Shown piece after piece: positions 1 to 64,000 of a DNA stretch of 64,000 nucleotides. The translations under genes and the position numbers were made by a program. This DNA is from Glutamicibacter ardleyensis (lineage in GTDB: Bacteria > Actinomycetota > Actinomycetes > Actinomycetales > Micrococcaceae). The notes beneath the pieces are model-generated. The model worked only from the letters and a program-made list of their open reading frames with translations. It was not told the DNA's origin and did no database searches. Each line of letters begins with the position of its first letter. Within the stretch, counting starts at the first letter, position 1. Location: the NCBI RefSeq assembly GCF_014644555.1, contig NZ_BMKX01000001.1, positions 372,001 to 436,000 of the forward strand, read 5' to 3'.

Positions 1-1
1 G

Positions 2-649
2 CAGGTTCTAGCCCATGCCACAGCCGCACAACGCGCGGGAGCCGCAGGGTTGCTACTGGCGCCGATGAGCTACCAGCCGCTGACCGAGGCAGATGTCTTC
101 GAGCTATTTCGCACGCTAAGCGAACACACCGATCTGCCGGTGATTGTCTACGACAATCCGGGCACCACGCATTTCACTTTCAGCCTCGACCTTTACCGGC
201 GTCTGACCGAGTTACCCGGTATTTCCTCAATCAAAATCCCAGGCGTTCCAGCCCTAGCGGCCGAAGCCCGGGAGCACGTAGCCAAAATTCGCGCAGTCAT
301 CCCCGAGCATGTGAGCATCGGGGTATCCGGTGATGCTTCAGCTGCCCAAGGCTTAGCGGCAAGCTGCGATGTCTGGTACTCGGTCATTGGCGGCACCCTG
401 CCCGAACTGGCACTTCGGATCACCCGGGCAGTCCAAGCGGAAAACACTACCGAGGCGCTGGCCGAATCGGCACGACTAGCACCACTATGGGAGCTCTTCG
501 CCGAGTGCGGCGGAAGCCTGCGCGTAGTTGCAGCGATCGCAGAACAGCTCGGTCTAGCTCAGCGCTCTTGCCTTCCACTCCCGATTTTAGGTCTGGATCA
601 TAGCGATCGGGCACGCGTTGCCGCGTGCCTGATACGGCTAGGCCTCTAG
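2..649 (+). CDS. DHDPS/N-acetylneuraminate lyase family aldolase (5' truncated)
   Basis: Frame is open from base 2, so the N-terminal part lies outside the window; about 215 C-terminal residues are present. A YDNPGTT segment carries the Tyr of the DapA/NanA aldolase family, and a SIKIPG segment holds the expected Schiff-base Lys. These are class I TIM-barrel aldolases that join or split pyruvate and an aldehyde. The tail is loosely conserved, so it could be a DapA paralogue acting on another 2-oxo acid rather than the lysine-biosynthesis enzyme. Substrate is not decidable from this fragment. It converges on the acyl-CoA dehydrogenase that follows. Confidence 0.75.
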   Translation, partial: QVLAHATAAQRAGAAGLLLAPMSYQPLTEADVFELFRTLSEHTDLPVIVYDNPGTTHFTFSLDLYRRLTELPGISSIKIPGVPALAAEAREHVAKIRAVIPEHVSIGVSGDASAAQGLAASCDVWYSVIGGTLPELALRITRAVQAENTTEALAESARLAPLWELFAECGGSLRVVAAIAEQLGLAQRSCLPLPILGLDHSDRARVAACLIRLGL

Positions 650-661
650 GCTTGCTAGCGC

Positions 662-1798
662 TTAGGACTCGATCAGTCCGCGGCCCACGATCAACTGCAT
701 GATTTCGTTGGTACCTTCCAGAATCTGGTGCACTCGCAGATCACGGACAATTTTTTCTAGCCCATATTCGCTGAGGTATCCGTATCCACCGTGCAGCTGG
801 ATCGCGGTGTTGGCAGCGTTAAACCCAGCGTCCGTCGCCACCCGCTTGGCCATGGCGCAAAGCCGCACGGCATCCGGGGCCTTCGCATCCAGCGCCGCAG
901 CAGCCCTGCGCAACAAGCTTCGCGCAGCTTCTAGTTCCATATCCATGTCGGCAAGTTTAAAAACCAAGGCTTCTTGTTTGGTCAGCGGGCCACCAAAGGC
1001 TTCGCGTTCCTTGAGGTATGCCACCGACTTTTCGAGAGCGAGTTGCCCGCCGCCGATGGAGCAAGCACCGATATTCAGCCGGCCGCCATTGAGGCCACTC
1101 ATTGCAATCGAGAAACCCTGGCCCTCATTACCCAAGAGGTTGCTTGCAGGAATACGCACATCTTGCATGAAGACCTGCCTGGTGGGCTGGGCATTCCAGC
1201 CCATCTTCTTTTCCTTTGGTCCGAACGAAAGCCCTTGAGCATCGGCTGGAACGAGGAAAGCGCTAATCCCCTTCGCACCGGTATTCGCGGTGCGTGCCAT
1301 GACTAGATACAGTGCGGAAGAACCAGCCCCAGAAATGAACTGCTTGGCACCGTTGAGGACGTATTCATCTCCGTCCAAAACTGCACTGGTACTTAGCGCC
1401 GCCGCATCGGAGCCAACGCCTGGTTCGGTCAGGCAATAGGACCCAAGATCCGTCATGGCTGCCATCGTCGGGAGCCAAGTGGAACGTTGCTCATGGGTTC
1501 CATAACTATCGATCATCCACACCACCATGTTATGGATGGAAATATAGGCGGCGATAGTAGGGCAGGCCTTGGACAATTCTTCGAAAATCAGGACAGCGTC
1601 GCTACGCGTGAGTCCGGAACCGCCATACTCTTCGCTGACGTAGATGCCACCGACGCCCAGTTCGCCAGCCTCGGCCAACACATCAACGGGAAAATGTTCC
1701 TTCGCATCCCACTCCAAAGCATGAGGGGCAATTTTTTCTGCGGCAAAATCTCGAACCGCTTCAACTAGCTCACGTTGTTCCTCGTTGAGCTCAAACAT
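662..1798 (-). CDS. Acyl-CoA dehydrogenase (short/branched-chain type)
   Basis: A 378-residue FAD flavoenzyme that oxidises acyl-CoA to 2-enoyl-CoA and passes electrons to ETF. The N-terminal helical domain begins FELNEEQREL. The middle carries the FAD-binding YCLTEPGVGSDAA stretch. The C-terminus has LHGGYGY and ILEGTNEI, whose Glu (about residue 361) is the catalytic base position of short-chain and isobutyryl-CoA dehydrogenases. I chose the ATG at 1798 because AGGAAGG lies just upstream; the frame stays open to 1873 without a comparable RBS. Size is normal for the family. Branched-chain or short-chain substrate is likely; the Bkd complex at 44-48 kb could supply one, but that link is only inferred. 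Confidence 0.9.
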   Translation of the reverse strand: MFELNEEQRELVEAVRDFAAEKIAPHALEWDAKEHFPVDVLAEAGELGVGGIYVSEEYGGSGLTRSDAVLIFEELSKACPTIAAYISIHNMVVWMIDSYGTHEQRSTWLPTMAAMTDLGSYCLTEPGVGSDAAALSTSAVLDGDEYVLNGAKQFISGAGSSALYLVMARTANTGAKGISAFLVPADAQGLSFGPKEKKMGWNAQPTRQVFMQDVRIPASNLLGNEGQGFSIAMSGLNGGRLNIGACSIGGGQLALEKSVAYLKEREAFGGPLTKQEALVFKLADMDMELEAARSLLRRAAAALDAKAPDAVRLCAMAKRVATDAGFNAANTAIQLHGGYGYLSEYGLEKIVRDLRVHQILEGTNEIMQLIVGRGLIES

Positions 1799-1997
1799 GA
1801 CAAACCCTTCCTGACCACCACTCGTTGTGATCCACACTACATCGATTGTGTTGTCATTAAATCCGCAAGACAACTAAGGATCAACGAAACTTGGTCTCAC
1901 CAAAACACGTCGTGCAGTTTGAGTAGTAAATTCGCCTTGTTCCTCCAGAGCGTCATGATGCACCCCTGCCCGGAGCATCTCGGCCATACTAGGATTC

Positions 1998-2687
1998 ATG
2001 GACCTCAGCTCAACTGCACAGAAAAACCAGCCAGTGATACCGCGACGTGCCGCCAGCGTCCTGATGATTCGCGAAGGTGCTCAGGGGCTGGAGGTCTTTA
2101 TTCAGCACCGAGTCTCCACCATGGACTTCGCCGCCGGAATGGTTGTTTATCCAGGCGGACGCGTTGACGCGCAGGACGTGGCCGAGGCGCAGTCGGAGGC
2201 AATCCCGCATGCGCTGGCCGTTGAACACGCAAAGTTGTGGAAAGATTCCTCGCTCTGGGAGCAGGGCGAGGAACAAGCGGTGCTTGATGCCGGGACGCTA
2301 TTGGCCGCGGCTCGGCGGGAAATTTTCGAGGAAACCGGTGCCCAGCTGGACGTGAGCCAGCTGCGTCCGTACGCTAACTGGATCACTCCGCCGGATAATC
2401 CCAAGCGCTTTGACACATTCTTCTATGTGGCTCATGTTCAGCCCGGGCAGGAACCGAGTCATCAGACCACCGAGGCCTCAAATTCGGAATGGATCAGGCC
2501 GGCAGAGTTATTCGCCAAGTTTGAGCGTGGCGAGGTGGGGCTCATGCGCCCGACCCGAACCACTCTGGAAGATCTTGCCGCACTAGGAACGGTGGCGGCA
2601 GCGATGGGCGCAGCAACCCCCATTAGGACGGTCCGCCCGCAGCGCATGCCACCAGCAGCCGATTCAAAGAAAGAACGCGCCAGCTAA
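1998..2687 (+). CDS. Nudix hydrolase, NUDT19/CoA-diphosphatase-like
   Basis: A 229-residue protein with a Nudix box read as REIFEETGA at about residues 107-115, which supplies the metal-binding Glu residues for hydrolysis of nucleoside-diphosphate-linked substrates. VVYPGGRVD lies upstream, separated from the box by an insertion of about 45 residues, an arrangement seen in NUDT7/NUDT19-like proteins. The Glu normally found earlier in the box is replaced by Ala, so the motif is not textbook. The C-terminal tail is low complexity. It is divergent from the acyl-CoA dehydrogenase; CoA-ester turnover would fit but is inference. Confidence 0.8.
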   Translation: MDLSSTAQKNQPVIPRRAASVLMIREGAQGLEVFIQHRVSTMDFAAGMVVYPGGRVDAQDVAEAQSEAIPHALAVEHAKLWKDSSLWEQGEEQAVLDAGTLLAAARREIFEETGAQLDVSQLRPYANWITPPDNPKRFDTFFYVAHVQPGQEPSHQTTEASNSEWIRPAELFAKFERGEVGLMRPTRTTLEDLAALGTVAAAMGAATPIRTVRPQRMPPAADSKKERAS

Positions 2688-2872
2688 CCGGGCAAGGCCC
2701 GGTATCCCTCGATAGGGCAACGATGCAACTGGACAACTTTGGTGTTGGCCATCGCCCGGGGATCCAGAGATTGAGTACCCAGCGTCCCCGAAGGGATCAG
2801 CTCGGCGGCGTGATTGAGGAGCAATTTCACCATCGCAGCAGCAAGATGATCTTCTTGCGCTGACAAGCACAC
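2684..2872 (-). CDS. Small hypothetical ORF or gene remnant
   Basis: A 62-codon frame from a GTG, ending against the Nudix stop (4-base overlap). The frame stays open 5' of the GTG back to a TGA near 2923, and its codons read protein-like (LDVPASVVCLSAQEDHL). That stretch vaguely recalls the strand-loop before the acidic residue of alpha/beta hydrolases, but no C-terminal GH motif follows. No good RBS is visible. I do not recognise it; it could be a decayed 3' gene fragment or chance. Confidence 0.25.
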   Translation of the reverse strand: MCLSAQEDHLAAAMVKLLLNHAAELIPSGTLGTQSLDPRAMANTKVVQLHRCPIEGYRALPG

Positions 2873-2990
2873 GACCGAGGCGGGAACGTCTAAGGGCTGC
2901 CTAGGATCGGAAGCCGGTCAATCTTAACCTCCGCTTAACACCCCGGGCTTCAAACGCCCACCCTCGGCCATTCCACCCCTTCAGGGCGCA

Positions 2991-3031
2991 GCCAATCGCC
3001 CCGGAGGAACTTGTCCCCCGGGGCAATTGGC
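2991..3031 (-). terminator. Hairpin terminator after aldehyde dehydrogenase
   Basis: Arms 2991-3004 and 3018-3031 pair at 13 of 14 positions (GCCAATCGCCCCGG against CCGGGGCAATTGGC). It lies 25 bases beyond the aldehyde dehydrogenase stop. There is no long U tract on either side. Confidence 0.6.
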
Positions 3032-3055
3032 GTGGATTCTTGTACTAGAGAATTT

Positions 3056-4549
3056 TTAGAACGGGTACTGCTTATCGGTGCTCTGCACACCAATCCAATG
3101 GTCGGTGGTGAACTCCTCGATAGCCCATTCCCCGTTGAAGCGACCTAGTCCGGAGTTCTTCTCGCCACCGAACATCACATGCGGTTCATCATTAACGGTG
3201 ATGTCATTGATATGGGTCATTCCAGCCTTGATGCCGCGGGCAAAGCGCACGCCCTTTTCAATGTCGGTCGTGAACACCGCACTGGATAATCCAAACTCGG
3301 TATCGTTAGCCAGCTCCAGCGCATGTTCTTCACTGTCCGCCCGAACGATGCCCACTACGGGACCGAAGATCTCTTCACGGAACAACTCCATCTCGCTGGT
3401 GACATCCGCAAAAACATGCGGAGGAATCACCCGGCCGACAACTTCTCCGGCCAAAACTTCACGGGCGCCCTCACTTCGCGCCTGCTCGATTTTTCCCTGC
3501 ACGCTGGCGAGCTGTGAATCATTGATGATGGGCCCCACAATGTTTTCCGGGTTAGCCGCATCTCCGTACTTGATCGTAGCTACGTGGGCCGCAAACTGCT
3601 CCACAAACTGGTCGTAGACCGGGGCTTCGACGATAATCCGGTTGATCGCCATGCAGATCTGCCCCTGGTGCAGGAACTTGCCCATGGCTGCTGCGCGGAC
3701 CGCCTGCTCCATATTTGCGTCGGCGAGCACCACAAACGGCGCATTGCCGCCCAACTCCAGTGCAACGCGTTTCATATGCTTACCGGAGACCGCTAGCTTT
3801 CCAACATTTTGCCCCACCGGGGTGGATCCGGTGAAGGAAATGAAGGATGGAACCGGGTGTCCTACAAAATGATCGCCAATTTCCGAGCCCGAACCAATTA
3901 CCACGCTGAACACACCGCCCGGGATTCCAGCAGCTTCGAAGGCCTTAGCCAAAACCAGTGCGCCTACCAAGGGGGTATCACTAGCCGGTTTGAGCACTAC
4001 CGCGTTGCCAAGCGCTAAGGCTGGCGCCACCGAACGCTGGGAGAGCAACATTGGGAAATTCCACGGGCTGATCACACCGACCACCCCGACAGGTTCGCGG
4101 TATACCCGGTTTTCCTTGCCCGCACTGTTTGACGGCAAGATCTTGCCGTGCACGCGGGTTGGGAAGGTGGCTGCTTCGCGGGTAGCTGCGATGGTTCCGG
4201 AGACTTCCACGTTGGCCTTGAGAACCGAGGAACCGGACTCTGCCACGAGCAGCGCGACCAAGTCGTCGTAGTTTGCCTGCAGGTAGTCCGCGGCCTTGTT
4301 GAGCACGGCTGCCCGCTTTGCCGGAATCAGCGCCGCCCATTCGCGCTGGGCTGCGCGGGCCGTTTCGTAGGCTTCGTCTACGTCTGCCGTAGAGGCCTGG
4401 CGGATTTCAGCAAGTACGGAATCATCAAATGGATTACGGGTGACCAGCGTTGAGCCGCTGTTCCCCTCGCGCCATGCCCCGGCAATAAAAAGCTGTGCCG
4501 GTAGTTGATCAAGGAAAGCCGGTCGGTTGGATACTGCTTGCTTGGTCAT
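3056..4549 (-). CDS. Aldehyde dehydrogenase (benzaldehyde/vanillin dehydrogenase-like)
   Basis: A 497-residue NAD(P)-dependent ALDH. Visible landmarks: SPWNF with Asn164 of the oxyanion hole, the nucleotide-binding FTGSTPVG at about 239-246, ELGGNAP with general-base Glu265, and GQICMAINR with catalytic Cys299. The C-terminus [27 protein letters not shown]-like ending (split here by its key residues [10 protein letters not shown]) is typical of aromatic-aldehyde members. Start is the ATG at 4549 with AAGGA upstream; ten extra codons to 4579 are open but lack an RBS. It lies upstream of nothing co-directional except the HxlR gene, so an aldehyde or quinone stress link with that regulator is possible. 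Substrate is inferred only. Confidence 0.85.
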
Positions 4550-4675
4550 GGATAGTCCTTCCCACAGTGCGGCTTTCACGCCGCAGCGAATCGAGCTCTT
4601 AGCCCCATTGTTCGCGGGAAGCCGGCGCTCTTCAAGGCTCTTATCGCAGAGCGCAATTCCTGGTTGAAAATAATC

Positions 4676-5041
4676 TTAATTTTCGTCAAAGAGTTCTCGG
4701 GCGGCCATAACCTTGGCGGCATGTTTTTCGGACCAGATCCGGATAGCGTCCATGGGTTCAAGTAGGCTGAGGCCTAAATTTGTCAGTTCGTAATCTACCC
4801 GGATTGGCACCTGAGCGGTCACCTGGCGATCTACCAGACCGTCACGTTCCAAAGTACGCAGCGTGCTAGTGAGTACCTTGGGAGTCACCGAACCGATGTG
4901 CTGGCGTAACTCGGAGAAACGAAGTGGTCCGCTAGCTAGGGTAAGCATCACTAAAGGGGTCCATTTATCTCCCAAACGTTGCATAATTTCACGTGAGGGG
5001 CAGTCAGGAACGAGAACATTAAACGTCGGCGTACTATCCAT
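4676..5041 (-). CDS. HxlR-family transcriptional regulator
   Basis: A 121-residue winged-helix regulator of one-domain HxlR type. The motif DCPSREIMQRLGDKWTPLVM is at residues 13-32, followed by LRFSELRQHIGSVTPKVLT as the recognition region and the wing around VDRQV. A single Cys14 stands where redox-sensing members (YodB, QorR, HypR) carry their sensor Cys, so it may respond to quinones, aldehydes or disulfide stress. It is transcribed divergently from the reductase at 5122, and palindromes in the shared promoter region suggest it controls both. Confidence 0.85.
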   Translation of the reverse strand: MDSTPTFNVLVPDCPSREIMQRLGDKWTPLVMLTLASGPLRFSELRQHIGSVTPKVLTSTLRTLERDGLVDRQVTAQVPIRVDYELTNLGLSLLEPMDAIRIWSEKHAAKVMAARELFDEN

Positions 5042-5086
5042 TAGGTAACCTAGTTTCGTTGAAGTACTCAGTATCTAAAGGATACT
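5042..5086. promoter_or_regulatory. Candidate HxlR operators in divergent promoter region
   Basis: Two palindromes lie between the divergent HxlR and reductase genes. TAGGTAACCTA at 5042-5052 touches the HxlR start codon. AGTATC-N5-GATACT at 5070-5086 lies 36 bases before the reductase start. Position and symmetry suit dimeric HxlR binding; which site is used is unknown. Confidence 0.45.
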
Positions 5087-5121
5087 ATCAAAGTGAACGA
5101 TACAGCTACGAGAGGATCATC

Positions 5122-5730
5122 ATGAAGATTGCAGTTTACGGAGCCACCGGAATGGTAGGCAGCCAGATCACCGCCGAGGCGCTCAGCCGTGGCCACGAAG
5201 TCACCGCCGTGAGCAGCACCGGCAAGAGCATCGAAGGCACTGCTTCGGCCACCGCCCAGCTGAGCGATACCGCGGCTTACCGCGATCTGGGTAAAAACCA
5301 CGACGTTGTTGTCATCTCCGTGCCTCCATCGCGCACGGGCGGCGACCACCAGGAATACATTGACGCCTTCGAGGAAATCACCGAAACCCTCATCCCGGCA
5401 CGTCTGATCGTTGTCGGCGGCGCAGGAGCGACCGAAGTGGACGGAGTCCGCCTCTACGACACCCCGGGATTCCCCGAAGAATACAAGGCTGAGGCGCTGA
5501 CCAGCGGCGCCGTGTATGACATGTTGACCTCGGTCTCCGGGATCACCTGGACCATGGCCGCGCCGGCCCCAGTCATCGCCCCGGGCACCCGTACCGGCAA
5601 CTACACCCTCGGCGCAAACTCCCCTGCCGGTGACTTCGTGTCCACCCAGGACTTCGCGGTCGCTATCGTGGACGAAATCGAAACTCCGGTTCACGAGAAC
5701 CGTCGTTTCACCGTCGCCAGCGAAAAGTAA
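5122..5730 (+). CDS. NmrA/SDR-type NAD(P)-binding oxidoreductase
   Basis: A 202-residue single Rossmann domain starting MKIAVYGATGMVGSQI, the glycine-rich dinucleotide motif of atypical SDR/NmrA-like proteins. There is no YxxxK pair of classical SDRs, as expected for atypical members. The ATG at 5122 was chosen over upstream in-frame starts because AGAGGAT lies just before it and the Rossmann strand starts there. Divergent from an HxlR gene, a layout common for quinone- or electrophile-stress reductases. Enzyme activity is not certain; NmrA-like members can be sensors. Confidence 0.8.
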   Translation: MKIAVYGATGMVGSQITAEALSRGHEVTAVSSTGKSIEGTASATAQLSDTAAYRDLGKNHDVVVISVPPSRTGGDHQEYIDAFEEITETLIPARLIVVGGAGATEVDGVRLYDTPGFPEEYKAEALTSGAVYDMLTSVSGITWTMAAPAPVIAPGTRTGNYTLGANSPAGDFVSTQDFAVAIVDEIETPVHENRRFTVASEK

Positions 5731-5869
5731 AGATCTGCCAACCGGTCGACCAAGGACCAGAGAGATTCATTAACCTTTGCCCTGCAAGGGAACAAATCTG
5801 ACCTTTGGCTCTTGGTTGACTAAGGTTGTCTACGTCATCTCTCACTCACTCAAAGGTAAATCTGCGTTC

Positions 5870-7528
5870 ATGCGACGAAATCAGCGTGCCACCCGCCTAC
5901 TCACCGGGGCCTTAGCCCTGCCGTTGGCAGCGGCCCTCATTGCCGGCTGCTCCTCCACCGAGGATCCATCCGCTAACAAGGACACAAAACCCGTCGCCGG
6001 GGGAACGCTGGTTTACGCCTCGGGAGACGCCGAGCCTAGCTGCCTTGACCCACATGTGGGCGGCAACTATCCGCAGGCACTGGTGGCATCCCAGTTCATG
6101 GAATCGCTGTTCACCAAGGACGCCGAGGGGAAGATCATCCCATGGCTGGCAGAAAAATCCGAGGTTTCCGCCGATGGCCTGACCCGCACCATTACACTGC
6201 GTGACGGAATCACCTTCCACGACGGAACCAAGCTCACCTCCGAGGCGATCAAAGCCAATATCGAGCACCTTCAGGATCCAAATACTGCTTCGTCCACCGG
6301 CTACCTAGCCGTGGGCAAGGTTGACCAGATCAAGCTCGTCGACGATCTCACCGCAGAACTTAAGCTTTCCGCGCCAGACAACGCGTTGCTCGAATCACTA
6401 TCCATGCCGTGGACCGCAATTCAGTCCCCCCAGGGACTGAAACGCGATCAGGCAGCAAACTGCGCCGCCCCTGCAGGCACCGGCCCATTCAAGGTCGAAT
6501 CGTGGGATCGTCAGCAAGCGGTCAATCTGGTGCGTTACGAAGATTATGTCTCCCCGGCAGCAAATGCCGAACGCGCCAGCGCCACCTCCTATCTGGACGG
6601 CATCACCTGGCGCTTCATCCCCGAGGCCGCCAGCCGCTATGCGGCGCTACAGTCCGGCGAGGTTGACGTCATTGACAACCCACAGCCAGATACCATCTCC
6701 ACGGCCGCCGATAACGGACTGGGCCACCTAGACGCGCCACGTCCAGGCGCCTCAAATCGGCTCGAGCTGAACAGCTCCAAGGCACCATTTGATGATGTGC
6801 GCGTCCGCGAAGCGTTCATGCACTCCGTCGATGTGAACTCCGGAATCAACTCGCTGTACTTCAACACCGCAAAGCGCAGCTACTCATTGCTCTCCAGTGT
6901 TGAACCACTGGGTATCTCGGATGACTCAAAGTTCACCACCGATGCCACCAAGGCTAACGAGCTACTCGATGCTGCCGGCTGGAGCGAGCGCGACTCCGAA
7001 GGTTACCGAGTCAAGGACGGCAAACGCCTCACTCTGAAGTTCCCGGTTTCCACCAACCAGTCGGTTCCTGCCGAGCAGTCACTGTTTGAACAGATGCAGG
7101 CCGCCGCTAAGCCAGTTGGTTTTGAGGTCAAGATCGAGTTGCTGGATCTGTCCAGCTGGTACGGTGCACTGGCCAAGCACGAGTACGATCTCGTTTCCGC
7201 TCCGTACACCAAGGTCGGTCCGAGCGTCCTGCGCATCTTGTTCCACTCCGATTCAACGATTCCCGCACCCAGCGGTTACTTCGCCAACAATGCGCAGATC
7301 AAGGATCCTAAGCTAGATCAACTGCTCGTCGACGCGGAGCAAACCAACGACGAAGCTGAGCGTGCCGAGCTCTACAAGCAGGCCCAGCAGATCGTGCTGG
7401 ACGGCTACTACGTGATGCCGCTCTACGATCAGCAGAACCACTTCCTGTATTCGAAGAACGTTCACGGTATGGGCGAGACCACCGCGGTTTCCTCGCCGAT
7501 CTACTACAACGTATTCCTCGATAAATAA
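5870..7528 (+). CDS. Oligopeptide ABC transporter substrate-binding lipoprotein
   Basis: A 552-residue family 5 solute-binding protein (OppA/DppA fold). A signal peptide of about 26 residues ends in the lipobox LIAGC, with lipidated Cys27. The mature start carries GGTLVYASGDAEPSCLDPH, typical of the family, and RDGITFHDGTKLTSEAIKAN is the conserved early segment. It would sit outside the membrane and deliver peptides or similar ligands to the two permeases downstream. I chose the ATG at 5870 because it begins the signal peptide; the frame is open back to 5777 but those residues do not suit a leader. First gene of a four-gene operon. Confidence 0.9.
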   Translation: MRRNQRATRLLTGALALPLAAALIAGCSSTEDPSANKDTKPVAGGTLVYASGDAEPSCLDPHVGGNYPQALVASQFMESLFTKDAEGKIIPWLAEKSEVSADGLTRTITLRDGITFHDGTKLTSEAIKANIEHLQDPNTASSTGYLAVGKVDQIKLVDDLTAELKLSAPDNALLESLSMPWTAIQSPQGLKRDQAANCAAPAGTGPFKVESWDRQQAVNLVRYEDYVSPAANAERASATSYLDGITWRFIPEAASRYAALQSGEVDVIDNPQPDTISTAADNGLGHLDAPRPGASNRLELNSSKAPFDDVRVREAFMHSVDVNSGINSLYFNTAKRSYSLLSSVEPLGISDDSKFTTDATKANELLDAAGWSERDSEGYRVKDGKRLTLKFPVSTNQSVPAEQSLFEQMQAAAKPVGFEVKIELLDLSSWYGALAKHEYDLVSAPYTKVGPSVLRILFHSDSTIPAPSGYFANNAQIKDPKLDQLLVDAEQTNDEAERAELYKQAQQIVLDGYYVMPLYDQQNHFLYSKNVHGMGETTAVSSPIYYNVFLDK

Positions 7529-7545
7529 GCGGTAAACACCTCACA

Positions 7546-8478
7546 ATGAAACTGCTCGCTTGGTTGGGTCGCAAGGTTGGCGGCGCGCTGGTGGTGCTGT
7601 GGCTGGTTGCCACCGCCATCTTTATCGGCGTACGCCTCATCCCTGGCGACCCAGCCGAAGCGATCATGGGTGGTCCAGGTTCACAGGCTTCGGCCGAGGC
7701 TCTGGCCAACGCCCGCTCCGAGTATGGTCTTGATCTGCCGATCATCAGTCAATATTTTTTGTTCCTCGCCAAACTCATCCGCTTGGACTTCGGAACTTCT
7801 TATTCCTTCAAAGACCCGGTCCTGCAGATCATGGGCGAGGTACTCCCACCGACCATCAATCTGGCGTTATTGGCGCTAGTGGTGGCTTGGCTACTGGCCT
7901 TACTCTTTGCGTTGCTTGCGATGCGCGCCAATAAATTCGGCCGACTGCTGGGTAACGCGGTAGAGATTGTGGCAGCCGCAGTTCCGCACTTTTGGCTCGG
8001 CGCGGTGCTCATCATGTTGTTCTCCTCGATGCTCGGCTGGCTTCCCGCCGTCGCCAATGGAACTCCCGCCGGGCTAGTCTTACCGGTACTGACCTTGGCG
8101 CTTCCGCTAGCCGGATTCCTCACCCAGCTGATGCGTGACTCGCTGAATACCGCGATGGGTAGCCAGTTTGCCCTGGCAGCTCGCGCTCGCGGCGAAAGCC
8201 GGCTGACGGTGTTCCGCCGTCACGGCTTACGCCATGCCGCTTTGCCTGCGCTTGGGCTGACCGGGTGGGCTTTTTCTTCACTACTTTCCGGTGCGGTGGT
8301 CGTCGAGGCGATCTTCGCCCGTCCGGGCTTGGGCCGTTCCTTGCTTTCCGCGGTACTTGCCCGAGACATTCCTATGGTTACCGGCATCGCGTTGTTCTCT
8401 GCACTTGTTTATATCGTCGTGATGGCGTTGACCGAAGCCATTGAGCGACTCATCGATCCGGCGGGGGCAGAATCATGA
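7546..8478 (+). CDS. Oligopeptide ABC transporter permease, DppB type
   Basis: A 310-residue inner-membrane protein with about six hydrophobic segments. It starts LLAWLGRKVGGALVVLWLVATAIF and carries IPGDPAEAIMGGPGS after TM1, a hallmark of DppB/OppB. The EAA loop for the ATPase is at ARARGESRLTVFRRHGLRHA. It follows the binding protein by 17 bases and overlaps the next permease by 4 bases (ATGA), so it is translated as one unit with it. Confidence 0.9.
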   Translation: MKLLAWLGRKVGGALVVLWLVATAIFIGVRLIPGDPAEAIMGGPGSQASAEALANARSEYGLDLPIISQYFLFLAKLIRLDFGTSYSFKDPVLQIMGEVLPPTINLALLALVVAWLLALLFALLAMRANKFGRLLGNAVEIVAAAVPHFWLGAVLIMLFSSMLGWLPAVANGTPAGLVLPVLTLALPLAGFLTQLMRDSLNTAMGSQFALAARARGESRLTVFRRHGLRHAALPALGLTGWAFSSLLSGAVVVEAIFARPGLGRSLLSAVLARDIPMVTGIALFSALVYIVVMALTEAIERLIDPAGAES

Positions 8479-9272
8479 GCCGTACCGCAAAAATTCTCAG
8501 CTCACTTTTCATTCTCTTCTGGGTACTCACTGCGTTTGCTCCGTCACTTATTGCTCCGGCAGATCCGCTGGCGATCAATCCGTCCCAGGCCTTTCAGGCC
8601 CCTAGCAGCGCTCACATTTTTGGCACCGACGAGTCCGGCCGTGACGTATTCACCCGGGTGATCCACGGTGCCGGCGACTCTCTCTATATTGGTTTGGCTG
8701 CCACCGCGCTGGGCATGGGTTTGGCTTTGGTCTTAGGAACCGCGGCCGCCTTGGCTCCGCGCTGGCTCGACGAGGTAATCTTGCGGGTGCTCGAAGCGCT
8801 CTACTCGGTTCCCTCCTTACTCATGGCGTTGCTGATTATTGCGTTTACCGGACCCGGCGTGGGCCCGGCGATTGTTGCGGTGGGCTTATCCACGGCCCCC
8901 GGTTACGCGCGGCTGGTACGCAGCCAGATCCGCACGCTGAAAAACTCGGAAATGTTGGAGGCCGCCACCGTGCTTGGGCGCGGTACCTGGCTGAAGGTCC
9001 GTAATCATCTCGTGCCAAACGCGTTGCAACCGTTGCTCGCGCTGGTCACCTTGGGCATTGGCCAAGCGGTGATCTGGGCGGCTGCCCTGTCATTCCTTGG
9101 TCTAGGCACTCCCCCGCCAGCGCCCGAATGGGGTGCGATGCTTTCGGCCGGACGCACCTACTTACACCTTGCCTGGTGGTTGAGCTTCTTCCCGGGACTG
9201 GCAATTGTCGTTGTTGCGGCCGGTTCCACGCTGATCGGGCGCGCCCTGGGCGGAAAGGTGAAAGCCGTATGA
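8475..9272 (+). CDS. Oligopeptide ABC transporter permease, DppC type
   Basis: A 265-residue membrane protein, second half of the transport channel. HIFGTDESGRDVFTRVIHGA is the DppC/OppC signature between TM1 and TM2, and the EAA loop reads EAATVLGRGTWLKVRNHLVPN. Overlaps its neighbours by 4 bases on each side. It is slightly shorter than many DppC proteins because the N-terminal cytoplasmic tail is brief. Confidence 0.9.
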   Translation: MSRTAKILSSLFILFWVLTAFAPSLIAPADPLAINPSQAFQAPSSAHIFGTDESGRDVFTRVIHGAGDSLYIGLAATALGMGLALVLGTAAALAPRWLDEVILRVLEALYSVPSLLMALLIIAFTGPGVGPAIVAVGLSTAPGYARLVRSQIRTLKNSEMLEAATVLGRGTWLKVRNHLVPNALQPLLALVTLGIGQAVIWAAALSFLGLGTPPPAPEWGAMLSAGRTYLHLAWWLSFFPGLAIVVVAAGSTLIGRALGGKVKAV

Positions 9273-10861
9273 ATCCACTATTAGCAGTCGAAAATCTCTC
9301 GGTCAGCTTCGCCGGTCAACAAGCCGTAGACGCCGTGTCCTTCCAACTTGCAGCCGGCGAATGCCTGGCGCTCGTGGGCGAATCAGGTTCTGGAAAGTCG
9401 GTCACCGCGCGCAGCCTCATGGGGCTCAGCGGCGGAACCGTCAGCGCCACAAAGCTCATGGTCTGCCACGAAGACGCATTAGCGCTCAGTGAGCCCGCAT
9501 GGCAGAAGATCCGCGGGAATTCGGTAGTCATGATCCTGCAAGATGCGCTCATGGCCTTGGATCCGCTACGCCCGGTAGGCCGGGAAATCGAAGACGTGCT
9601 CAAGGAACATTCGAGCTTGAACAAGTCTCAGCGCACCGCCAAGGTCCGTGAGATCCTGGCCGCGGTGGAGCTGCCAGAACCCGAGCGGCGTATGAAACAG
9701 CGCAGCACCCAGCTCTCCGGGGGCATGCGGCAGCGCGTGCTCATTGCCCAAGCACTGATTGGCGACCCGCAGATAGTCATCGCGGACGAGGCGACCACCG
9801 CGTTGGATTCCCGCCTCGCAGCCCTGGTGCTCGAGCAGCTGGCCGCACTGAAAAATGAGGGCCGTGCGGTGCTGATGATCAGCCACGATCTGGCTCAGGT
9901 CGCTCAGCTGGCGGATCGCATCGCGGTGATGCGCGCCGGTCAAATCGTCGAGACCGGCCCCACCGAACAGATCCTGAACCATCCGCAGCATGAATATACC
10001 CGCACCTTATTGCGGGCCATCCCCTCCGGGGTGCCCCGCTTTGCCCCATTAAGTGCCGGCACGCCGGTGAACGAACCGCGTCAGCTAGCACCGGCAAGCA
10101 CGGATTCGGCTCCGGCGCTGGTGGTGGAAAACCTGTCCAAGTCCTTTGCCAAACATCCTGCCGTCGTGGAAGCCGGGTTTGTGCTTCCCCGCGGCGCGAC
10201 GCTGGGCCTGGTCGGGGAATCAGGGTCGGGAAAAACCACGACCGCGCGTTTGGTCCTTGGTTTAGAACGTCCCGATACAGGCAGCGTGACGCTGCTTGGT
10301 GATCGTTTCGCCCCGCACAGCGAAGCGGCGCGGCGCGGCTTACGGGAGAATATCGGCGCGATCTATCAGAATCCGCTGGGTTCCTTTGATCCGCGCTACT
10401 CGGTGGGACAGATTCTCACCGATGCGTTGTCCGCAGGCCGCAGCAAGCGCGCGACGGGCTATAAAGACCAAGTCGGCCGGCTGCTGGAACAGGTGGAGCT
10501 GGATCCTGTGCTGAGCACACGCAACCCTCGTGAGCTTTCCGGCGGTCAACGTCAACGCCTGGCGATCGCTCGTGCGCTGGCGCCGGAGCCCAAGGTATTG
10601 GTACTCGACGAGCCAGTTTCGGCCCTTGACGTTTCGATTCAGGCCACGGTTCTGGATCTGCTCGATCGTCTGCAGCAAGAAACCGGAACCAGCTACCTGT
10701 TCATCAGCCATGATCTGTCGGTGATCGAGCATATGAGCGATTTTGTGGCGGTTATGCATCGGGGACGAATCGTCGAACAGGGCCCCACCGCGCAAGTCTT
10801 CGGCGACCCGCAGCATGAGTACACCCGCATCTTAATGACAGCAATGCCGCGGCTGCGTTAA
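9269..10861 (+). CDS. Fused dual ATP-binding subunit of peptide ABC transporter
   Basis: A 530-residue protein with two complete ABC ATPase domains, equivalent to DppD and DppF joined in one chain (GsiA-like). The first half has Walker A GESGSGKS and signature LSGGMRQR; the second half has GESGSGKT and LSGGQRQR, with DEATTALD and DEPVSALD as the Walker B/D-loop regions. The start at 9269 overlaps the permease stop as ATGA; the frame extends upstream but would run inside the permease. Powers import of the ligand bound by the lipoprotein at 5870. Confidence 0.92.
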   Translation: MNPLLAVENLSVSFAGQQAVDAVSFQLAAGECLALVGESGSGKSVTARSLMGLSGGTVSATKLMVCHEDALALSEPAWQKIRGNSVVMILQDALMALDPLRPVGREIEDVLKEHSSLNKSQRTAKVREILAAVELPEPERRMKQRSTQLSGGMRQRVLIAQALIGDPQIVIADEATTALDSRLAALVLEQLAALKNEGRAVLMISHDLAQVAQLADRIAVMRAGQIVETGPTEQILNHPQHEYTRTLLRAIPSGVPRFAPLSAGTPVNEPRQLAPASTDSAPALVVENLSKSFAKHPAVVEAGFVLPRGATLGLVGESGSGKTTTARLVLGLERPDTGSVTLLGDRFAPHSEAARRGLRENIGAIYQNPLGSFDPRYSVGQILTDALSAGRSKRATGYKDQVGRLLEQVELDPVLSTRNPRELSGGQRQRLAIARALAPEPKVLVLDEPVSALDVSIQATVLDLLDRLQQETGTSYLFISHDLSVIEHMSDFVAVMHRGRIVEQGPTAQVFGDPQHEYTRILMTAMPRLR

Positions 10862-10876
10862 CAACCGCGGCATTGC
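10841..10876. terminator. Bidirectional terminator between convergent genes
   Basis: Perfect 12-base arms GCAATGCCGCGG (10841-10852) and CCGCGGCATTGC (10865-10876) with a 12-base loop. The left arm lies within the last codons of the ABC ATPase gene and the hairpin ends 17 bases before the acyl-CoA synthetase stop, so it can serve both strands. Confidence 0.7.
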
Positions 10877-10892
10877 CACCCATAAATTCGAT

Positions 10893-12581
10893 TTAGACTT
10901 TGTCGCTGAACTCTTCGCGGACCTGCTTGCGCAGAATCTTGCCCAGCATGGACCGCGGCATCTCGTCGATGGCAACGATGCGTTTAGGCACCTTATAGGC
11001 AGCCAACTGGCCACGGCAGTGCTCGCGCAGCGCCGCCTCATCCAAGGTTGCCCCCTCGTCGAGCTGAACCGCGGCAACCACCATTTCGCCGCCTCGTTCT
11101 AGCGCCTTGCCGAAGACCGCTGCATCGGCGACATCCGCGTGCTGGCGCAGCGCGTTCTCCACCTCGGAGGGCGAAACGTTAAAGCCACCGGTGATAATCA
11201 GTTCCTTGGCCCGGTCAACAATCTGGGTGAAACCATCTTCGTCCACGGTGACCACATCCCCGGTGTGCAGCCAGCCGTCCTCGGTCAAGGTTTTGGCGGT
11301 CTCTTCCGGGTTGTTCCAGTAGCCGGCAAACACCTGTGGCCCCTTGATCAGCAGTTCGCCAGGCTCACCCTGGGCTACCTCGCGGCTCGGATCATCAACG
11401 TCGACTACCTTCATCAGGGTCGAGGGGAAGGGTACGCCGATGGTGCCGTTGCGCCGCGAAGGATGGAACGGATTGCCCAAGGCCACCGGGGACGACTCGG
11501 TCATGCCATAGCCTTCCACCAACAGGCCGCCGGACATCGATTCCCATAGTTCCACCACATGATCTGGCAGGTTCATGGCGCCCGAGATACAGTATTTGGC
11601 CGAGCGCAGCGAAATTCCCTGCTCCTTGGCGGCCATCGCGGTGCGTTCATAGATCGGAGGGACCGCGCAGTACACGGTGGCCGGAGATTTCTTCCAGGCG
11701 TCCAAGATCAGCTGCGGATCAAATTTCGGGAAGAGCACCAGCAGTCCCTGCTTCTTCACCCCGAAAGTCAGATACAAGGTCATGCCAAAGGCGTGGAACA
11801 TTGGCAGGATCGCGTAGAGGATTTCCTTGCCCTGCTGTGCACCTTCCATCCATGCTTCGCCCTGCAGCGCGTTGGAATACAGGTTGAAATGCGTGAGCAT
11901 CGCGCCCTTCGGGCGACCTGTGGTGCCCGAGGTGTACTGAATGACCGCAAGGTCTTGCACAGCTGGGAAGGGGTGCTCGGCGTCCAAGCTACCGGAGGCC
12001 AGCAACTGCTTCCACGCCATGGTGCCGGTGGTAGCGGCGGTCAATGATTTTTTGGTTTCACGCAGTTTTTTCAACGGAAGATTCAGCGCCATACGCTTGA
12101 CCGCCGGGAACGCTTCGAGCAGGTTCACCGCGATGATCGTATCGATCTGCACGTCAGCGGGGAACTTCTGCACGCTGGAGACAACTTTGTCCCAGGCGAT
12201 GACCACACGCGCCTGGTGGTCTTCAAACTGGTGGCGAAGTTCGCGAGAGGTGTAGAGCGGATTGTGCTCCACCACGACCGCGCCCAGACGCAGCACCGCG
12301 TAAAAAGCGACCACATGCTGCGGGCAATTTGGCAGGATCAGCGCCACCCGGTCTCCGGCTTTCACACCAAGTTTGCGCAGCCCCTCGGCTGCTTGCAAAA
12401 CTTGTTCGCCAAGCTGCGCGTAGCTGACCTGGCGGCCGAAGAATTCGGTGGCCGGACTCTGGCCGGCTTCGCGCACGGAACGTTCGAACATATGGCTCAG
12501 CGATTGTGTGGGAAGCTCAATCTGTGCGGGAACCCCTGGCTGGTAGTTGGCCACCCAGGCCGGTGCGGCAGTATTATCCAT
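10893..12581 (-). CDS. Long-chain fatty-acid--CoA ligase
   Basis: A 562-residue ANL-superfamily enzyme that activates fatty acids to acyl-AMP and then acyl-CoA. The AMP-binding P-loop reads YTSGTTGRPKGAML; the A5 region is VEGYGMTESSPV; the hinge is DGWLHTGDVVTVDEDGF; the C-terminal catalytic Lys lies in PRSMLGKILRKQVRE. Length is normal for FadD-like proteins. I chose the ATG at 12581 (MDNTAAPAW); an ATG 12 bases upstream is also possible, and neither has a strong RBS. A monocistronic gene converging on the peptide transporter. Confidence 0.9.
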   Translation of the reverse strand: MDNTAAPAWVANYQPGVPAQIELPTQSLSHMFERSVREAGQSPATEFFGRQVSYAQLGEQVLQAAEGLRKLGVKAGDRVALILPNCPQHVVAFYAVLRLGAVVVEHNPLYTSRELRHQFEDHQARVVIAWDKVVSSVQKFPADVQIDTIIAVNLLEAFPAVKRMALNLPLKKLRETKKSLTAATTGTMAWKQLLASGSLDAEHPFPAVQDLAVIQYTSGTTGRPKGAMLTHFNLYSNALQGEAWMEGAQQGKEILYAILPMFHAFGMTLYLTFGVKKQGLLVLFPKFDPQLILDAWKKSPATVYCAVPPIYERTAMAAKEQGISLRSAKYCISGAMNLPDHVVELWESMSGGLLVEGYGMTESSPVALGNPFHPSRRNGTIGVPFPSTLMKVVDVDDPSREVAQGEPGELLIKGPQVFAGYWNNPEETAKTLTEDGWLHTGDVVTVDEDGFTQIVDRAKELIITGGFNVSPSEVENALRQHADVADAAVFGKALERGGEMVVAAVQLDEGATLDEAALREHCRGQLAAYKVPKRIVAIDEMPRSMLGKILRKQVREEFSDKV

Positions 12582-12687
12582 GACTCTAATCATGCCCGAT
12601 ACCGATGGTTTCGAGTTAAACGTCGGGGGTGAATCTCGCAAATTTTCTGCTCAGTGAGCTTCAAGGATAGTCCCGCGCGGCCGGAGT

Positions 12688-13614
12688 TTAGCGGGGTTGC
12701 GAATGATCTTCGGCCAACCCGGCCAGTGGCTTTACGGTAGGTGAAACAATATTTTTCGGCAGGCGCTGGCCGGTGCGGGTGGCTCCGATTCCTGCCAGAA
12801 TTACCAGCGCGATGCCCACCATCGCGGCGGGACGTGGCACCTGATGCAAAATGAGGAGTCCAACGGTCATCGCGATCGCAGGTTCCAGACACATCAGCGT
12901 GCCGAAGGCCGCGGTGGTCAGCCTGCGTAATGCGAAGATTTCCAAGCTGAATGGGATCACCGGCAATAGCAATGCCAGCCCCACACCGATAATCAGGGTC
13001 TGCATATCGAGGGCTTCAAGCACCACGGGGCCAACCATGAACGTTGCAGCGATGGCGGCCACCGGCATCGATACCGCCAAGGCGCCGACACCATCCACAG
13101 CATCCCCGGCTCGTTGGGTCAGCAGCACATACACCGCCCAGCAGACAGCTCCACCCAAGGCATAGAGTACGCCGGTCAGATCTACCGCGCCATGCCACGG
13201 TTCGGTCAGTCCGAGCACGCCGAGCGCGGCGATCACAGCCCACCACCGGGCGGAGCCACGACCTTGAATTATTGCCACGGCCAGCGGACCCATAAATTCA
13301 AGTGCACTGGCGGTGCCCAGTGGAATGGTCTCCACCGACTTCATGAAGCTCACCGTCATGCCGGCTGTAGCCAGACCCAAAAGCGCGCAGATCAGCAGCG
13401 TATTTCGAGTGAATTTGAGCTTCCAAGGTCGGGCAATAAGAACCAGAATGACCGCGGCCCAGGCCAGGCGCAACCACGCGACGGCCCCGGAACCAATATT
13501 GTCGGCCAGGACGATAGAGGCTGCCAATCCCAATTGGACACAGCTCATTGCGCCGAAGGCCATCATTGAGCCCATCGAGGCGGAGCTGGGTGCGGGTACT
13601 GACCGGAAGTTCAT
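12688..13614 (-). CDS. EamA/RhtA-type drug/metabolite exporter
   Basis: A 308-residue membrane protein with about ten hydrophobic segments in two EamA repeats. WLRLAWAAVILVLIARPW in the first repeat is typical of RhtA-like threonine/homoserine exporters. It is divergent from a LysR-like regulator 69 bases away, which suggests substrate-dependent control of efflux. The start region TACTGGTAATCATGAAC is shared almost exactly with the GntR gene at 32242. Confidence 0.85.
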   Translation of the reverse strand: MNFRSVPAPSSASMGSMMAFGAMSCVQLGLAASIVLADNIGSGAVAWLRLAWAAVILVLIARPWKLKFTRNTLLICALLGLATAGMTVSFMKSVETIPLGTASALEFMGPLAVAIIQGRGSARWWAVIAALGVLGLTEPWHGAVDLTGVLYALGGAVCWAVYVLLTQRAGDAVDGVGALAVSMPVAAIAATFMVGPVVLEALDMQTLIIGVGLALLLPVIPFSLEIFALRRLTTAAFGTLMCLEPAIAMTVGLLILHQVPRPAAMVGIALVILAGIGATRTGQRLPKNIVSPTVKPLAGLAEDHSQPR

Positions 13615-13683
13615 GATTACCAGTAGAACTCACGCCGGCTATTCGCGTCCACGCGAGAATCTTGAACATACCATTCGATAATC

Positions 13684-14598
13684 ATGGACAATGATTTTAT
13701 GGAAACTCGTCGTTTACAGTACCTCTACGAACTGTCCCGCATGGGATCGATGCGTGCAGTGGCAGACATCCTGGGTGCCACCACCTCCACGGTCTCCCAG
13801 CAGATCGCACAGCTTTCCCGAGAAGTCGGCGTACCCCTCATCGAATCGAAAGGCCGTGGGGTGCGGCTGACTCCGGCAGGCCGCAGGCTTGCCGAACATG
13901 CCCGCAGCATTCTGGCCGCCGTCGATTCAGCACGCCTTAGCCTTAACACCGAGGCCGAGCCTGTCGGAACGGTGCGCGTGGCCGGATTTGCGACAGCGAT
14001 TCGCCGGTCCTTGATGCCGATTATTGAGGATTTAGCCGTGCATCATCCACGGGTAGATATTGTGGTGCTCGAACATGAACCGGCCGAAGCACTGAACCAG
14101 TTAGCCGTGGATGGCATAGATCTGGCGCTGACCTATGACTACAACTTGTCCCCGGAGAAGGTGGCTCCGGGGGTGGAGACGCTCTCGCTGTGGAGCACCG
14201 AGTGGGGTTTGGGTGTTCCTTCGGCGCTCGCAGCACCGTTCACTTCACGCCCAGTCGCTGCAGATGCCGCAACGGTCTTCGCAGCCTTCGCACAACATGA
14301 CTGGATTGGTAATTCCCGCAATATTGCCGACGAGAAGGTGTTGCGGCTGATCTCCTCAATGTCCGGCTTTGAGCCAACAATGCGCCATCAGTCCGATAGT
14401 CTCGATCTGGTGGAAGACCTCATCCTGGCAAATCTTGGTGTGGGCCTACTTCCACGTGATCGCCCACCACGCCAAGGGCTCACCATCTTGCCGTTGGCCA
14501 ATCCGAACCTTGAGCTGCACGCCTACGCCCGCACCCGTCAGGGGCGAAGCACCTGGCCGGCCTTGGCACTGGTGCTCCAGCGACTGCGCGGAGAGTAG
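13684..14598 (+). CDS. LysR-family transcriptional regulator
   Basis: A 304-residue LTTR. The N-terminal HTH covers residues 7-66 (RRLQYLYELSRMGSMRAVAD, then TTSTVSQQIAQLSREVG), followed by a periplasmic-binding-protein-like effector domain. ATG at 13684 is used; an ATG five codons later is an alternative and matches the usual LTTR N-terminus better. Neither has a clear RBS, so the transcript may be nearly leaderless. It most likely regulates the divergent EamA exporter. Confidence 0.85.
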   Translation: MDNDFMETRRLQYLYELSRMGSMRAVADILGATTSTVSQQIAQLSREVGVPLIESKGRGVRLTPAGRRLAEHARSILAAVDSARLSLNTEAEPVGTVRVAGFATAIRRSLMPIIEDLAVHHPRVDIVVLEHEPAEALNQLAVDGIDLALTYDYNLSPEKVAPGVETLSLWSTEWGLGVPSALAAPFTSRPVAADAATVFAAFAQHDWIGNSRNIADEKVLRLISSMSGFEPTMRHQSDSLDLVEDLILANLGVGLLPRDRPPRQGLTILPLANPNLELHAYARTRQGRSTWPALALVLQRLRGE

Positions 14599-14689
14599 GA
14601 ATTATGCCCGGAACCTACCGCGCGAGCCACGAAAATGTACTACCCGCCACATAGACTTCGACCAAGCGCATCTTATTCGAGGGGGATCC

Positions 14690-16366
14690 ATGGTCCACTG
14701 CATTCCATTGGAGCCAGAATTTTCAGCTGGCCAATCGGCTGAAAAGGCGGTGTGGGAGCAACTGCGTCTTTCTTTGCCCGATGACGCGGTGCTCGCCCAT
14801 TCGGTAGCGGTACGCCACGGTGCCGTGGAGCACGAGATTGACCTGCTCGTCTTGTGGCCCGGGGTCGGACTGGCAGCCATCGAGGTTAAGGGCGGGTTAG
14901 TCGGCGTGGAAAATGGCGCCTGGTATCAGTCAGATGCCAGGGGCCGGCACCCGATGAAAGACCCGATGGCCCAGGTGCAAAGCGCCTCCCATGCGTTTAA
15001 GAAGTGGATAGCTGAGCAAACCGGCACCGCTTTGAACAGCCGTTTTGCCCACATCGTCTGTCTTCCCTACACAGAAGTTCCAGCTAGTTGGGCGAAGGCA
15101 GATCTTCCCCGGGATCTGTTGCTGGATCAAAAAGATCTCAAGCACAGCGCGCATTCTGTGCGCCGCGCGATCCAAGAACAAGGTGGCGGGTATTCCGCCC
15201 TGGCACCAGCCTTTGCGGACCGTATTAGCCGGCACCTCGCCGCCGACTTTGCACCCGAGCATTTACAGACCTCCGAGGCATTGGAGAATGAGGATCTTCA
15301 AGAGCATCTCACCACACGGCAAGCTATTCTGCTCGGCGCCACGCGTTCGCTTCCCCGAGTGAGGTTTATTGGCGGCGCCGGCAGCGGTAAAACCTGGATG
15401 GCAGTTGAAAAGGCGAAGCAGTTAGCCAAGGACAACGAGCGGGTGGGGCTCTTTTGCTACAACAAGGGTCTTGGCCACTACCTGAAAAAGCAGGTTGGCG
15501 CCTGGCGCCAAAATAAGCCCATACACGTTGGAGAATTCCACGAGTACGCGCGCAGCCTCGGGGTGCCCGACGGCACCGGACAAGACTATTTTGACGTGCA
15601 AATGCCCCGGCTATTACGCGAGCTGGCGCTGGAACTTCCCGAAGCGGAGAAACTCGACGCGATCATCGTCGATGAGGCCCAAGATTTTGCCCCCGAATGG
15701 TGGGAAGCGTTACTGGCCTGCACCAAAGACCCGTTACAGGGCAAAATTTATGCCTTCATGGATGTGCGGCAAAATGTGTACCGTCGTTGGAACGGTGAGA
15801 ACCCGGGTGCAAGCTTTGGCCCCGCGGCCCCACTGGTTCCAATTCATGTTGATGACAACCTGCGCAACACCCGGCGCATCGCGCGAACCTTCAAAAATCT
15901 TGCCGGTGATCAGGTCAAACCCCGCGGCGGTCAGGGCATGCCTGTGCGCTTTGTTTCCTGCTCCACCGAGGACGCGGTAGAACTAGCCTCGGACTGTGTC
16001 GATCCGCTGATCGAGGAGGGCTGGGCGAACAACCAGATTGCGCTGCTCACCACTAATCGACGCCACCCAATCCATCAGGAACACTACGATCTAAACACCA
16101 TTGATTCGGCATACTGGCCCGCCTTCCATGCGAATGAGGAAGAATTCTACGGGCATGTGCTCGGCTTCAAAGGTCTCGAACGGTCGGTAGTGGTGCTGTG
16201 CGTGAACGGTTTTAAGGACATGTCCCGCGCGGTCGAGCAGCTCTACGTGGGCCTCTCGCGCGCCCGGAGTTTGCTGGTGGTCGTCGGCGACAAGGAACTA
16301 ATCGATGAAGCCTGCGGCACCGAACTTCATGCAGCCCTTGCCTCGGCAACACCTTGGACTCCCTAG
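14690..16366 (+). CDS. NERD nuclease-domain / superfamily 1 helicase fusion
   Basis: A 558-residue protein. Residues 15-130 form a NERD domain, with the PD-(D/E)xK-like residues Asp51, Glu65 and Lys67 in EIDLLVLWPG and AAIEVKGG. Residues from about 215 form a UvrD/PcrA-like SF1 helicase: Walker A GGAGSGKT at 228-235, Walker B VDEAQDF at 327-333, and the C-terminal motifs FKGLE and LYVGLSRAR. ATG 14690 follows GAGGGGGAT; the open frame upstream lies inside the LysR gene and is not used. NERD-helicases are thought to act in DNA processing, and some occur in defence loci, but no defence partner is adjacent here. Confidence 0.85.
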   Translation: MVHCIPLEPEFSAGQSAEKAVWEQLRLSLPDDAVLAHSVAVRHGAVEHEIDLLVLWPGVGLAAIEVKGGLVGVENGAWYQSDARGRHPMKDPMAQVQSASHAFKKWIAEQTGTALNSRFAHIVCLPYTEVPASWAKADLPRDLLLDQKDLKHSAHSVRRAIQEQGGGYSALAPAFADRISRHLAADFAPEHLQTSEALENEDLQEHLTTRQAILLGATRSLPRVRFIGGAGSGKTWMAVEKAKQLAKDNERVGLFCYNKGLGHYLKKQVGAWRQNKPIHVGEFHEYARSLGVPDGTGQDYFDVQMPRLLRELALELPEAEKLDAIIVDEAQDFAPEWWEALLACTKDPLQGKIYAFMDVRQNVYRRWNGENPGASFGPAAPLVPIHVDDNLRNTRRIARTFKNLAGDQVKPRGGQGMPVRFVSCSTEDAVELASDCVDPLIEEGWANNQIALLTTNRRHPIHQEHYDLNTIDSAYWPAFHANEEEFYGHVLGFKGLERSVVVLCVNGFKDMSRAVEQLYVGLSRARSLLVVVGDKELIDEACGTELHAALASATPWTP

Positions 16367-17463
16367 AAGTTCAGCCCCCGGGCCGCCACATCCCAGTGTT
16401 CGATCACTTCACCATCTCGCACCACTGACACCTGATCGACCAGATTCACTGCCACGCACACATGGTTAGGAATAACCCGCAGTTGCTCACCGTAGGCCGG
16501 AAGCGGTTGGCCTTCGGGCCAGAGCACTGTCGCGTGATGTTCGGAGATAGCGCTGATCCGTGCGTCCGGATTTTCAAGGATCCGGCCAAAGCCGGTAGCC
16601 CAACCCGGCCGGTCCGAGCCGAGGATCTTGCTACCCGCGTCCAGCACGATTCGCCGCGGGTTCTGGGCATCGCCCTCGTGGCGGCTGATCACCGTGGAGG
16701 CCACACTCAGTGCGATGTTCTCCCACTGGCAGCGTCCCAGTTCAAATTGCTGGGCATCGCCGAAGACATACACTCCCGGGCGCACCTCGGTCAGCAGGGA
16801 GTTGTCCGCTAATTCCGCCGTGGGGGTTGATCCCCCGCTGATGCGTTTGAGTTCAAAGCCGTCCGCGCGCAGTAGCCTGGCTGCTTCACCAAGCGCATGT
16901 TGCTCTTGGTCGGTGACTTCTTGGGGTTTTCCCGGGGCGTAGCTGTGACCCGGGAAAGTGAAGATTCCGATGACATTCAGGTCTGCCTCACGAGCGGCCC
17001 GAGCAACGTCCAGCGCCTCATCGGGCAGCACACCGCTGCGATGATGTCCGCTGTCGATCTCGATCATTAGCCCAAGCTTGTCTTTTTTATCTGCGAGCTG
17101 ACGGGCAAGCTGTTGCACCGCGGCAATTGAGTCGGTACCGAGGGAAAGTTTGACGTAGCTGAGCAGTTCACGGATGCGTTTTGCTTGGGCGTCGGAAATC
17201 CACAGCGGGTAGGCCACAAAAAGATCACCCACGCCGTGCAGTGCAAAAGTCAGCGCCTCGCCGATGGTGGCCACGGTCAGCCCTACGGCTCCGGCCTCCA
17301 GCTGACGCCCGGCAATCTCGTGCATCTTATGCGTCTTGGCGTGTGGGCGTAGTGCCAACCCCTTGCCGGCGACATTCTTGGCTACCCGATCGATATTCCG
17401 GTCTAAAATATCAAGATTTATCAAGATCTGCGGAGTTAACAATCCCTGTGGGAGCCCAGTCAT
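16363..17463 (-). CDS. D-threonine aldolase / D-serine dehydratase-like PLP enzyme
   Basis: A 366-residue fold-type III (alanine-racemase-like) PLP enzyme. RPHAKTHK at residues 39-46 places the PLP Lys at Lys43. The C-terminal PNHVCVAVNL holds His334 and Cys336, the metal-binding pair of D-threonine aldolase and D-serine dehydratase. Likely cleaves or dehydrates a D-hydroxy-amino acid in the cytoplasm. Start is ATG 17463; a TTG 21 bases upstream is open but less likely. Stops overlap tail to tail by 4 bases with the helicase gene. Confidence 0.82.
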   Translation of the reverse strand: MTGLPQGLLTPQILINLDILDRNIDRVAKNVAGKGLALRPHAKTHKMHEIAGRQLEAGAVGLTVATIGEALTFALHGVGDLFVAYPLWISDAQAKRIRELLSYVKLSLGTDSIAAVQQLARQLADKKDKLGLMIEIDSGHHRSGVLPDEALDVARAAREADLNVIGIFTFPGHSYAPGKPQEVTDQEQHALGEAARLLRADGFELKRISGGSTPTAELADNSLLTEVRPGVYVFGDAQQFELGRCQWENIALSVASTVISRHEGDAQNPRRIVLDAGSKILGSDRPGWATGFGRILENPDARISAISEHHATVLWPEGQPLPAYGEQLRVIPNHVCVAVNLVDQVSVVRDGEVIEHWDVAARGLNF

Positions 17464-17532
17464 TAACGCCAACTTTCTCAACACCTATCGATGATCCACC
17501 TAGTACGTTACCTGCCACGAGTGCATCTCTAG

Positions 17533-18321
17533 CTATCGTTGGCTCAAAAGCGCGGAGCCACGTAACTTCATCGAAAGTTCGTGGGCATGATGCAGCAGTA
17601 ATTTCCCTAAGGCTTCTTGGCGGGAGGGTTCGAAGCGCGACTCGATCCCGGTTAAACTCAAAGCCCAGGCTGGTTGCCCGGAAGCGTCAAAAACCGCGGC
17701 GCCAATGCCCCAGCTGCCCTCGACGATCAGCCCGGGGTTCAACGAATACCCCAAGGTACGGGTCTCTTCGATCTTGCTTCGCACCTGCCCGGCACCGTGC
17801 GCCTGACCATATTCGGCGACCAGATTACTGGATTCTAGATACCGTTCCATCGCCTCTTCGGGCAGGAAAGCCAAGATGGCAATTCCCGCCGAGGCTACCC
17901 CGAGAGGGAATCGTCGCCCTTCATAGAGCACAAAGGAACGGATCGGGAAGGCGCCATCTTGACGCAATAGGCAGACCGTTTCGTCGCCACGGCGGGCGGA
18001 AAGAAATGCGCTCTCTCCGGTTTCTTCGGCGAGAGCCGCAACGTGTACGCGAGCCAGTTCGCTGATGTCATAACGTTCGGCGGCCACCGCACCCATCAAA
18101 TATAGTTCCGGCCCCAGCAACCAGCGCCCGGCTTGGTGGTCATGATCGCAGAATCCTTCGGCGGTCAGCGCCGAGAGCAGACGATGCACGGTGGGTCTGG
18201 CTAATCCGGTATGCCGGGCTACCTCAGTGGTGGTGATCCCTTGGGGCATCGAGGTACTGACCGTTCGCAGTACCGCCGCCAAGCGTCCGACTACTTGGGC
18301 ACCGGCAGGAGTTTTACTCAT
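17533..18321 (-). CDS. IclR-family transcriptional regulator
   Basis: A 262-residue regulator with an N-terminal winged helix (residues about 10-70; TTTEVARHTGLARPTVHRLL) and a C-terminal effector domain (about 85-255). Start is ATG 18321; a GTG two codons upstream is possible. It is divergent from the CoA-transferase genes, the standard arrangement for PcaR-like IclR proteins that respond to beta-ketoadipate-pathway or keto-acid metabolites. An inverted repeat between the genes is a candidate operator. Confidence 0.88.
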   Translation of the reverse strand: MSKTPAGAQVVGRLAAVLRTVSTSMPQGITTTEVARHTGLARPTVHRLLSALTAEGFCDHDHQAGRWLLGPELYLMGAVAAERYDISELARVHVAALAEETGESAFLSARRGDETVCLLRQDGAFPIRSFVLYEGRRFPLGVASAGIAILAFLPEEAMERYLESSNLVAEYGQAHGAGQVRSKIEETRTLGYSLNPGLIVEGSWGIGAAVFDASGQPAWALSLTGIESRFEPSRQEALGKLLLHHAHELSMKLRGSALLSQR

Positions 18322-18376
18322 ATCCACATTATGAACGATTTACCGATGGCTCATCACCTATCGAGCAATATTGAGC

Positions 18377-18391
18377 AGTTCGCGCAGAACT
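18377..18391. promoter_or_regulatory. Candidate IclR operator
   Basis: Perfect inverted repeat AGTTC-N5-GAACT in the 150-base region between the divergent IclR and CoA-transferase genes. It lies inside a longer region that repeats TTGAGC/TATTGAGC. Binding by the adjacent regulator is inferred from position. Confidence 0.45.
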
Positions 18392-18471
18392 ATTGAGCTA
18401 TCCACTTGGAGTTACTACGGTCTAAGTTAAGCAACACTCAAATCCATATTGTGGACGGACAGGGTACAAAG

Positions 18472-19176
18472 ATGTCAACGAAGTATCGTGAGGACGCCGC
18501 GCGGGAACTCGCCGCGGTGGTCAAAGATGGAATGATCATTGCCGTGGGCGGCTTTGGACTTAGCGGCATTCCCAACCGGCTGATCACCGCACTGCGCGAC
18601 ACTGGTGCCAAAAACCTGACCATTGTTTCCAACAATATGGGCGTCGATGGCAAGGGCTTAGGCGTACTGCTGGAAAACAAGCAGGTGGCCAAGGTGCTCG
18701 CCTCTTATGTAGGGGAAAACAAACTTTTCGCCCAACAATTCCTCAACGGTGATCTTGAGGTCGAATTTGTACCGCAGGGCACGCTCGCCGAACGGCTTCG
18801 TGCAGGAGGCGTGGGAGTACCCGCTTTCTATACCCCCACCGGGGTGGGTACCCCCATCGCCCAAGGCAAAGAGGTGATGGAGTTTGACGGGAAACCAGCC
18901 ATCTTAGAGCGCGGCATCGTCGCGGACATCGCGTTGGTGCGTGCTCATCAGGCCGATAGCGAAGGCAATCTGCGTTACCGGATGACCTCGAAGAACTTCA
19001 ACCCGCTGGTTGCCATGTCCGGTAAGCACACCTTCGCCGAGGCCGAGGAAATCGTCGACGGTTACCTCGACCCGTCCTTGGTGGAAACCCCCGGAATTTT
19101 TGTGAAGACCCTCGTGGACACCGACGACGTCAAAGACATCGAACAGCGCACCGTCCGCCCGAAGCAGGAGGCCTAA
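18472..19176 (+). CDS. scoA: 3-oxoacid CoA-transferase subunit A
   Basis: A 234-residue alpha subunit of a succinyl-CoA:3-oxoacid (or 3-oxoadipate) CoA-transferase. Visible family landmarks: [13 protein letters not shown] at about residues 24-36, then [20 protein letters not shown] and the TGVGT loop. ATG 18472 was chosen because it begins the family N-terminus; the frame is open to 18406. It is followed after 2 bases by subunit B. With the thiolase it would convert a beta-keto acid to its CoA ester and cleave it to acetyl-CoA. PcaI in aromatic catabolism is the alternative identity. Confidence 0.85.
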
Positions 19177-19178
19177 CC

Positions 19179-19829
19179 ATGTGGACCAGAGATCAAATGG
19201 CCGCCCTGGCCGCCAGTGAACTAACCGATGGACAGTATGTGAACCTGGGCATCGGCATCCCCACCCTGGTGGCGAATAATCTGCCCGAAGGTGTCTCGGT
19301 GAAGCTGCAAAGCGAAAACGGGTTGCTGGGCATGGGTCCCTTCCCCTTCGAAGGCGAGGAAGACGCCGACCTGATCAACGCGGGCAAGCAGACCGTCACC
19401 ATCCTGCCCGGTGGCAGCTTCTTCGACTCGGCCACCTCCTTCGGCATGATCCGCGGCGGCCATGTGCAGACCGCGATCCTAGGAGCCCTGCAGGTAGCCG
19501 CCAACGGCGACCTGGCCAACTGGACCATCCCGGGCAAACTGGTCAAGGGCATGGGCGGCGCCATGGACCTGGTGGCAGGCACCCCTCGGGTTATTGTGCT
19601 CACCGACCACGTTGCCAAGGACGGAAGCTCCAAGATCGTCGAGTCTTGCGATCTGCCGCTGACCGGGGTGGGGGTTGTGGACCGCATCATTACCGACCGC
19701 GCAGTTTTTGACATCGTTAATGCCACACTGGTGTTGCGTCAGGTCGCACCGGGGGAAACCCCGGAAAGCATCAAGAACATTACCTCAGCGAAATTCACCG
19801 TAGAACTCAAGGAGGACCTCTTAGCATGA
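19179..19829 (+). CDS. scoB: 3-oxoacid CoA-transferase subunit B
   Basis: A 216-residue beta subunit. It carries [12 protein letters not shown] at about residues 46-57, whose Glu is the catalytic residue forming the CoA-thioester in this family, and the [14 protein letters not shown] segment. An excellent AGGAGG precedes the ATG. The stop overlaps the thiolase start (ATGA). Same size as ScoB and PcaJ, which cannot be told apart from sequence alone. Confidence 0.87.
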
Positions 19830-20995
19830 GCGTCAAAATTGTAGGTTACGCACGCACCCCCTTCATGAAATTTAACGGTGCCCTCGCGGCCATCCCCGCC
19901 ACCGAGCTGGGAGCCCACGCCGCCAAGGCCGCGCTGGAACGTGCCGGAGTTGACCCGTCCGAGGTGCAACGCGTTTTTGCCGGCCAGGTGCTCCAGGCCG
20001 GCGCCGGGCAGAATCCTGCGCGGCAGACCTCCATCGGTGCGGGCATCGGGTTGGATGTTCCGGCAATCACGCTGAACGCGGTTTGCCTTTCCGGCGCCGA
20101 GGCGGTGGTGGCAGCCGAACGTTTAATCGCGTCCGGCGAGGTTGACGTGGTCCTGGCAGTCGGCCAGGAATCGATGTCATTGGCCCCGCATGTGCAGCGT
20201 GCCCGCGCCGGCACCAAGTACGGCGCTATCGAAATGATCGACACCCTGGAGTACGACGGGCTCACCGACGCCCACGAGAAGCGCTCCATGGGTGTCTCCA
20301 CCGAGGAACATAACACCTCCTTAAAGCTGGACCGCGCATCCCAGGACACCGTCGCGGCACACTCGCACCAGCGCGCTGCCGCATCGGAAGAATTTTTCGC
20401 CGGCGAAATCGCACCGTTGACCATCACCACCCGCAAGGGCGAGACCGTGCACGGCGCCGATGATGGAATCCGCCCGCAGACCACCGTTGAATCCCTCGGC
20501 GGTTTGCGTGCCGCCTTCGCCAAGGAAGGCACCGTCACCGCGGGTAATTCCTCGCAGATCACCGACGGCGCGGCAGCAATAGTGCTCGCCTCCGACGCGG
20601 CGATCAAACGCCTGGGCCTGAAGCCGATGGCCGAAATCCTGTCCCACGCATTTGTTGCCGGACCGGACCGCACCTTGCACGATCAGCCATCCAACGCGAT
20701 CAACACCGCGCTGGCCAAGGCCGAAGCAAAGGCCGCGGACCTGCAGGTGGTCGAGATCAATGAGGCTTTCGCTGCCGTGGCCGTGCAGTCCACCGCCACC
20801 TTGGGTATCAGCCCCGAGATCGTCAACCCGCACGGCGGGGCGATCGCGCTGGGCCACCCGATCGGGGCTTCCGGTGCACGCATCATCGGCACCCTGGCCC
20901 GTCAGCTCCAGGAGCTCGGCTCCGGATCGCTGGGTGCGGTAGGCATCTGTGGTGGCGGCGGTCAGGGCACCGCGGTAGTACTGCGTTCGCTCTAA
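19826..20995 (+). CDS. Acetyl-CoA C-acetyltransferase (thiolase)
   Basis: A 389-residue degradative/biosynthetic thiolase. Nucleophilic Cys87 lies in [11 protein letters not shown], the His in [16 protein letters not shown], and the second catalytic Cys in GICGGGGQG near the C-terminus. NAVCLSG points to acetoacetyl-CoA thiolases rather than PcaF, where NRLCGSG is usual. This favours acetoacetate/ketone-body use by the operon. AAGGAGG precedes the start. Translationally coupled to scoB. Confidence 0.9.
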
Positions 20996-21023
20996 TCGCC
21001 CACTGCTCGCGTCGTTGACGCAC

Positions 21024-21056
21024 AAGAACCCACGTTGAAGCTCAACGTGGGTTCTT
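21024..21056. terminator. Intrinsic terminator after thiolase operon
   Basis: Perfect 15-base arms AAGAACCCACGTTGA (21024-21038) and TCAACGTGGGTTCTT (21042-21056) with a 3-base loop, followed by TGCGGTTT. It lies between convergent operons, so it probably works in both directions. Confidence 0.85.
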
Positions 21057-21070
21057 TGCGGTTTATTGTC

Positions 21071-21631
21071 TTAGTGCCACAGCGGCTCGCGAGCCACATG
21101 ATCTGTCAGTAGCTGGGATTCCACGCGCAGCACCTGACCGTTAGGCACCCACTGATGACGAGTTCCGTGCAAGGCACTGAGCACCGAACGGATCAGCGAG
21201 CCGTGGCTGACCACCACCACACGCTGTCCCGGGTGCTGCACACTAATCTTGAACAACACGTTGATGGCGCGTTCCACCAGATGTTCTTCGCTCTCCCCTA
21301 AATCCATCAGGCGTCGCACATTGTCCTCGCTCAACCCGGTGACGACGGTGCCCTCCGCGTCGCCGTAATCGCGCTCCATCAGTTCCGGAAACTCTTGCAC
21401 GCGCGGAGCTCCGAGCAGATCCGCGATGATCTGCGCGGATTGGCGGGCACGGAAAAGCGGCGAAGAAACCACCACATCCCAGGGGCCGGTTCCGGCAAGT
21501 TCCATTGCCGCTGCGGCTGCCTGTCGACGTCCGGTCTCATTCATCGGCAGGTCGCTGCGCCCTTGCAAGCGTCCTGCCCGGTTCGATTCGGTTTCTCCGT
21601 GCCTCACGAAGATGATTTCTGCTGCATTCAT
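21071..21631 (-). CDS. Histidine phosphatase (phosphoglycerate mutase-like)
   Basis: A 186-residue histidine-phosphatase-superfamily enzyme. RHGETESNRAGRLQGRSD near residues 10-27 gives the catalytic RHG; later VVSHGSLIRSV supplies the second catalytic His. Length fits broad-specificity phosphatases (PhoE/CobC-like) rather than glycolytic mutase. Third gene of an operon of three phosphatases; its ATG overlaps the upstream stop by 4 bases. Substrate unknown. Confidence 0.85.
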   Translation of the reverse strand: MNAAEIIFVRHGETESNRAGRLQGRSDLPMNETGRRQAAAAAMELAGTGPWDVVVSSPLFRARQSAQIIADLLGAPRVQEFPELMERDYGDAEGTVVTGLSEDNVRRLMDLGESEEHLVERAINVLFKISVQHPGQRVVVVSHGSLIRSVLSALHGTRHQWVPNGQVLRVESQLLTDHVAREPLWH

Positions 21632-22488
21632 GGTGTTCTGCCTTTCGAATGCGCCGGAATTCTGGCGCGTGTTGCGTTTTTAGTGGTGCTTGCCTGCTGG
21701 TTTTTGGGTTTCCGTGATCCGTGGCGCACCGGGATCGGGGTGCTGCTCATCGAGTGCGAATCGATATGGTGCAGCGAGAACCACGAGCCTTCCGGCCCGC
21801 TAAGAATCTGTTGCGGTGCGTAGACGTCGGTGTTGTACGAGGTCGCCGGCGCCTGGTAGACGTTGGTGCCCTTGAGCTGTCCCACGCCGGCCTGATGGAA
21901 ATGCCCGCAGAGGATGCCGCGCACGTCACTGCCGCTGAGCACCAGTGCGAGCTCCTCGGGATTCGCCAGCCCGCGTCCGATCATGTGCGCATTGAGGGAA
22001 TCCACCGGCGGGTGGTGCAAGGCAATGAGCGAACCGCGCGGTGCCGGGACCCGCAGCAGGCCCGAGAGCCACTGCAGCTGTTCCATGTCCAGCCGCCCCT
22101 GGGATTCGCGATATCCGCCGCTGTCCAACCCGATGATGCGCAGCCCGTTGATCTCGTGGACGGTGTTTGCGATGCGTGGTCCGGTCGAGAGCCGGTACAC
22201 GTTGAATGCCTCGTTGATTGAATCCTGCGGGTCGTGGTTGCCAGGCACGGTGATGATCGGGCAGCCGAGCTTGTCCTGGAACTTGGCGAAGAGCTTGGCC
22301 GCCCGGCCGTGGATCGGCGCCCCGCGGTCGGCGATATCCCCGGTCACCACCACCACGTCGGGATTAAAATGCTTGGCCGAATGCAGTGCCGCACGCAACC
22401 GTGCCCATGCGTCGATGGTGCCGTGCAGCAGTTTTCCCTCGGCACACAGGTGCGGGTCGCTCAGCTGCACCACGGTGAGCTTTTTCAT
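21628..22488 (-). CDS. Calcineurin-like metallophosphoesterase (CpdA-like)
   Basis: A 286-residue dinuclear metallophosphoesterase. The metal-binding motifs appear in order: DPH (Asp11, His13), GDIAD (Asp51), GNHD (Asn84, His85), LHHPP and GHFHQ. This pattern matches the CpdA/Rv0805 class III phosphodiesterases, so cyclic-nucleotide hydrolysis is possible. The C-terminal tail of about 35 residues is basic and Ser/Thr-rich. Overlaps both neighbours in the operon by 4 bases. Confidence 0.85.
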   Translation of the reverse strand: MKKLTVVQLSDPHLCAEGKLLHGTIDAWARLRAALHSAKHFNPDVVVVTGDIADRGAPIHGRAAKLFAKFQDKLGCPIITVPGNHDPQDSINEAFNVYRLSTGPRIANTVHEINGLRIIGLDSGGYRESQGRLDMEQLQWLSGLLRVPAPRGSLIALHHPPVDSLNAHMIGRGLANPEELALVLSGSDVRGILCGHFHQAGVGQLKGTNVYQAPATSYNTDVYAPQQILSGPEGSWFSLHHIDSHSMSSTPIPVRHGSRKPKNQQASTTKNATRARIPAHSKGRTP

Positions 22489-23147
22489 GAGCTGGCCACC
22501 AGCGGCCGCACAGTTCTTGCTCTGGCATGGGTGCCTAGCTCCAGCAGCCTGTGGAGTTCGGCCCCGGTCAGCCCCTTGCTCAGCAGGTAGCCGGTCACCG
22601 AGCCATAGCTTTCAACCAGCCAGTCCAGGGTGCCATTCAGGGTATTCGCGACGTGGCCGGGCAGACCATAGCCCGGTTCACGAACCGCCGACGCGAAGTC
22701 GGCGATGATCAGCTCACGCGCAACTCCCATCGCTTCGAGCAGCAGCGCGATCACCAGCCCGGTGCGTTTTCCACCGCTCTGGCAGACCACCGCGGTGTTT
22801 CCCTCCGCCGGCTGCGCGATCACCCGAAGCGCCGCCACCAGGCGTGCCCCGCGGCCATCGAGCAACAACCGCTGGTTCTGGCTCAGCGTCCGATCGCTAG
22901 GGTTCTGCCCGCAATAGAGCGGGATCCCCCGGTAGCGCAGCCCGGCAATGTCCCCCAGCGGTTCGTGCGGAATTTCGCGTGGTTCACGCAGATCGATCAG
23001 CGTAGTGATTCCCCGCAGGCGTAGCTGTCCGGCGTACGCAGCGTCCGTGGTTTGCGGGGCCACACCCCGGTAGATGGTCTTTGTTCCGAACCCCGGAACC
23101 GGGCGCAGGCTCATGAGTTCGGCAGCTGCGACCTGTACTGGTGACAT
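22485..23147 (-). CDS. Tyrosine/lipid-phosphatase-like protein (PtpB family)
   Basis: A 220-residue protein of the PtpB/Y_phosphatase3 type. It begins with the FGTKTIYRGVAP element and has TLIDLREPREI, both typical. The P-loop is CQSGGKR with nucleophile Cys122 and Arg128, satisfying Cx5R. It departs from the usual HCxxGKDRTG: the His before the Cys is Val and the KD pair is GK. The enzyme may therefore differ in activity. GGGGAG precedes the ATG. First gene of the three-phosphatase operon. Confidence 0.8.
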   Translation of the reverse strand: MSPVQVAAAELMSLRPVPGFGTKTIYRGVAPQTTDAAYAGQLRLRGITTLIDLREPREIPHEPLGDIAGLRYRGIPLYCGQNPSDRTLSQNQRLLLDGRGARLVAALRVIAQPAEGNTAVVCQSGGKRTGLVIALLLEAMGVARELIIADFASAVREPGYGLPGHVANTLNGTLDWLVESYGSVTGYLLSKGLTGAELHRLLELGTHARARTVRPLVASS

Positions 23148-23400
23148 CGTGCTCCCCTAGCCTCGATTCCTTCCGCAATGCTTTCCCACCATTGCACCGC
23201 AGTGGGTTGGACAGCAGATGAACGATGGGCCACCACGTCATGAACCTCCCGGGAAAAACGGATAATCCAGCCAGTTTTGCGCCCGTTGAGCCGGTTTTCA
23301 GCATATTCGCCCGGCTCCGGTGTCCGTTGTGAACGGCAAGTAGGCTCCAAAACGACTAACCTTGAGAGCAAGAGTGTTCATTTCCCAAGGAGTTAAACTC

Positions 23401-24351
23401 ATGACCGGCAGCAAAGTCGTAGCCTTTGGCCATTTCCAGCCTGAGCGCATCGTGCCCAACACCGAGTTGGAAACGCTGGTCGAGACCAGCGACGAGTGGA
23501 TTACCCGCCGCGTAGGGATTCAGGAGCGCCGCTGGGGCACCGGCGTCGAGACCGTTGATTCGATGGCGATCAAGGCCGCAAAGATGGCCTTGGACAACGC
23601 CGCGGACATCAACGCCGAAGACATCGACCTGGTCATCGTCGCGACCTGCACCGCGACGGATCGCACCCCTCATATGGCCGCCCGCGTGGCCCTGGGCCTC
23701 GGCATGGATCAGGGGCCGGCCACCATGGACCTGAATGCCGCCTGCTCCGGGTTCGCCCATGCGGTAGGCATGGCTCAGGGTGCGATCGCCGCCGGCAGTT
23801 CCACCAAGGCACTGGTTATCGGCTCCGAGATGCTCACCGATTTCACCGACTTCACCGACCGCAGCACCTGCGTGCTGACCGCGGACGGCGCCGGGGCGTT
23901 CATCATCACCGCCTCCCAGACCGCAGAAATTTCCCCGGTGGTTTGGGGGTCGGTTCCTTCGCTGTCCGATGCGGTACGCATCGAGGCGGACAATGACATG
24001 AAGTTCGCGCAGAACGGGCAGAGCGTTTACCGCTGGACCGTCACCCAGCTGCCGAAGATCGCATCGAAGATCATCGACCGTGCGGGAATGAAGCCAGAAG
24101 AGCTGGACGCGATCATCTTGCACCAGGCTAATCTGCGCATCATCGAGCCCTTGGCGGAGAAGATCGGCGCACCCAACGCCCGCGTGGCCACCGACGTGGT
24201 CTACTCCGGCAATACCTCGGCCGCCTCGATGCCGCTGGCGCTGTCCAAGCTGATGGCCTCCGATGAGCCGCTGGCCTCGGGCGATAAGGCTCTGCTCTTC
24301 GCCTTCGGCGGCGGACTGTCCTACGCCGGACAGATCATCACCATTCCCTAA
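23401..24351 (+). CDS. Beta-ketoacyl-ACP synthase III-like (FabH family)
   Basis: A 316-residue thiolase-fold condensing enzyme. The catalytic triad is complete: Cys115 in NAACSGFAH, His241 in LHQANLRII and Asn271 in YSGNTSAAS. DEWITRRVGIQERRW near the N-terminus is the FabH signature. It starts acyl chains from acyl-CoA and malonyl-ACP. AAGGAG precedes ATG 23401. No fatty-acid synthase genes are adjacent, so it may be a stand-alone paralogue serving branched-chain primers or another condensation; its role is not fixed by context. Confidence 0.87.
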   Translation: MTGSKVVAFGHFQPERIVPNTELETLVETSDEWITRRVGIQERRWGTGVETVDSMAIKAAKMALDNAADINAEDIDLVIVATCTATDRTPHMAARVALGLGMDQGPATMDLNAACSGFAHAVGMAQGAIAAGSSTKALVIGSEMLTDFTDFTDRSTCVLTADGAGAFIITASQTAEISPVVWGSVPSLSDAVRIEADNDMKFAQNGQSVYRWTVTQLPKIASKIIDRAGMKPEELDAIILHQANLRIIEPLAEKIGAPNARVATDVVYSGNTSAASMPLALSKLMASDEPLASGDKALLFAFGGGLSYAGQIITIP

Positions 24352-24365
24352 GCGCAGACGGTACA

Positions 24366-24401
24366 GGGAGGATGCACGGGCTTGAGCCCGCGCATCCTCC
24401 C
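24366..24401. terminator. Terminator after KAS III gene
   Basis: Arms GGGAGGATGC (24366-24375) and GCATCCTCCC (24392-24401) pair perfectly, enclosing an inner CGGGC/GCCCG stem. A short T-containing sequence follows. It marks the left edge of the lower-GC island. Confidence 0.75.
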
Positions 24402-25476
24402 TTAAGCTGAGTATTCGATGCATCTTCGGCCCTATTTCACGCGTCCTACGACCCTTGGTGTTCCGTTCTCCCCAGAGCATCTAAACCGCCGCACGAAGGT
24501 ATAACAGCCAGCGGCCTGGTTCCTCCGAACGCGCGGTGATGCTAGCCGCTGAGTTCTTCTATATCCAAGATCCGCGATCGCACAGCACGTGATCTTTTCT
24601 GCAGTAGTCGATTTTCTCCACGGCAGCAAAGGCAAAAGACCGCTTCCCGCGCAGGACCCGCCTCAAGTCCCAGTAGTCTGTCGAGCCAAGTCTGCGCGGA
24701 TCCGAATCCAGCCGTTTTCCTCCCCTAGACGATGGCTTCCCCTTGTAGGCATCCACGTTGACCTGAATCATGCAATGAGATTCGAAGGTCGGTCTCCGTT
24801 CGGTCTATAAATTGAGCACCAGGAGTCCGGTTCAAGCGAACTCGTCAACACCTTTGAAACCGGTTACGACCTGCAAACCATCAGGTCAACACACTTCAAC
24901 CAAGCGTCGTGGCGCTAAAGCTTGGACCATGAAACAGTCAATCCACTTTGTTGGCCCCCTCGACACTGCGGCTTTAGCGCACTGGCCCAGGCCTGATGCG
25001 GCCTGAACCTAATCCATCTGGGGATTTTCAGTCTGGGGTATCTCCTTGCCTGTTACCAGTCGATATATCCTCCACGGGCAGCAAATCTGCGCTTATGCAT
25101 TCGGCAGGTGGAACCTCAAGGATGCGCTGGCCCTCGCTTCTTCGGAATTACCCTAAGCCAAGATTCGTCGCGGATAAGCACTTTCCAAAGAGAAGTCCCA
25201 GCCTAAAGGGGCCCAGATCCTCAATAAAGGCGTGGAGTAATTTCACACCCGTGGTTACATGTTCCATTTGACCCGATAGTTCATCCATTTTTCGGACGCA
25301 AGGGTCACATCACCTTGTCGCTCCGGTCTTTGTAAAAAGAGATAAGAACTGTTCTAAAAGATTCGTTTCTCGCCTTTTGAGACTTTGGAATGCCCTCGGC
25401 AAGAGCTTCTTCGACACGAGGAACGGCACACATGGAATATCTATTTTATCGTTCCACCGCAAGATAGAGTCTAAAA
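24402..25476. other. About 1.1 kb without a supportable gene
   Basis: No open frame longer than about 90 codons and none with a recognisable domain or RBS. The stretch becomes AT-richer rightward. Short frames on both strands, for example 24559-24771 on the minus strand and 24996-25271 on the plus strand, show no motif I know. The region may hold decayed mobile or accessory DNA at the edge of the island; I cannot show that. Confidence 0.4.
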
Positions 25477-25530
25477 GATGTGCTTGACATCACATTCCAG
25501 CAATGGAAGTGTGACTCTTGTACAAATGCT
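25477..25530 (+). promoter_or_regulatory. Candidate promoter/operator of the RiPP-like operon
   Basis: TTGACA at 25484-25489 is a consensus -35. It lies inside the palindrome GATGT-N5-ACATC (25477-25491). A second imperfect repeat, CACATTCC and GGAAGTGTG, follows at 25491-25513. No convincing -10 sits 17-18 bases downstream, and TACAAA at 25521 is too far for this -35. The overlap suggests a repressor site, but the promoter assignment is weak. Confidence 0.35.
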
Positions 25531-25584
25531 GTTCCGAATAAGAGCTAGTCGAACATGCATTCATCCAAAGAAAGCGAGCGCACC

Positions 25585-25707
25585 ATGAGTAATTCTTTTG
25601 ACACCGCTACGACGATTGAGCAGTCCATAGAGATCGAAGATCTAATAATTACCGATGAAGATCTAATGGACGTACAACTTCGGGCTCGAATGGATGTCGG
25701 CCACTAA
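25585..25707 (+). CDS. Candidate RiPP precursor peptide (40 aa)
   Basis: A 40-residue ORF from ATG, with the purine-rich AAAGAAAG about 10 bases upstream. Residues 1-30 are strongly acidic and Ser/Thr-rich, with two similar blocks, IEIEDLI and ITDEDLM, as in a leader helix. The last 12 residues, DVQLRARMDVGH, carry all of the positive charge: Arg33, Arg35 and His40, plus Asp37. Arg, His and Asp are residues known to be modified by JmjC-type hydroxylases, and Arg is the substrate of peptide arginases. No GG or other leader-cleavage motif is visible. It lies 66 bases before the oxygenase operon, separated by a hairpin. Function is inferred from size, charge layout and neighbours. Confidence 0.6.
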   Translation: MSNSFDTATTIEQSIEIEDLIITDEDLMDVQLRARMDVGH

Positions 25708-25718
25708 GCCAGTTTCAT

Positions 25719-25756
25719 CAATCCAGCCTCGGTCGCAGAATACCGAGGCTGGATTG
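25719..25756 (+). terminator. Strong hairpin between precursor and first modifying gene
   Basis: Arms CAATCCAGCCTCGGT (25719-25733) and ACCGAGGCTGGATTG (25742-25756) pair perfectly over 15 bases with an 8-base loop; G-U and A-U pairs could extend it by two. There is no U tract after it. It probably acts as a partial terminator or mRNA stabiliser that keeps the peptide message more abundant than that of the enzymes. Confidence 0.6.
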
Positions 25757-25773
25757 GTTCGAGAAAGTACAGG

Positions 25774-26934
25774 ATGACGACGATTAAAAACGATGCTTGG
25801 TCTCGGTTTGCACAAGAGCATGGGCCGGACTTTGCAACAGTGGAGTACATTTCCTCGCTTGTTACTGCACCCGAAGCAATAGCCGGCACGATCGGTCATT
25901 CACTAATGAATGCGACTGATCCCCGCGTGCATGAAGCCATAGGACTCCCCCGGATAAGGGTTTTCGGCCCTTCTCAGCTAGATTATGAGGCCTCAGAAGC
26001 AGTAGTACATTCCAAATACGATGGCTCCAATCTGGTCGAATGGCTACAAGCAGTTACGGGCCGGAAGGATGTGTGCGCCGCGTTCAATGGAGTGGAGACG
26101 TGGTCGTCAAAAATTCGTTCCACCATCTATCGAAGTATTGTTGAGCCGATGGTCACGGCCTGTGGTGTTCCTCCGCGAGGATTAGACTTTTATTCCTTTA
26201 TTGCAGTGTCCGGGTTCACTCCCTTTGGCATACATTCGGATCCCGAACCGTCATTTATTTTCCATTTGGGTCCAAGCACAAAAACTGTGTGGGTTTGGGA
26301 AAATGACACTTTGCCGAAATTACCGGATAATCGTGAGATCAGCCTCCATACAGATAAATATCTGAAGTCTGCCGATCATGAGTTCACCCTCAGTCCTGGA
26401 GATTTCTTATGCATACCCGCAGGTCGTTTTCATCTATTCCGAAACAATGGACCGGCCGTCTTTCTAGGAATGTCTTACTATCGGGAGGATAACCACGACG
26501 AACTGCTTCAAGCAATTTCAACCTTGGTCCGCCGCTCGGAAAATCAACAAGACCTGGCGAATACGGCGCTGGTTGCCGCTAGCAATGGTGAAATCCATCG
26601 TGAACTGGATCGCCGTCAATCTCAACGTTTAAGTAGGGGCCATTTAGGACCCTATCGGATATTGCCAGTTGAACTCTTCAACGTCGATCTGCCCGCTGAA
26701 TGCCTAGATGTTCCTTTCGCTGTCAATAACAACCAAATTTCGGTCATGGGCCAGAGTATTTCGGTACCAGAGAGTATCTCAGATGAAGATATCTCTCGCT
26801 TTTTCCAACCGGGAAAAGTGCTCCGGGCTGTCGATCTTCAAAAACTAACGGATAATCCTTCCGAGGGGAACGCTCTCTTTATTGCATTACTACGTGTGGG
26901 CGCGACCTTCCAGACTACTGAGGCAGGTTCATGA
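25774..26934 (+). CDS. JmjC/cupin-type Fe(II)/2-oxoglutarate oxygenase 1
   Basis: A 386-residue protein. The facial triad reads HSD at His154 and Asp156, with the distal His220 in PGDFLCIPAGRFH; Lys170 is placed to bind 2-oxoglutarate. JmjC oxygenases of this kind hydroxylate protein side chains such as Arg, His, Asp or Asn. Residues about 300-386 look like a separate winged-helix-like domain (AVNNNQISVMGQSISVPES), as in ribosomal oxygenases YcfD, MINA53 and NO66. First gene of the overlapping operon, starting at ATG 25774 after GAGAAAG. Lower GC than the flanks. Likely modifies the 40-residue peptide; residue and stereochemistry unknown. Confidence 0.75.
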   Translation: MTTIKNDAWSRFAQEHGPDFATVEYISSLVTAPEAIAGTIGHSLMNATDPRVHEAIGLPRIRVFGPSQLDYEASEAVVHSKYDGSNLVEWLQAVTGRKDVCAAFNGVETWSSKIRSTIYRSIVEPMVTACGVPPRGLDFYSFIAVSGFTPFGIHSDPEPSFIFHLGPSTKTVWVWENDTLPKLPDNREISLHTDKYLKSADHEFTLSPGDFLCIPAGRFHLFRNNGPAVFLGMSYYREDNHDELLQAISTLVRRSENQQDLANTALVAASNGEIHRELDRRQSQRLSRGHLGPYRILPVELFNVDLPAECLDVPFAVNNNQISVMGQSISVPESISDEDISRFFQPGKVLRAVDLQKLTDNPSEGNALFIALLRVGATFQTTEAGS

Positions 26935-27968
26935 GTATCTGGGAAGATGTTCAAGCAGCACTAGGTGTGGAATTATTTCCCTTCGGCGAATTTAGGTCAG
27001 GTAAGGTTGATCCCTTGACTCTGGCGGGTTTGGGTTGGCCCTCTGTCAACCGGATAATCAAGTACTCGAATTTCGAACCGGGAACCATCAAAGTAGTTCC
27101 GGAGACGGATCTGGACCCCGGTCTCTACATTGAAGCGAAAATGGGTGGCGGGACGATCATTGAACGCCAGCCGAGAAATAAACCTTTCACCGAATTACTC
27201 AGGGACGGCGCGACCCTTGTACTCAACAAAGCAGATCGGGCCATACCTGAGCTTTCTGACTTCGTAGAGCGGTTGATGTATGCACAAAATGAAGCAGCTT
27301 GGGCCAACGGATATGCATGCTGGTCCAAAAATTCGCCTTTTGGCCGGCATTCCGATTCCCACGACACCATTATCGTGCAAACGGAAGGTCGAAAACATTG
27401 GCGCGTATACCGTGGTAGCGGATCGGACGCCGAGCTAGTCTTCGACAAAATTCTTGAAGTCGGTGACTTTATACATGTTCCAGTCGGTTGGGACCACGAA
27501 GTAACAGGTGTCGGATGCGAAAGTCTTCACTGGACTTTCGGAGTCGCTCATACCTCGCAGACCGAAGCGATAAACGAACTCATTAGTTACGGATGGAGTC
27601 TTGGCCAAATCGATCGGTTGAGTGAGGAATCCCTACGCTGTCGTCTTTTACATCTCCGCGGAGAACTTAGCACGGAACACCGGAAAGGACTCTCACTCCC
27701 GTGGCGCGTACATGACTCCTCATTTAGTGGCGCAGTCCTCCGCTGGGCTGGACGCTTCAAGCCCAGCTTAGAAATTAACGAAGGACAGCTCCATGTCAGA
27801 GGATTGGGGAAACTGGTAAAACTCCCATTGACCATGCGACCAGTTCTCGAGGTGCTCATTTCTGGTGGAGGCTTGCCCTTTGATAGCTTGTCCAATTCCG
27901 CGCGGGAAGTCGTACTGTCTATGTTTAACGCCGAGCTATTGATTGCTGAGCATGCAGACCAAAAATAA
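26931..27968 (+). CDS. JmjC/cupin-type oxygenase 2 (ribosomal-oxygenase-like)
   Basis: A 345-residue protein. HSD at His140/Asp142, EGRKHWRVY with Lys155 for 2-oxoglutarate, and DFIHVPVGWDHEV with His189 complete the JmjC active site. The spacing and GRKHWRVY wording match Cupin_4 ribosomal oxygenases. A dimerisation-like helical segment (about 205-240) and a C-terminal winged-helix-like region (about 265-345) follow, as in YcfD. Its ATG overlaps the previous stop (ATGA). In this operon the target is more likely the peptide than ribosomal protein L16, but the ribosome remains an alternative, given the RsgA gene nearby. Confidence 0.78.
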   Translation: MSIWEDVQAALGVELFPFGEFRSGKVDPLTLAGLGWPSVNRIIKYSNFEPGTIKVVPETDLDPGLYIEAKMGGGTIIERQPRNKPFTELLRDGATLVLNKADRAIPELSDFVERLMYAQNEAAWANGYACWSKNSPFGRHSDSHDTIIVQTEGRKHWRVYRGSGSDAELVFDKILEVGDFIHVPVGWDHEVTGVGCESLHWTFGVAHTSQTEAINELISYGWSLGQIDRLSEESLRCRLLHLRGELSTEHRKGLSLPWRVHDSSFSGAVLRWAGRFKPSLEINEGQLHVRGLGKLVKLPLTMRPVLEVLISGGGLPFDSLSNSAREVVLSMFNAELLIAEHADQK

Positions 27969-29109
27969 TACAACTAACGACGTTGAGTGGGTGTGGCATC
28001 CCGCATTGTTCGAACAAGACTCAAAACTTTTGAATCCGGCCGAAGGTTCTTCTCTGGAACTAAACGAGGCGGTGTTAAAACTTCGTGCCCGCTCCTCTGT
28101 CGCACGTTCAGAACTAAACCCTGAAGTTTTCGACAAACTTAGTCGCCGTCGTTTCCTTATCCCCAAAGAATGTGCGCTCGTTGCAACGCACGGACTCCTT
28201 AAATCCGCCCAACCCGTCGTCGAAGTCGAATGCGCTCAACATTCGACACCTTGGGGCCTGATTGGTGCGGGCGTTTGGCAAAACCCCGATCCAGATCTCG
28301 CAGTTCACGACGTGCTCGCGGGACTCCGACGCGGACTGCAACGCTCCCTCGCTATCGTCACAAGTGCCAATTCTTGGAACTGGAATGAGATGAGCACTTC
28401 AGAAACTTATCCCTGTCGCGTCGTTGACCATGGAAATCTTATCGTTGATTCGCGGATTGACACGGCACAAGACATCGCAAGCAGACTTTTAGCCGCAACC
28501 CGCACAGTTGGTGCCCAAGGCCATAACCCAGTTGTTATTGGCGGAGATCATTCTATTGCGTATCCCGTTATCAGTGCGCAACGAGAACGATGGAAGCAGC
28601 TAGTAGTGGTGCACCTAGATGCCCACGCGGACGCTCGTCCAATTCCTCACGGACAACAGACTGCAGATTGTGGAAACTTCGTCACCTGGTGCTTAGCGGA
28701 CGAGCCGGACTTGCCATGGCTAACTCTTGGAGTGCGCGGTTACGACCCCGAGTTTTCGATGCCTTCACCTTTAACTGCAAAGCATGTCTCCTTTATCAAA
28801 GCATCAGATCTTGGATCTAAACAATGTTTCGATGAAATTGAACAACATTGCCAAGGACGCCCAGTGCATTTGAGCATCGATATCGATGTCCTTGATCCGG
28901 TCTTCGCACCTGAGGTTGCATATCCGGCCATTGGAGGGGCGGACCCAGACATTATTAAGGAAATCATCAACCGGATAAGGTCATCAGGAACAATCGTAGG
29001 AGTCGATTTCACGGAGGTTTGCGGCCCAATGACCCGACGAAATTTGGCTGCAATGCATGCCATAGACATGCTTACTCACATTTTAACGCCGAAAAGGACT
29101 ATTTCTTGA
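27952..29109 (+). CDS. Arginase/agmatinase-family enzyme, candidate peptide arginase with RRE-like N-terminus
   Basis: A 385-residue ureohydrolase. All di-manganese ligands are present: GGDHS (His200), HLDAHAD (Asp223, His225, Asp227) and SIDIDVLDP (Asp310, Asp312), with DFTEVCG after them. Free arginases are about 300 residues; this one has about 95 extra N-terminal residues. Within these, LLNPAEGSSLELNEAVLKLR followed by a helix and RRRFLIP resembles PqqD-like RRE domains that bind RiPP leaders. Peptide arginases (OspR in landornamide) turn Arg into Orn in precursors. ATG 27952 is preferred; a TTG nine bases upstream also keeps the frame. It overlaps the oxygenase gene by 17 bases. Confidence 0.78.
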   Translation: MQTKNNTTNDVEWVWHPALFEQDSKLLNPAEGSSLELNEAVLKLRARSSVARSELNPEVFDKLSRRRFLIPKECALVATHGLLKSAQPVVEVECAQHSTPWGLIGAGVWQNPDPDLAVHDVLAGLRRGLQRSLAIVTSANSWNWNEMSTSETYPCRVVDHGNLIVDSRIDTAQDIASRLLAATRTVGAQGHNPVVIGGDHSIAYPVISAQRERWKQLVVVHLDAHADARPIPHGQQTADCGNFVTWCLADEPDLPWLTLGVRGYDPEFSMPSPLTAKHVSFIKASDLGSKQCFDEIEQHCQGRPVHLSIDIDVLDPVFAPEVAYPAIGGADPDIIKEIINRIRSSGTIVGVDFTEVCGPMTRRNLAAMHAIDMLTHILTPKRTIS

Positions 29110-30425
29110 CATCGCAATCCGTTCGAAGTGGAAGTCCTTTTCGATTAAGCAGTTTCCGCCTCTACTACTTGGGCCAGTCGATTTCATTCTTGGGCGACGG
29201 AATCGTCCCGATGACGTTTGCGTTCGCTGCCCTGGCCGTGTCCGATTCAGGATGGGGTATGCCTATCGTGCTTCTGTCGTTATGGGGAACACGCATGTTG
29301 CTCATTGCTCCCGGAGGGAACGTTTCAGACAAGTACAACCGTGTCACCGTCATGATCGCTGCCGATCTGGTCCGCCTATTGGCTCAAATAATTCCGGTCT
29401 TCGCTTTTATCACGAATACAGCCACGTTATGGCATCTTGGGATCTCAGCAGCTCTGTACGGTGTCGGAACGGCTTTCTACATCCCCGCTAGCATTGGTCT
29501 GTTGCCACGGATTGTGCCAAAGGAATCGCTGCAAAAGGCGAATTCCTGGATCGAATTAACGCTAAACACAGGTCTTTTAGCTGGTCCAGCTTTAGCAACG
29601 GTTCTTGTCTCATTAGGTGGAATACAGACTGCATTACTATTTGATATTGCAACGTTCCTCATTTCAATAGCATGCTTGTCCGTCCTATTCCGCTTGCCCA
29701 AGGGGCAGCTTTTGACGAATGGCCTCGAGGAAAGCGATGACGGCAGGACCGCAGAATCCGTAAATGACGAAAAAGAAAACGAGATACCCCCAGGTTTTCT
29801 CAATGGATTGCGCCTTTTACCTCGCTACCCGGGTGTTTTATGGCTGATGTTGCTTTCGTGTCCCGTGCAGTTCAGTATCGCTTCCATTAGCGTCCTCGGT
29901 CCAATAATTGCTAGAGATAGTTTAGGCGGTATCGCGTTCTGGGCCGGCCTCGCGACCGCACTTGCCGCCGGAGGACTTGCAGGTTCCTTCCTTGCCGGAT
30001 GGGTCAAAGTCAAAAAGCCGGTATTGCTTGTTCTGGTCGTATTAACGATTTGCCAGCCTATACAGCTGGTTCTCTTTGGCCTGGGACTGAACATCATTGT
30101 TCTGGCCGTTTCGTTCGCAGCTACAGCCATCCTTGTAACCATTGCGGGAATCCTTTTTGATACTTACGTCCAAATAACGGTGCCCGATTCTGCATTATCC
30201 CGAGTGGGATCAATCGAACAAACATTGATGTCTGTCATGATTCCGATTGGATTCGCCGTCAGTTTGCCAATGGCTCAGTGGCTGGGGTCCTCGCAGTATT
30301 TATATTCGTTAGCGGCCATAATAGCCATTTGCGGACTGATAGCCGCGATTTTCCTCTTCCCTCGTCAGTCAAGAATCGATGAGTCCCAGACACGAATGAC
30401 CCAAAGAACAGGGAGCAACAAATGA
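29106..30425 (+). CDS. MFS exporter
   Basis: A 439-residue major facilitator with about 12 hydrophobic segments and a charged central loop of about 40 residues (ESDDGRTAESVNDEKENE region). The N-terminus FRLYYLGQSISFLGDGI and the loop motif GGNVSDKYNRVTVM (motif A variant) match the MFS_3/EntS-MefA-like group of small-molecule and peptide exporters. I start it at TTG 29106, whose TTGA overlaps the arginase stop; the longer open frame from 29019 lies in the arginase gene. Likely exports the operon product or confers self-resistance. Confidence 0.8.
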   Translation: MTSQSVRSGSPFRLSSFRLYYLGQSISFLGDGIVPMTFAFAALAVSDSGWGMPIVLLSLWGTRMLLIAPGGNVSDKYNRVTVMIAADLVRLLAQIIPVFAFITNTATLWHLGISAALYGVGTAFYIPASIGLLPRIVPKESLQKANSWIELTLNTGLLAGPALATVLVSLGGIQTALLFDIATFLISIACLSVLFRLPKGQLLTNGLEESDDGRTAESVNDEKENEIPPGFLNGLRLLPRYPGVLWLMLLSCPVQFSIASISVLGPIIARDSLGGIAFWAGLATALAAGGLAGSFLAGWVKVKKPVLLVLVVLTICQPIQLVLFGLGLNIIVLAVSFAATAILVTIAGILFDTYVQITVPDSALSRVGSIEQTLMSVMIPIGFAVSLPMAQWLGSSQYLYSLAAIIAICGLIAAIFLFPRQSRIDESQTRMTQRTGSNK

Positions 30426-31450
30426 CAGCACTTAGAGATTTGCTAACGCAACTGGGAATGCCCACGGGAGCCGACCTAAATTGGACCACCAGGGACGAAG
30501 GGCGTCCGGGCCGAATCGTAGCCATGCATGGACGACAAGTGGAAGTCATGGCTGTGAGAGGTGATGCGCTGGAACATGTTGTACTTGATCTTTCGCGCAA
30601 CCTTGCTACTACCCCGGTGACGGGAGATTGGGTAGTTGTCAACGCCGATAGAGTTGTATCGCTCGGTGGTCGAACTACCAATCTTTCGAGACCCGACCCA
30701 AGCGGTCAAGGAGTTCAAGTACTTGCTGCCAATATCGATCACGTGATGATAGTCCTCTCGCTAGAGCGGGGACTCAACCTTAAGTCCTTGGAACGTCTTT
30801 CGGTCATGGCTTGGGACAGTGGCGCATTGCCGATTACGGTGCTCACAAAAGCCGATACGGTCGAGAATCCTGCGGAAGCAGTTGCAGAAGCCGCACTGGC
30901 AGCGCCTGGAACTGAAATTTTATTAACAAGTGCACTCACCGGACGCGGATTGGACCGACTGCGCGAAATTATGGCTGTCGGCACTACGACCACAATGCTT
31001 GGCGCTAGTGGGGCAGGCAAGACTTCCCTACTTAATGCCCTAGAAGACATTTCAGAAAAAGTCCGTGAAGTTAACACTTCTGGAGAAGGGCGTCATGCGA
31101 CTTCTGCACGCCGCCTCTACCAATTATCCAGCGGAGGCGTCTTACTTGATCTCCCCGGTATTCGTTCACTGGATCTACTCGCCACCGAAGAAGGAATGGA
31201 GGAGACTTTTGTCGAAATTGCAGAATCTGCTCTGCGTTGCCGCTTCCATGACTGCGAGCATGGCACCGAACCGGGTTGCGCCGTCCAAGAAAGTGTCAAA
31301 GTAGGGGAAATTTTACAACGACGTCTCGATAATTGGCACAAGATCCGCAGAGAAATGTCTTATCAAGAACGCAAAGGTGATGCAGCGTTAATGGCAAAGC
31401 AACGAGCGGAGTGGAAAAACATGACTAAGAGCCACAGGTCAAGAAAATGA
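30422..31450 (+). CDS. rsgA: RsgA-type circularly permuted ribosome GTPase
   Basis: A 342-residue GTPase with permuted motif order: G4 TKAD (142-145), G5 SAL (170-172), G1 GASGAGKT (194-201), then GEGRHATSARR and G3 DLPG (243-246). Residues about 25-90 form the N-terminal OB fold. A C-terminal zinc site uses Cys273, Cys278, His280 and Cys286. Everything needed for 30S-dependent GTPase activity appears intact. RsgA matures the small ribosomal subunit and is normally a lone housekeeping gene. Here it sits inside the peptide operon, overlapping both neighbours by 4 bases, so it is probably a second copy with a dedicated role, possibly protection. Copy number is unverified. Confidence 0.85.
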   Translation: MTALRDLLTQLGMPTGADLNWTTRDEGRPGRIVAMHGRQVEVMAVRGDALEHVVLDLSRNLATTPVTGDWVVVNADRVVSLGGRTTNLSRPDPSGQGVQVLAANIDHVMIVLSLERGLNLKSLERLSVMAWDSGALPITVLTKADTVENPAEAVAEAALAAPGTEILLTSALTGRGLDRLREIMAVGTTTTMLGASGAGKTSLLNALEDISEKVREVNTSGEGRHATSARRLYQLSSGGVLLDLPGIRSLDLLATEEGMEETFVEIAESALRCRFHDCEHGTEPGCAVQESVKVGEILQRRLDNWHKIRREMSYQERKGDAALMAKQRAEWKNMTKSHRSRK

Positions 31451-32208
31451 TGCCTCAGTGTATACCCGTGGTCGGGCAGTGGCCGCTTACTGCATCGGCA
31501 CTAGATGGGCCGATTTGTGTGAAATCGCAAGCAGATGACTGGCCGATCCATCGGCTTGTACGCTACCAAACACTTCAAATCGACTACGCAGAACAAACTG
31601 TCAATGTCGAAACTCAAGATGGAACGATCCCCTCAACGGTGGGTGACTACTTTCAATTACTCGCAAAAGGAGGCGGGCTAGATACCTATTTGAAGGGTTG
31701 GACGGTCTCAAACAACCTCACCGACTTCGCAAGACTACCGTTACCAGCTGTATTCCAGAACTGGTTTGACGATCTTCCCCATGGATCACGACCTGACTGG
31801 AATTGGATTTTCGTCGGGCCCAAAGGCAGTAAATCGGCATTGCATATCGACGTGATGTGCAGTTCTGCGTGGAATCTTCTGGTTAGCGGAAGAAAGAAGT
31901 GGTTATTCCAGTCTCCTGCGCTCGCTGCTGATGCAGGATTGCTACAAGATTCTCTCGTGGAGTCATCTGGAAACGAAGCCCGAATCCAATACGCGCATAT
32001 TCAAGAACCCGGCGATGTAGTCATCGTTCCGGGCGGGTGGGCCCACGCAGTGGAAAACTTGGATCTGACCGTTTCACTCACTGGCAACTGGGTAAATAGT
32101 TCTAATGCACAGTTGGTCGAAGCAGAACTCGTGCTCCAAGGATCGGGGCCATGGCGCCAAGTGATGGCTTCGCTACGCGCGCGACATCAAATCGGATTCA
32201 AAATTTGA
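31447..32208 (+). CDS. JmjC-domain oxygenase 3 (JMJD6/Cupin_8-like)
   Basis: A 253-residue compact JmjC protein. HID at His133/Asp135, SGRKKWLF with Lys150/151, and PGDVVIVPGGWAHAVENL with His200 give a complete iron and 2-oxoglutarate site. FVGPKGSKSALHID resembles the JMJD6/FIH-like group more than oxygenases 1 and 2, and it has no winged-helix tail. It overlaps the rsgA stop by ATGA and is the last gene of the operon. FIH-like enzymes hydroxylate Asn, Asp or His and JMJD6 hydroxylates Lys; the substrate here is inferred to be the operon peptide. Its end is 33 bases from the high-GC GntR gene. Confidence 0.75.
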   Translation: MMPQCIPVVGQWPLTASALDGPICVKSQADDWPIHRLVRYQTLQIDYAEQTVNVETQDGTIPSTVGDYFQLLAKGGGLDTYLKGWTVSNNLTDFARLPLPAVFQNWFDDLPHGSRPDWNWIFVGPKGSKSALHIDVMCSSAWNLLVSGRKKWLFQSPALAADAGLLQDSLVESSGNEARIQYAHIQEPGDVVIVPGGWAHAVENLDLTVSLTGNWVNSSNAQLVEAELVLQGSGPWRQVMASLRARHQIGFKI

Positions 32209-32241
32209 CGTTGGGTGCATCACACCCGCACACTGGTAATC

Positions 32242-32946
32242 ATGAACCTGTCAGACAGCTGGACAGCCGGACAGCAACCGATTACTCGCACCAGCGCCTC
32301 CGAAGCCGTTTTCAACACGCTGCGCGCCGCCATCGAAGCGCAAGAGATCCCGCTGGGCGCAAAGCTCGGCTCCGAGGCAAGCCTCGCCTCCACCTATGGC
32401 GTCAGCCGCTCGGTAGTCCGCGAAGCGCTGCGCTCCTGCGCTGCGTTAGGGCTGACCCGCACCGAAACCGGGCGCGGCACCTTTGTCATCGCCCATCGCC
32501 CCACCCGCGACCTGGTGCTCGGCGGCTTCTCCTCCGCGGACCTTTACGAGGCCCGCCCGCACATCGAAATCCCGGCTGCCCAGCTGGCCGCCGCCCGGCG
32601 CACCAGCGAAGACCTGGAACGGCTGACCGGACTCATCGAAGACATGGAATCCGAAGACGGCGCCGAAGCGTGGGTGCAGCTGGATGCGGCATTCCATGCC
32701 GCGATCGCCCGCGCCAGCGGCAACTCGGTGTTCGACCGCGTGGTCGGCGACATCCGCGAGGCCATGTCCCGGCAGTCCGAAACCGTCAACCTGGTCACCG
32801 GCCGCCGCACGCCCTCAAATGCCGAGCATCGCAAGATCGTCGCGGCCATCGGCGCCGCGGACACCGAGGCCGCCGGACACGCGATGGCCGAACATCTGGC
32901 CGCGGTGCAGCATGCAGTGTCAACCATCGTCAGGAGTACCAAGTGA
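32242..32946 (+). CDS. GntR/FadR-family regulator of asparagine operon
   Basis: A 234-residue regulator. The N-terminal winged helix (about 10-75) includes LGSEASLASTYGVSRSVVREALR, and the C-terminal FCD domain has the metal-binding pattern around DAAFHAAIARASGN and the final AEHLAA helix. ATG 32242 is preferred; a GTG at 32215 is in frame. Neither has a clear RBS, and the upstream spacer is only 33 bases, so its promoter would fall in the end of the island operon. It overlaps the asparaginase gene by 4 bases and very likely controls it. Confidence 0.85.
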   Translation: MNLSDSWTAGQQPITRTSASEAVFNTLRAAIEAQEIPLGAKLGSEASLASTYGVSRSVVREALRSCAALGLTRTETGRGTFVIAHRPTRDLVLGGFSSADLYEARPHIEIPAAQLAAARRTSEDLERLTGLIEDMESEDGAEAWVQLDAAFHAAIARASGNSVFDRVVGDIREAMSRQSETVNLVTGRRTPSNAEHRKIVAAIGAADTEAAGHAMAEHLAAVQHAVSTIVRSTK

Positions 32947-33944
32947 CCCCGTCCGCAGCCACCTCCGCCGGATTTGCGCAATTAGCCGCCCAACCCCTTG
33001 CCCAGCATGTGCCGCTGGTCGCCGCGAGCCGCGGTGAGGCGCTCGAATCGATTCATTACGGTTCGGCGGTGCTGCTTGATTCCCACGGTGAGATCATCAC
33101 CGCGCACGGAGATCAGCAGGCCCGCTTCTACCCGCGCTCCGCGCTGAAGCCGCTGTTTGCGGTGGCGATTCTCCGCTCGGGCCTGGAGCTAACCGGCGAG
33201 CAGATTGCGCTGGCCGCGGCCAGCCACTCGGGCTCCGCACGCCACCAGCAGGTCGCCGAGTCCACACTGGAAGCGGCCGGGCTTTCCGTCGTGGATCTGC
33301 GCAACTCCACCGATCTTCCCTACGGCGGGGCCGAGCGCGCCGCCTGGCTGGCCGAAGGCGGCACCGCCACCCAGCTGGCGCAGAACTGCTCGGGCAAACA
33401 TGCCGCGCTGCTTGCCATGTGCCAGCACAACGGGTGGCCCACCAAGAATTATTTGGACGCCGATCACCCGCTGGCCGCGACGCTGCGCGGAATCGTCGAG
33501 GAACTGACCGACGAGCAGATCCTGCGCGCAAGCACCGACGGCTGCGGCACGGAAGTCTACCCGTTGACCTTGGCCGCGTTGGCCCGCGGTTTTGCCGCGT
33601 TGTCCAGCGCCGCACCCGATACCGCCGAGGGCCGGGTGGCCGCGGCCATGCGCGCCTACCCGGAACTGGTGGCCGGCGAGGGACGCGACGTCACCGCGCT
33701 GATGCGCGCGGTCCCCGGTGCCGTGGCCAAGGACGGGTTCGAAGGAATCCAGGCCGTCGGCTTGGCCGATGGCTCATCGCTCGCGGTCAAGATTTCCGAC
33801 GGTTCGGACCGTGCCCGCATGCCGATTACCGTCAGGCTGCTGGCCGAATGCCTCGGAGCGCGCGCGCCGCAAGAGCTGACCGAGCTGGCCTGCTCGCCGC
33901 TGCTCGGCGGCGGGGCACCCGTCGGCCAACTCGCGGCCCTCTAA
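32943..33944 (+). CDS. L-asparaginase II (Rhizobium etli ReAV type)
   Basis: A 333-residue enzyme splitting asparagine to aspartate and ammonia. It belongs to the serine/beta-lactamase-like class, not the threonine class. RSALKP gives Ser66 and Lys69; CSGKHAALL gives Cys149 and Lys152; STDGCGTEVY gives Cys201, matching the SxxK and zinc-binding Cys/Lys/Cys set of ReAV. Start is GTG 32943, overlapping the GntR stop (GTGA). A longer frame running from 32151 is an artefact crossing the regulator gene. Confidence 0.88.
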   Translation: MTPSAATSAGFAQLAAQPLAQHVPLVAASRGEALESIHYGSAVLLDSHGEIITAHGDQQARFYPRSALKPLFAVAILRSGLELTGEQIALAAASHSGSARHQQVAESTLEAAGLSVVDLRNSTDLPYGGAERAAWLAEGGTATQLAQNCSGKHAALLAMCQHNGWPTKNYLDADHPLAATLRGIVEELTDEQILRASTDGCGTEVYPLTLAALARGFAALSSAAPDTAEGRVAAAMRAYPELVAGEGRDVTALMRAVPGAVAKDGFEGIQAVGLADGSSLAVKISDGSDRARMPITVRLLAECLGARAPQELTELACSPLLGGGAPVGQLAAL

Positions 33945-34010
33945 AGAGTTTTAGTTCCATCCAACACCTAGGGTGCATTTTGTGCGCCCAAAAATCAGGA
34001 GTGAGCAGAC

Positions 34011-35426
34011 ATGTCTGTAACCCAACAGGCTCCCGCAACCCGCAGCGAACACGACCTCATCGGCGACCGGGAGATCCCGGTTGAAGCCTATTGGGGTGTG
34101 CACAGCTTGCGCGCCAAGGAAAATTTCGACATCACCGGGACTTCCCTGTCCGGCAACCCGCACCTGATCACCGCGCTGGCCCGCGTCAAGCAGGCGGCGG
34201 CCCGCGCCAACCATGAGCTGGGCTTGCTCGACGATGCCCGCGCCCGGGCCATCGACCAGGCCTGTGAGGCCATCGCCAATGGTTCGCTGCATGACCAGTT
34301 CATCATCGACCCGATCCAGGGCGGGGCGGGCACCAGCACCAACATGAACGCCAACGAGGTCATCGCCAACCTGGCGCTGGAAATCATGGGGCACGCCAAG
34401 GGCGAGTACTCGTTCTTGCACCCCAACGACCATGTGAACCTCTCCCAGTCCACCAACGACGCATACCCCACCGCGGTGAACATCGCCACGCACTTCGCCA
34501 CCCAGCCGCTACTCGCTGCGATGACGGTGTTGGAAAACTCCTGCCTGGCCAAGGCCAAGGAATTTCGCGGCGTCGTGAAAATGGGCCGCACCCAGCTGCA
34601 GGATGCGGTGCCGATGACCGTGGGCCAGGAATTTGGTGGCTGGGCGGTGACCCTGCGCGAAGACCGCGACCGGCTGGCCGAATCACTGTCGCTGGTCACC
34701 GAGATCAACCTGGGCGCCACGGCTATCGGCACCGGGCTGAACGCCCCGGCCGGCTACGCCGAATCGGCCCGTGGCCACCTGGCCGCGTTGACCGGGCTGC
34801 CGCTGACTACCAGCCCGGATCTGATCGAAGCCACTTCCGATGTGGGAGCGTTTGTGCACCTTTCGGGTGTTCTCAAGCGTGTGGCGCTGAAAATCTCAAA
34901 GATCTGCAACGATCTGCGTCTGCTCTCCTCCGGCCCGCGCGCCGGGCTAAATGACCTGCAGCTGCCTGCCGTGCAGTCCGGCTCCTCGATTATGCCCGGC
35001 AAGGTCAACCCGGTCATCCCGGAGGTGGTTAACCAGATCGCCTACCAGGTGGTCGGCTACGACATGACGGTGACCATGGCCGCCGAGGGTGGCCAGCTGC
35101 AGCTGAACGCCTTTGAACCGGTCATCGCACATTCCATTGGGCTATCGCTCAAGCACCTGACCAACGGCTGCCTCACCCTGGCAAGCCGCTGCATCGACGG
35201 CATCACCGTCGACGAAGACGCGTTGCGCCGCGAGGTGGAGAACTCCATCGGACTGGTCACCGCGCTGAACCCACGCCTAGGCTACTCCGCCTCCACCTCG
35301 ATCGCATTGGAAGCGTTGCATTCGGGACGCGGGGTCGCCGAGCTGGTCCTAGAGCGCGGACTGCTCTCGGCAGAAGATCTGAACGAACTGCTCAAGCCAG
35401 AACGCCTGGCAAATCTCTCCGACTAA
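34011..35426 (+). CDS. aspA: Aspartate ammonia-lyase
   Basis: A 471-residue fumarase/aspartase-superfamily enzyme converting aspartate to fumarate and ammonia. The SS-loop GSSIMPGKVNP is at residues 324-334, with the catalytic Ser in it. GGAGTSTNMNANEVIAN (about 104-120) and the HPNDHVNLSQSTND region (about 137-150) build the active site. AGGAGTG precedes the ATG. It follows asparaginase, so the pair carries asparagine to the TCA cycle. 66 bases separate them with only a weak hairpin. Confidence 0.93.
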   Translation: MSVTQQAPATRSEHDLIGDREIPVEAYWGVHSLRAKENFDITGTSLSGNPHLITALARVKQAAARANHELGLLDDARARAIDQACEAIANGSLHDQFIIDPIQGGAGTSTNMNANEVIANLALEIMGHAKGEYSFLHPNDHVNLSQSTNDAYPTAVNIATHFATQPLLAAMTVLENSCLAKAKEFRGVVKMGRTQLQDAVPMTVGQEFGGWAVTLREDRDRLAESLSLVTEINLGATAIGTGLNAPAGYAESARGHLAALTGLPLTTSPDLIEATSDVGAFVHLSGVLKRVALKISKICNDLRLLSSGPRAGLNDLQLPAVQSGSSIMPGKVNPVIPEVVNQIAYQVVGYDMTVTMAAEGGQLQLNAFEPVIAHSIGLSLKHLTNGCLTLASRCIDGITVDEDALRREVENSIGLVTALNPRLGYSASTSIALEALHSGRGVAELVLERGLLSAEDLNELLKPERLANLSD

Positions 35427-35441
35427 CCCCTAAGGATTCCG

Positions 35442-36944
35442 ATGGAGCATTCCACCACCCGCGCTACCGCTGCGCACGTCCCGGATGCCGGCCTGACCGC
35501 CGGCGACGGGGACTACCACAAGGGCCTTTCCTCCCGCCAGATGCAGATGATCGCCATTGGCGGCGCCATCGGCACGGGCCTGTTCATGGGCGCCGGCGGG
35601 CGCCTGGCGGCCGCCGGGCCAGGCATCGTCATCAGCTACGCGGTCTGCGGATTTTTCGCATTCCTGATCCTGCGCGCCCTGGGCGAACTGGTCATGCACC
35701 GCCCGTCCTCGGGCTCGTTCGTCTCCTACGCCCGTGAGTTCTACGGGGAGAAGGCCGCGTTCGCCACCGGCTGGTTGTACTGGCTGAACTGGGTGATGAC
35801 CTCGATCGTGGACATCACCGCGGTGGCGCTGTACATGGCGTTCTTCGGCAAATATGTGGCATGGATTGGCAGCGTTCCGCAGTGGCTCTGGGCGCTCGCG
35901 GCGCTGGCGTTGGTGCTGGGCATGAACCTGGTCTCGGTTAAGGCCTTCGGCGAGATGGAGTTCTGGTTTGCGCTGATCAAGGTGGTCGCGCTGGTGGGCT
36001 TCTTGATCGTCGGCTGTTACTTTGTCATCTTCGGCACCCCGATCGACGGCCATGAGGTGGGCTTCTCGATCCTGTCCGACAATGGTGGGCTGCTACCCAA
36101 TGGGTTGCTGCCGGTCCTCGTATTAATGCAGGGTGTGGTCTTCTCCTACGCGTCGATCGAGCTGATCGGTACCGCGGCAGGCGAGACGGAAAACCCCGAA
36201 AAGGTCATGCCGAAGGCGATTAATACCGTGATCATCCGCATCGCCGTGTTCTACGTCGGCTCGCTGGTCCTGCTGTCGCTACTACTGCCCTACACCGCGT
36301 ACAAGGCCGGCGAATCCCCGTTCGTGACCTTCTTCGGCTCCATCGGCATCCAGGGCATGGACGTGGTGATGAATCTGGTGGTGCTCACCGCGGCGCTCTC
36401 CTCGCTGAACGCGGGACTGTATTCCACCGGACGCATCATGCGTTCGATGTCGCTGAACGGTTCCGCCCCGCGCTTCGCCGGACGGATGAACAAATCGGGC
36501 GTGCCCTACGGCGGCATCCTGATTACCGCTGCCGTCGCGGTACTCGGCGTGGTGCTCAATGCCTATGTTCCGGCCTCGGCCTTCGAAATCGTGTTGAACT
36601 TCGCCGCCGTGGGCATCATCGCCTCGTGGGGCATGATCGTGCTGTGCCAGATGGCGCTGGTGAAGGCCGCACGCCGCGGAACCCTGTCCCGCCCGAGCTT
36701 CCGGATGCCGCTGGCCCCGATCTCCGGATGGGTGACGCTGGCTTTCCTGGCCGCCGTGCTGGTGATGATGGCCTTCGACAATCCGGTAGGCACCTGGACC
36801 ATCGCCTCGCTGGTCATCATCATCCCGCTGCTGATTCTTGGCTGGTATGCCAGCCGGAAGCGGATCAACGAGCTGGCCGATGCCCGTCTGGCCGTGCAGC
36901 AGCAGCGCACCGGTGAATCGGGCAATGACAAGGCCTCGGTGTAG
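35442..36944 (+). CDS. ansP: L-asparagine permease (APC family)
   Basis: A 500-residue amino-acid permease with about 12 membrane segments. [21 protein letters not shown] is the amino-acid-transporter N-terminal signature, followed by [20 protein letters not shown]. Operon position after asparaginase and aspartase identifies asparagine as the likely substrate; AnsP and GabP/aromatic permeases share the fold. RBS TAAGGAT. It lies 15 bases from aspA. Confidence 0.87.
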
Positions 36945-36965
36945 AAACCGGAAAATCCGCAGGGC

Positions 36966-36997
36966 TATCCGGCGGGAGCTGCGGCTCCCGCCGGATA
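36966..36997 (+). terminator. Terminator of asparagine operon
   Basis: Perfect 14-base arms TATCCGGCGGGAGC and GCTCCCGCCGGATA with a 4-base loop, followed by TTTT. It also faces the lipoprotein gene on the other strand. Confidence 0.9.
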
Positions 36998-37022
36998 TTT
37001 TCAGCTTCTGGCGGCTTCTTGG

Positions 37023-37793
37023 CTAGCTAGCCGCATGGCGCACGCTGAGCAGGATCGCCTCCACCGTCTGGTACTCGTCGCTGGCAAGGAAAGTGTCCAC
37101 CCCTTCCCGGGTGGGGTCATCGCCGATCCCCTGATCCTCCATGTACTCGTCGTCTACCCAGAACATGGGGGCCTGGGAGTCGCCGATCTTAAAGTACTCC
37201 AGATCCGGCATTTCGGTACGATCGGCAAGCGCCTGGTCATCGATCAGCGCCAACGAGAACCCGGTTTCCTTCTCGCCATCTTCCTGGCTGGTCCCGGTCC
37301 AGAATTCTGCTAGCAGGCTGGTCGGTGTTTTCAGCTGCGGGACAGGTTTCTGCACCAGCACCTCGCGTTCATACAGGTTCGTATCCCCATCCGGGGAGGT
37401 GGCGGTATTCGGAATCAGCGTCAGCACGTGCTCCCCGCGCCGATCCTTCACCTCCCAGTTGTCATACTCGGTGCATTCGCCCTGGCAGTCATCACCGGCC
37501 ACGGACCAATGTTCGGGAAGTTTAAAACCGATGCCCATCACTTCTTTGCTCACCGTCAGCTGCGCCGAGATATCCTTCGAAGGTTGTGCACTAGCCGACG
37601 GCGACCCGGTAGTTGCGGCAGTTGTCTCGGCCTCGGTACTCGGAGCCGGCGAGCTGGCCGAGCCTTGTGGGCTTTGCGGTTGTTCGCTGCTGCCCGAATC
37701 CGGTGCCGGATCGGCGGTCGAACACGCAGAAAACAGCAGCGCAGAGGCGGCCGTTAAGCAGAGCAGTCGAACGCGGTGTGGACGTTGTTTCAT
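37023..37793 (-). CDS. Secreted lipoprotein of unknown function
   Basis: A 256-residue lipoprotein. A basic start MKQRPHR, a hydrophobic core and the lipobox LFSAC place the lipidated Cys at residue 24. Residues about 30-80 are a Ser/Pro/Thr/Ala linker, usual for Gram-positive surface lipoproteins. The folded part (about 85-256) holds a Cys pair in DDCQGECTEYD that could form a disulfide. AGGAGAG precedes the ATG at 37793; the longer frame to 37817 lacks an RBS. No family recognised. Confidence 0.75.
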   Translation of the reverse strand: MKQRPHRVRLLCLTAASALLFSACSTADPAPDSGSSEQPQSPQGSASSPAPSTEAETTAATTGSPSASAQPSKDISAQLTVSKEVMGIGFKLPEHWSVAGDDCQGECTEYDNWEVKDRRGEHVLTLIPNTATSPDGDTNLYEREVLVQKPVPQLKTPTSLLAEFWTGTSQEDGEKETGFSLALIDDQALADRTEMPDLEYFKIGDSQAPMFWVDDEYMEDQGIGDDPTREGVDTFLASDEYQTVEAILLSVRHAAS

Positions 37794-37981
37794 TTTTCTC
37801 TCCTCAGCGTGAGCCACAGGGTGACCGTTCTTCTAAGCTACGATCCCTCATCGGTCAGCCTATTCCAATATCGTTAGCATTAAATCTTGGTCGCAAATTT
37901 GGCATTTTTCTTGACACCCCGTTAAAGCCGAGCTGCTCGGCGCACTAGTGCGTGCCACGCATTAGTGGAAAGATGTGAGCT

Positions 37982-40039
37982 ATGACATATGCCAAGCAAC
38001 CATTTCACAATCTCGATGAGTACATCGACCTCCCGCGGGTAGCGGGCCTAGCTCTGTCCCCCGATGGCACCAAACTTGTCACCACACTAAGCACCCTCAG
38101 CAGTGATCAAACCAAATACACCTCCGCCCTGTGGCAGCTGGACCCGCAGGGAAAAACACCTGCCCGGCGCCTGACCTTCGGAGAAAACGGCGAATCACAG
38201 CCGAACTTCAGCGCCGACGGAGACCTCCTTTTCCTAGCCAAACGCGGCACCGGGGAGGATGCTAAACCCGAAGCCTGGCGTTTACCTTCCGTCGGAGGAG
38301 AAGCCCGATCGATCCTCACCCACCCGGCGGGAATTGAGTCGGTGACCACCTTTCCCCGCAACCCACAGCGCGTGCTGGTCTGCGCTCCCGGAATGCCGCG
38401 TGCCACCGACCTGGAGCACGAAGCGAAAATTCTTCAGGAGCGCAAAACCAAAAAGATCTCAGCCATCCTCCACACCGGCTACCCGGTGCGTTATTGGGAC
38501 GCGGATTTAGGACCACAAACCCCGCACTTTTATACCGCAGCCCTTCAGCATGATGCGGATGCTGATTGTGCGACGCTCAAGGATCTGACCCCCAGCAGCG
38601 GCGTGCAACAGACAGATACCGCCTTCACCGCCGCGGACAACGGCGAATTTTTGATCACCGAATGGCTCGTTCCCGAGGGCCGCGGCTCCCTTGCCACGGG
38701 CCTGATGCGCTTAGATCTGCACAGCGGTGCGCAAGAAATGTTGCTAACGCCCGATGAGACCTATGAATACACGGTCGGGAAAATCAGCCCGGATTCCAGC
38801 AAACTCATCTACGCCCGATGGACCCGCTCCACCCCACAGCGTGCCGGAGCAATGACCCTGTGGCTCATGGAACTCTCCAGCGGCGATACCCATCAGATCG
38901 CCGTCGGCTGGGATCGCTGGACCAACGATATTACGTGGTTCCCCAACGGCCACTCGCTGCTACTGACCGCGGATGAAACCGGCCACGGCCCAATCTTCCA
39001 CCTCTCCCTCGACAGCGACAAGATCACCCGGCTCACCGCGGCTGGCGCCTACAGCAACGTGCTGATCAGCCCGGATTCTCGCACCGCCTACGCGCTACGC
39101 TCCAGCTACGAGTACCCCACACAGCCGGTGTCTATCGAACTCACCCACATCAGCGAGCTGGAATCGGGTCAGTACGCTGCGTTGACCGAGTTGCTCTCCC
39201 CGGCCGAGCAACCAGCGCTGCCCGGCACCCTGACCGAGGTGAGCACCACCGTAGAAGACGGCAGCACGATCCGCGCCTGGCTGGCGCTACCGCACGGCGC
39301 ATCCCCCGCCAACCAGGCACCACTGTTACTCTGGATCCACGGTGGACCACTGGGTTCGTGGAATGCCTGGAGCTGGCGTTGGAGCCCCTGGTTGGCGGTC
39401 GCGCAAGGCTACGCGGTGCTCTTGCCCGACCCGGCCCTGTCCACCGGATACGGACAAGAATTTATCCAACGCGGTTGGGGCCGGTGGGGTGCAGAGCCGT
39501 ACACCGACCTGCTGGCGATCACCGATGCCGCCGAGGCGCGCGCGGACATCGATCAGACCCGCACCGCGGCCATGGGCGGCTCCTTCGGCGGTTATATGGC
39601 CAATTGGATCGCCGGACATACCGACCGCTTTAAGGCAATCGTGACTCATGCGAGCCTGTGGGCGCTGGATGGTTTTGACAAGTCCACCGATGCCTCGTTC
39701 TACTGGACCCGGGAAATGAGTCCGGAAATGATCCACACTAATTCCCCGCATCACCACGTGGCGCAGATCGTCACCCCGATGCTGGTCATCCACGGGGATA
39801 AGGATTACCGCGTGCCGATTAGCGAGGGGCTCAAGCTCTGGTACCAGTTGCTGGCCGATTCCGGTCTGCCGCAGGCGCCCGATGGCACCACCGATCACCG
39901 GTTCCTCTACTTCCCCGACGAGAACCATTGGATCCTCAGCCCGCAGCACGCGAAGATCTGGTACCAGGTGGTCTTCGAGTTCCTCTCCCAGCATGTGCTG
40001 GGCAACGAGCCAGGTGAACTGCCCGAGGTGCTGGGCTAA
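37982..40039 (+). CDS. S9 family prolyl oligopeptidase / acylaminoacyl-peptidase
   Basis: A 685-residue cytoplasmic serine peptidase. The N-terminal two-thirds form a beta-propeller with repeats such as LALSPDGTKL, PNFSADGDLLFLA and LISPDSRTAYAL. The C-terminal alpha/beta-hydrolase domain has Ser534 in GGSFGGYM, Asp608 in HGDKDYRVP and His649 in DENHW. It has no signal peptide. Such enzymes trim short or N-acylated peptides; the neighbouring genes give no further hint. Confidence 0.9.
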   Translation: MTYAKQPFHNLDEYIDLPRVAGLALSPDGTKLVTTLSTLSSDQTKYTSALWQLDPQGKTPARRLTFGENGESQPNFSADGDLLFLAKRGTGEDAKPEAWRLPSVGGEARSILTHPAGIESVTTFPRNPQRVLVCAPGMPRATDLEHEAKILQERKTKKISAILHTGYPVRYWDADLGPQTPHFYTAALQHDADADCATLKDLTPSSGVQQTDTAFTAADNGEFLITEWLVPEGRGSLATGLMRLDLHSGAQEMLLTPDETYEYTVGKISPDSSKLIYARWTRSTPQRAGAMTLWLMELSSGDTHQIAVGWDRWTNDITWFPNGHSLLLTADETGHGPIFHLSLDSDKITRLTAAGAYSNVLISPDSRTAYALRSSYEYPTQPVSIELTHISELESGQYAALTELLSPAEQPALPGTLTEVSTTVEDGSTIRAWLALPHGASPANQAPLLLWIHGGPLGSWNAWSWRWSPWLAVAQGYAVLLPDPALSTGYGQEFIQRGWGRWGAEPYTDLLAITDAAEARADIDQTRTAAMGGSFGGYMANWIAGHTDRFKAIVTHASLWALDGFDKSTDASFYWTREMSPEMIHTNSPHHHVAQIVTPMLVIHGDKDYRVPISEGLKLWYQLLADSGLPQAPDGTTDHRFLYFPDENHWILSPQHAKIWYQVVFEFLSQHVLGNEPGELPEVLG

Positions 40040-40050
40040 AGACCGCATCA

Positions 40051-40110
40051 CACGCCGACGGCGGTCAGCATTACCCTACTCACTAGGGGATGCGGACCGC
40101 CGTCGACGTG
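40051..40110. terminator. Long bidirectional hairpin between convergent genes
   Basis: Arms 40051-40066 and 40095-40110 pair at 15 of 16 positions (CACGCCGACGGCGGTC with GACCGCCGTCGACGTG). An inner GCAT/ATGC and CCCT/AGGG stem fills most of the loop. It lies between the peptidase and DUF5129-like stops. Confidence 0.7.
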
Positions 40111-40118
40111 GGAGCCTA

Positions 40119-42677
40119 CTAGCTAGGCAGTAATACCGACGCCGGTTCGTCGCCGCCGGCCCCACGCGTGGCCGCCACTAGGTCATTGGCACGACGAGTG
40201 ACATCTTGATCGCGTTCGCCCAGGCGCGCCACCAAACGCTCAAGGTGCGCCACCCTGCGGGCAAAGGACTGCCCCAACCGCTCACCCAAGGGCAGTTGTG
40301 AGAGTTCTTGCGCCTCATGCCAGGCCATCACCAACGCACGCTCAAAGAGCCGCTGCCCCGCCTCATCGGCGCGCCCGTGAGTATCTGCACCGAGCACCGC
40401 CACCGCGTTAATCTGCGAATCCTCCAACCCGAGCAGCAACGCTTCAAGCTGACGCTTCGCCTGCGCCAGGCTCCGTGCGCCACGCCCGAACCGGCCCAGC
40501 CTGGTGGCCGTCGAAAGTAGGTAACGCACCACCAGTACCAGGTTGAGCACGGTCAAGCAGAACAGGAACGTGAGCATCCAGAATAGCGACGTGGCAGAAA
40601 AATTGACCGGCTCATAGCCGTTGCGCGCTAGTGCGTTGTTGTAGTCGTCTAAGGCCCCGGCCACTTCCATCTCCAGGTACTTGGACTCGCTAATCGACCC
40701 GTGCTCCCAGGCGACCAGCCGCCCCCACCCGTAGTCGCCGCGTTGCAGCTGCGCGGAGATCACCCCGGGCACGACGGTTCGCTCATCGTCGGCCAGTAGC
40801 ACCGGGACGATCACCTCGCCCTCGCGTAGCTCCCCGGTGAGCGGATTTACCTTGTCCTTAAATTCGCTTTTCAGCCGCCATTTGGCTTCCAAAATACTGC
40901 GCGGACGCACCTGATGGAAGCTTCGCCCCGCTTCAAGCGGAAGGAAACCCAGGTAGCTTTCGGCATCACGTACGGCCAGGGTAAAGCTGGTGTCGGTCTG
41001 AAAATCGGTGTCCATATAACGTAGGACCTCATCTTCATCGAGCAGCTTGGCCGGATCATCCACCTCGAAGCTGACCCCCTGACCGCTACCGCTGCGTGAA
41101 ACTTCGGGTTTGGCGGTCAACGTGCTCACGCTCAGCCCGGCGACGATCATCGCGGCAATGAGCGTCACGACGGCCCCGGTTATGCGTAGCCCACGACGTC
41201 GCGGGGCAGGTTCATCTATGCCAGGTGAATGAGAGGCGTGGCCGCGAGAAGTTTTGCTGGCGACAGGCAGAGCGTGCGGCTGCGGCGCCACCCGAGTATC
41301 GGAGGCGAGCGTATCGCCTAAGGTGGCACGGACCAGCGCGTTGGCTAGCCCCAACTGGTACAGGGCGCTGGACTGCTCAGCGGTTTGTAGGCCCAAACTC
41401 TCCCGCAACTGCAGATGCTGTGCGGGAACCTGCGCCACGGCGGGGATTTTCCCGCGCGGGTAGCGGCGCAGGCTGTGCGTCAACGCTTTACCGTGTGTGG
41501 CCAGCTGCTTTTCGGCCTTGCGCCAGCGGTCAACTGCCTGCGAACTATCGACCTCTAAGGCCGAGGCCTGCAGCAATTCGCCCAGGTCATCACGCAGCCT
41601 GCGCACATCGCTACCGGAAATCATTTTTCCCGGGGCCTGCTCTAGGCGAATCAGCAAGGCGGTTGCCGCATCGTTGATCGGCCGGCTCAATTGGTCAAAG
41701 GTGGAACCGGTCCCGGCAAGGTTTGCATGCACCGACCCGGCTCCCAGCAACGCGTCGGCGAGCTGAGTCAGCGTGCGAGTGCTCGCCTCGAAGGTGGCCA
41801 GCTGGGCACCTGTGCGTGTACCGAGCGCCTCCTTTTTGGTAAACAGCGAGGTGACCAGCGGGTCTTCGCTGCGCGCCGCCTGCAGGGACAGGCTTTGCAG
41901 CTCCTCCCAGTTTTTGCTGAACCCCGCCGGGCGTGAAGCAGCCGGTGCTGCTGCATAGGTCGTCTCCAAGGCTTCGAGGTCCAGTAGCACCCGGGCCAGT
42001 TTGCGTTGCGCGGCAATCAGCCGACGATGCCGCGACCCCCACCGCGAACGGTAGCGCAGCGCAACAGAGAGCAGCGCGGCGGTCAGCATCGCGCAGAGGC
42101 CAATCGCACCAAACCAGTAGGCCGGGTTTTGTACCCCTTGTGCGGAGAGCACGATCGCGGCGCGCTCGGCGGCCGCCACCACCGCCTGCGGGCCGTGCCC
42201 TAAGCCCAGGTTGTCGCGGAAGGCCCCGCTAATTTCAAAACGGGCATCGGTATATTCATCGCGTCCGTCCACCAGCTGCGAGTTCAGCGCGGCCCCGGTA
42301 AACCGCTGCTGCACGGTGCTATTTTCGGTCTTGAGATTCTCCAGCTGCGTGGAGAGCAACACCTGGCCAGTGGGCACCTGTCCGCGCAGCAGCTCATCAC
42401 CACTCAGGTGCCGGTCGGTAACTATCAGTCGCAGCGGCCGATGTGTTTTGATCGGTTCACTTAGCGCCGCGTCGACCGTGGCCTGGCTAATGTTCCACTC
42501 CGGGGTACCCTCAACCACGATCGCCACCTCAAAGCGTGGCTCGTCGGGGATCGATTGGTAGCCTTGCACCGCCACCAGGGTGGTCACCAGCGCCATCAGC
42601 AGCGCGCCGAGCGCTGCCCAGGACCGTGGCCTGTGCAGCCTGCGGCCCCGTGAATCGTATAACCCCCGCCGGCTCAT
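40119..42677 (-). CDS. Large DUF5129-like membrane protein
   Basis: An 852-residue protein with four clear hydrophobic segments: near residues 20-40, about 188-208, about 505-525 and about 680-705. Between TM2 and TM3 lies a long charged, coiled-coil-like region; a similar one follows TM4. The layout looks like two related units in tandem, each an extracytoplasmic domain, a TM and a cytoplasmic coil. Wording such as VVPVLLADDER and RGDYGWGRLVAWEHGS is not from a family I can place with certainty; resemblance to actinobacterial DUF5129 proteins is from memory. Its start overlaps the stop of the upstream gene (ATGA). Confidence 0.6.
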   Translation of the reverse strand: MSRRGLYDSRGRRLHRPRSWAALGALLMALVTTLVAVQGYQSIPDEPRFEVAIVVEGTPEWNISQATVDAALSEPIKTHRPLRLIVTDRHLSGDELLRGQVPTGQVLLSTQLENLKTENSTVQQRFTGAALNSQLVDGRDEYTDARFEISGAFRDNLGLGHGPQAVVAAAERAAIVLSAQGVQNPAYWFGAIGLCAMLTAALLSVALRYRSRWGSRHRRLIAAQRKLARVLLDLEALETTYAAAPAASRPAGFSKNWEELQSLSLQAARSEDPLVTSLFTKKEALGTRTGAQLATFEASTRTLTQLADALLGAGSVHANLAGTGSTFDQLSRPINDAATALLIRLEQAPGKMISGSDVRRLRDDLGELLQASALEVDSSQAVDRWRKAEKQLATHGKALTHSLRRYPRGKIPAVAQVPAQHLQLRESLGLQTAEQSSALYQLGLANALVRATLGDTLASDTRVAPQPHALPVASKTSRGHASHSPGIDEPAPRRRGLRITGAVVTLIAAMIVAGLSVSTLTAKPEVSRSGSGQGVSFEVDDPAKLLDEDEVLRYMDTDFQTDTSFTLAVRDAESYLGFLPLEAGRSFHQVRPRSILEAKWRLKSEFKDKVNPLTGELREGEVIVPVLLADDERTVVPGVISAQLQRGDYGWGRLVAWEHGSISESKYLEMEVAGALDDYNNALARNGYEPVNFSATSLFWMLTFLFCLTVLNLVLVVRYLLSTATRLGRFGRGARSLAQAKRQLEALLLGLEDSQINAVAVLGADTHGRADEAGQRLFERALVMAWHEAQELSQLPLGERLGQSFARRVAHLERLVARLGERDQDVTRRANDLVAATRGAGGDEPASVLLPS

Positions 42678-44140
42678 GAACTGACCTGCCGGTTTTCACT
42701 CTTGAGCATCTGCGCCCGCACCAGCGCGACGTCCAGGCTAGTCAAGGGATCTGTAAATACCTGCCGAGCGCCGTGCGCATCCATTCGCTGACGGAGCGAA
42801 CCAACTACTTCTAGCCGTGCCTCGCGCGCCTGAGTGAGGGCGGCGCTATGGTTTTGCTGCAGTTCGGCACGCATTTGCCAGAGCTGGTCTAAAACCTGCA
42901 CCGGGCTTTGCTGACGGGACGCATCGGCCTGCACCCAGTGCTGGATCTCGTCTAACCGGTTGGTGTGTTCGATAATCATGGTCCGCAATTGCGGCAGGCA
43001 GTGAAGCTGACCCACGGAGTCTAAGTTGAGGAACTGCGCGGTGTCTTCGAGCCGTTCCCGGTGGGTAAGCACGATGGCTTTCCAATCGGCGCTCTGCCCG
43101 CGTTTTGCCTCAAGGAGCGTGTTTAGCGCCTTCGTGGCGGCGATCAGCAACTCCTGATCGGCGAGGCTAGCTTCCATCCGCGCTAGCTCTTCGACGCTCA
43201 GCGGGCCGCCGTCCTGATAGTTCTGCGCAAGTAATAAGGCACGCGCGTTCAGCGCAGGTATCACCGCGTTGATGGATTCACTGGCCCGTCTGGTAGGCCC
43301 ATTTGGCTCGCCCGCAGGCAGTGGTGCACGATATTTTTCCAACCGGAAGGCGCGATGTCGAAGTAAATCGACGAGCTGCGCTCCACGCTGGGCACGCTTG
43401 TTCGCCGCCTTGGCGCGCACCTTGCGCCGGTGCATGATGAAAACTACCAACACCCCGCCCAGCACTAGCAGTGCAAGTATTCCCACACCTTGCCAGCTGC
43501 GGAACATAGCTTTTTTGGGTGCCTGCAACTGCGTTGCGCTCGCCTTGCTCACCTCGATGATCCCCTGGGTGTACTTTTGGGAATCAAAATATTGTTGGCC
43601 CGCGCGGTGAATACGCTCGGTCGCGCCCTCGGCCTTGGCCCTGACATTTCGGCCCGGATCCACAAAAACTTCGGTGGGTGCACCGGCGCGTTCGGGAAGC
43701 ATCACTCCCACCACGATCCACCCTTTGCCGACGTAACCGCGATCTTTGCCGTGTTCCAACCAGTCATCGCTCAACGCGTCGCTGTCACCAAAGAGCAGCA
43801 GGCCGCGCACTAACTGCGCGGCGCCCTTGAGATTATTGGATTTTTTATCCACCCCCACCAGGATCTTTGCGTGGGTAGCTCCCATCGATTCGCGCACCTG
43901 ATCAACGATTCCCTGCTGATCGACCGAAGCTTGGGCCGCGTCGCTGACCGCCAGATAAAAGTTGTCCTCATGCGCGCTAATCAACGGGATCAGCACCGAC
44001 TCATTGTCTTTAGCCGGGGCGCTGGACTCGGTGGTGGGATACACCGGCGCCGGCGCTGGCTGCGCCACGGGCGCGTTCAATGGCGACATGAAAAACGTCA
44101 GCACTAGCGCGAAAGCGGCTGAAACAAGCGGTCGAATCAT
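42674..44140 (-). CDS. DUF5129-like membrane protein with TPM-like domain
   Basis: A 488-residue protein with an N-terminal signal or anchor (residues 1-22), an extracytoplasmic domain (about 45-205), one TM (about 217-237, GVGILALLVLGGVLVVFIM) and a long basic cytoplasmic coil to the C-terminus. The outer domain with ILVGVDKKSNNLKGAAQL and GKGWIVVGVML recalls TPM_phosphatase-type domains. Co-translated with the 852-residue protein, so the two probably form one envelope complex. Function unknown. Confidence 0.62.
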   Translation of the reverse strand: MIRPLVSAAFALVLTFFMSPLNAPVAQPAPAPVYPTTESSAPAKDNESVLIPLISAHEDNFYLAVSDAAQASVDQQGIVDQVRESMGATHAKILVGVDKKSNNLKGAAQLVRGLLLFGDSDALSDDWLEHGKDRGYVGKGWIVVGVMLPERAGAPTEVFVDPGRNVRAKAEGATERIHRAGQQYFDSQKYTQGIIEVSKASATQLQAPKKAMFRSWQGVGILALLVLGGVLVVFIMHRRKVRAKAANKRAQRGAQLVDLLRHRAFRLEKYRAPLPAGEPNGPTRRASESINAVIPALNARALLLAQNYQDGGPLSVEELARMEASLADQELLIAATKALNTLLEAKRGQSADWKAIVLTHRERLEDTAQFLNLDSVGQLHCLPQLRTMIIEHTNRLDEIQHWVQADASRQQSPVQVLDQLWQMRAELQQNHSAALTQAREARLEVVGSLRQRMDAHGARQVFTDPLTSLDVALVRAQMLKSENRQVSS

Positions 44141-44187
44141 AGTCCTGCGAGTATATCAACAATACTTTGAGTAACCGGGAATGAAAA

Positions 44188-44230
44188 AACCCGCCCGATG
44201 CATGCCTTGCGGGCACCCACCGGACGGGTT
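44188..44230 (-). terminator. Intrinsic terminator of bkd operon
   Basis: On the minus strand AACCCGTCCG pairs with CGGGCGGGTT at nine of ten positions around an inner GCCCG/CGGGC stem, and the hairpin is followed by a run of T (TTTTTT counting the last stem bases). It starts 11 bases after the E2 stop. Confidence 0.75.
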
Positions 44231-44241
44231 GCTTCGTGGTT

Positions 44242-45666
44242 CTAGTCAAGCAACAACGCAGGTTCTTCCATGATCGAGGCGACATCGGCCATGAACCGTG
44301 CGGACAGATCCCCGTCCACCACCCGGTGATCAAAGGAGCCGCCCAGCGTGGTGATCCAGCGTGGCACTACCTCGCCGTCGACCACCCATGGCTTCTGCTT
44401 GATCGTGCCGAAGGCGACGATCGCAACCTCGCCGGGGTTGAGGATCGGCGTTCCGGTGTCGATGCCCAACACCCCGATATTGGTGATGCTCAACGTGCCT
44501 TCGCGCATATCCTCCGGGCTGGTCTTACCGGCCCGGGCGGTCATCGCCAAGTCGTTGAGTGCAATCGCCAGCTCGCGCATATTCAGCGTGTGGGCGTTCT
44601 TGATATTCGGCACCAGCAACCCGCGCGGGGTGGCTGCCGCAATACCCAGATTCATGAAGTGCTTCTGGTGGATCTCCGCGCCGGATTCGGTCTCCACCCA
44701 GGAGGCGTTCACCGACGGGTTACGCGCCGCAGCCCAAATAACCGCGCGCGCCAAAACCAGCAACGGGGAAACCTTAATTCCCTCAAAATCGCGGGACTTC
44801 TTCAGCCTGGCCACGTACTCCATGGTGCGGCTAGCATCCACGTCGACGAAGATCGACACGTGCGGAGCGCTAAACGCCGACGCAACCATCGCCTTCGCGG
44901 TGGCCTTGCGAACCCCACGAACCTGCGAACGTTCGATCAGTGCGCCACCTTGGGCACCATGGCCCCAGTAGGTCGGTGCCGCATCGCGTTCGGCTTCGCG
45001 CTGACCCTGGTAACTGTTGACGTCTTCGCGGGTCACCTCACCTTGCACCCCGGTACCGATGACCTCGTTGATGTCTACGCCGAGGTCCTTGGCCAACCGG
45101 CGCACCGGTGGTTTAGCCAGCACGCGATCCATAAAGTTGGCCATCGCAGGCTTGCGGCGATCCACCTCGCGGGCCACCGCCTGCCCCAGTCCCTGGGCGC
45201 GACGTGAAATAGTATCTGCCAGACCGGCGGCACTCGCGCCAGCCTTGTTCGCCGCGCTGGGACGTGCGGCGACGGCCGACGGGGTCGGACGACTGGTCCG
45301 CGCTCGGCGCACCGCCGAATCCGCGGCCGGGCCGGAACCAACCAACGGGCCAGGCTCCTCACTATGGTTCGGAGTTTCGGTGTTTGCGACCTGCACCGGT
45401 TCGGGAACACCGGTGGGAAGCACCGGTTCACCCTCCTCATCGATGGTGATCAGCGGCTGATCAACCAGCACGGTGTCACCCTCGGAGGCATGAAGTTCGG
45501 TGACCACCCCGGCGAAAGGGCAAGGCAGCTCAACGAGCGACTTCGCGGTTTCAATTTCGACAAAGATCTGGTTGACCTCAACGGTGTCGCCCACTGAGAC
45601 CTTCCAAGAAGCGATATCGGCTTCGGTCAGCCCCTCGCCCACATCGGGAAGATTAAAGACAGTCAT
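44242..45666 (-). CDS. bkdC: Branched-chain 2-oxoacid dehydrogenase E2 (dihydrolipoyl acyltransferase)
   Basis: A 474-residue E2 core protein. Residues 1-77 are a lipoyl domain with lipoyl Lys42 in [10 protein letters not shown]. An Ala/Pro/Ser linker follows. Residues about 180-220 are the peripheral-subunit-binding domain ([21 protein letters not shown] read in two parts). The C-terminal catalytic domain ends with DHRVVDGD, whose His447 is the catalytic residue. Transfers the acyl group from lipoate to CoA. No E3 (lipoamide dehydrogenase) gene is nearby, so E3 must come from elsewhere. Confidence 0.9.
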
Positions 45667-45689
45667 GTTTTTCTCCTTGAATCCGTCGC

Positions 45690-46667
45690 CTAGTAGGCGA
45701 AGGACCGGTCGAGGGCTTCGAGTAGCTTGTCGATGTCCGGCAGGTACTGGGATTCGACCTTCGAGATCGGGTACGGCATATGGAATCCGCCCACACGCAG
45801 CACCGGCGCCTCCAATGAGAGGAACGCGCGTTCGGTGATTCGCGCTGCGATCTCCCCGCCGATCCCGCCAAAGGTCGGAGCCTCGTGGGTCACGATCAGC
45901 CGCCCGGTCTTCTGCACCGACTCGGTGATGGTGTCAAAATCAATGGGTGAGAGCGAACGCAGGTCGATCACTTCCACCGAGCGGCCATCTTCGCGCGCGG
46001 CCTCGGCAGCTGCCAAGGCGATCGGCACCAGCGGGCCGTAGGCCACGATGGTCGCATCATCGCCGGGACGAACCACCTGCGCCTTGAACGCGTCCAGCGC
46101 CGGCGTTTCGGTATCCACCTCACCCTTGAGCCAGTAGCGGCGCTTGGGTTCCAGATAAATCACCGGGTCCTGGCAGGCCGCGGCCTGCTGGATCATCCAG
46201 TACGCGTCGTGCGCGTTGGACGGGGTGATCACGCGCAGCCCGGCGGTGTGCACAAACAGCGCCTCAGGAGATTCGGAGTGATGTTCGATCGATCCGATAC
46301 CGCCACCATAAGGGATCCGGATCACCACCGGAACCGTCAGCCGGCCCTCGGAACGCGCATGCATTTTGGCCAGCTGCGTGGTGATCTGGCTGAAGGCGGG
46401 GAACACAAAACCATCAAACTGGATTTCCACCAGTGGGCTGATCCCGCGCAACGCCATACCTACCGCGCCGCCGACGATCCCGGCCTCACCCAGTGGGGAA
46501 TCAATGACCCGGTGGGCGCCGTATTTGTCGATCAGCCCGTCGGTAATGCGATACACGCCACCGAGGCGGCCAATATCTTCACCCATGAGGATCGCGCGGT
46601 CATTGGATTCGAGTATCTTATCCAGGCCCGTGGTGATGGCCTTGGCAAGCGTCATAGTTGTCGTCAA
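45690..46667 (-). CDS. bkdB: Branched-chain 2-oxoacid dehydrogenase E1 beta
   Basis: A 325-residue transketolase-like beta subunit. [16 protein letters not shown] and [18 protein letters not shown] are the family signatures near the TPP site, and [20 protein letters not shown] follows. Start is put at TTG 46667, since GGAG at the end of the E1-alpha gene is seven bases away; the ATG at 46655 has no RBS at proper distance. Pairs with E1 alpha to decarboxylate branched-chain keto acids from valine, leucine and isoleucine. Confidence 0.9.
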
Positions 46668-46668
46668 T

Positions 46669-47814
46669 TTACTTCTCCCCCACGCCTGATTCGTCCGCAA
46701 ACCCGGCCTCGTATTCCAAATGCCAAGCCAGCTCCTCCTGAATCAGCGGGTGCGCCTCGGCGTACACCTGCTCGAAGGATTTGGCCAGCGGTGGCACAGG
46801 GAAAGCCATCGCGTCCTTGCGGACCTTTGCTGCCATCTCGTCGCCGTCGGTTGCCAGCTGCGCAAAGAATGCTTCGTCAACAATCTTGTTTTCACGCAGA
46901 TACGTTTCCAACCGAATCAGCGGATCCTTCGGAGCCCACGCGAGCTCATCTTCGCTCATTCGGTACTTGGTTGGATCATCTGCGGTGGTGTGTGCACCCA
47001 ATCGATAGGTCATCGCCTCGATGAGTACCGGCCCTTTTCCGCTGCGTGCATGCTCCAGCGCCCAGCGAGTTGCTGCCAACACCGCGAGCACGTCGTTACC
47101 GTCTACCTGGATGCCTGGCATCCCATAACCGGCCGCGCGGTGAACCAAATCCACCTTCGACTGCACGTCGAATGGTACCGAGATGGCCCACTGGTTGTTC
47201 TGGCAGAAGAACACCACCGGAGCGTTGAAGGAGTTCGCGAAAACCATCGCTTCGTGGGTTTCGCCCTCGGTGGATGAACCGTCTCCGAAGTAGGCCACCA
47301 CCGCGTCGCCTTCGGCGGCACGTTTAGCTTCATCCCAGCCGTGCTGGTCAAGGTTGATTGCCATTCCATAGCCCGATGCGTGCGGCATCTGCGCCGCGAG
47401 CACCATCGTGTACATGTGGAAGTTGTTTTCCCGAGGGTCCCAGCCGCCACCGGAGATTCCACGGAAGAGCCGCAACATCTCGGAGAAGGAGACGTTGCGG
47501 GTCAGTGCCACACCGTGTTCACGGTAGGTCGGGAAGATGTAATCGCTAGGACGGGTGGCTCGACCCGAACCGATCTGCGCCGCTTCTTGCCCACGCAACG
47601 GGACCCAGAGGCACAGCTGCCCTTGGCGTTGCAGGGCCGTAGCCTCTTGGTCGAATCGGCGAGTCAACGCCATATCGCGGTAAAAACCACGCAACATGTC
47701 GTCGTCAACGTCACCCAAATACGCATCGTACATTTGGTTGGGAAGACGCTGGCCTTCCGGAGTCAGAATCTGCACTAGACCCTGGTCCGTCGCCTCATTC
47801 GCGGCACGCGACAT
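46669..47814 (-). CDS. bkdA: Branched-chain 2-oxoacid dehydrogenase E1 alpha
   Basis: A 381-residue TPP-dependent subunit. GDGSSTEGETHEAMVFANSF holds the TPP motif GDG...N, followed by PVVFFCQNNQWAIS. YRLGAHTTADDPTKYR is the phosphorylation-loop region found in E1 alpha proteins. AAGGA precedes ATG 47814. First gene of bkdABC. The closest known architecture is mycobacterial BkdA rather than the single-chain AceE. Products feed acyl-CoA dehydrogenation and branched fatty-acid primers. Confidence 0.9.
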   Translation of the reverse strand: MSRAANEATDQGLVQILTPEGQRLPNQMYDAYLGDVDDDMLRGFYRDMALTRRFDQEATALQRQGQLCLWVPLRGQEAAQIGSGRATRPSDYIFPTYREHGVALTRNVSFSEMLRLFRGISGGGWDPRENNFHMYTMVLAAQMPHASGYGMAINLDQHGWDEAKRAAEGDAVVAYFGDGSSTEGETHEAMVFANSFNAPVVFFCQNNQWAISVPFDVQSKVDLVHRAAGYGMPGIQVDGNDVLAVLAATRWALEHARSGKGPVLIEAMTYRLGAHTTADDPTKYRMSEDELAWAPKDPLIRLETYLRENKIVDEAFFAQLATDGDEMAAKVRKDAMAFPVPPLAKSFEQVYAEAHPLIQEELAWHLEYEAGFADESGVGEK

Positions 47815-47935
47815 AAAACATCCTTCAATCATTCATATGCCCCTTCAGGAATACATTCCCTATGGGACATATAGCGGCTTAACTACTAAACAGCCTATAT
47901 CTTTCGGCCTCTAAAACGCGAGAATTAGAAGCACG

Positions 47936-49051
47936 TCAGCCGAGCTTTAAATCCTCAGAATTCTTGCACAATTCGATGAAACGATCATTCGCTTCAACCT
48001 CCGCGATCGAGATGCGCACACCCTCGGAGCCAAACCCACGAACCGACAACGCCCGCGCCTGGGCACGCTGCACGAACTCTTGGGTGTTTTCACCCAACGG
48101 CAACCAGATGAAGTTCGCCTGAGTTTGCGGGAATACCCAACCCAGCGCTCGCAAAGCGGCCACCACGCGCTCACGTTCCTGAACTAAACTCTCCACGCGT
48201 TCAAGCACCTTATCGATGTTTGCCAGCGAGGCAACGGCGGCATCTTCGGCGACCGAAGAAACAGCAAACGGGGTCGCCACCACACGAATATTTTCGGTGA
48301 TCTCCGGGTGTGCAACACTGTAGCCAACGCGAAGGTTAGCCAAGCCGTGCGCCTTGGAGAACGTGCGCAACAACACCACGTTTGGATTCTTGCGGTAGGT
48401 GTTCACACCGTTCACGGAATGCTCATCACGAACAAACTCGATGTAGGCCTCATCTAAGACGATCAGCACGTTGCGTGGCACGCGGGCGATGAAGTCATCA
48501 ACCTCTGCCTGCGTCAGGATGGGGCCGGTGGGGTTATTCGGAGTGCACAACAAAATCACCGAGGTGTTTTCGTTAACTGCTGCGATCATCGATTCCAGGT
48601 CGTGACGACCATCGGACAAGACCGGAATTTCCACCGGCAACGCCCCTGCGCTTTGCACCAAGATCGGGTAGGCCTCAAATGAGCGCCACGCGTAGATGAC
48701 CTCATCCTGAATTCCGTCCTCGTTCTGTCCCGCGAAAGTGGTCAGAATCTGAGTCAGTGCGCCAAGTGAACCGGCACCGGAGACGATGTCTTCGGCCGGC
48801 ACGTCAAGATACTCGCTCAGGCTCGTGCGCAGCTTCGTCGACAGGCTATCGGGGTAGCGGTTCAGCGCATCCTGCGCCAAGACCGCCTGACGCACCTCAT
48901 CAATTGGGCCAAAAGGAATCTCATTCGACGAAAGCTTGAATGATTCAAGCCCTTCGACCGCTACCGGTGGTTTGCCGGCGGCGTACTTAGGCAAGCGCGC
49001 AACGATGGAACGAGGTTGCACCAGATCTTGGATTACAGGGTTCTCACTCAT
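47936..49051 (-). CDS. hisC: Histidinol-phosphate/aromatic aminotransferase
   Basis: A 371-residue fold-type I PLP aminotransferase. Lys233 in LRTFSKAHGLANLRVGY binds PLP; CTPNNPTGP (169-177) and DEAYIEF (200-206) complete the site. HisC transfers an amino group to histidinol phosphate. No other his gene is in the window, so an aromatic aminotransferase (Pat/HisC2) is a fair alternative, and its place upstream of bkd would suit amino-acid turnover. Confidence 0.8.
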   Translation of the reverse strand: MSENPVIQDLVQPRSIVARLPKYAAGKPPVAVEGLESFKLSSNEIPFGPIDEVRQAVLAQDALNRYPDSLSTKLRTSLSEYLDVPAEDIVSGAGSLGALTQILTTFAGQNEDGIQDEVIYAWRSFEAYPILVQSAGALPVEIPVLSDGRHDLESMIAAVNENTSVILLCTPNNPTGPILTQAEVDDFIARVPRNVLIVLDEAYIEFVRDEHSVNGVNTYRKNPNVVLLRTFSKAHGLANLRVGYSVAHPEITENIRVVATPFAVSSVAEDAAVASLANIDKVLERVESLVQERERVVAALRALGWVFPQTQANFIWLPLGENTQEFVQRAQARALSVRGFGSEGVRISIAEVEANDRFIELCKNSEDLKLG

Positions 49052-49132
49052 AGCTCAAGCCTAGTGCCCGGCGGCGCAATCGGCAGATTCCTTTTCCACC
49101 GATCATCCAGTCTTCTATGACAAAGTTGGCTT

Positions 49133-49519
49133 ATGAGTTTTTTGATTCGAGTCATTATCAACGCCCTCGCGCTTGCCGCGGCCGTGTGGGTTGTCCCCGG
49201 CCTTCATATCTCGGCGATGAGCGATGACCTGATGGGCTCCGTCATTGCCTACCTGATCATTGGCCTGATCTTCGGTCTGATCAACGCCTTAGTGCGTCCG
49301 ATCGTCGCGTTCTTCACGCTGCCCATCACCTGCCTGACCTTGGGCTTGTTCACCGTGATCGTCAACGCCTTGATGCTCTTACTCACCAGTTGGCTGACAC
49401 AGTTCACTCCGGTCGGACTAAGTATCGACAAATTTTGGTGGGACGCAATCGCTGGCACCATCATCATCTCGATCATTTCCGCGGTCCTCGGCGTATTTGT
49501 GGGTAAGGAAAAACGCTAG
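49133..49519 (+). CDS. Phage-holin-4 superfamily (DUF360/YvlD) membrane protein
   Basis: A 128-residue protein with four hydrophobic helices, MSFLIRVIINALALAAAVWV at the start and INALVRPIVAFFTLPI between TM2 and TM3, the conserved YvlD-type turn. Despite the family name it is a chromosomal envelope protein, not a phage lysis gene. Function unknown. Divergent from hisC. Confidence 0.82.
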   Translation: MSFLIRVIINALALAAAVWVVPGLHISAMSDDLMGSVIAYLIIGLIFGLINALVRPIVAFFTLPITCLTLGLFTVIVNALMLLLTSWLTQFTPVGLSIDKFWWDAIAGTIIISIISAVLGVFVGKEKR

Positions 49520-49533
49520 CCCCTCCGCTACAC

Positions 49534-49579
49534 CGGTGTCCGTTGGACGATGAAATAGTTCAGCGTCCAACGGACACCG
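49534..49579 (+). terminator. Perfect 16-base inverted repeat after DUF360 gene
   Basis: CGGTGTCCGTTGGACG (49534-49549) pairs fully with CGTCCAACGGACACCG (49564-49579) around a 14-base loop. No U tract follows, so it may be a terminator or a protein-binding site for the next gene. Confidence 0.55.
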
Positions 49580-49656
49580 AAAATACTCAGCTGGCGAGTT
49601 TTCCACAACTTGCACGTTGGCCACCCACGGCGCAGGATCCAGTTCATACTCAACTC

Positions 49657-51363
49657 ATGAACACCACCGCCGGGGTTAGCCTCACCGAACTGCATACGAC
49701 GCTCACCGAGCTCACCGCAGCCACCAGTGAGCCAGAAAACCTCACGGGCGAAACCCTGCGCAAACTGGCCACCACCGGCACCGCACTGTTCACCTTCCTA
49801 CGCCTACATCTGGCAGAGACCACCGATCCCCGCCTCGCCCTAGAATTAGCCACCACCGGCCAACAGCTCGAAGACGAAGCAGCACGTATCCGTGTCACCG
49901 GTGCTGAACGACTCGCAGCCACCAACGCCCACACCCTTCACGAAACAGAACTCGACACACTACGCACCACCGCCCCAGACACCACCCGCTTGCCTCACCG
50001 CTGCGCTGGTAAAGCAAGCTTCCAAACCCCTGCCGCACTCTTAGCTTCCTGGACTCATATTCCTTTTGGTGAAGCGAGCAAACTCATCGGCGACGCCAGC
50101 GATCTGATCAGCCGCCGGGATATGGCAGGTAACCAGCTCCCACCGCGCTTTGAACACTTAGCCACACTATTTACCACCCCAGACACGGAACAATCCCCGG
50201 CGTTGCATCCGGCGGTGGTGCGGGAGATCAGTCAGAAACTGGCTAAGCGTGAACCTAAGGACCAGACCTTTGAGGGGATCCGTACCGAGCCGACGTTGTT
50301 TCATGCAGATGGCCGCCCGGTGGAAGAACACGCAGCCACCCTGCTTACCGGCGGGCAGAGTGTTGCTGAAACGAACAAACAGGTCAAAGAACTGATCACT
50401 ACCGCGAGTACTACTGCAGGTACTGCAACATCCTCCTCGCTGCGTCGGGGATTCTTCCCGTTACCGATTAAGAACGAGTTCACCCGCGAGTTTCTCTTGC
50501 GGGTCACCACGGTGGAAGGTGAGTACTTTGATTCGTTGGCCGCTCATGCAGCTAACGGGCGCACCCGTGCCGGGGCGCAGGCTCGGGTCAACCGTCCGCC
50601 ACAGGCTGGCACGGTTAACGAGTCGGATACCGGTACTGAATCCGCTGAAGCTGCACCTGCCGTTGACGAACCAACCACCGACCCAGAATCAGAAACACTA
50701 GACGAAGCAGCCGCACAGCCGATCCCAGCAGAACCTAGCATCTTGGACTTCTTACCCGAAGGGGCATTGGAGGAAGCGATCTGGGAACCAGAAACCACCG
50801 AGGTCCCGGCGACGGTCCCTGAACGAGCGTTGAATGCGTTGATGGATATCCTCACCATGGTTCCGACCGGTGGAGGTGGCAGCCAACGGATTAGACCTGA
50901 GGTTCTGGTGCATTTGAAGCTCGAAGATTTGCAGGATCTCGCTTCTGGTGATGCGCGCACTGCTCACGGGGTGAATCTCCCGCCCGGGGATCTCAGACGG
51001 TTGTTGTGCGAAGCCGATATTATCCCGGCAATCTTTAACTCGAAGAGTGAGTTGCTTGACTATGGTCGAGCCCAACGGTTGGTTCCGGAGAGGCTCAAGC
51101 GCGCGGTGTTGGCTCGTGATCATGGGTGTGTTGTGCCTGGTTGTACTGAGCCGCCGGAGAAGATTGAGTTTCACCATGTTGATCCGTGGTGGATGGGCGG
51201 CGAAACGAAGCTCATCAATTTGGCGGGTCTGTGTCGTGGTGGGCATATGGATGCTGATTCGGGTCGGATCAAGGTCGTGATGATTGATGGGTTGCCGCAC
51301 GTGATTTTGCCGAAGCATATTGACCCGTTGCAAAAGCCGCGGCGTAATACTTACTGGGACTGA
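49657..51363 (+). CDS. DUF222 / HNH endonuclease domain protein
   Basis: A 568-residue protein. Residues about 1-330 match the helical DUF222 region, then an acidic linker (about 345-395, rich in Glu/Thr/Ala). The C-terminal HNH domain has RDHGCVVPGC, EFHHVDPWWMGGET and NLAGLCRGGHMD, so the metal-binding Cys and catalytic His are present. These proteins are multicopy in Arthrobacter-like genomes and of unknown function. ATG 49657 begins the domain; the longer upstream frame includes the palindrome and is not favoured. Confidence 0.82.
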   Translation: MNTTAGVSLTELHTTLTELTAATSEPENLTGETLRKLATTGTALFTFLRLHLAETTDPRLALELATTGQQLEDEAARIRVTGAERLAATNAHTLHETELDTLRTTAPDTTRLPHRCAGKASFQTPAALLASWTHIPFGEASKLIGDASDLISRRDMAGNQLPPRFEHLATLFTTPDTEQSPALHPAVVREISQKLAKREPKDQTFEGIRTEPTLFHADGRPVEEHAATLLTGGQSVAETNKQVKELITTASTTAGTATSSSLRRGFFPLPIKNEFTREFLLRVTTVEGEYFDSLAAHAANGRTRAGAQARVNRPPQAGTVNESDTGTESAEAAPAVDEPTTDPESETLDEAAAQPIPAEPSILDFLPEGALEEAIWEPETTEVPATVPERALNALMDILTMVPTGGGGSQRIRPEVLVHLKLEDLQDLASGDARTAHGVNLPPGDLRRLLCEADIIPAIFNSKSELLDYGRAQRLVPERLKRAVLARDHGCVVPGCTEPPEKIEFHHVDPWWMGGETKLINLAGLCRGGHMDADSGRIKVVMIDGLPHVILPKHIDPLQKPRRNTYWD

Positions 51364-51882
51364 CTCCCGATCGGGGCAGCGTTCTACTGTTAACAAGAAC
51401 GTCCGACCACACCCCACACAGATACCTATCCACTCACCGCCAGTAGCAATCCTCGTCAGGCTTGTTGAGGATTACTACTGGCTCTTTACTGCCCAATTTC
51501 TTCGTCAAATCGGCGACATCTTCCACATTGTCGCATGCATTGTCTGTAACGACTTTCGACGTCCAAAGCCATGCAAACAACGGGTTAGATCCAGCTCCCT
51601 GAATGCGCAAAGTTACTCTGCACTCTTACTGTTCTGATGAGCGCAGGAGTAAGTCCATCCGGTACCCGCCAGGGCAAGGACAATGGCAGCGGTCTTGCAG
51701 ACAATTGTGTGTCAGCGCTTCGCGACAAGTAGTCACCATTAGATGATGCAACGGCACGCTATCGTGCCGTGATTCTTCAGCGTCGAGGCAAAACTCTGAA
51801 TTGCCCGGCCTGATGGACAAGACAAAACCCACGCCCGAATGGCTCGGGGTGGGGCAAACAATGTACGAGTGCGTATTCGGGA
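51364..51882. other. About 520-base spacer without a supportable gene
   Basis: Between convergent DUF222-HNH and the hydrolase gene. Short frames such as 51626-51916 on the minus strand show no motif. GC is lower than in the flanking genes. The only structure I see is the terminator at 51828-51854. Confidence 0.4.
51828..51854 (-). terminator. Terminator of WXG100-like/hydrolase operon
   Basis: On the minus strand CCCCACCCCGA pairs with TCGGGCGTGGG (one bulge) and is followed by TTTTGTCTTG. It starts 29 bases past the hydrolase stop. Confidence 0.6.
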
Positions 51883-53229
51883 CTACCGCCCCATCCGATA
51901 TTTTTCTGCTTCCCATTCTTCGTGCTTCGTATTCTTGGGGCGTTCTTTGCGTTCGATCTTGAACTTCCGATAGGTCAGTGGTCCCGGGGGGATTGCGAAT
52001 TCCCGCAAATTATCCTGCAAATCTGGAACCGGATTCTCGACCATCTCTTTTAAGTGATCCCCATAATTATCTAAATCGTGGGGCTTGCCGAAAAGCCCGT
52101 CATCGAGTTGATCTTCATTCCGTGGACCGTCAAATTTCACCGTGATTTGATCTTTCTTCCGCGTATTCTCCGTACCATCGGTCCCAGGAACCATGTCTTT
52201 GGAATCCTCAAGGGATAGGCTGCGGATATCTTCGGGAAGATCGATGTGCCCAATGGGCGAGCCAAAGGTCAGCATCTTTTTCATTTTGAACTTTTTGCGC
52301 AGGAACTTGTTCTTCATCAGGTTCGCGATGTGTATCCCACCTTGCGAATATCCACTAAGAATCACCTCGTCGCCGTCCTGCGCTCCACTAATTTCAAGTG
52401 CTTCAGCAATCGGCCCCGCAAAGTTTTCCGAATCCAAACCAAATCCGTCGATAATTCCATACGTGTCAAAGGGGTTCTGCCCGTCTGAGTCCGGCTGAGT
52501 TCCGGGAAGAATCACCAGGTGGACGTTCTTTCCGTCCTTCTCTGCCTCTGCAATCAGAATCTTCCCGTCCTCTTCGGGGCCTGCATCGTTGAGGACCTGA
52601 TGCAGCTTGTAGAACGTATTGACCGTTCCATCGGACTCAAATTTCTCTACCGGGTCCGAGTCGCTCAGCTTCAACTCTTTGTTACGAAATGGCCCCCAGA
52701 TCTTGATGAACTCTGCGAGGTTCTGCGTAGTTTCATGCATCATCTCTGGTTGTGGTCGGGCAAAGCCAAAACGGTCACGAGGAGAGGAAAGCAAGACAAA
52801 AAGTTTGAGAATATTTTCCATGTCTTGGGTGGGCGGACGTGAATCGTTATGACGCGTGTTGTTCCATAGGTCCACCAGAATCTGCCATTTGCCGGAAACC
52901 AGAATTGAATTTTCGATCCGGGTTTCGGCCCTGACATAATTCTCGATCGCGGCGGAAACTTTCTCTTCCAGCCGACGCGCATCGAGCACCGCCTCGGTGG
53001 CGTGGTGATACCCGGTGCGCAATTTATCCGCCAGAACTCCGACCGCATACCCATGGTTCGCTATCCCATTAGCTAGGCATTGGCTTTGTGATTGTCGTTG
53101 GCATTCTTGGGCGCGTACCGAAGCCCTGAGCAGTTGTGCCTGAACATCTTGAAGTTGTCCATATACTTGTTGACAAATTTGACGTGATTGGGCGTAATCC
53201 AAGGAGTTGTAATTGACGTCATACCCCAT
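51883..53229 (-). CDS. Alpha/beta-hydrolase protein with helical N-terminus, possible secreted effector
   Basis: A 448-residue protein. Residues 1-115 are helical and Gln/Ala-rich, like the targeting halves of type VII secretion substrates. Residues about 225-400 form an alpha/beta-hydrolase with nucleophile Ser295 in LSGYSQGGIH and HLVILPGTQPD as the oxyanion strand. The catalytic His is probably in the KPHDLDNYGDHL segment. No signal peptide or TM. The gene begins two bases after a WXG100-like gene. Lipase, esterase or toxin activity are all possible. GC here is lower (52% in one hand-counted line). Confidence 0.65.
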   Translation of the reverse strand: MGYDVNYNSLDYAQSRQICQQVYGQLQDVQAQLLRASVRAQECQRQSQSQCLANGIANHGYAVGVLADKLRTGYHHATEAVLDARRLEEKVSAAIENYVRAETRIENSILVSGKWQILVDLWNNTRHNDSRPPTQDMENILKLFVLLSSPRDRFGFARPQPEMMHETTQNLAEFIKIWGPFRNKELKLSDSDPVEKFESDGTVNTFYKLHQVLNDAGPEEDGKILIAEAEKDGKNVHLVILPGTQPDSDGQNPFDTYGIIDGFGLDSENFAGPIAEALEISGAQDGDEVILSGYSQGGIHIANLMKNKFLRKKFKMKKMLTFGSPIGHIDLPEDIRSLSLEDSKDMVPGTDGTENTRKKDQITVKFDGPRNEDQLDDGLFGKPHDLDNYGDHLKEMVENPVPDLQDNLREFAIPPGPLTYRKFKIERKERPKNTKHEEWEAEKYRMGR

Positions 53230-53231
53230 GG

Positions 53232-53504
53232 CTAGGACGCCATTCGCTGGTCAAGGATTTGTGCCTCTAACGCATTCATTTCACGAATAGCCAACGACAG
53301 ATACGATTCAGCTTCGCCCAATGCTTTGGTCAGCGCTATGAGCCTGTCGCTGAGTTGACTCACTTCCGAAGCGAACGCCTTACCAGCCGTAGACCTCCAA
53401 GTCAGGGAGTTGATTGAAGATAGTTGTTCGATCGCGAAGTGGGTCGTCGACTGGGCATCATCCAATTGGAAGGCCACCGAATCTAAGGTCGCCTGAAACA
53501 TCAT
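53232..53504 (-). CDS. WXG100-like small helical protein
   Basis: A 90-residue protein. TWRSTAGKAF puts Trp36 in the turn of a helix-turn-helix, the WxG-type position (here WRS), with long amphipathic helices on both sides. Such proteins are secreted as dimers by ESX/type VII systems or chaperone the protein encoded next to them. ATG 53504 follows GGGAG; a GTG upstream is less likely. No EssC/EccC genes are in the window. Confidence 0.6.
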   Translation of the reverse strand: MMFQATLDSVAFQLDDAQSTTHFAIEQLSSINSLTWRSTAGKAFASEVSQLSDRLIALTKALGEAESYLSLAIREMNALEAQILDQRMAS

Positions 53505-53657
53505 GATTTTCTCCCAGCGGTCATTCTTCACCGGGGAGTCGGTGAAAGTATGCCTCCATCTTCGCGCTGTTTCTGCGCTAGCTGAGGTGTTGGACTACGG
53601 GCTGTGGAAAGATCGTCGACCGTAAAAGATGTGATGTGCACCGAGTAATGAAAGAAT

Positions 53658-55073
53658 ATGAGCATGGCTGAGATTGCGCGCACTTCCCTTGCTAATGAAC
53701 CCCTGGCACTTGGTGCCCTCGACGGACGCTACCGCAGCGCGGTGGCACCGTTGGTTGACTACCTTTCCGAAGCGGCACTGAACCGCGATCGTGTCCACGT
53801 GGAAGTCGAATGGCTGATCCACCTGGCCGAAAACTCCGTACTTCCAGGTACCTCCCCGTTTACCGACCAGCAGCAGGCTGCCCTGCGCAAGATCGTCACC
53901 GACTTCGACGCTGACTCGGTGAAGGAACTTGCCGAGATCGAAGCCGTCACCGTGCACGATGTGAAGGCCGTCGAGTACTACATCGCGAACCGTCTGGATG
54001 CGATCGGCATCGGCCAGCTTAAGCCGATGGTTCACTTCGGTTGCACCAGTGAAGACATCAACAACCTGTCCTACGCGCTGGGCGTGCAGGGCGGCGTCAC
54101 CCAGGTGTGGCTGCCGGCAGCACGCGCGTTGGTTACCCAACTGACGGCAATGGCCGAGGAGTCCCGCGAAGTGCCGATGCTCTCGCGCACCCACGGACAG
54201 CCAGCCACCCCCACCACCTTGGGCAAGGAGCTGGCGGTTCTCGCTTGGCGCCTGACCCGCCAGCTGGACCGCATCGAAAAGACCGAATACCTGGGCAAAA
54301 TCAATGGTGCCACCGGTACCTACGCGGCGCACTACGCCTCGGTGCCAGGCGCCGATTGGCAGCAGGTGTCCAAGTCCTTCGTCGAGCACCTTGGTCTGAC
54401 CTGGAACCCGCTGACCACCCAGATCGAATCCCACGACTGGCAGGCCGAAGTTTACGCGGATATCGTTCGTTTCAACCGAATCTTGCACAACCTGTGCACC
54501 GACGTGTGGAGCTACATCTCCATCGGCTACTTCGCGCAGATCCCGGTGGAAGGTGCGACCGGCTCCTCCACCATGCCGCACAAGGTCAACCCGATCCGCT
54601 TCGAGAACGCCGAGGCGAACCTGGAGATTTCCAACGGTCTGCTCGACACCCTGGGCGCGACCTTGGTGACCAGCCGTTGGCAGCGCGACCTGACCGACTC
54701 CTCCTCGCAGCGCAACATCGGTACGGCCATCGGCCACTCGGTGCTTGCCATTTCCAACGTGGCCAAGGGCCTGGATCGTTTGGATGTTGCCGAGGCAGTG
54801 CTCGCGGACGATCTGGACCACAACTGGGAGGTGCTCGCCGAGGCCATTCAGATGGTCATGCGTGCCGAGGCCATCGCCGGCGTCGAAGGCATGGACAACC
54901 CGTACGAACGCCTGAAGGATCTGACCCGTGGACACCGCGTGGATGCGGTACGCCTGAAGGAATTTGTGGGCGAGCTGGGGCTGTCGGCGGCCGCCGAGGC
55001 TCGACTGCAGCAGCTCACTCCGGGTAGCTACACCGGTATCGCTTCGCAGTTGGTTGACCACCTGAAGAAGTAG
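53658..55073 (+). CDS. purB: Adenylosuccinate lyase
   Basis: A 471-residue superfamily lyase acting twice in purine synthesis (SAICAR and adenylosuccinate cleavage). SSTMPHKVNPIRFEN is the signature loop with the catalytic Ser; HFGCTSEDINNLSYAL and LSRTHGQPATPTTLGKE carry the active-site residues. The layout matches the E. coli-type PurB. ATG 53658 with weak upstream signal; a second ATG two codons later is possible. Confidence 0.93.
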   Translation: MSMAEIARTSLANEPLALGALDGRYRSAVAPLVDYLSEAALNRDRVHVEVEWLIHLAENSVLPGTSPFTDQQQAALRKIVTDFDADSVKELAEIEAVTVHDVKAVEYYIANRLDAIGIGQLKPMVHFGCTSEDINNLSYALGVQGGVTQVWLPAARALVTQLTAMAEESREVPMLSRTHGQPATPTTLGKELAVLAWRLTRQLDRIEKTEYLGKINGATGTYAAHYASVPGADWQQVSKSFVEHLGLTWNPLTTQIESHDWQAEVYADIVRFNRILHNLCTDVWSYISIGYFAQIPVEGATGSSTMPHKVNPIRFENAEANLEISNGLLDTLGATLVTSRWQRDLTDSSSQRNIGTAIGHSVLAISNVAKGLDRLDVAEAVLADDLDHNWEVLAEAIQMVMRAEAIAGVEGMDNPYERLKDLTRGHRVDAVRLKEFVGELGLSAAAEARLQQLTPGSYTGIASQLVDHLKK

Positions 55074-55081
55074 GTTTAACC

Positions 55082-55117
55082 GACTATCGCCCCGGACAAT
55101 GGCCCGGGGCGATAGTC
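55082..55117 (+). terminator. Terminator after purB
   Basis: Perfect 14-base arms GACTATCGCCCCGG and CCGGGGCGATAGTC with an 8-base loop, 9 bases past the purB stop, followed by ATTT. It also faces the gene at 55128. Confidence 0.85.
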
Positions 55118-55127
55118 ATTTAAGCGC

Positions 55128-55901
55128 TTAGAACTCGAAGTCGCTCAAGGGTGAGTCCCCGCCGAAGTTTCCTCCGGCGCCGCCGAGGAAGTCACCAAAG
55201 GTCCCGCCTGCTTGGTCGGCGAACCCCTCGCCGGCCGCCGAGAATTGCTCTCCGGCTCCCGCTACGGTCTCCCCGAGGCCCTCTGCCATCGAACCGAATT
55301 CTTCGCCAATTCCGGCGAAGCCATCGAGCAGCGGGCCGGCGATCGCGGTGCCGATGAACGCGCCTGCCACGCCACCGAGCAGACCGATTCCCAGTCCCCC
55401 GGCAGCCCCGGCGGCCATTGAACCCATCGATTTTCGACCCGCGCTGCCCTGGCCTGAACCACCCTGGCCCAGGATCCGCTCCATGAAGCCGGGCTGGGAA
55501 ACCTCCGCGCGAGTGGCCGCGCGCGCCAAATCCTGGGGGTCCTGCGTGGCCGGACGTTCGGTGGCCGGCAATTGCGCGGACAATTCGCCATGCAACAGCT
55601 CGCGCTGCTGGGGAGTTAGCCGGGCAAAGGCCTCGGTGTGAGCGCGTTCCATATCCTGCGGCGGAGCGGTGCGCAGCATGTAGCGGTACTTCTCCACCGC
55701 CGCCTGATCCTCGCGCGAGGCGGAGGTGCGGCGGGCATCGGAAGCGTGAGCCTGCGGCTGCCGGTAGCCCTGGTTGTTTTGGTTGTACTGGTTATTTTGG
55801 TTGTTTTGGCCGCCCTGCGAGGTGCGCTGGTTCAGTTGCTCACGCACGTACTCGCCGGCAAGCTGCTTGCCCTTGCGCAGTAATTTGTCGAACAGTGCCA
55901 C
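55128..55901 (-). CDS. Hypothetical protein, Asn/Gln-repeat and Gly-rich
   Basis: A 257-residue protein. The N-terminus (MALFDKLLRKGKQLAGEYV) is a basic helix, followed by a low-complexity NQNNQYNQNNQ-type tract (about 33-45). Residues about 65-130 form a conserved-looking helical part (YRYMLRTAPPQDMERAH, RLTPQQRELLHGEL). A Gly/Ala hydrophobic stretch (about 160-195) could enter a membrane, and the tail is Gly/Phe-rich. Function unknown. Confidence 0.65.
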   Translation of the reverse strand: MALFDKLLRKGKQLAGEYVREQLNQRTSQGGQNNQNNQYNQNNQGYRQPQAHASDARRTSASREDQAAVEKYRYMLRTAPPQDMERAHTEAFARLTPQQRELLHGELSAQLPATERPATQDPQDLARAATRAEVSQPGFMERILGQGGSGQGSAGRKSMGSMAAGAAGGLGIGLLGGVAGAFIGTAIAGPLLDGFAGIGEEFGSMAEGLGETVAGAGEQFSAAGEGFADQAGGTFGDFLGGAGGNFGGDSPLSDFEF

Positions 55902-55962
55902 GAAGCGGCCTCCTAGTGATCGGGCGACGGCGCAATAGCTACCGTCTTGCCTTGCTTAACTC

Positions 55963-57453
55963 CTAGCCTGCCCGCGAAGTTCCCGCCGTATCGTGAGACA
56001 ACTCTCGCTCGCCGCGTTGTGGGCTGAACACCCCCGGCCCGTGACGCCAACGGTAATACCCCAGGCAGGCCAGCGTGAACGGAATACCAAACCAGAGCGC
56101 GGGGCGCTGCACCGGGTCGAACCCGACGCCGATCAGGGAGATCGTGAGCAAGATGAGCGCAATAATGGGGAGGACCGGGAACCACGGCGCCCGGTACGGC
56201 AAGCTGGTGGTATTTCCATAAACCCGGACATGGTGGCGCCGGAAGGAAAGATGCGAGGCGCAGATGACGATCCAGACCGCCACCACTGCGAACCCCGAAA
56301 TGGACACGAGAGCCAGAAACAGCGAGCCGGGCGCGATGACGCTGGAGAGTAACGAGGCCAAGCCACCGAGTATTGACAGGCTCAGCGCCAGCATCGGCAC
56401 CGCCCGGCGGTTGGTTTTGGACAAGATCTTCGGCGCCTGACCTGCGAGCCCCATGGAATGCAGCATCCGCGAGCACGAATAGAGCCCCGAGTTTCCGGCC
56501 GAAAGCAGGGCGGTGATGATCACGAAGTTCATAATGTCCGCTCCGCCAGGCAGCCCGGCGGCATCAAACACGGTGACAAATGGGCTCTCATCGGTCCCCG
56601 CCTCGGAGAAGGGTACGATCGCCGCAATCACCACGATCGCCCCAATGAAGAACACCGCCAGGCGCACCACCGCGGTACGGATCGCCCGCGGAATGCTGCG
56701 CTGTGGATCTTTAGCCTCCCCGGCGGCCACGCCGATCAATTCCGTGCCGCTAAATGCGTAGAACACCGCCAGTATGGTGACCAGCACGCCGCTGAATCCC
56801 ATCGGGAATAACCCCTGACCGGTGCGGAAATTCGCGAAGCCGAGGGGTCCTGCGTCGCTTACCGGGTTAAGCCCGATCAGCGTTGCGGCGCCGACCACGA
56901 TCACCACCAGCACCGCCGCCACCTTGATCAGCGAAAACCAGAATTCGGTTTCGGCAAAAACGCGGGAGGATATCGCGTTGAGCGTGAACAGCAACGTAGC
57001 GAAGGCCAGGGACCACACCCACACAGGCACCTCGGGAAACCAGCGCTGCATCGAAATGCCCGATGCGGTGAATTCGCTGGCCAGCGCCACCGCCCAGCAC
57101 ATCCAGTACAGCCAGGCCGTCGCAAAACCCCAGGCTGGGCCCAGATCGCGGGTGGCGTGAGCGTGAAATCCGCCGGCCACCGGATGACGTGCCGAAAGCT
57201 CCCCGAGCCCACTCATCACCATGTAGGCGACCAGCGCGCCGACGGTGTAGGCCAGCACCGCGCCCAACGGTCCGGCCTGCGCAATGGTGTATCCGGAGGA
57301 GACGAACAGCCCCGAACCGATCACCCCACCCAGCGCGATCATGACCAGGTGGCGCGAGGTCATGGATCGGCGCAGCCCGCTCGCCTCCGGCTGGTGCTGC
57401 GGCGGGTGCTGCGGCGGGGTCTTTTCCGCGTGGCCTTGGCTCAGCTGACTCAT
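55963..57453 (-). CDS. mmuP: S-methylmethionine permease-like APC transporter
   Basis: A 496-residue amino-acid permease with about 12 TM segments. MTSRHLVMIALGGVIGSGLF is the signature after a Pro/His-rich N-terminal tail, and ELSARHPVAGGFHAHATRDL follows. FYAFSGTELIGVAAGEAKDP is the conserved TM6 loop. The divergent neighbour is a homocysteine S-methyltransferase, which is the mmuP-mmuM pairing; on its own the protein could be any APC permease. Confidence 0.75.
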   Translation of the reverse strand: MSQLSQGHAEKTPPQHPPQHQPEASGLRRSMTSRHLVMIALGGVIGSGLFVSSGYTIAQAGPLGAVLAYTVGALVAYMVMSGLGELSARHPVAGGFHAHATRDLGPAWGFATAWLYWMCWAVALASEFTASGISMQRWFPEVPVWVWSLAFATLLFTLNAISSRVFAETEFWFSLIKVAAVLVVIVVGAATLIGLNPVSDAGPLGFANFRTGQGLFPMGFSGVLVTILAVFYAFSGTELIGVAAGEAKDPQRSIPRAIRTAVVRLAVFFIGAIVVIAAIVPFSEAGTDESPFVTVFDAAGLPGGADIMNFVIITALLSAGNSGLYSCSRMLHSMGLAGQAPKILSKTNRRAVPMLALSLSILGGLASLLSSVIAPGSLFLALVSISGFAVVAVWIVICASHLSFRRHHVRVYGNTTSLPYRAPWFPVLPIIALILLTISLIGVGFDPVQRPALWFGIPFTLACLGYYRWRHGPGVFSPQRGERELSHDTAGTSRAG

Positions 57454-57526
57454 CGGGCTCCTGGGGCGTAGTGAAAAGGTGAATGCGCTTCAGAATATCG
57501 ATCCGGGCCCTGCTGCCCGTCGGTGT

Positions 57527-57556
57527 TTGTCATGTTCGTTCATACGGCGTTATAGT
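57527..57556 (+). promoter_or_regulatory. Candidate sigma-70-type promoter of mmuM
   Basis: TTGTCA (57527-57532) and TATAGT (57551-57556) with an 18-base spacer. The -10 ends 35 bases before the GTG start of mmuM, in the 138-base spacer shared with mmuP. Confidence 0.5.
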
Positions 57557-57591
57557 CGGTCATCGAACCGTTAGCGCGGTACCCTCGGAGC

Positions 57592-58581
57592 GTGAATATT
57601 CCACCTCAGCCCAGCAATTTCAGCGACGCGCTCAACTCCACAAGCGGTGCCCCGCTGATCCTCGACGGTGGCCTCGGGACCCATCTGGCGGACCGCGGAA
57701 ACGACGTGACCGGCGAGCTCTGGTCCGCGCAGATCCTCAAACAGGCCCCTGCCGAGGTACGTGCCGCCCATGAGGACTTCTTCGCCGCCGGCGCGCAACT
57801 GGCCACGAGTTGCTCCTACCAGGTCAGTTTTGCGGGTCTATCCCGAGTTAATGGCGACGCCGATGCGGAGGCAACCGCAGCCGAGGTCAAAAACCTGTTG
57901 TTAGCCAGCGTGCGACTGGCGCGCGAGGCGGCGCAGTTAGCTGTCGGTTCGACTACCGGCTCAACTGCCCGCTGGGTCGCCGCATCGGTGGGACCCTATG
58001 GTGCAGGCCCGGGAGCTGGAACCGAATACGACGGAGCCTATGGGCTGAGCACCGCACAATTGACCGGGTGGCACCGCGACCGGTTTGAAATTCTTGCCGA
58101 GTCCGGAGCGGACGCGATCATCTGTGAAACCGTGCCGAGCCTATCCGAGGTGCACGCGCTGAGCGCTTTGGCGGCGCAAGCTCAGATTCCGGTGCTGCTC
58201 AGCCTCACCGTGCGCGCCAGCACCGAGGACGCAGCGGTGGTGTTGGGGGACGGCAGTGACTTGCGCCAGGTGGCCCGGATCGTGCAGGATTCCGGTGTTT
58301 TTGCGGGCCTCGGGGTCAACTGCTGCCCCGTTCCGCTCGCGGTTTCTGCGCTGAAACTGTTCGCCCAGGAAACAGATCTGCCACTGTTGGCTTACCCCAA
58401 CAGCGCTGAGATTTGGGATCGCGAGGCGCGCCGCTGGGTTCCGGGAACCGCACACAGCGACCTACCCGGCGCGGTACCCGAACTGATCGACGCCGGCGCC
58501 AAACTAATCGGCGGGTGTTGCAGGGTCGGGCCGGAGCAGATATCACGGGTCAAACACGAGGTTCAACGCCGCGGGTACTAA
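57592..58581 (+). CDS. mmuM: Homocysteine S-methyltransferase
   Basis: A 329-residue barrel enzyme that moves a methyl group from S-methylmethionine to homocysteine, giving two methionines. LILDGGLGTHLADRG begins the barrel. The zinc ligands are Cys244 in GVNCCP and Cys309/Cys310 in GGCCRVGP. Start is GTG 57592 after GGAG. The last 32 bases overlap the convergent xdhC gene. Confidence 0.88.
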   Translation: MNIPPQPSNFSDALNSTSGAPLILDGGLGTHLADRGNDVTGELWSAQILKQAPAEVRAAHEDFFAAGAQLATSCSYQVSFAGLSRVNGDADAEATAAEVKNLLLASVRLAREAAQLAVGSTTGSTARWVAASVGPYGAGPGAGTEYDGAYGLSTAQLTGWHRDRFEILAESGADAIICETVPSLSEVHALSALAAQAQIPVLLSLTVRASTEDAAVVLGDGSDLRQVARIVQDSGVFAGLGVNCCPVPLAVSALKLFAQETDLPLLAYPNSAEIWDREARRWVPGTAHSDLPGAVPELIDAGAKLIGGCCRVGPEQISRVKHEVQRRGY

Positions 58582-59374
58582 CTTGGGGCGATCCCACGCG
58601 TTGTAGCAACTGCGCGGCCACGCTGAGCGCGATCATCGCCGGGTCCTTGCCAGGCATCTCGCGCAGTCCGATCGGGCAGCTAATTTGTTGGATCTGTGCC
58701 TGATCGTGCCCGCTGGCGGCAAGGTTCTTCTCGAAGCGCACCCACTTGGCGCGCGAGCCGATCAGCCCGATGGAGCCGAGCCCCCGATGCGCCAGCGCCG
58801 CATCGCACAGGTGAAAATCCTCGGCATGATCGTGCGTCATGATCACCACGTGCGCGCCGTCGGGTAACTGCGCGATGACCTGTTCGCCGATCACCGCCAG
58901 CTGCGCGTGCACCCGGGCCACGGCGGGTTCAAGCACGTGCAGTTCGGCCAGGAATTCGGGGCGCGAATCACTCAGATACAGCTCCAGATCGTGCCGGGAC
59001 AGGATGCGCGCAAGTTCCAGCCCGACGTGCCCGATCCCGAAGATCGCGATGACCGCCGGCACCGGCATGGGTTCGAGCAACACGCTAATTTCTCCCCCGC
59101 AGCACTGGCGCCCATAGTGCCCGTTCGCCTTATCGCTCAGCTGCAGGCTCAGGCTTTGCGGTTCGCGCTGAAGTTGCGCGAGCATTTCTTGCGCGCGGTT
59201 GATGACCACCATCTCCAGGTTGCCGCCGCCGATGGTCCCGAAGGATTCGTGCGCGGCGATCACCATCTTCGTTCCGACCTCCCGCGGAGCGTGCCCGCGC
59301 ACGGTGGTAATGGTGGCAAGTACCGCGGCCCGGCGTTGCTCACGCAGCGCGGTGAGCGCACTGAGCCAGATCAT
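58550..59374 (-). CDS. xdhC: Xanthine dehydrogenase accessory protein XdhC
   Basis: A 274-residue maturation factor that binds molybdenum cofactor, helps sulfurate it and delivers it to XdhB. VGTKMVIAAHESFGTIGGGNLE is the XdhC N-terminal domain, and IFGIGHVGLELARIL is the Rossmann motif of the second. RQCCGGEISVLLEP has the conserved Cys pair. Overlaps xdhB by 4 bases and runs 32 bases into mmuM. Confidence 0.88.
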   Translation of the reverse strand: MIWLSALTALREQRRAAVLATITTVRGHAPREVGTKMVIAAHESFGTIGGGNLEMVVINRAQEMLAQLQREPQSLSLQLSDKANGHYGRQCCGGEISVLLEPMPVPAVIAIFGIGHVGLELARILSRHDLELYLSDSRPEFLAELHVLEPAVARVHAQLAVIGEQVIAQLPDGAHVVIMTHDHAEDFHLCDAALAHRGLGSIGLIGSRAKWVRFEKNLAASGHDQAQIQQISCPIGLREMPGKDPAMIALSVAAQLLQRVGSPQVSTRGVEPRV

Positions 59375-61707
59375 GAGCCGGGGTTCCGCACGGTGTCGAT
59401 CGCCCAGAACACCGCTTCCGGAGTCGCCGGAGACGCCAGCGGCACCGACCGCCCGGAGGCGCCGAACTCGGCGATGGCCTGGCGCAACGCCTCACGCACC
59501 GAGAAGGCGAGCATCAGTGGCGGTTCGCCCACCGCCTTGGATCCGTACACCGCACCCTCTTCATGTGCCTTGTCCAGCAGGTTCACGTTGAACACCTCGG
59601 GCATCTCGGAGAAGCTCGGGATCTTGTAGGTGCTGGCCGCTTGGGTGGCAACCCGTCCACGGCCCGGACCATCGGAGGTATCCCAGCGCAGGTCTTCCAA
59701 GGTCAACCAGCCGGTGCCCTGCACAAATCCACCCTCGATCTGCCCCAGATCTACCAGCGGCGAAAGCGAATCCCCCACGTCATGGACGATGTCCACACGA
59801 CGCAGCACGTAGGATCCGTCAAAACTGCTCACCTCCACTTCACTGGCGGCCACCCCGTAGGAGAAGTACTTGAACGGACTGCCGGTCATCCGCGCCAGAT
59901 CCCAGTGCAGTCCCTCGGTTCGGTAGTACCCGGCGGCCGACAGCTGAATGCGCTGCATGTAGGCCTCACGTACGACCTCGCTCCACTCCAGCTCGTCGCG
60001 TTTGCCCAACGCGGTGATCTTGCCCTGGGCAAAACGGATATCTTGCGCCGGGACCCCCAACTTGCCGGCCGCTACCGCAGCCAACCGGGCCTGGATCTGC
60101 TCACAGGCGTCCTTCACCGCACCGCCGTTCAGGTCGCTGCCCGAACTGGCGGCGGTGGCCGAGGTATTGGGCACCTTATCGGTACGTGTCGGAGCGATGC
60201 GCACCTTGGACAGCGGCACGCCCAAGGCGGTGGCGGCCACCTGCAGCATCTTGGTATGCAGGCCCTGGCCCATTTCGGTGCCGCCGTGATTGACCAGCAC
60301 CGAACCGTCCTTATACACCAGCACCAGTGCGCCACCCTGGTTAAAGGCGGTGAGGTTAAAGGAGATGCCGAATTTCACCGGCGTCATCGCCAGCGCCCGC
60401 TTGCTGTAGTGATTGTTGGTGTTGAACTGGGCAATTTCCGCTTCGCGCCGTGCCACGTCTGCCGAGTCGAGGACCTGCTGCCAGGCGGCATCAATGCGTT
60501 CGGGATGCCTCACCGGCTGGTAGTAAGGGGTGTCCTGTCCCTCGGTGTAGAAGTTGCGCCGGCGCAGTTCCCTGGCCTCCAAGCCCAGTTGCGGGGCTAC
60601 CCGGCCGAGGATATCTTCCATCACCAGCATGCCCTGCGGACCGCCGAAGCCACGAAACGCGGTCTGCGAGGTCTTATGGCATTTGGCCACGCGCCCGTTG
60701 ACCCGGATATTCGGGATCCAATAGGAATTGTCGATATGGCACATCGCGCGGGTCAGCACCGGTTCTGACAGGTCCAGGCTCCACCCGCCGTCGGCGGTCA
60801 GCTGGGCCTGCAGGGCTAGAATCTTGCCGCCCTGGTCGAACCCGATTTTCCAGGTCGCATAGAATCCGTGGCGTTTGCCGGTCATGGTCATGTCCAGGTT
60901 GCGATCCAGCCGCACCCGCACCGGACGCCCGGTGAGCACCGCGCCCAGGGCCGCCAGCGCGGCGTAGCCATGGGGCTGCATTTCCTTTCCGCCGAATCCC
61001 CCGCCCATGCGCAAAACCTGCACGGTCACCTCGTGGGCGCCGATGCCGAGCACATGCGAGACGATGTCCTGGGTCTCGGTGGGATGCTGGGTGGAGCAGT
61101 GGACCATAATCTGCCCGCTCTCATCGACCAGGGCCAGCGAGTTCTGGGTTTCCAGGTAGAAGTGCTCCTGCCCGGCGAACTCGAAGTCGCCCTCGAAAAC
61201 ATGGGTCGCCTGCGCAAAGGCGGCTTGCGGGTCACCCTTGGCGATCTCGGGCTGGATGCCGTGGAAGCTCTTGGCCGCGATCGCATCCTTGATGGTGATC
61301 AGCGAGTCCAGCGGCTCGTAGTCCACGCGCACCGCCTTGGCCCCGGCCTTGGCCGCTTCCAGATCTTCGCCCAGTACCCACGCCACCGGCTGGCCGAAGA
61401 ACATCACCTCGTCCACCGGGAGCAAGGGTTCGTCATGCTTGGCGCCCTGGTCGTTGACCCCGGGAATGTCCTGTGCGGTGATCACCCGGATGACTCCGGG
61501 AACCTGCTGCGCCGCGCTGGTATCCAGGCCCAGGATTTTTCCATGCGCGCAGGTGGACTGCACCGGGTAGGCGTGCAGGACCTCGGTGAGCCGCGCGGCG
61601 AGGTCATCGGTGTACAGTGCGGTGCCCGTAACGTGAGCGGCCGCGGATTCATGACGGTGACGCTGGCCGACCACCGGTGCGTCGGGGCGTTGGGATAGCT
61701 GGCTCAT
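59371..61707 (-). CDS. xdhB: Xanthine dehydrogenase molybdopterin-binding subunit
   Basis: A 778-residue large subunit oxidising hypoxanthine and xanthine to urate. RVLRMGGGFGGKEMQPHGYAA (read in two pieces) is the molybdopterin-binding segment; FRGFGGPQG and GGTEMGQGLHTKMLQVAA are also cofactor motifs. VYGSKAVGEPPLMLAFSV near the C-terminus includes the catalytic Glu of the GEPP motif. The wording matches XdhB rather than aldehyde oxidases. Operon order xdhA-xdhB-xdhC with 4-base overlaps. Confidence 0.92.
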   Translation of the reverse strand: MSQLSQRPDAPVVGQRHRHESAAAHVTGTALYTDDLAARLTEVLHAYPVQSTCAHGKILGLDTSAAQQVPGVIRVITAQDIPGVNDQGAKHDEPLLPVDEVMFFGQPVAWVLGEDLEAAKAGAKAVRVDYEPLDSLITIKDAIAAKSFHGIQPEIAKGDPQAAFAQATHVFEGDFEFAGQEHFYLETQNSLALVDESGQIMVHCSTQHPTETQDIVSHVLGIGAHEVTVQVLRMGGGFGGKEMQPHGYAALAALGAVLTGRPVRVRLDRNLDMTMTGKRHGFYATWKIGFDQGGKILALQAQLTADGGWSLDLSEPVLTRAMCHIDNSYWIPNIRVNGRVAKCHKTSQTAFRGFGGPQGMLVMEDILGRVAPQLGLEARELRRRNFYTEGQDTPYYQPVRHPERIDAAWQQVLDSADVARREAEIAQFNTNNHYSKRALAMTPVKFGISFNLTAFNQGGALVLVYKDGSVLVNHGGTEMGQGLHTKMLQVAATALGVPLSKVRIAPTRTDKVPNTSATAASSGSDLNGGAVKDACEQIQARLAAVAAGKLGVPAQDIRFAQGKITALGKRDELEWSEVVREAYMQRIQLSAAGYYRTEGLHWDLARMTGSPFKYFSYGVAASEVEVSSFDGSYVLRRVDIVHDVGDSLSPLVDLGQIEGGFVQGTGWLTLEDLRWDTSDGPGRGRVATQAASTYKIPSFSEMPEVFNVNLLDKAHEEGAVYGSKAVGEPPLMLAFSVREALRQAIAEFGASGRSVPLASPATPEAVFWAIDTVRNPGS

Positions 61708-63209
61708 GAGTTCTGCTCCTGTCCCGCGCCCGAGCGGCGCGCAAGCTGCTGGGCATAGAACCGTTCAAGTGAGGAGGCCAGCATGGCCTTGCGGTAGTCC
61801 GCACTGGCACGGTGGTCATCCATCGGGGTTCCTTCGTGGCCCATGGTGTGCGCCGCGGCCCGGATGGTTTCCAGGTTCCACGGTTTACCTTCGAGCATGG
61901 CTTCGGTTGCCACGGCGCGCAGCGGGGTCGCGGCTACGCCGCCCAGCCCAATCCGCGCCTCGGTGATCATGCCGTCCGCCACCGTGAGCGCATAGCCGAT
62001 GGCTACCGAGGAGATGTCGTCGAAGCGCCGCTTGGCAATCTTCTGGAAGCTGGTCAGCGGCGCCAACGGCAGCGGGATGCGGATCGCGGTGATCATCTCC
62101 CCCGGCTCGCGCACGGTCTGCCGGTAGCCGGTGAAATAGTCCTCCAGCGCCACCACCCGATTGCCGCGGATGCTGGAAAGCACCAGCTCGGCGGCCAGCG
62201 CCAGCAGTGCCGGCGGGGTGTCGCCAATGGGTGAGCCGGTGCCCAGGTTCCCGCCGATACTCGCGCTATTGCGGATCAGCCGCGAGGCGAACTGCCCGAA
62301 GAGCGCGGAGAGCAGCGGAACCTTCCCGGCCAGCTTGCGTTCCAGCTCGCTCAGGGTGCAGCCGGAGCCGAGTTCCAGGTACCGCTCGTTCCAGTGGATC
62401 TGGCGCAGCTCGTGCAGCCGGTCGATGGCCAGCACCGAGCGGGCGCGGGCGCCCTTAATGTTGACCTCCACACCCCAGTCGGTGCCGCCGGCCACCAGCA
62501 CGCTCTCTGGTTCGGCGGCCAGGATCTGCAAAACCTGGTCCAGGTCCGCAGGACGGCGGAAACGGCCCAACGCCCCGGTGGGGGTATCGGCGCGCTGGAT
62601 GTCGGTGGCCACCGGCGCCGGGGCCCGGTGCTGGGTCCGGGCTGCCAGCTGGTCGTCCCCGGCAGGGTCGCCCAGCGCGTAGGCGGCGTCGCGGATCGGG
62701 CGGTATCCGGTGCAGCGGCAGAGATTGCCCGACAATGCGTGCAGGTCGAATCCATTCGGTCCGCACTCGTGCGCCCCGCCATCGCCCGCGCTGACTGCGG
62801 GGGTGCCGGTTCGCTCGGGGCGGTAGTATTCGGCGGCCATGGAGCAGACGAATCCGGGGGTGCAATAACCGCACTGGGATCCGCCGCGGTTGGCCATCTC
62901 TTCCTGCACCGGATGCAGGTCCGCGACGCTGCCCAGCCCTTCGGAGGTGATGATTTCCTGGCCGTCGAGCGATGCGGCCGGCAGCAGGCAGGCGTTCAAA
63001 GCCGTCCACCTGCTACCTTCCCCATCGCTGCGGGCCACCAGGATCGAGCAGGCGCCGCACTCGCCCTCGGCACAGCCTTCCTTGCATCCGATCAATTGCT
63101 GCCCGCGCAGGAAATCCAGCGCGTTGGTATGTGGTGGCCCGTCGAATTCCCGGACCGTTCCATTGACCGTAACCAGGCATTTTGTCTCTTGCGTTGCCTC
63201 GGCGCTCAT
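61704..63209 (-). CDS. xdhA: Xanthine dehydrogenase FeS/FAD subunit
   Basis: A 501-residue small subunit. The first [2Fe-2S] cluster uses Cys46, Cys51 and Cys54 in GCAEGECGACS; the second uses CGYCTPG and CRCTGYRPI. The FAD domain (about 215-400) includes VAGGTDWGVEVN and ASIGGNLGTGSPIGD. It relays electrons from the molybdenum site to FAD and NAD. AGGAGGTG precedes ATG 63209 at eight bases, so the longer frame to 63311 is not the start. Confidence 0.92.
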   Translation of the reverse strand: MSAEATQETKCLVTVNGTVREFDGPPHTNALDFLRGQQLIGCKEGCAEGECGACSILVARSDGEGSRWTALNACLLPAASLDGQEIITSEGLGSVADLHPVQEEMANRGGSQCGYCTPGFVCSMAAEYYRPERTGTPAVSAGDGGAHECGPNGFDLHALSGNLCRCTGYRPIRDAAYALGDPAGDDQLAARTQHRAPAPVATDIQRADTPTGALGRFRRPADLDQVLQILAAEPESVLVAGGTDWGVEVNIKGARARSVLAIDRLHELRQIHWNERYLELGSGCTLSELERKLAGKVPLLSALFGQFASRLIRNSASIGGNLGTGSPIGDTPPALLALAAELVLSSIRGNRVVALEDYFTGYRQTVREPGEMITAIRIPLPLAPLTSFQKIAKRRFDDISSVAIGYALTVADGMITEARIGLGGVAATPLRAVATEAMLEGKPWNLETIRAAAHTMGHEGTPMDDHRASADYRKAMLASSLERFYAQQLARRSGAGQEQNS

Positions 63210-63481
63210 GCCGCTGACACCTCCTGCGCCCGGGTATCGCCCGGCGCACCATGAATGAATTGGATGATGGGTGGGATCTGGCGCCCCGCCGGCGGTTTCA
63301 GGCTCGGCCAAGGTGCCGCCGCGTGCTGCGGCGGGGTCAGTCTCCGTGCGCGATCTGGCCCTTGGACCAGGCGAGGCATCCGCCCATGATTACCCTCCAG
63401 AATTCGGATCATTCATATCCATGCAATCCATCAAAGTGAGCCAACTCACCGTGGTGGATCCTTACTATAGCCCGTATCGAC

Positions 63482-64000
63482 TCAGGCCAGTAGGGCCGTG
63501 ATGGGACCTCGCGCGAAGTACACCAGGAAGCCCAATGCCACCACCCACAGCAGCGGGTGGATCTTGGCGTAGCGCCCGGCCGCGGTGTTCACCACCACCC
63601 AGGCGATGAACCCTGCGCCAATGCCGTTGGCAATGGAGTAGGTCAGCGGCATAGTGATCAGGGTGAGGAATGCCGGCATGGCGCTGGAGAACCGCTTGAA
63701 GTTGATCTCGCGGATCTGCGCGCACATCAAGGTGCCCACCAGAACCAGTGCCGCGGCGGCCACCTCGATGGGCACCACCGAGGTCAGCGGCGTGAAGAAC
63801 ATCGAACCCAGGAACAATACCCCGGTGATCACCGAAGCCAGCCCGGTGCGCGCCCCTTCCCCGATGCCTGCAGCCGAATCCACGTAGACGGTATTGGAGG
63901 AGGACGAGCCCATGCCGCCGGCCACCGCGCCCAGCCCCTCGACGACGAACGCGGCCTTCAACCGCGGGAAGGTGCCGTCCTTGCGGGCCAGCCCAGCATT
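63482..64000 (-). CDS. NCS2/AzgA-type purine permease (N-terminus beyond window)
   Basis: The frame runs off the right edge; about 173 C-terminal residues are visible with about five hydrophobic segments. SSSNTVYVDSAAGIGEGARTGLASV is the AzgA-family signature (read by key residues TVY, SAAG, ARTGL) of guanine/hypoxanthine permeases. With xdhABC beside it, it likely imports a purine for oxidation. It is read towards xdhA, 272 bases upstream of it. Confidence 0.85.
   Translation of the reverse strand, partial: NAGLARKDGTFPRLKAAFVVEGLGAVAGGMGSSSSNTVYVDSAAGIGEGARTGLASVITGVLFLGSMFFTPLTSVVPIEVAAAALVLVGTLMCAQIREINFKRFSSAMPAFLTLITMPLTYSIANGIGAGFIAWVVVNTAAGRYAKIHPLLWVVALGFLVYFARGPITALLA

Follow-up and report, generated by a model that had tools for sequence, protein, structure and literature searches.

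A RiPP-like gene cluster with a conserved short precursor, JmjC-type oxygenases and its own RsgA GTPase in actinobacteria

Gene content of the locus

In the window, i.e. the whole 64,000-nucleotide stretch of Glutamicibacter ardleyensis DNA that was analysed, an AT-rich island flanked by fabH and a gntR gene contains an open reading frame (ORF) for a 40-residue acidic peptide, followed by a strong hairpin and then by six genes that overlap one another, all on the forward strand; the gene set was apparently acquired by this actinobacterium. The six genes encode, in order, an oxygenase (J1), a second oxygenase (J2), an arginase, a transporter of the MFS type, an RsgA-type GTPase and a third oxygenase (J3), and successive overlaps measure 4, 17, 4, 4 and 4 bases, so that the layout described in the original prediction, with genes joined by overlaps of 4–17 bases, is confirmed. 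The peptide gene (25585..25707) translates as MSNSFDTATTIEQSIEIEDLIITDEDLMDVQLRARMDVGH, with ten Asp or Glu residues, an acidic N-terminal part and the C-terminal sequence ARMDVGH. Arg and His occur solely at positions -8, -6 and -1, in agreement with the claim that they are confined to the C-terminal end. Comparison of seven precursors suggests that the codons for ARMDVGH (25684..25704) would form the core. The expected hairpin follows at 25713..25764, between the precursor gene and the enzyme genes, with a folding energy of -31.8 kcal/mol (z -6.8; none of 200 shuffles equally stable), and probably sets the ratio of precursor to enzymes. Hairpins are found at the same position in six homologous loci (z -5.6 to -1.6), and in one of them (L067) 12 of 200 shuffles match its stability.

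The three oxygenases differ in how clearly they belong to the JmjC family, although all keep the HxD...H iron site that had been predicted, as read from alignments and profile matches. J2 (26931..27968; H140/D142/H189) and J3 (31447..32208; H133/D135/H200) score above the family cut-offs for JmjC/Fe(II)-2OG proteins (JmjC_2, 4.6e-16, and JmjC, 5.3e-11, respectively), whereas J1 (25774..26934; H154/D156/H220) is JmjC-like only weakly: its JmjC_2 and Cupin_2 scores lie below cut-off (18.6 bits against 22 bits for JmjC_2), and its best PDB relative is no better than E 0.19. J1 is best described as a cupin/JmjC-like putative Fe(II)/2OG oxygenase and is the specific marker of the cluster. The iron-site residues are invariant in the seven aligned rows of J1 and likewise in the seven of J2. 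In PDB profile searches, the nearest relatives of J2 are the histidyl hydroxylases MINA and NO66 (E 5.9e-12 to 6.2e-11), which suggests the invariant C-terminal His of the peptide as its target, and J2 would most likely act on this residue. The nearest PDB relative of J3, taken here as an accessory enzyme, is JMJD6 (E 2.9e-17).

The arginase/ureohydrolase family protein (27952..29109) matches PF00491 (2.5e-40) from residue 150 onwards, with residues 150–375 corresponding to profile positions 47–276, and does not match the peptide arginase domain PF12640. The motifs GGDHS, DAHAD and SIDIDVLDP are present, which bears out the prediction that the metal ligands are kept. The predicted MFS exporter (29106..30425; MFS_1, 1e-27) is given a TTG start, presumed from the overlap with the preceding stop codon. 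The RsgA-type 30S-dependent GTPase (30422..31450; RsgA_GTPase, 2.2e-36) retains the GTPase domain, the P-loop and the zinc-binding C/C/H/C residues.

Conservation and distribution of the cluster

Seven intact loci were compared: the window, Arthrobacter sp. MYb213, two genomes of another Micrococcaceae genus and three Streptomyces. The precursor, J1, J2, the MFS exporter and RsgA are common to all seven. A small ORF of 31–40 residues lies just 5' of the first oxygenase gene in each of them and closes with R-x-D-V-G-H-stop, the core reading ARMDVGH in the window and MYb213 and PRQDVGH in the other five. A scan of 132 sequences, with 17,627 open frames 20 residues or longer, found this ending 17 times; every instance falls in one of the overlapping copies of the seven loci, immediately 5' of J1. 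The original prediction had staked its case on a small ORF conserved in front of homologous operons, and such an ORF is present in all seven intact loci; the conservation expected for the C-terminal Arg and His holds for Arg -6 and His -1 but not for Arg -8. Codon changes between the window and MYb213 precursors are mostly synonymous (10 synonymous to 2 non-synonymous), as they are in a second informative pair (17:4); three Streptomyces pairs (2:1, 3:2 and 2:3) are too alike for such a test. A short precursor gene beside tailoring enzymes, kept across homologous clusters, is what characterizes ribosomally synthesized and post-translationally modified peptides (RiPPs), and at the level of sequence comparison both the assignment of the small ORF as precursor and the gene set of a RiPP-like cluster are well supported.

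The accessory genes vary. Homologues of the arginase and of J3 were found only in MYb213 among ten loci, and since they are restricted to the window and this relative, they do not define the class, contrary to the original proposal. The three Streptomyces loci carry another 2OG oxygenase. Arg -6 is kept in loci lacking the arginase, and Pro -7 is kept in two loci lacking the extra 2OG gene, so that the accessory enzymes are not simply mapped onto the core residues. The seven clusters hold no recognisable protease. In L044, a gene on the 5' side of J1 has the look of a C39 peptidase; it was considered as leader protease and rejected (no NCBIfam match; no counterpart at E<1 in seven other sequences).

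The cluster is rare in the overlapping genome sets searched with J1. Matches were obtained in 4 of 395 genomes of the family (the host genome G000, G181, G385 and G314), in 2 of 198 of the genus of G385 (G385 and G825), in 1 of 297 of the order (G000) and in 5 of 394 of the class, in which G000 alone was shown to carry the cluster. G314 proved a false lead, its neighbouring genes being transketolase-like in appearance; the class matches G564 and G959 belong instead to a family with a repeat-type precursor; and beside the J1 matches of G925 (a 4.4-kb contig) and G1035 (a 16-kb stretch) a second cluster gene was not seen. In Streptomyces, the 8 matches in 199 genomes comprised one cluster (G1657), four members of the repeat family and three weak matches, and among 90 relatives of G1657 only this genome itself matched. 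Eleven Streptomyces plasmid records match J1, and the same eleven match J2 and, a few kb off, RsgA. A scan of genome contigs gave 28 candidate stretches and one confirmed locus, that of MYb213. By itself, J2 discriminates poorly, with matches in 58 of 396 phylum genomes: in six of these genomes, seven J2-led regions did not match the other cluster queries, and no such cluster was seen among the listed genes of two J2-led plasmid loci. As a separate observation, G564, G959, G1669, G1633 and G1586 carry a different, repeat-type precursor.

Relation to known pathways

The original prediction named no described RiPP class with this enzyme set. The pairing of a JmjC protein with an arginase in a RiPP pathway is in itself not unprecedented, being described for the biphenomycins in the available parts of PMC12707348 and PMC12257519; the cluster as a whole was not found described among the literature matches listed, in a collection with few subscription papers and no dedicated bioRxiv coverage. 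In biphenomycin biosynthesis (the Pbs pathway), the JmjC protein BipG gamma-hydroxylates the Orn produced by the arginase BipC (PMC12707348, available text), and the bip cluster also has an MFS transporter. The likeness ends there: biphenomycin biosynthesis employs an MNIO and a B12 radical SAM enzyme, which act on Phe residues, together with a protease of the TldD type, and the six window genes include no counterpart of these (no Pfam or NCBIfam match to MNIO or B12 radical SAM in the six proteins), the window precursor lacks FRF, and the two cores are unrelated. RsgA is not mentioned in the main text of either paper.

Peptide arginases offer a second comparison. OspR (landornamide), FlmR and OhkR convert Arg to Orn on a precursor, the reaction proposed here, but are described in the available portion of PMC12703449 as PF12640 proteins, unlike the PF00491 arginase of the window. 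The enteropeptin arginase KgrD, treated in the same source, is a PF00491 member in a RiPP pathway; according to that portion of the text it requires thiomorpholine in its substrate, and an enzyme for this is lacking among the six window genes. J2 resembles NO66 and MINA in its profile match and iron site but differs in adjoining a peptide gene. Within the collection searched, the motif RQDVGH is not mentioned (few subscription papers are included), hydroxyhistidine combined with ribosomally synthesized gave no match, RsgA combined with RiPP gave nothing relevant by title (the term also matches ripple-type words), and RsgA is absent among the self-resistance matches listed. In the accessible part of PMC9290621, a screen for producers of protein synthesis inhibitors, rsgA appears as a row in a table of translation genes.

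The cluster RsgA resembles the 30S GTPase RsgA/YjeQ in its domain, P-loop and zinc motif, and departs from it in standing beside biosynthetic genes as an extra copy in all four cluster genomes examined (the other copy of the host lies at G000:C8). The seven cluster proteins form a single clade (support 100/100) and have D[L/I]PG in the G3 motif, against DTPG in 16 other RsgAs. The window and MYb213 proteins have GRHAT, and the other five GRHTT.

A putative peptide acting on the ribosome and its alternatives

The reading that we consider probable is a RiPP cluster of an undescribed family whose product, roughly seven residues long and hydroxylated, would act on the 30S subunit, while RsgA would protect the producer. 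It builds on the conserved precursor ORF, the conserved gene set and the distinct RsgA clade, and from these we infer the individual reactions, where the core begins, how it is released and exported, what it targets and that RsgA is protective. The ribosome would make an acidic precursor of 31–40 residues, and J1 and J2, as iron/2-oxoglutarate oxygenases, would hydroxylate the C-terminal core (P/A)-R-(Q/M)-D-V-G-H, with J1 directed at the Asp or the Arg, both of them invariant. The product would be diversified by accessory enzymes: in the lineage of the window, the arginase and the JMJD6-like J3 would convert an Arg to (hydroxy)ornithine, and in Streptomyces the additional 2OG oxygenase may target the core Pro. 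A host protease would release the core and the MFS protein export it. On the 30S subunit, the product would bind close to the decoding centre, where proteins of the RsgA family dock, and the RsgA paralogue dedicated to the cluster would shield the ribosomes of the producer. A more specific version, in which a linear hydroxylated heptapeptide (PRQDVGH/ARMDVGH) is an antibiotic that inhibits translation at the decoding centre while the specialised RsgA with D[L/I]PG clears or shields the site, is put forward more tentatively, at somewhat less than even chances.

In the decoding centre, RsgA binds h44, h18 and A1492 (PMC9032327, available text), and since all intact relatives keep both the peptide ending and an RsgA of their own, there is a hint of a ribosome-targeting peptide with a built-in protector; self-protection by the cluster RsgA is proposed on this basis. 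RsgA homologues can also serve other roles. The Bacillus subtilis orthologue CpgA, for example, dephosphorylates 4-phosphoerythronate, a side activity that E. coli RsgA does not share (PMC12445079, accessible part), and in two loci (L044 and L059) rsgA is oriented against J1, J2 and the MFS gene. The peptide could then be a RiPP with a target other than 30S, and RsgA could detoxify a by-product or adjust ribosome assembly; given an RsgA in every intact cluster and a clade of its own, this is judged rather unlikely. A ribosomally made metallophore exported by the MFS protein is less likely still. Siderophore ligands include beta-hydroxy-Asp, beta-hydroxy-His and hydroxy-Orn; the core Asp and His are invariant and J2 resembles His hydroxylases, so that such residues, perhaps with hydroxy-Orn, might chelate iron or another metal. 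Neither an uptake system nor a metal regulator occurs among the six window genes or the listed neighbours in L066 and L067, for which the gene tables are incomplete, and the presence of RsgA would stay unexplained.

The oxygenases might, finally, modify ribosomal proteins together with RsgA, the small ORF being a regulator or an accident. RsgA acts on ribosomes, and J2 is nearest to MINA/NO66-type enzymes, which act on ribosomal proteins. Against this, the ending of the small ORF is retained while J1 and J2 fall to 23–33% identity among the three lineages, which counts for the RiPP reading. A search of the host genome for the coding pattern of R-x-D-V-G-H gave 4 matches, as compared with 6 for a reversed control; only the precursor match stands at the end of an ORF, and the others do not look ribosomal, which speaks against mimicry of a ribosomal protein in this genome. 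Modification of ribosomal proteins is accordingly regarded as very improbable.

If the preferred reading, a RiPP acting on the 30S subunit, is true, oxygenases would make up nearly the whole enzyme set of a RiPP family whose seven-residue core hardly varies, and this family would be present both in Arthrobacter-type bacteria and on plasmids of Streptomyces. To our knowledge, very short ribosome inhibitors are rare among RiPPs. The cluster-borne RsgA would then serve as a self-resistance marker for mining further clusters, and hydroxylases of His and Asp in peptides would be gained as tools.

Gene cluster in the window and its apparent insertion site

The peptide reading frame, hairpin and overlapping genes described in the original prediction are all present on the forward strand of the window (25585 to 32208). 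The precursor frame (25585-25707) has 40 codons, encodes 10 acidic residues and places Arg or His only at positions -8, -6 and -1 from the C-terminus. Between it and a run of six genes lies a hairpin (25713-25764; -31.8 kcal/mol, z-score -6.8), whose stability is matched by 0 of 200 shuffled sequences. The six genes 3' of the hairpin overlap by 4, 17, 4, 4 and 4 bases and encode, in order, J1, a cupin/JmjC-like putative oxygenase; J2 (Pfam JmjC_2, 4.6e-16); an arginase (Arginase, 2.5e-40); an exporter (MFS_1, 1e-27); an RsgA protein (RsgA_GTPase, 2.2e-36); and a third JmjC protein, J3 (JmjC, 5.3e-11). J1 scores 18.6 bits against JmjC_2, below the Pfam cut-off of 22. With an E-value limit of 0.1, NCBIfam gives no match for the precursor or for any of J1, J2 and J3.

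Between 24.5 and 32.0 kb, 1-kb windows have a GC content of 0.48-0.53, edge windows excepted; the flanks have 0.61-0.68. The cluster looks like an acquired island, bordered by the end of fabH (24351) and the start of gntR (32215). In nine other genomes from the host genus, the best protein matches of these two genes are separated by as little as 191 bases (genome G246) and as much as about 8,200, and the site between them looks like an insertion hot spot. The related cluster of Arthrobacter sp. MYb213 is likewise flanked by fabH and gntR; behind its J3 gene (L043:14867-14999) are two short segments that match the C-terminal part of J3 at 76-78% identity and are probably the remnant of a second J3 copy.

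Homologous loci and the precursor family

Relatives were traced by J1 searches of genomes and plasmids. In MYb213 (genome G181, loci L043 and L064) the six enzyme, exporter and RsgA proteins are 90-94% identical to those of the window, and the precursor 95%. Clusters were also found in G385 and G825 (loci L044 and L059), of another genus in the family of the host, and in G1657 (L098), which we infer to be a Streptomyces because it shares its genus label with the Streptomyces-like G639 and its J2, MFS, 2OG and RsgA proteins are 74-79% identical to those of S. goshikiensis. Plasmid searches by J1, J2 and RsgA each returned the identical 11 Streptomyces records; RsgA added one Brevibacillus plasmid, with no such cluster among the listed genes of its incomplete gene table. 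Three of the 11 were opened: S. goshikiensis (L066), S. zaomyceticus (L067) and Streptomyces sp. ADI95-16 (L068). The last has this cluster too, but the frames of its precursor, J2, 2OG gene and rsgA are broken, perhaps through assembly errors or real decay; it is excluded from the intact-locus counts.

Among 17,627 open frames with a minimum length of 20 residues (132 sequences, 859,752 bases), 17 end in R-x-D-V-G-H; these are overlapping copies of seven loci, every one directly upstream of J1. The endings are LRARMDVGH in the window and MYb213, SPRQDVGH in L044 and L098, PPRQDVGH in L059, and GPRQDVGH in L066 and L067; the precursors are 31-40 residues long and contain 8-10 acidic residues. 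Across the three lineages, represented by the window, S. goshikiensis and G385, identity is 23-33% for J1, 23-28% for J2, 27-36% for MFS and 45-47% for RsgA, and the ending is therefore by far the best-kept stretch. Precursor codons show 10 synonymous and 2 non-synonymous changes between the window and MYb213, and 17 and 4 between L044 and L059; the three Streptomyces pairs (2:1, 3:2 and 2:3) are too alike to discriminate. The hairpin occupies the same position in 7/7 loci (z-scores -6.8 to -1.6), with 12 of 200 shuffles folding equally well in L067. The 66 bases that contain it differ at 1 position between the window and MYb213, and are thus better kept than the peptide gene. We are confident that the locus is a RiPP-like gene cluster whose precursor family is verified.

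A different RiPP-like family was also observed in L060 (end 11413), L061 (end 5405), L099 (end 11397), L100 (end 10663) and L101 (end 10911), in which precursors with several LKxGMRPDA repeats lie near a J1-like protein. This protein has HEG where J1 has HxD (two rows aligned, L060 and L061), and the neighbours in L061 include arginine-deiminase-like, class II (D/K/N) tRNA-synthetase-like and DUF3865 proteins. No relevant paper on GMRPDA stood among the literature matches listed.

Oxygenases, arginase and predicted modifications

The HxD...H residues are invariant in J1 and in J2 (seven-row alignments). Against solved structures, the J2 profile places the histidyl hydroxylases MINA and NO66 on top (E 5.9e-12 to 6.2e-11), followed by a cupin-4 protein (2e-7), two structures at 4.7e-5 and, further down, arginine hydroxylases of the YcfD type (about 5e-4); J3 matches JMJD6 (2.9e-17), and for J1 nothing scores better than E 0.19. 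The nearest relatives of the arginase are proclavaminate amidinohydrolase and agmatinases. Among ten loci searched, arginase and J3 have homologues in MYb213 only; in their place L066, L067 and L098 carry a different 2OG oxygenase, which Pfam assigns to 2OG-FeII_Oxy_3 in L066 and tblastn matches at 71-74% in L067 and L098; it has no match in L044 or L059.

It is probable that J1 and J2 hydroxylate the precursor. Given the enzyme relatives and the distribution of enzymes among loci, J2 would most likely act on the last His of the core, and J1, the other general enzyme, may act on Asp -4 or Arg -6. For the arginase followed by J3, an excerpt of PMC12707348 offers a precedent in biphenomycin, where the JmjC protein BipG gamma-hydroxylates Orn made by the arginase BipC.

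The cluster RsgA and a candidate target

The four cluster genomes examined hold 1 or 2 further RsgA-like copies each. In a tree of 23 proteins (seven from clusters, 15 from the nine genomes surveyed for RsgA copies and one from the Brevibacillus plasmid), a branch at 100/100 separates the seven cluster proteins from the others. Long-branch warnings apply to several joins, including that of the Brevibacillus protein to the cluster clade and two branches inside this clade, and near-copies favour clustering of any label. The G3 motif is D[L/I]PG in 7/7 cluster proteins versus DTPG in 16/16 others; the zinc motif is kept in every protein compared, and switch I reads GRHAT in the window and MYb213, unlike the other five cluster copies (GRHTT). 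Separately, the genomes of L075-L078, L080 and L081 (three Streptomyces-type, three of the second Micrococcaceae genus) hold an RsgA-like paralogue that shares about 40% identity with the RsgA of the cluster, plus a more distant one.

The peptide product may target the 30S subunit, which the cluster RsgA would protect, perhaps in a manner comparable to TetM-type ribosome protection. This is proposed because RsgA binds the decoding centre, where it clamps h44 and touches h18 and A1492, according to an excerpt of PMC9032327. We advance this target and protective role only tentatively; the explanation as a whole appears somewhat favoured. RiPPs as such are already known; among the literature matches listed, the precursor family, the J1-J2-MFS-RsgA set and an RsgA borne by a RiPP cluster are undescribed.
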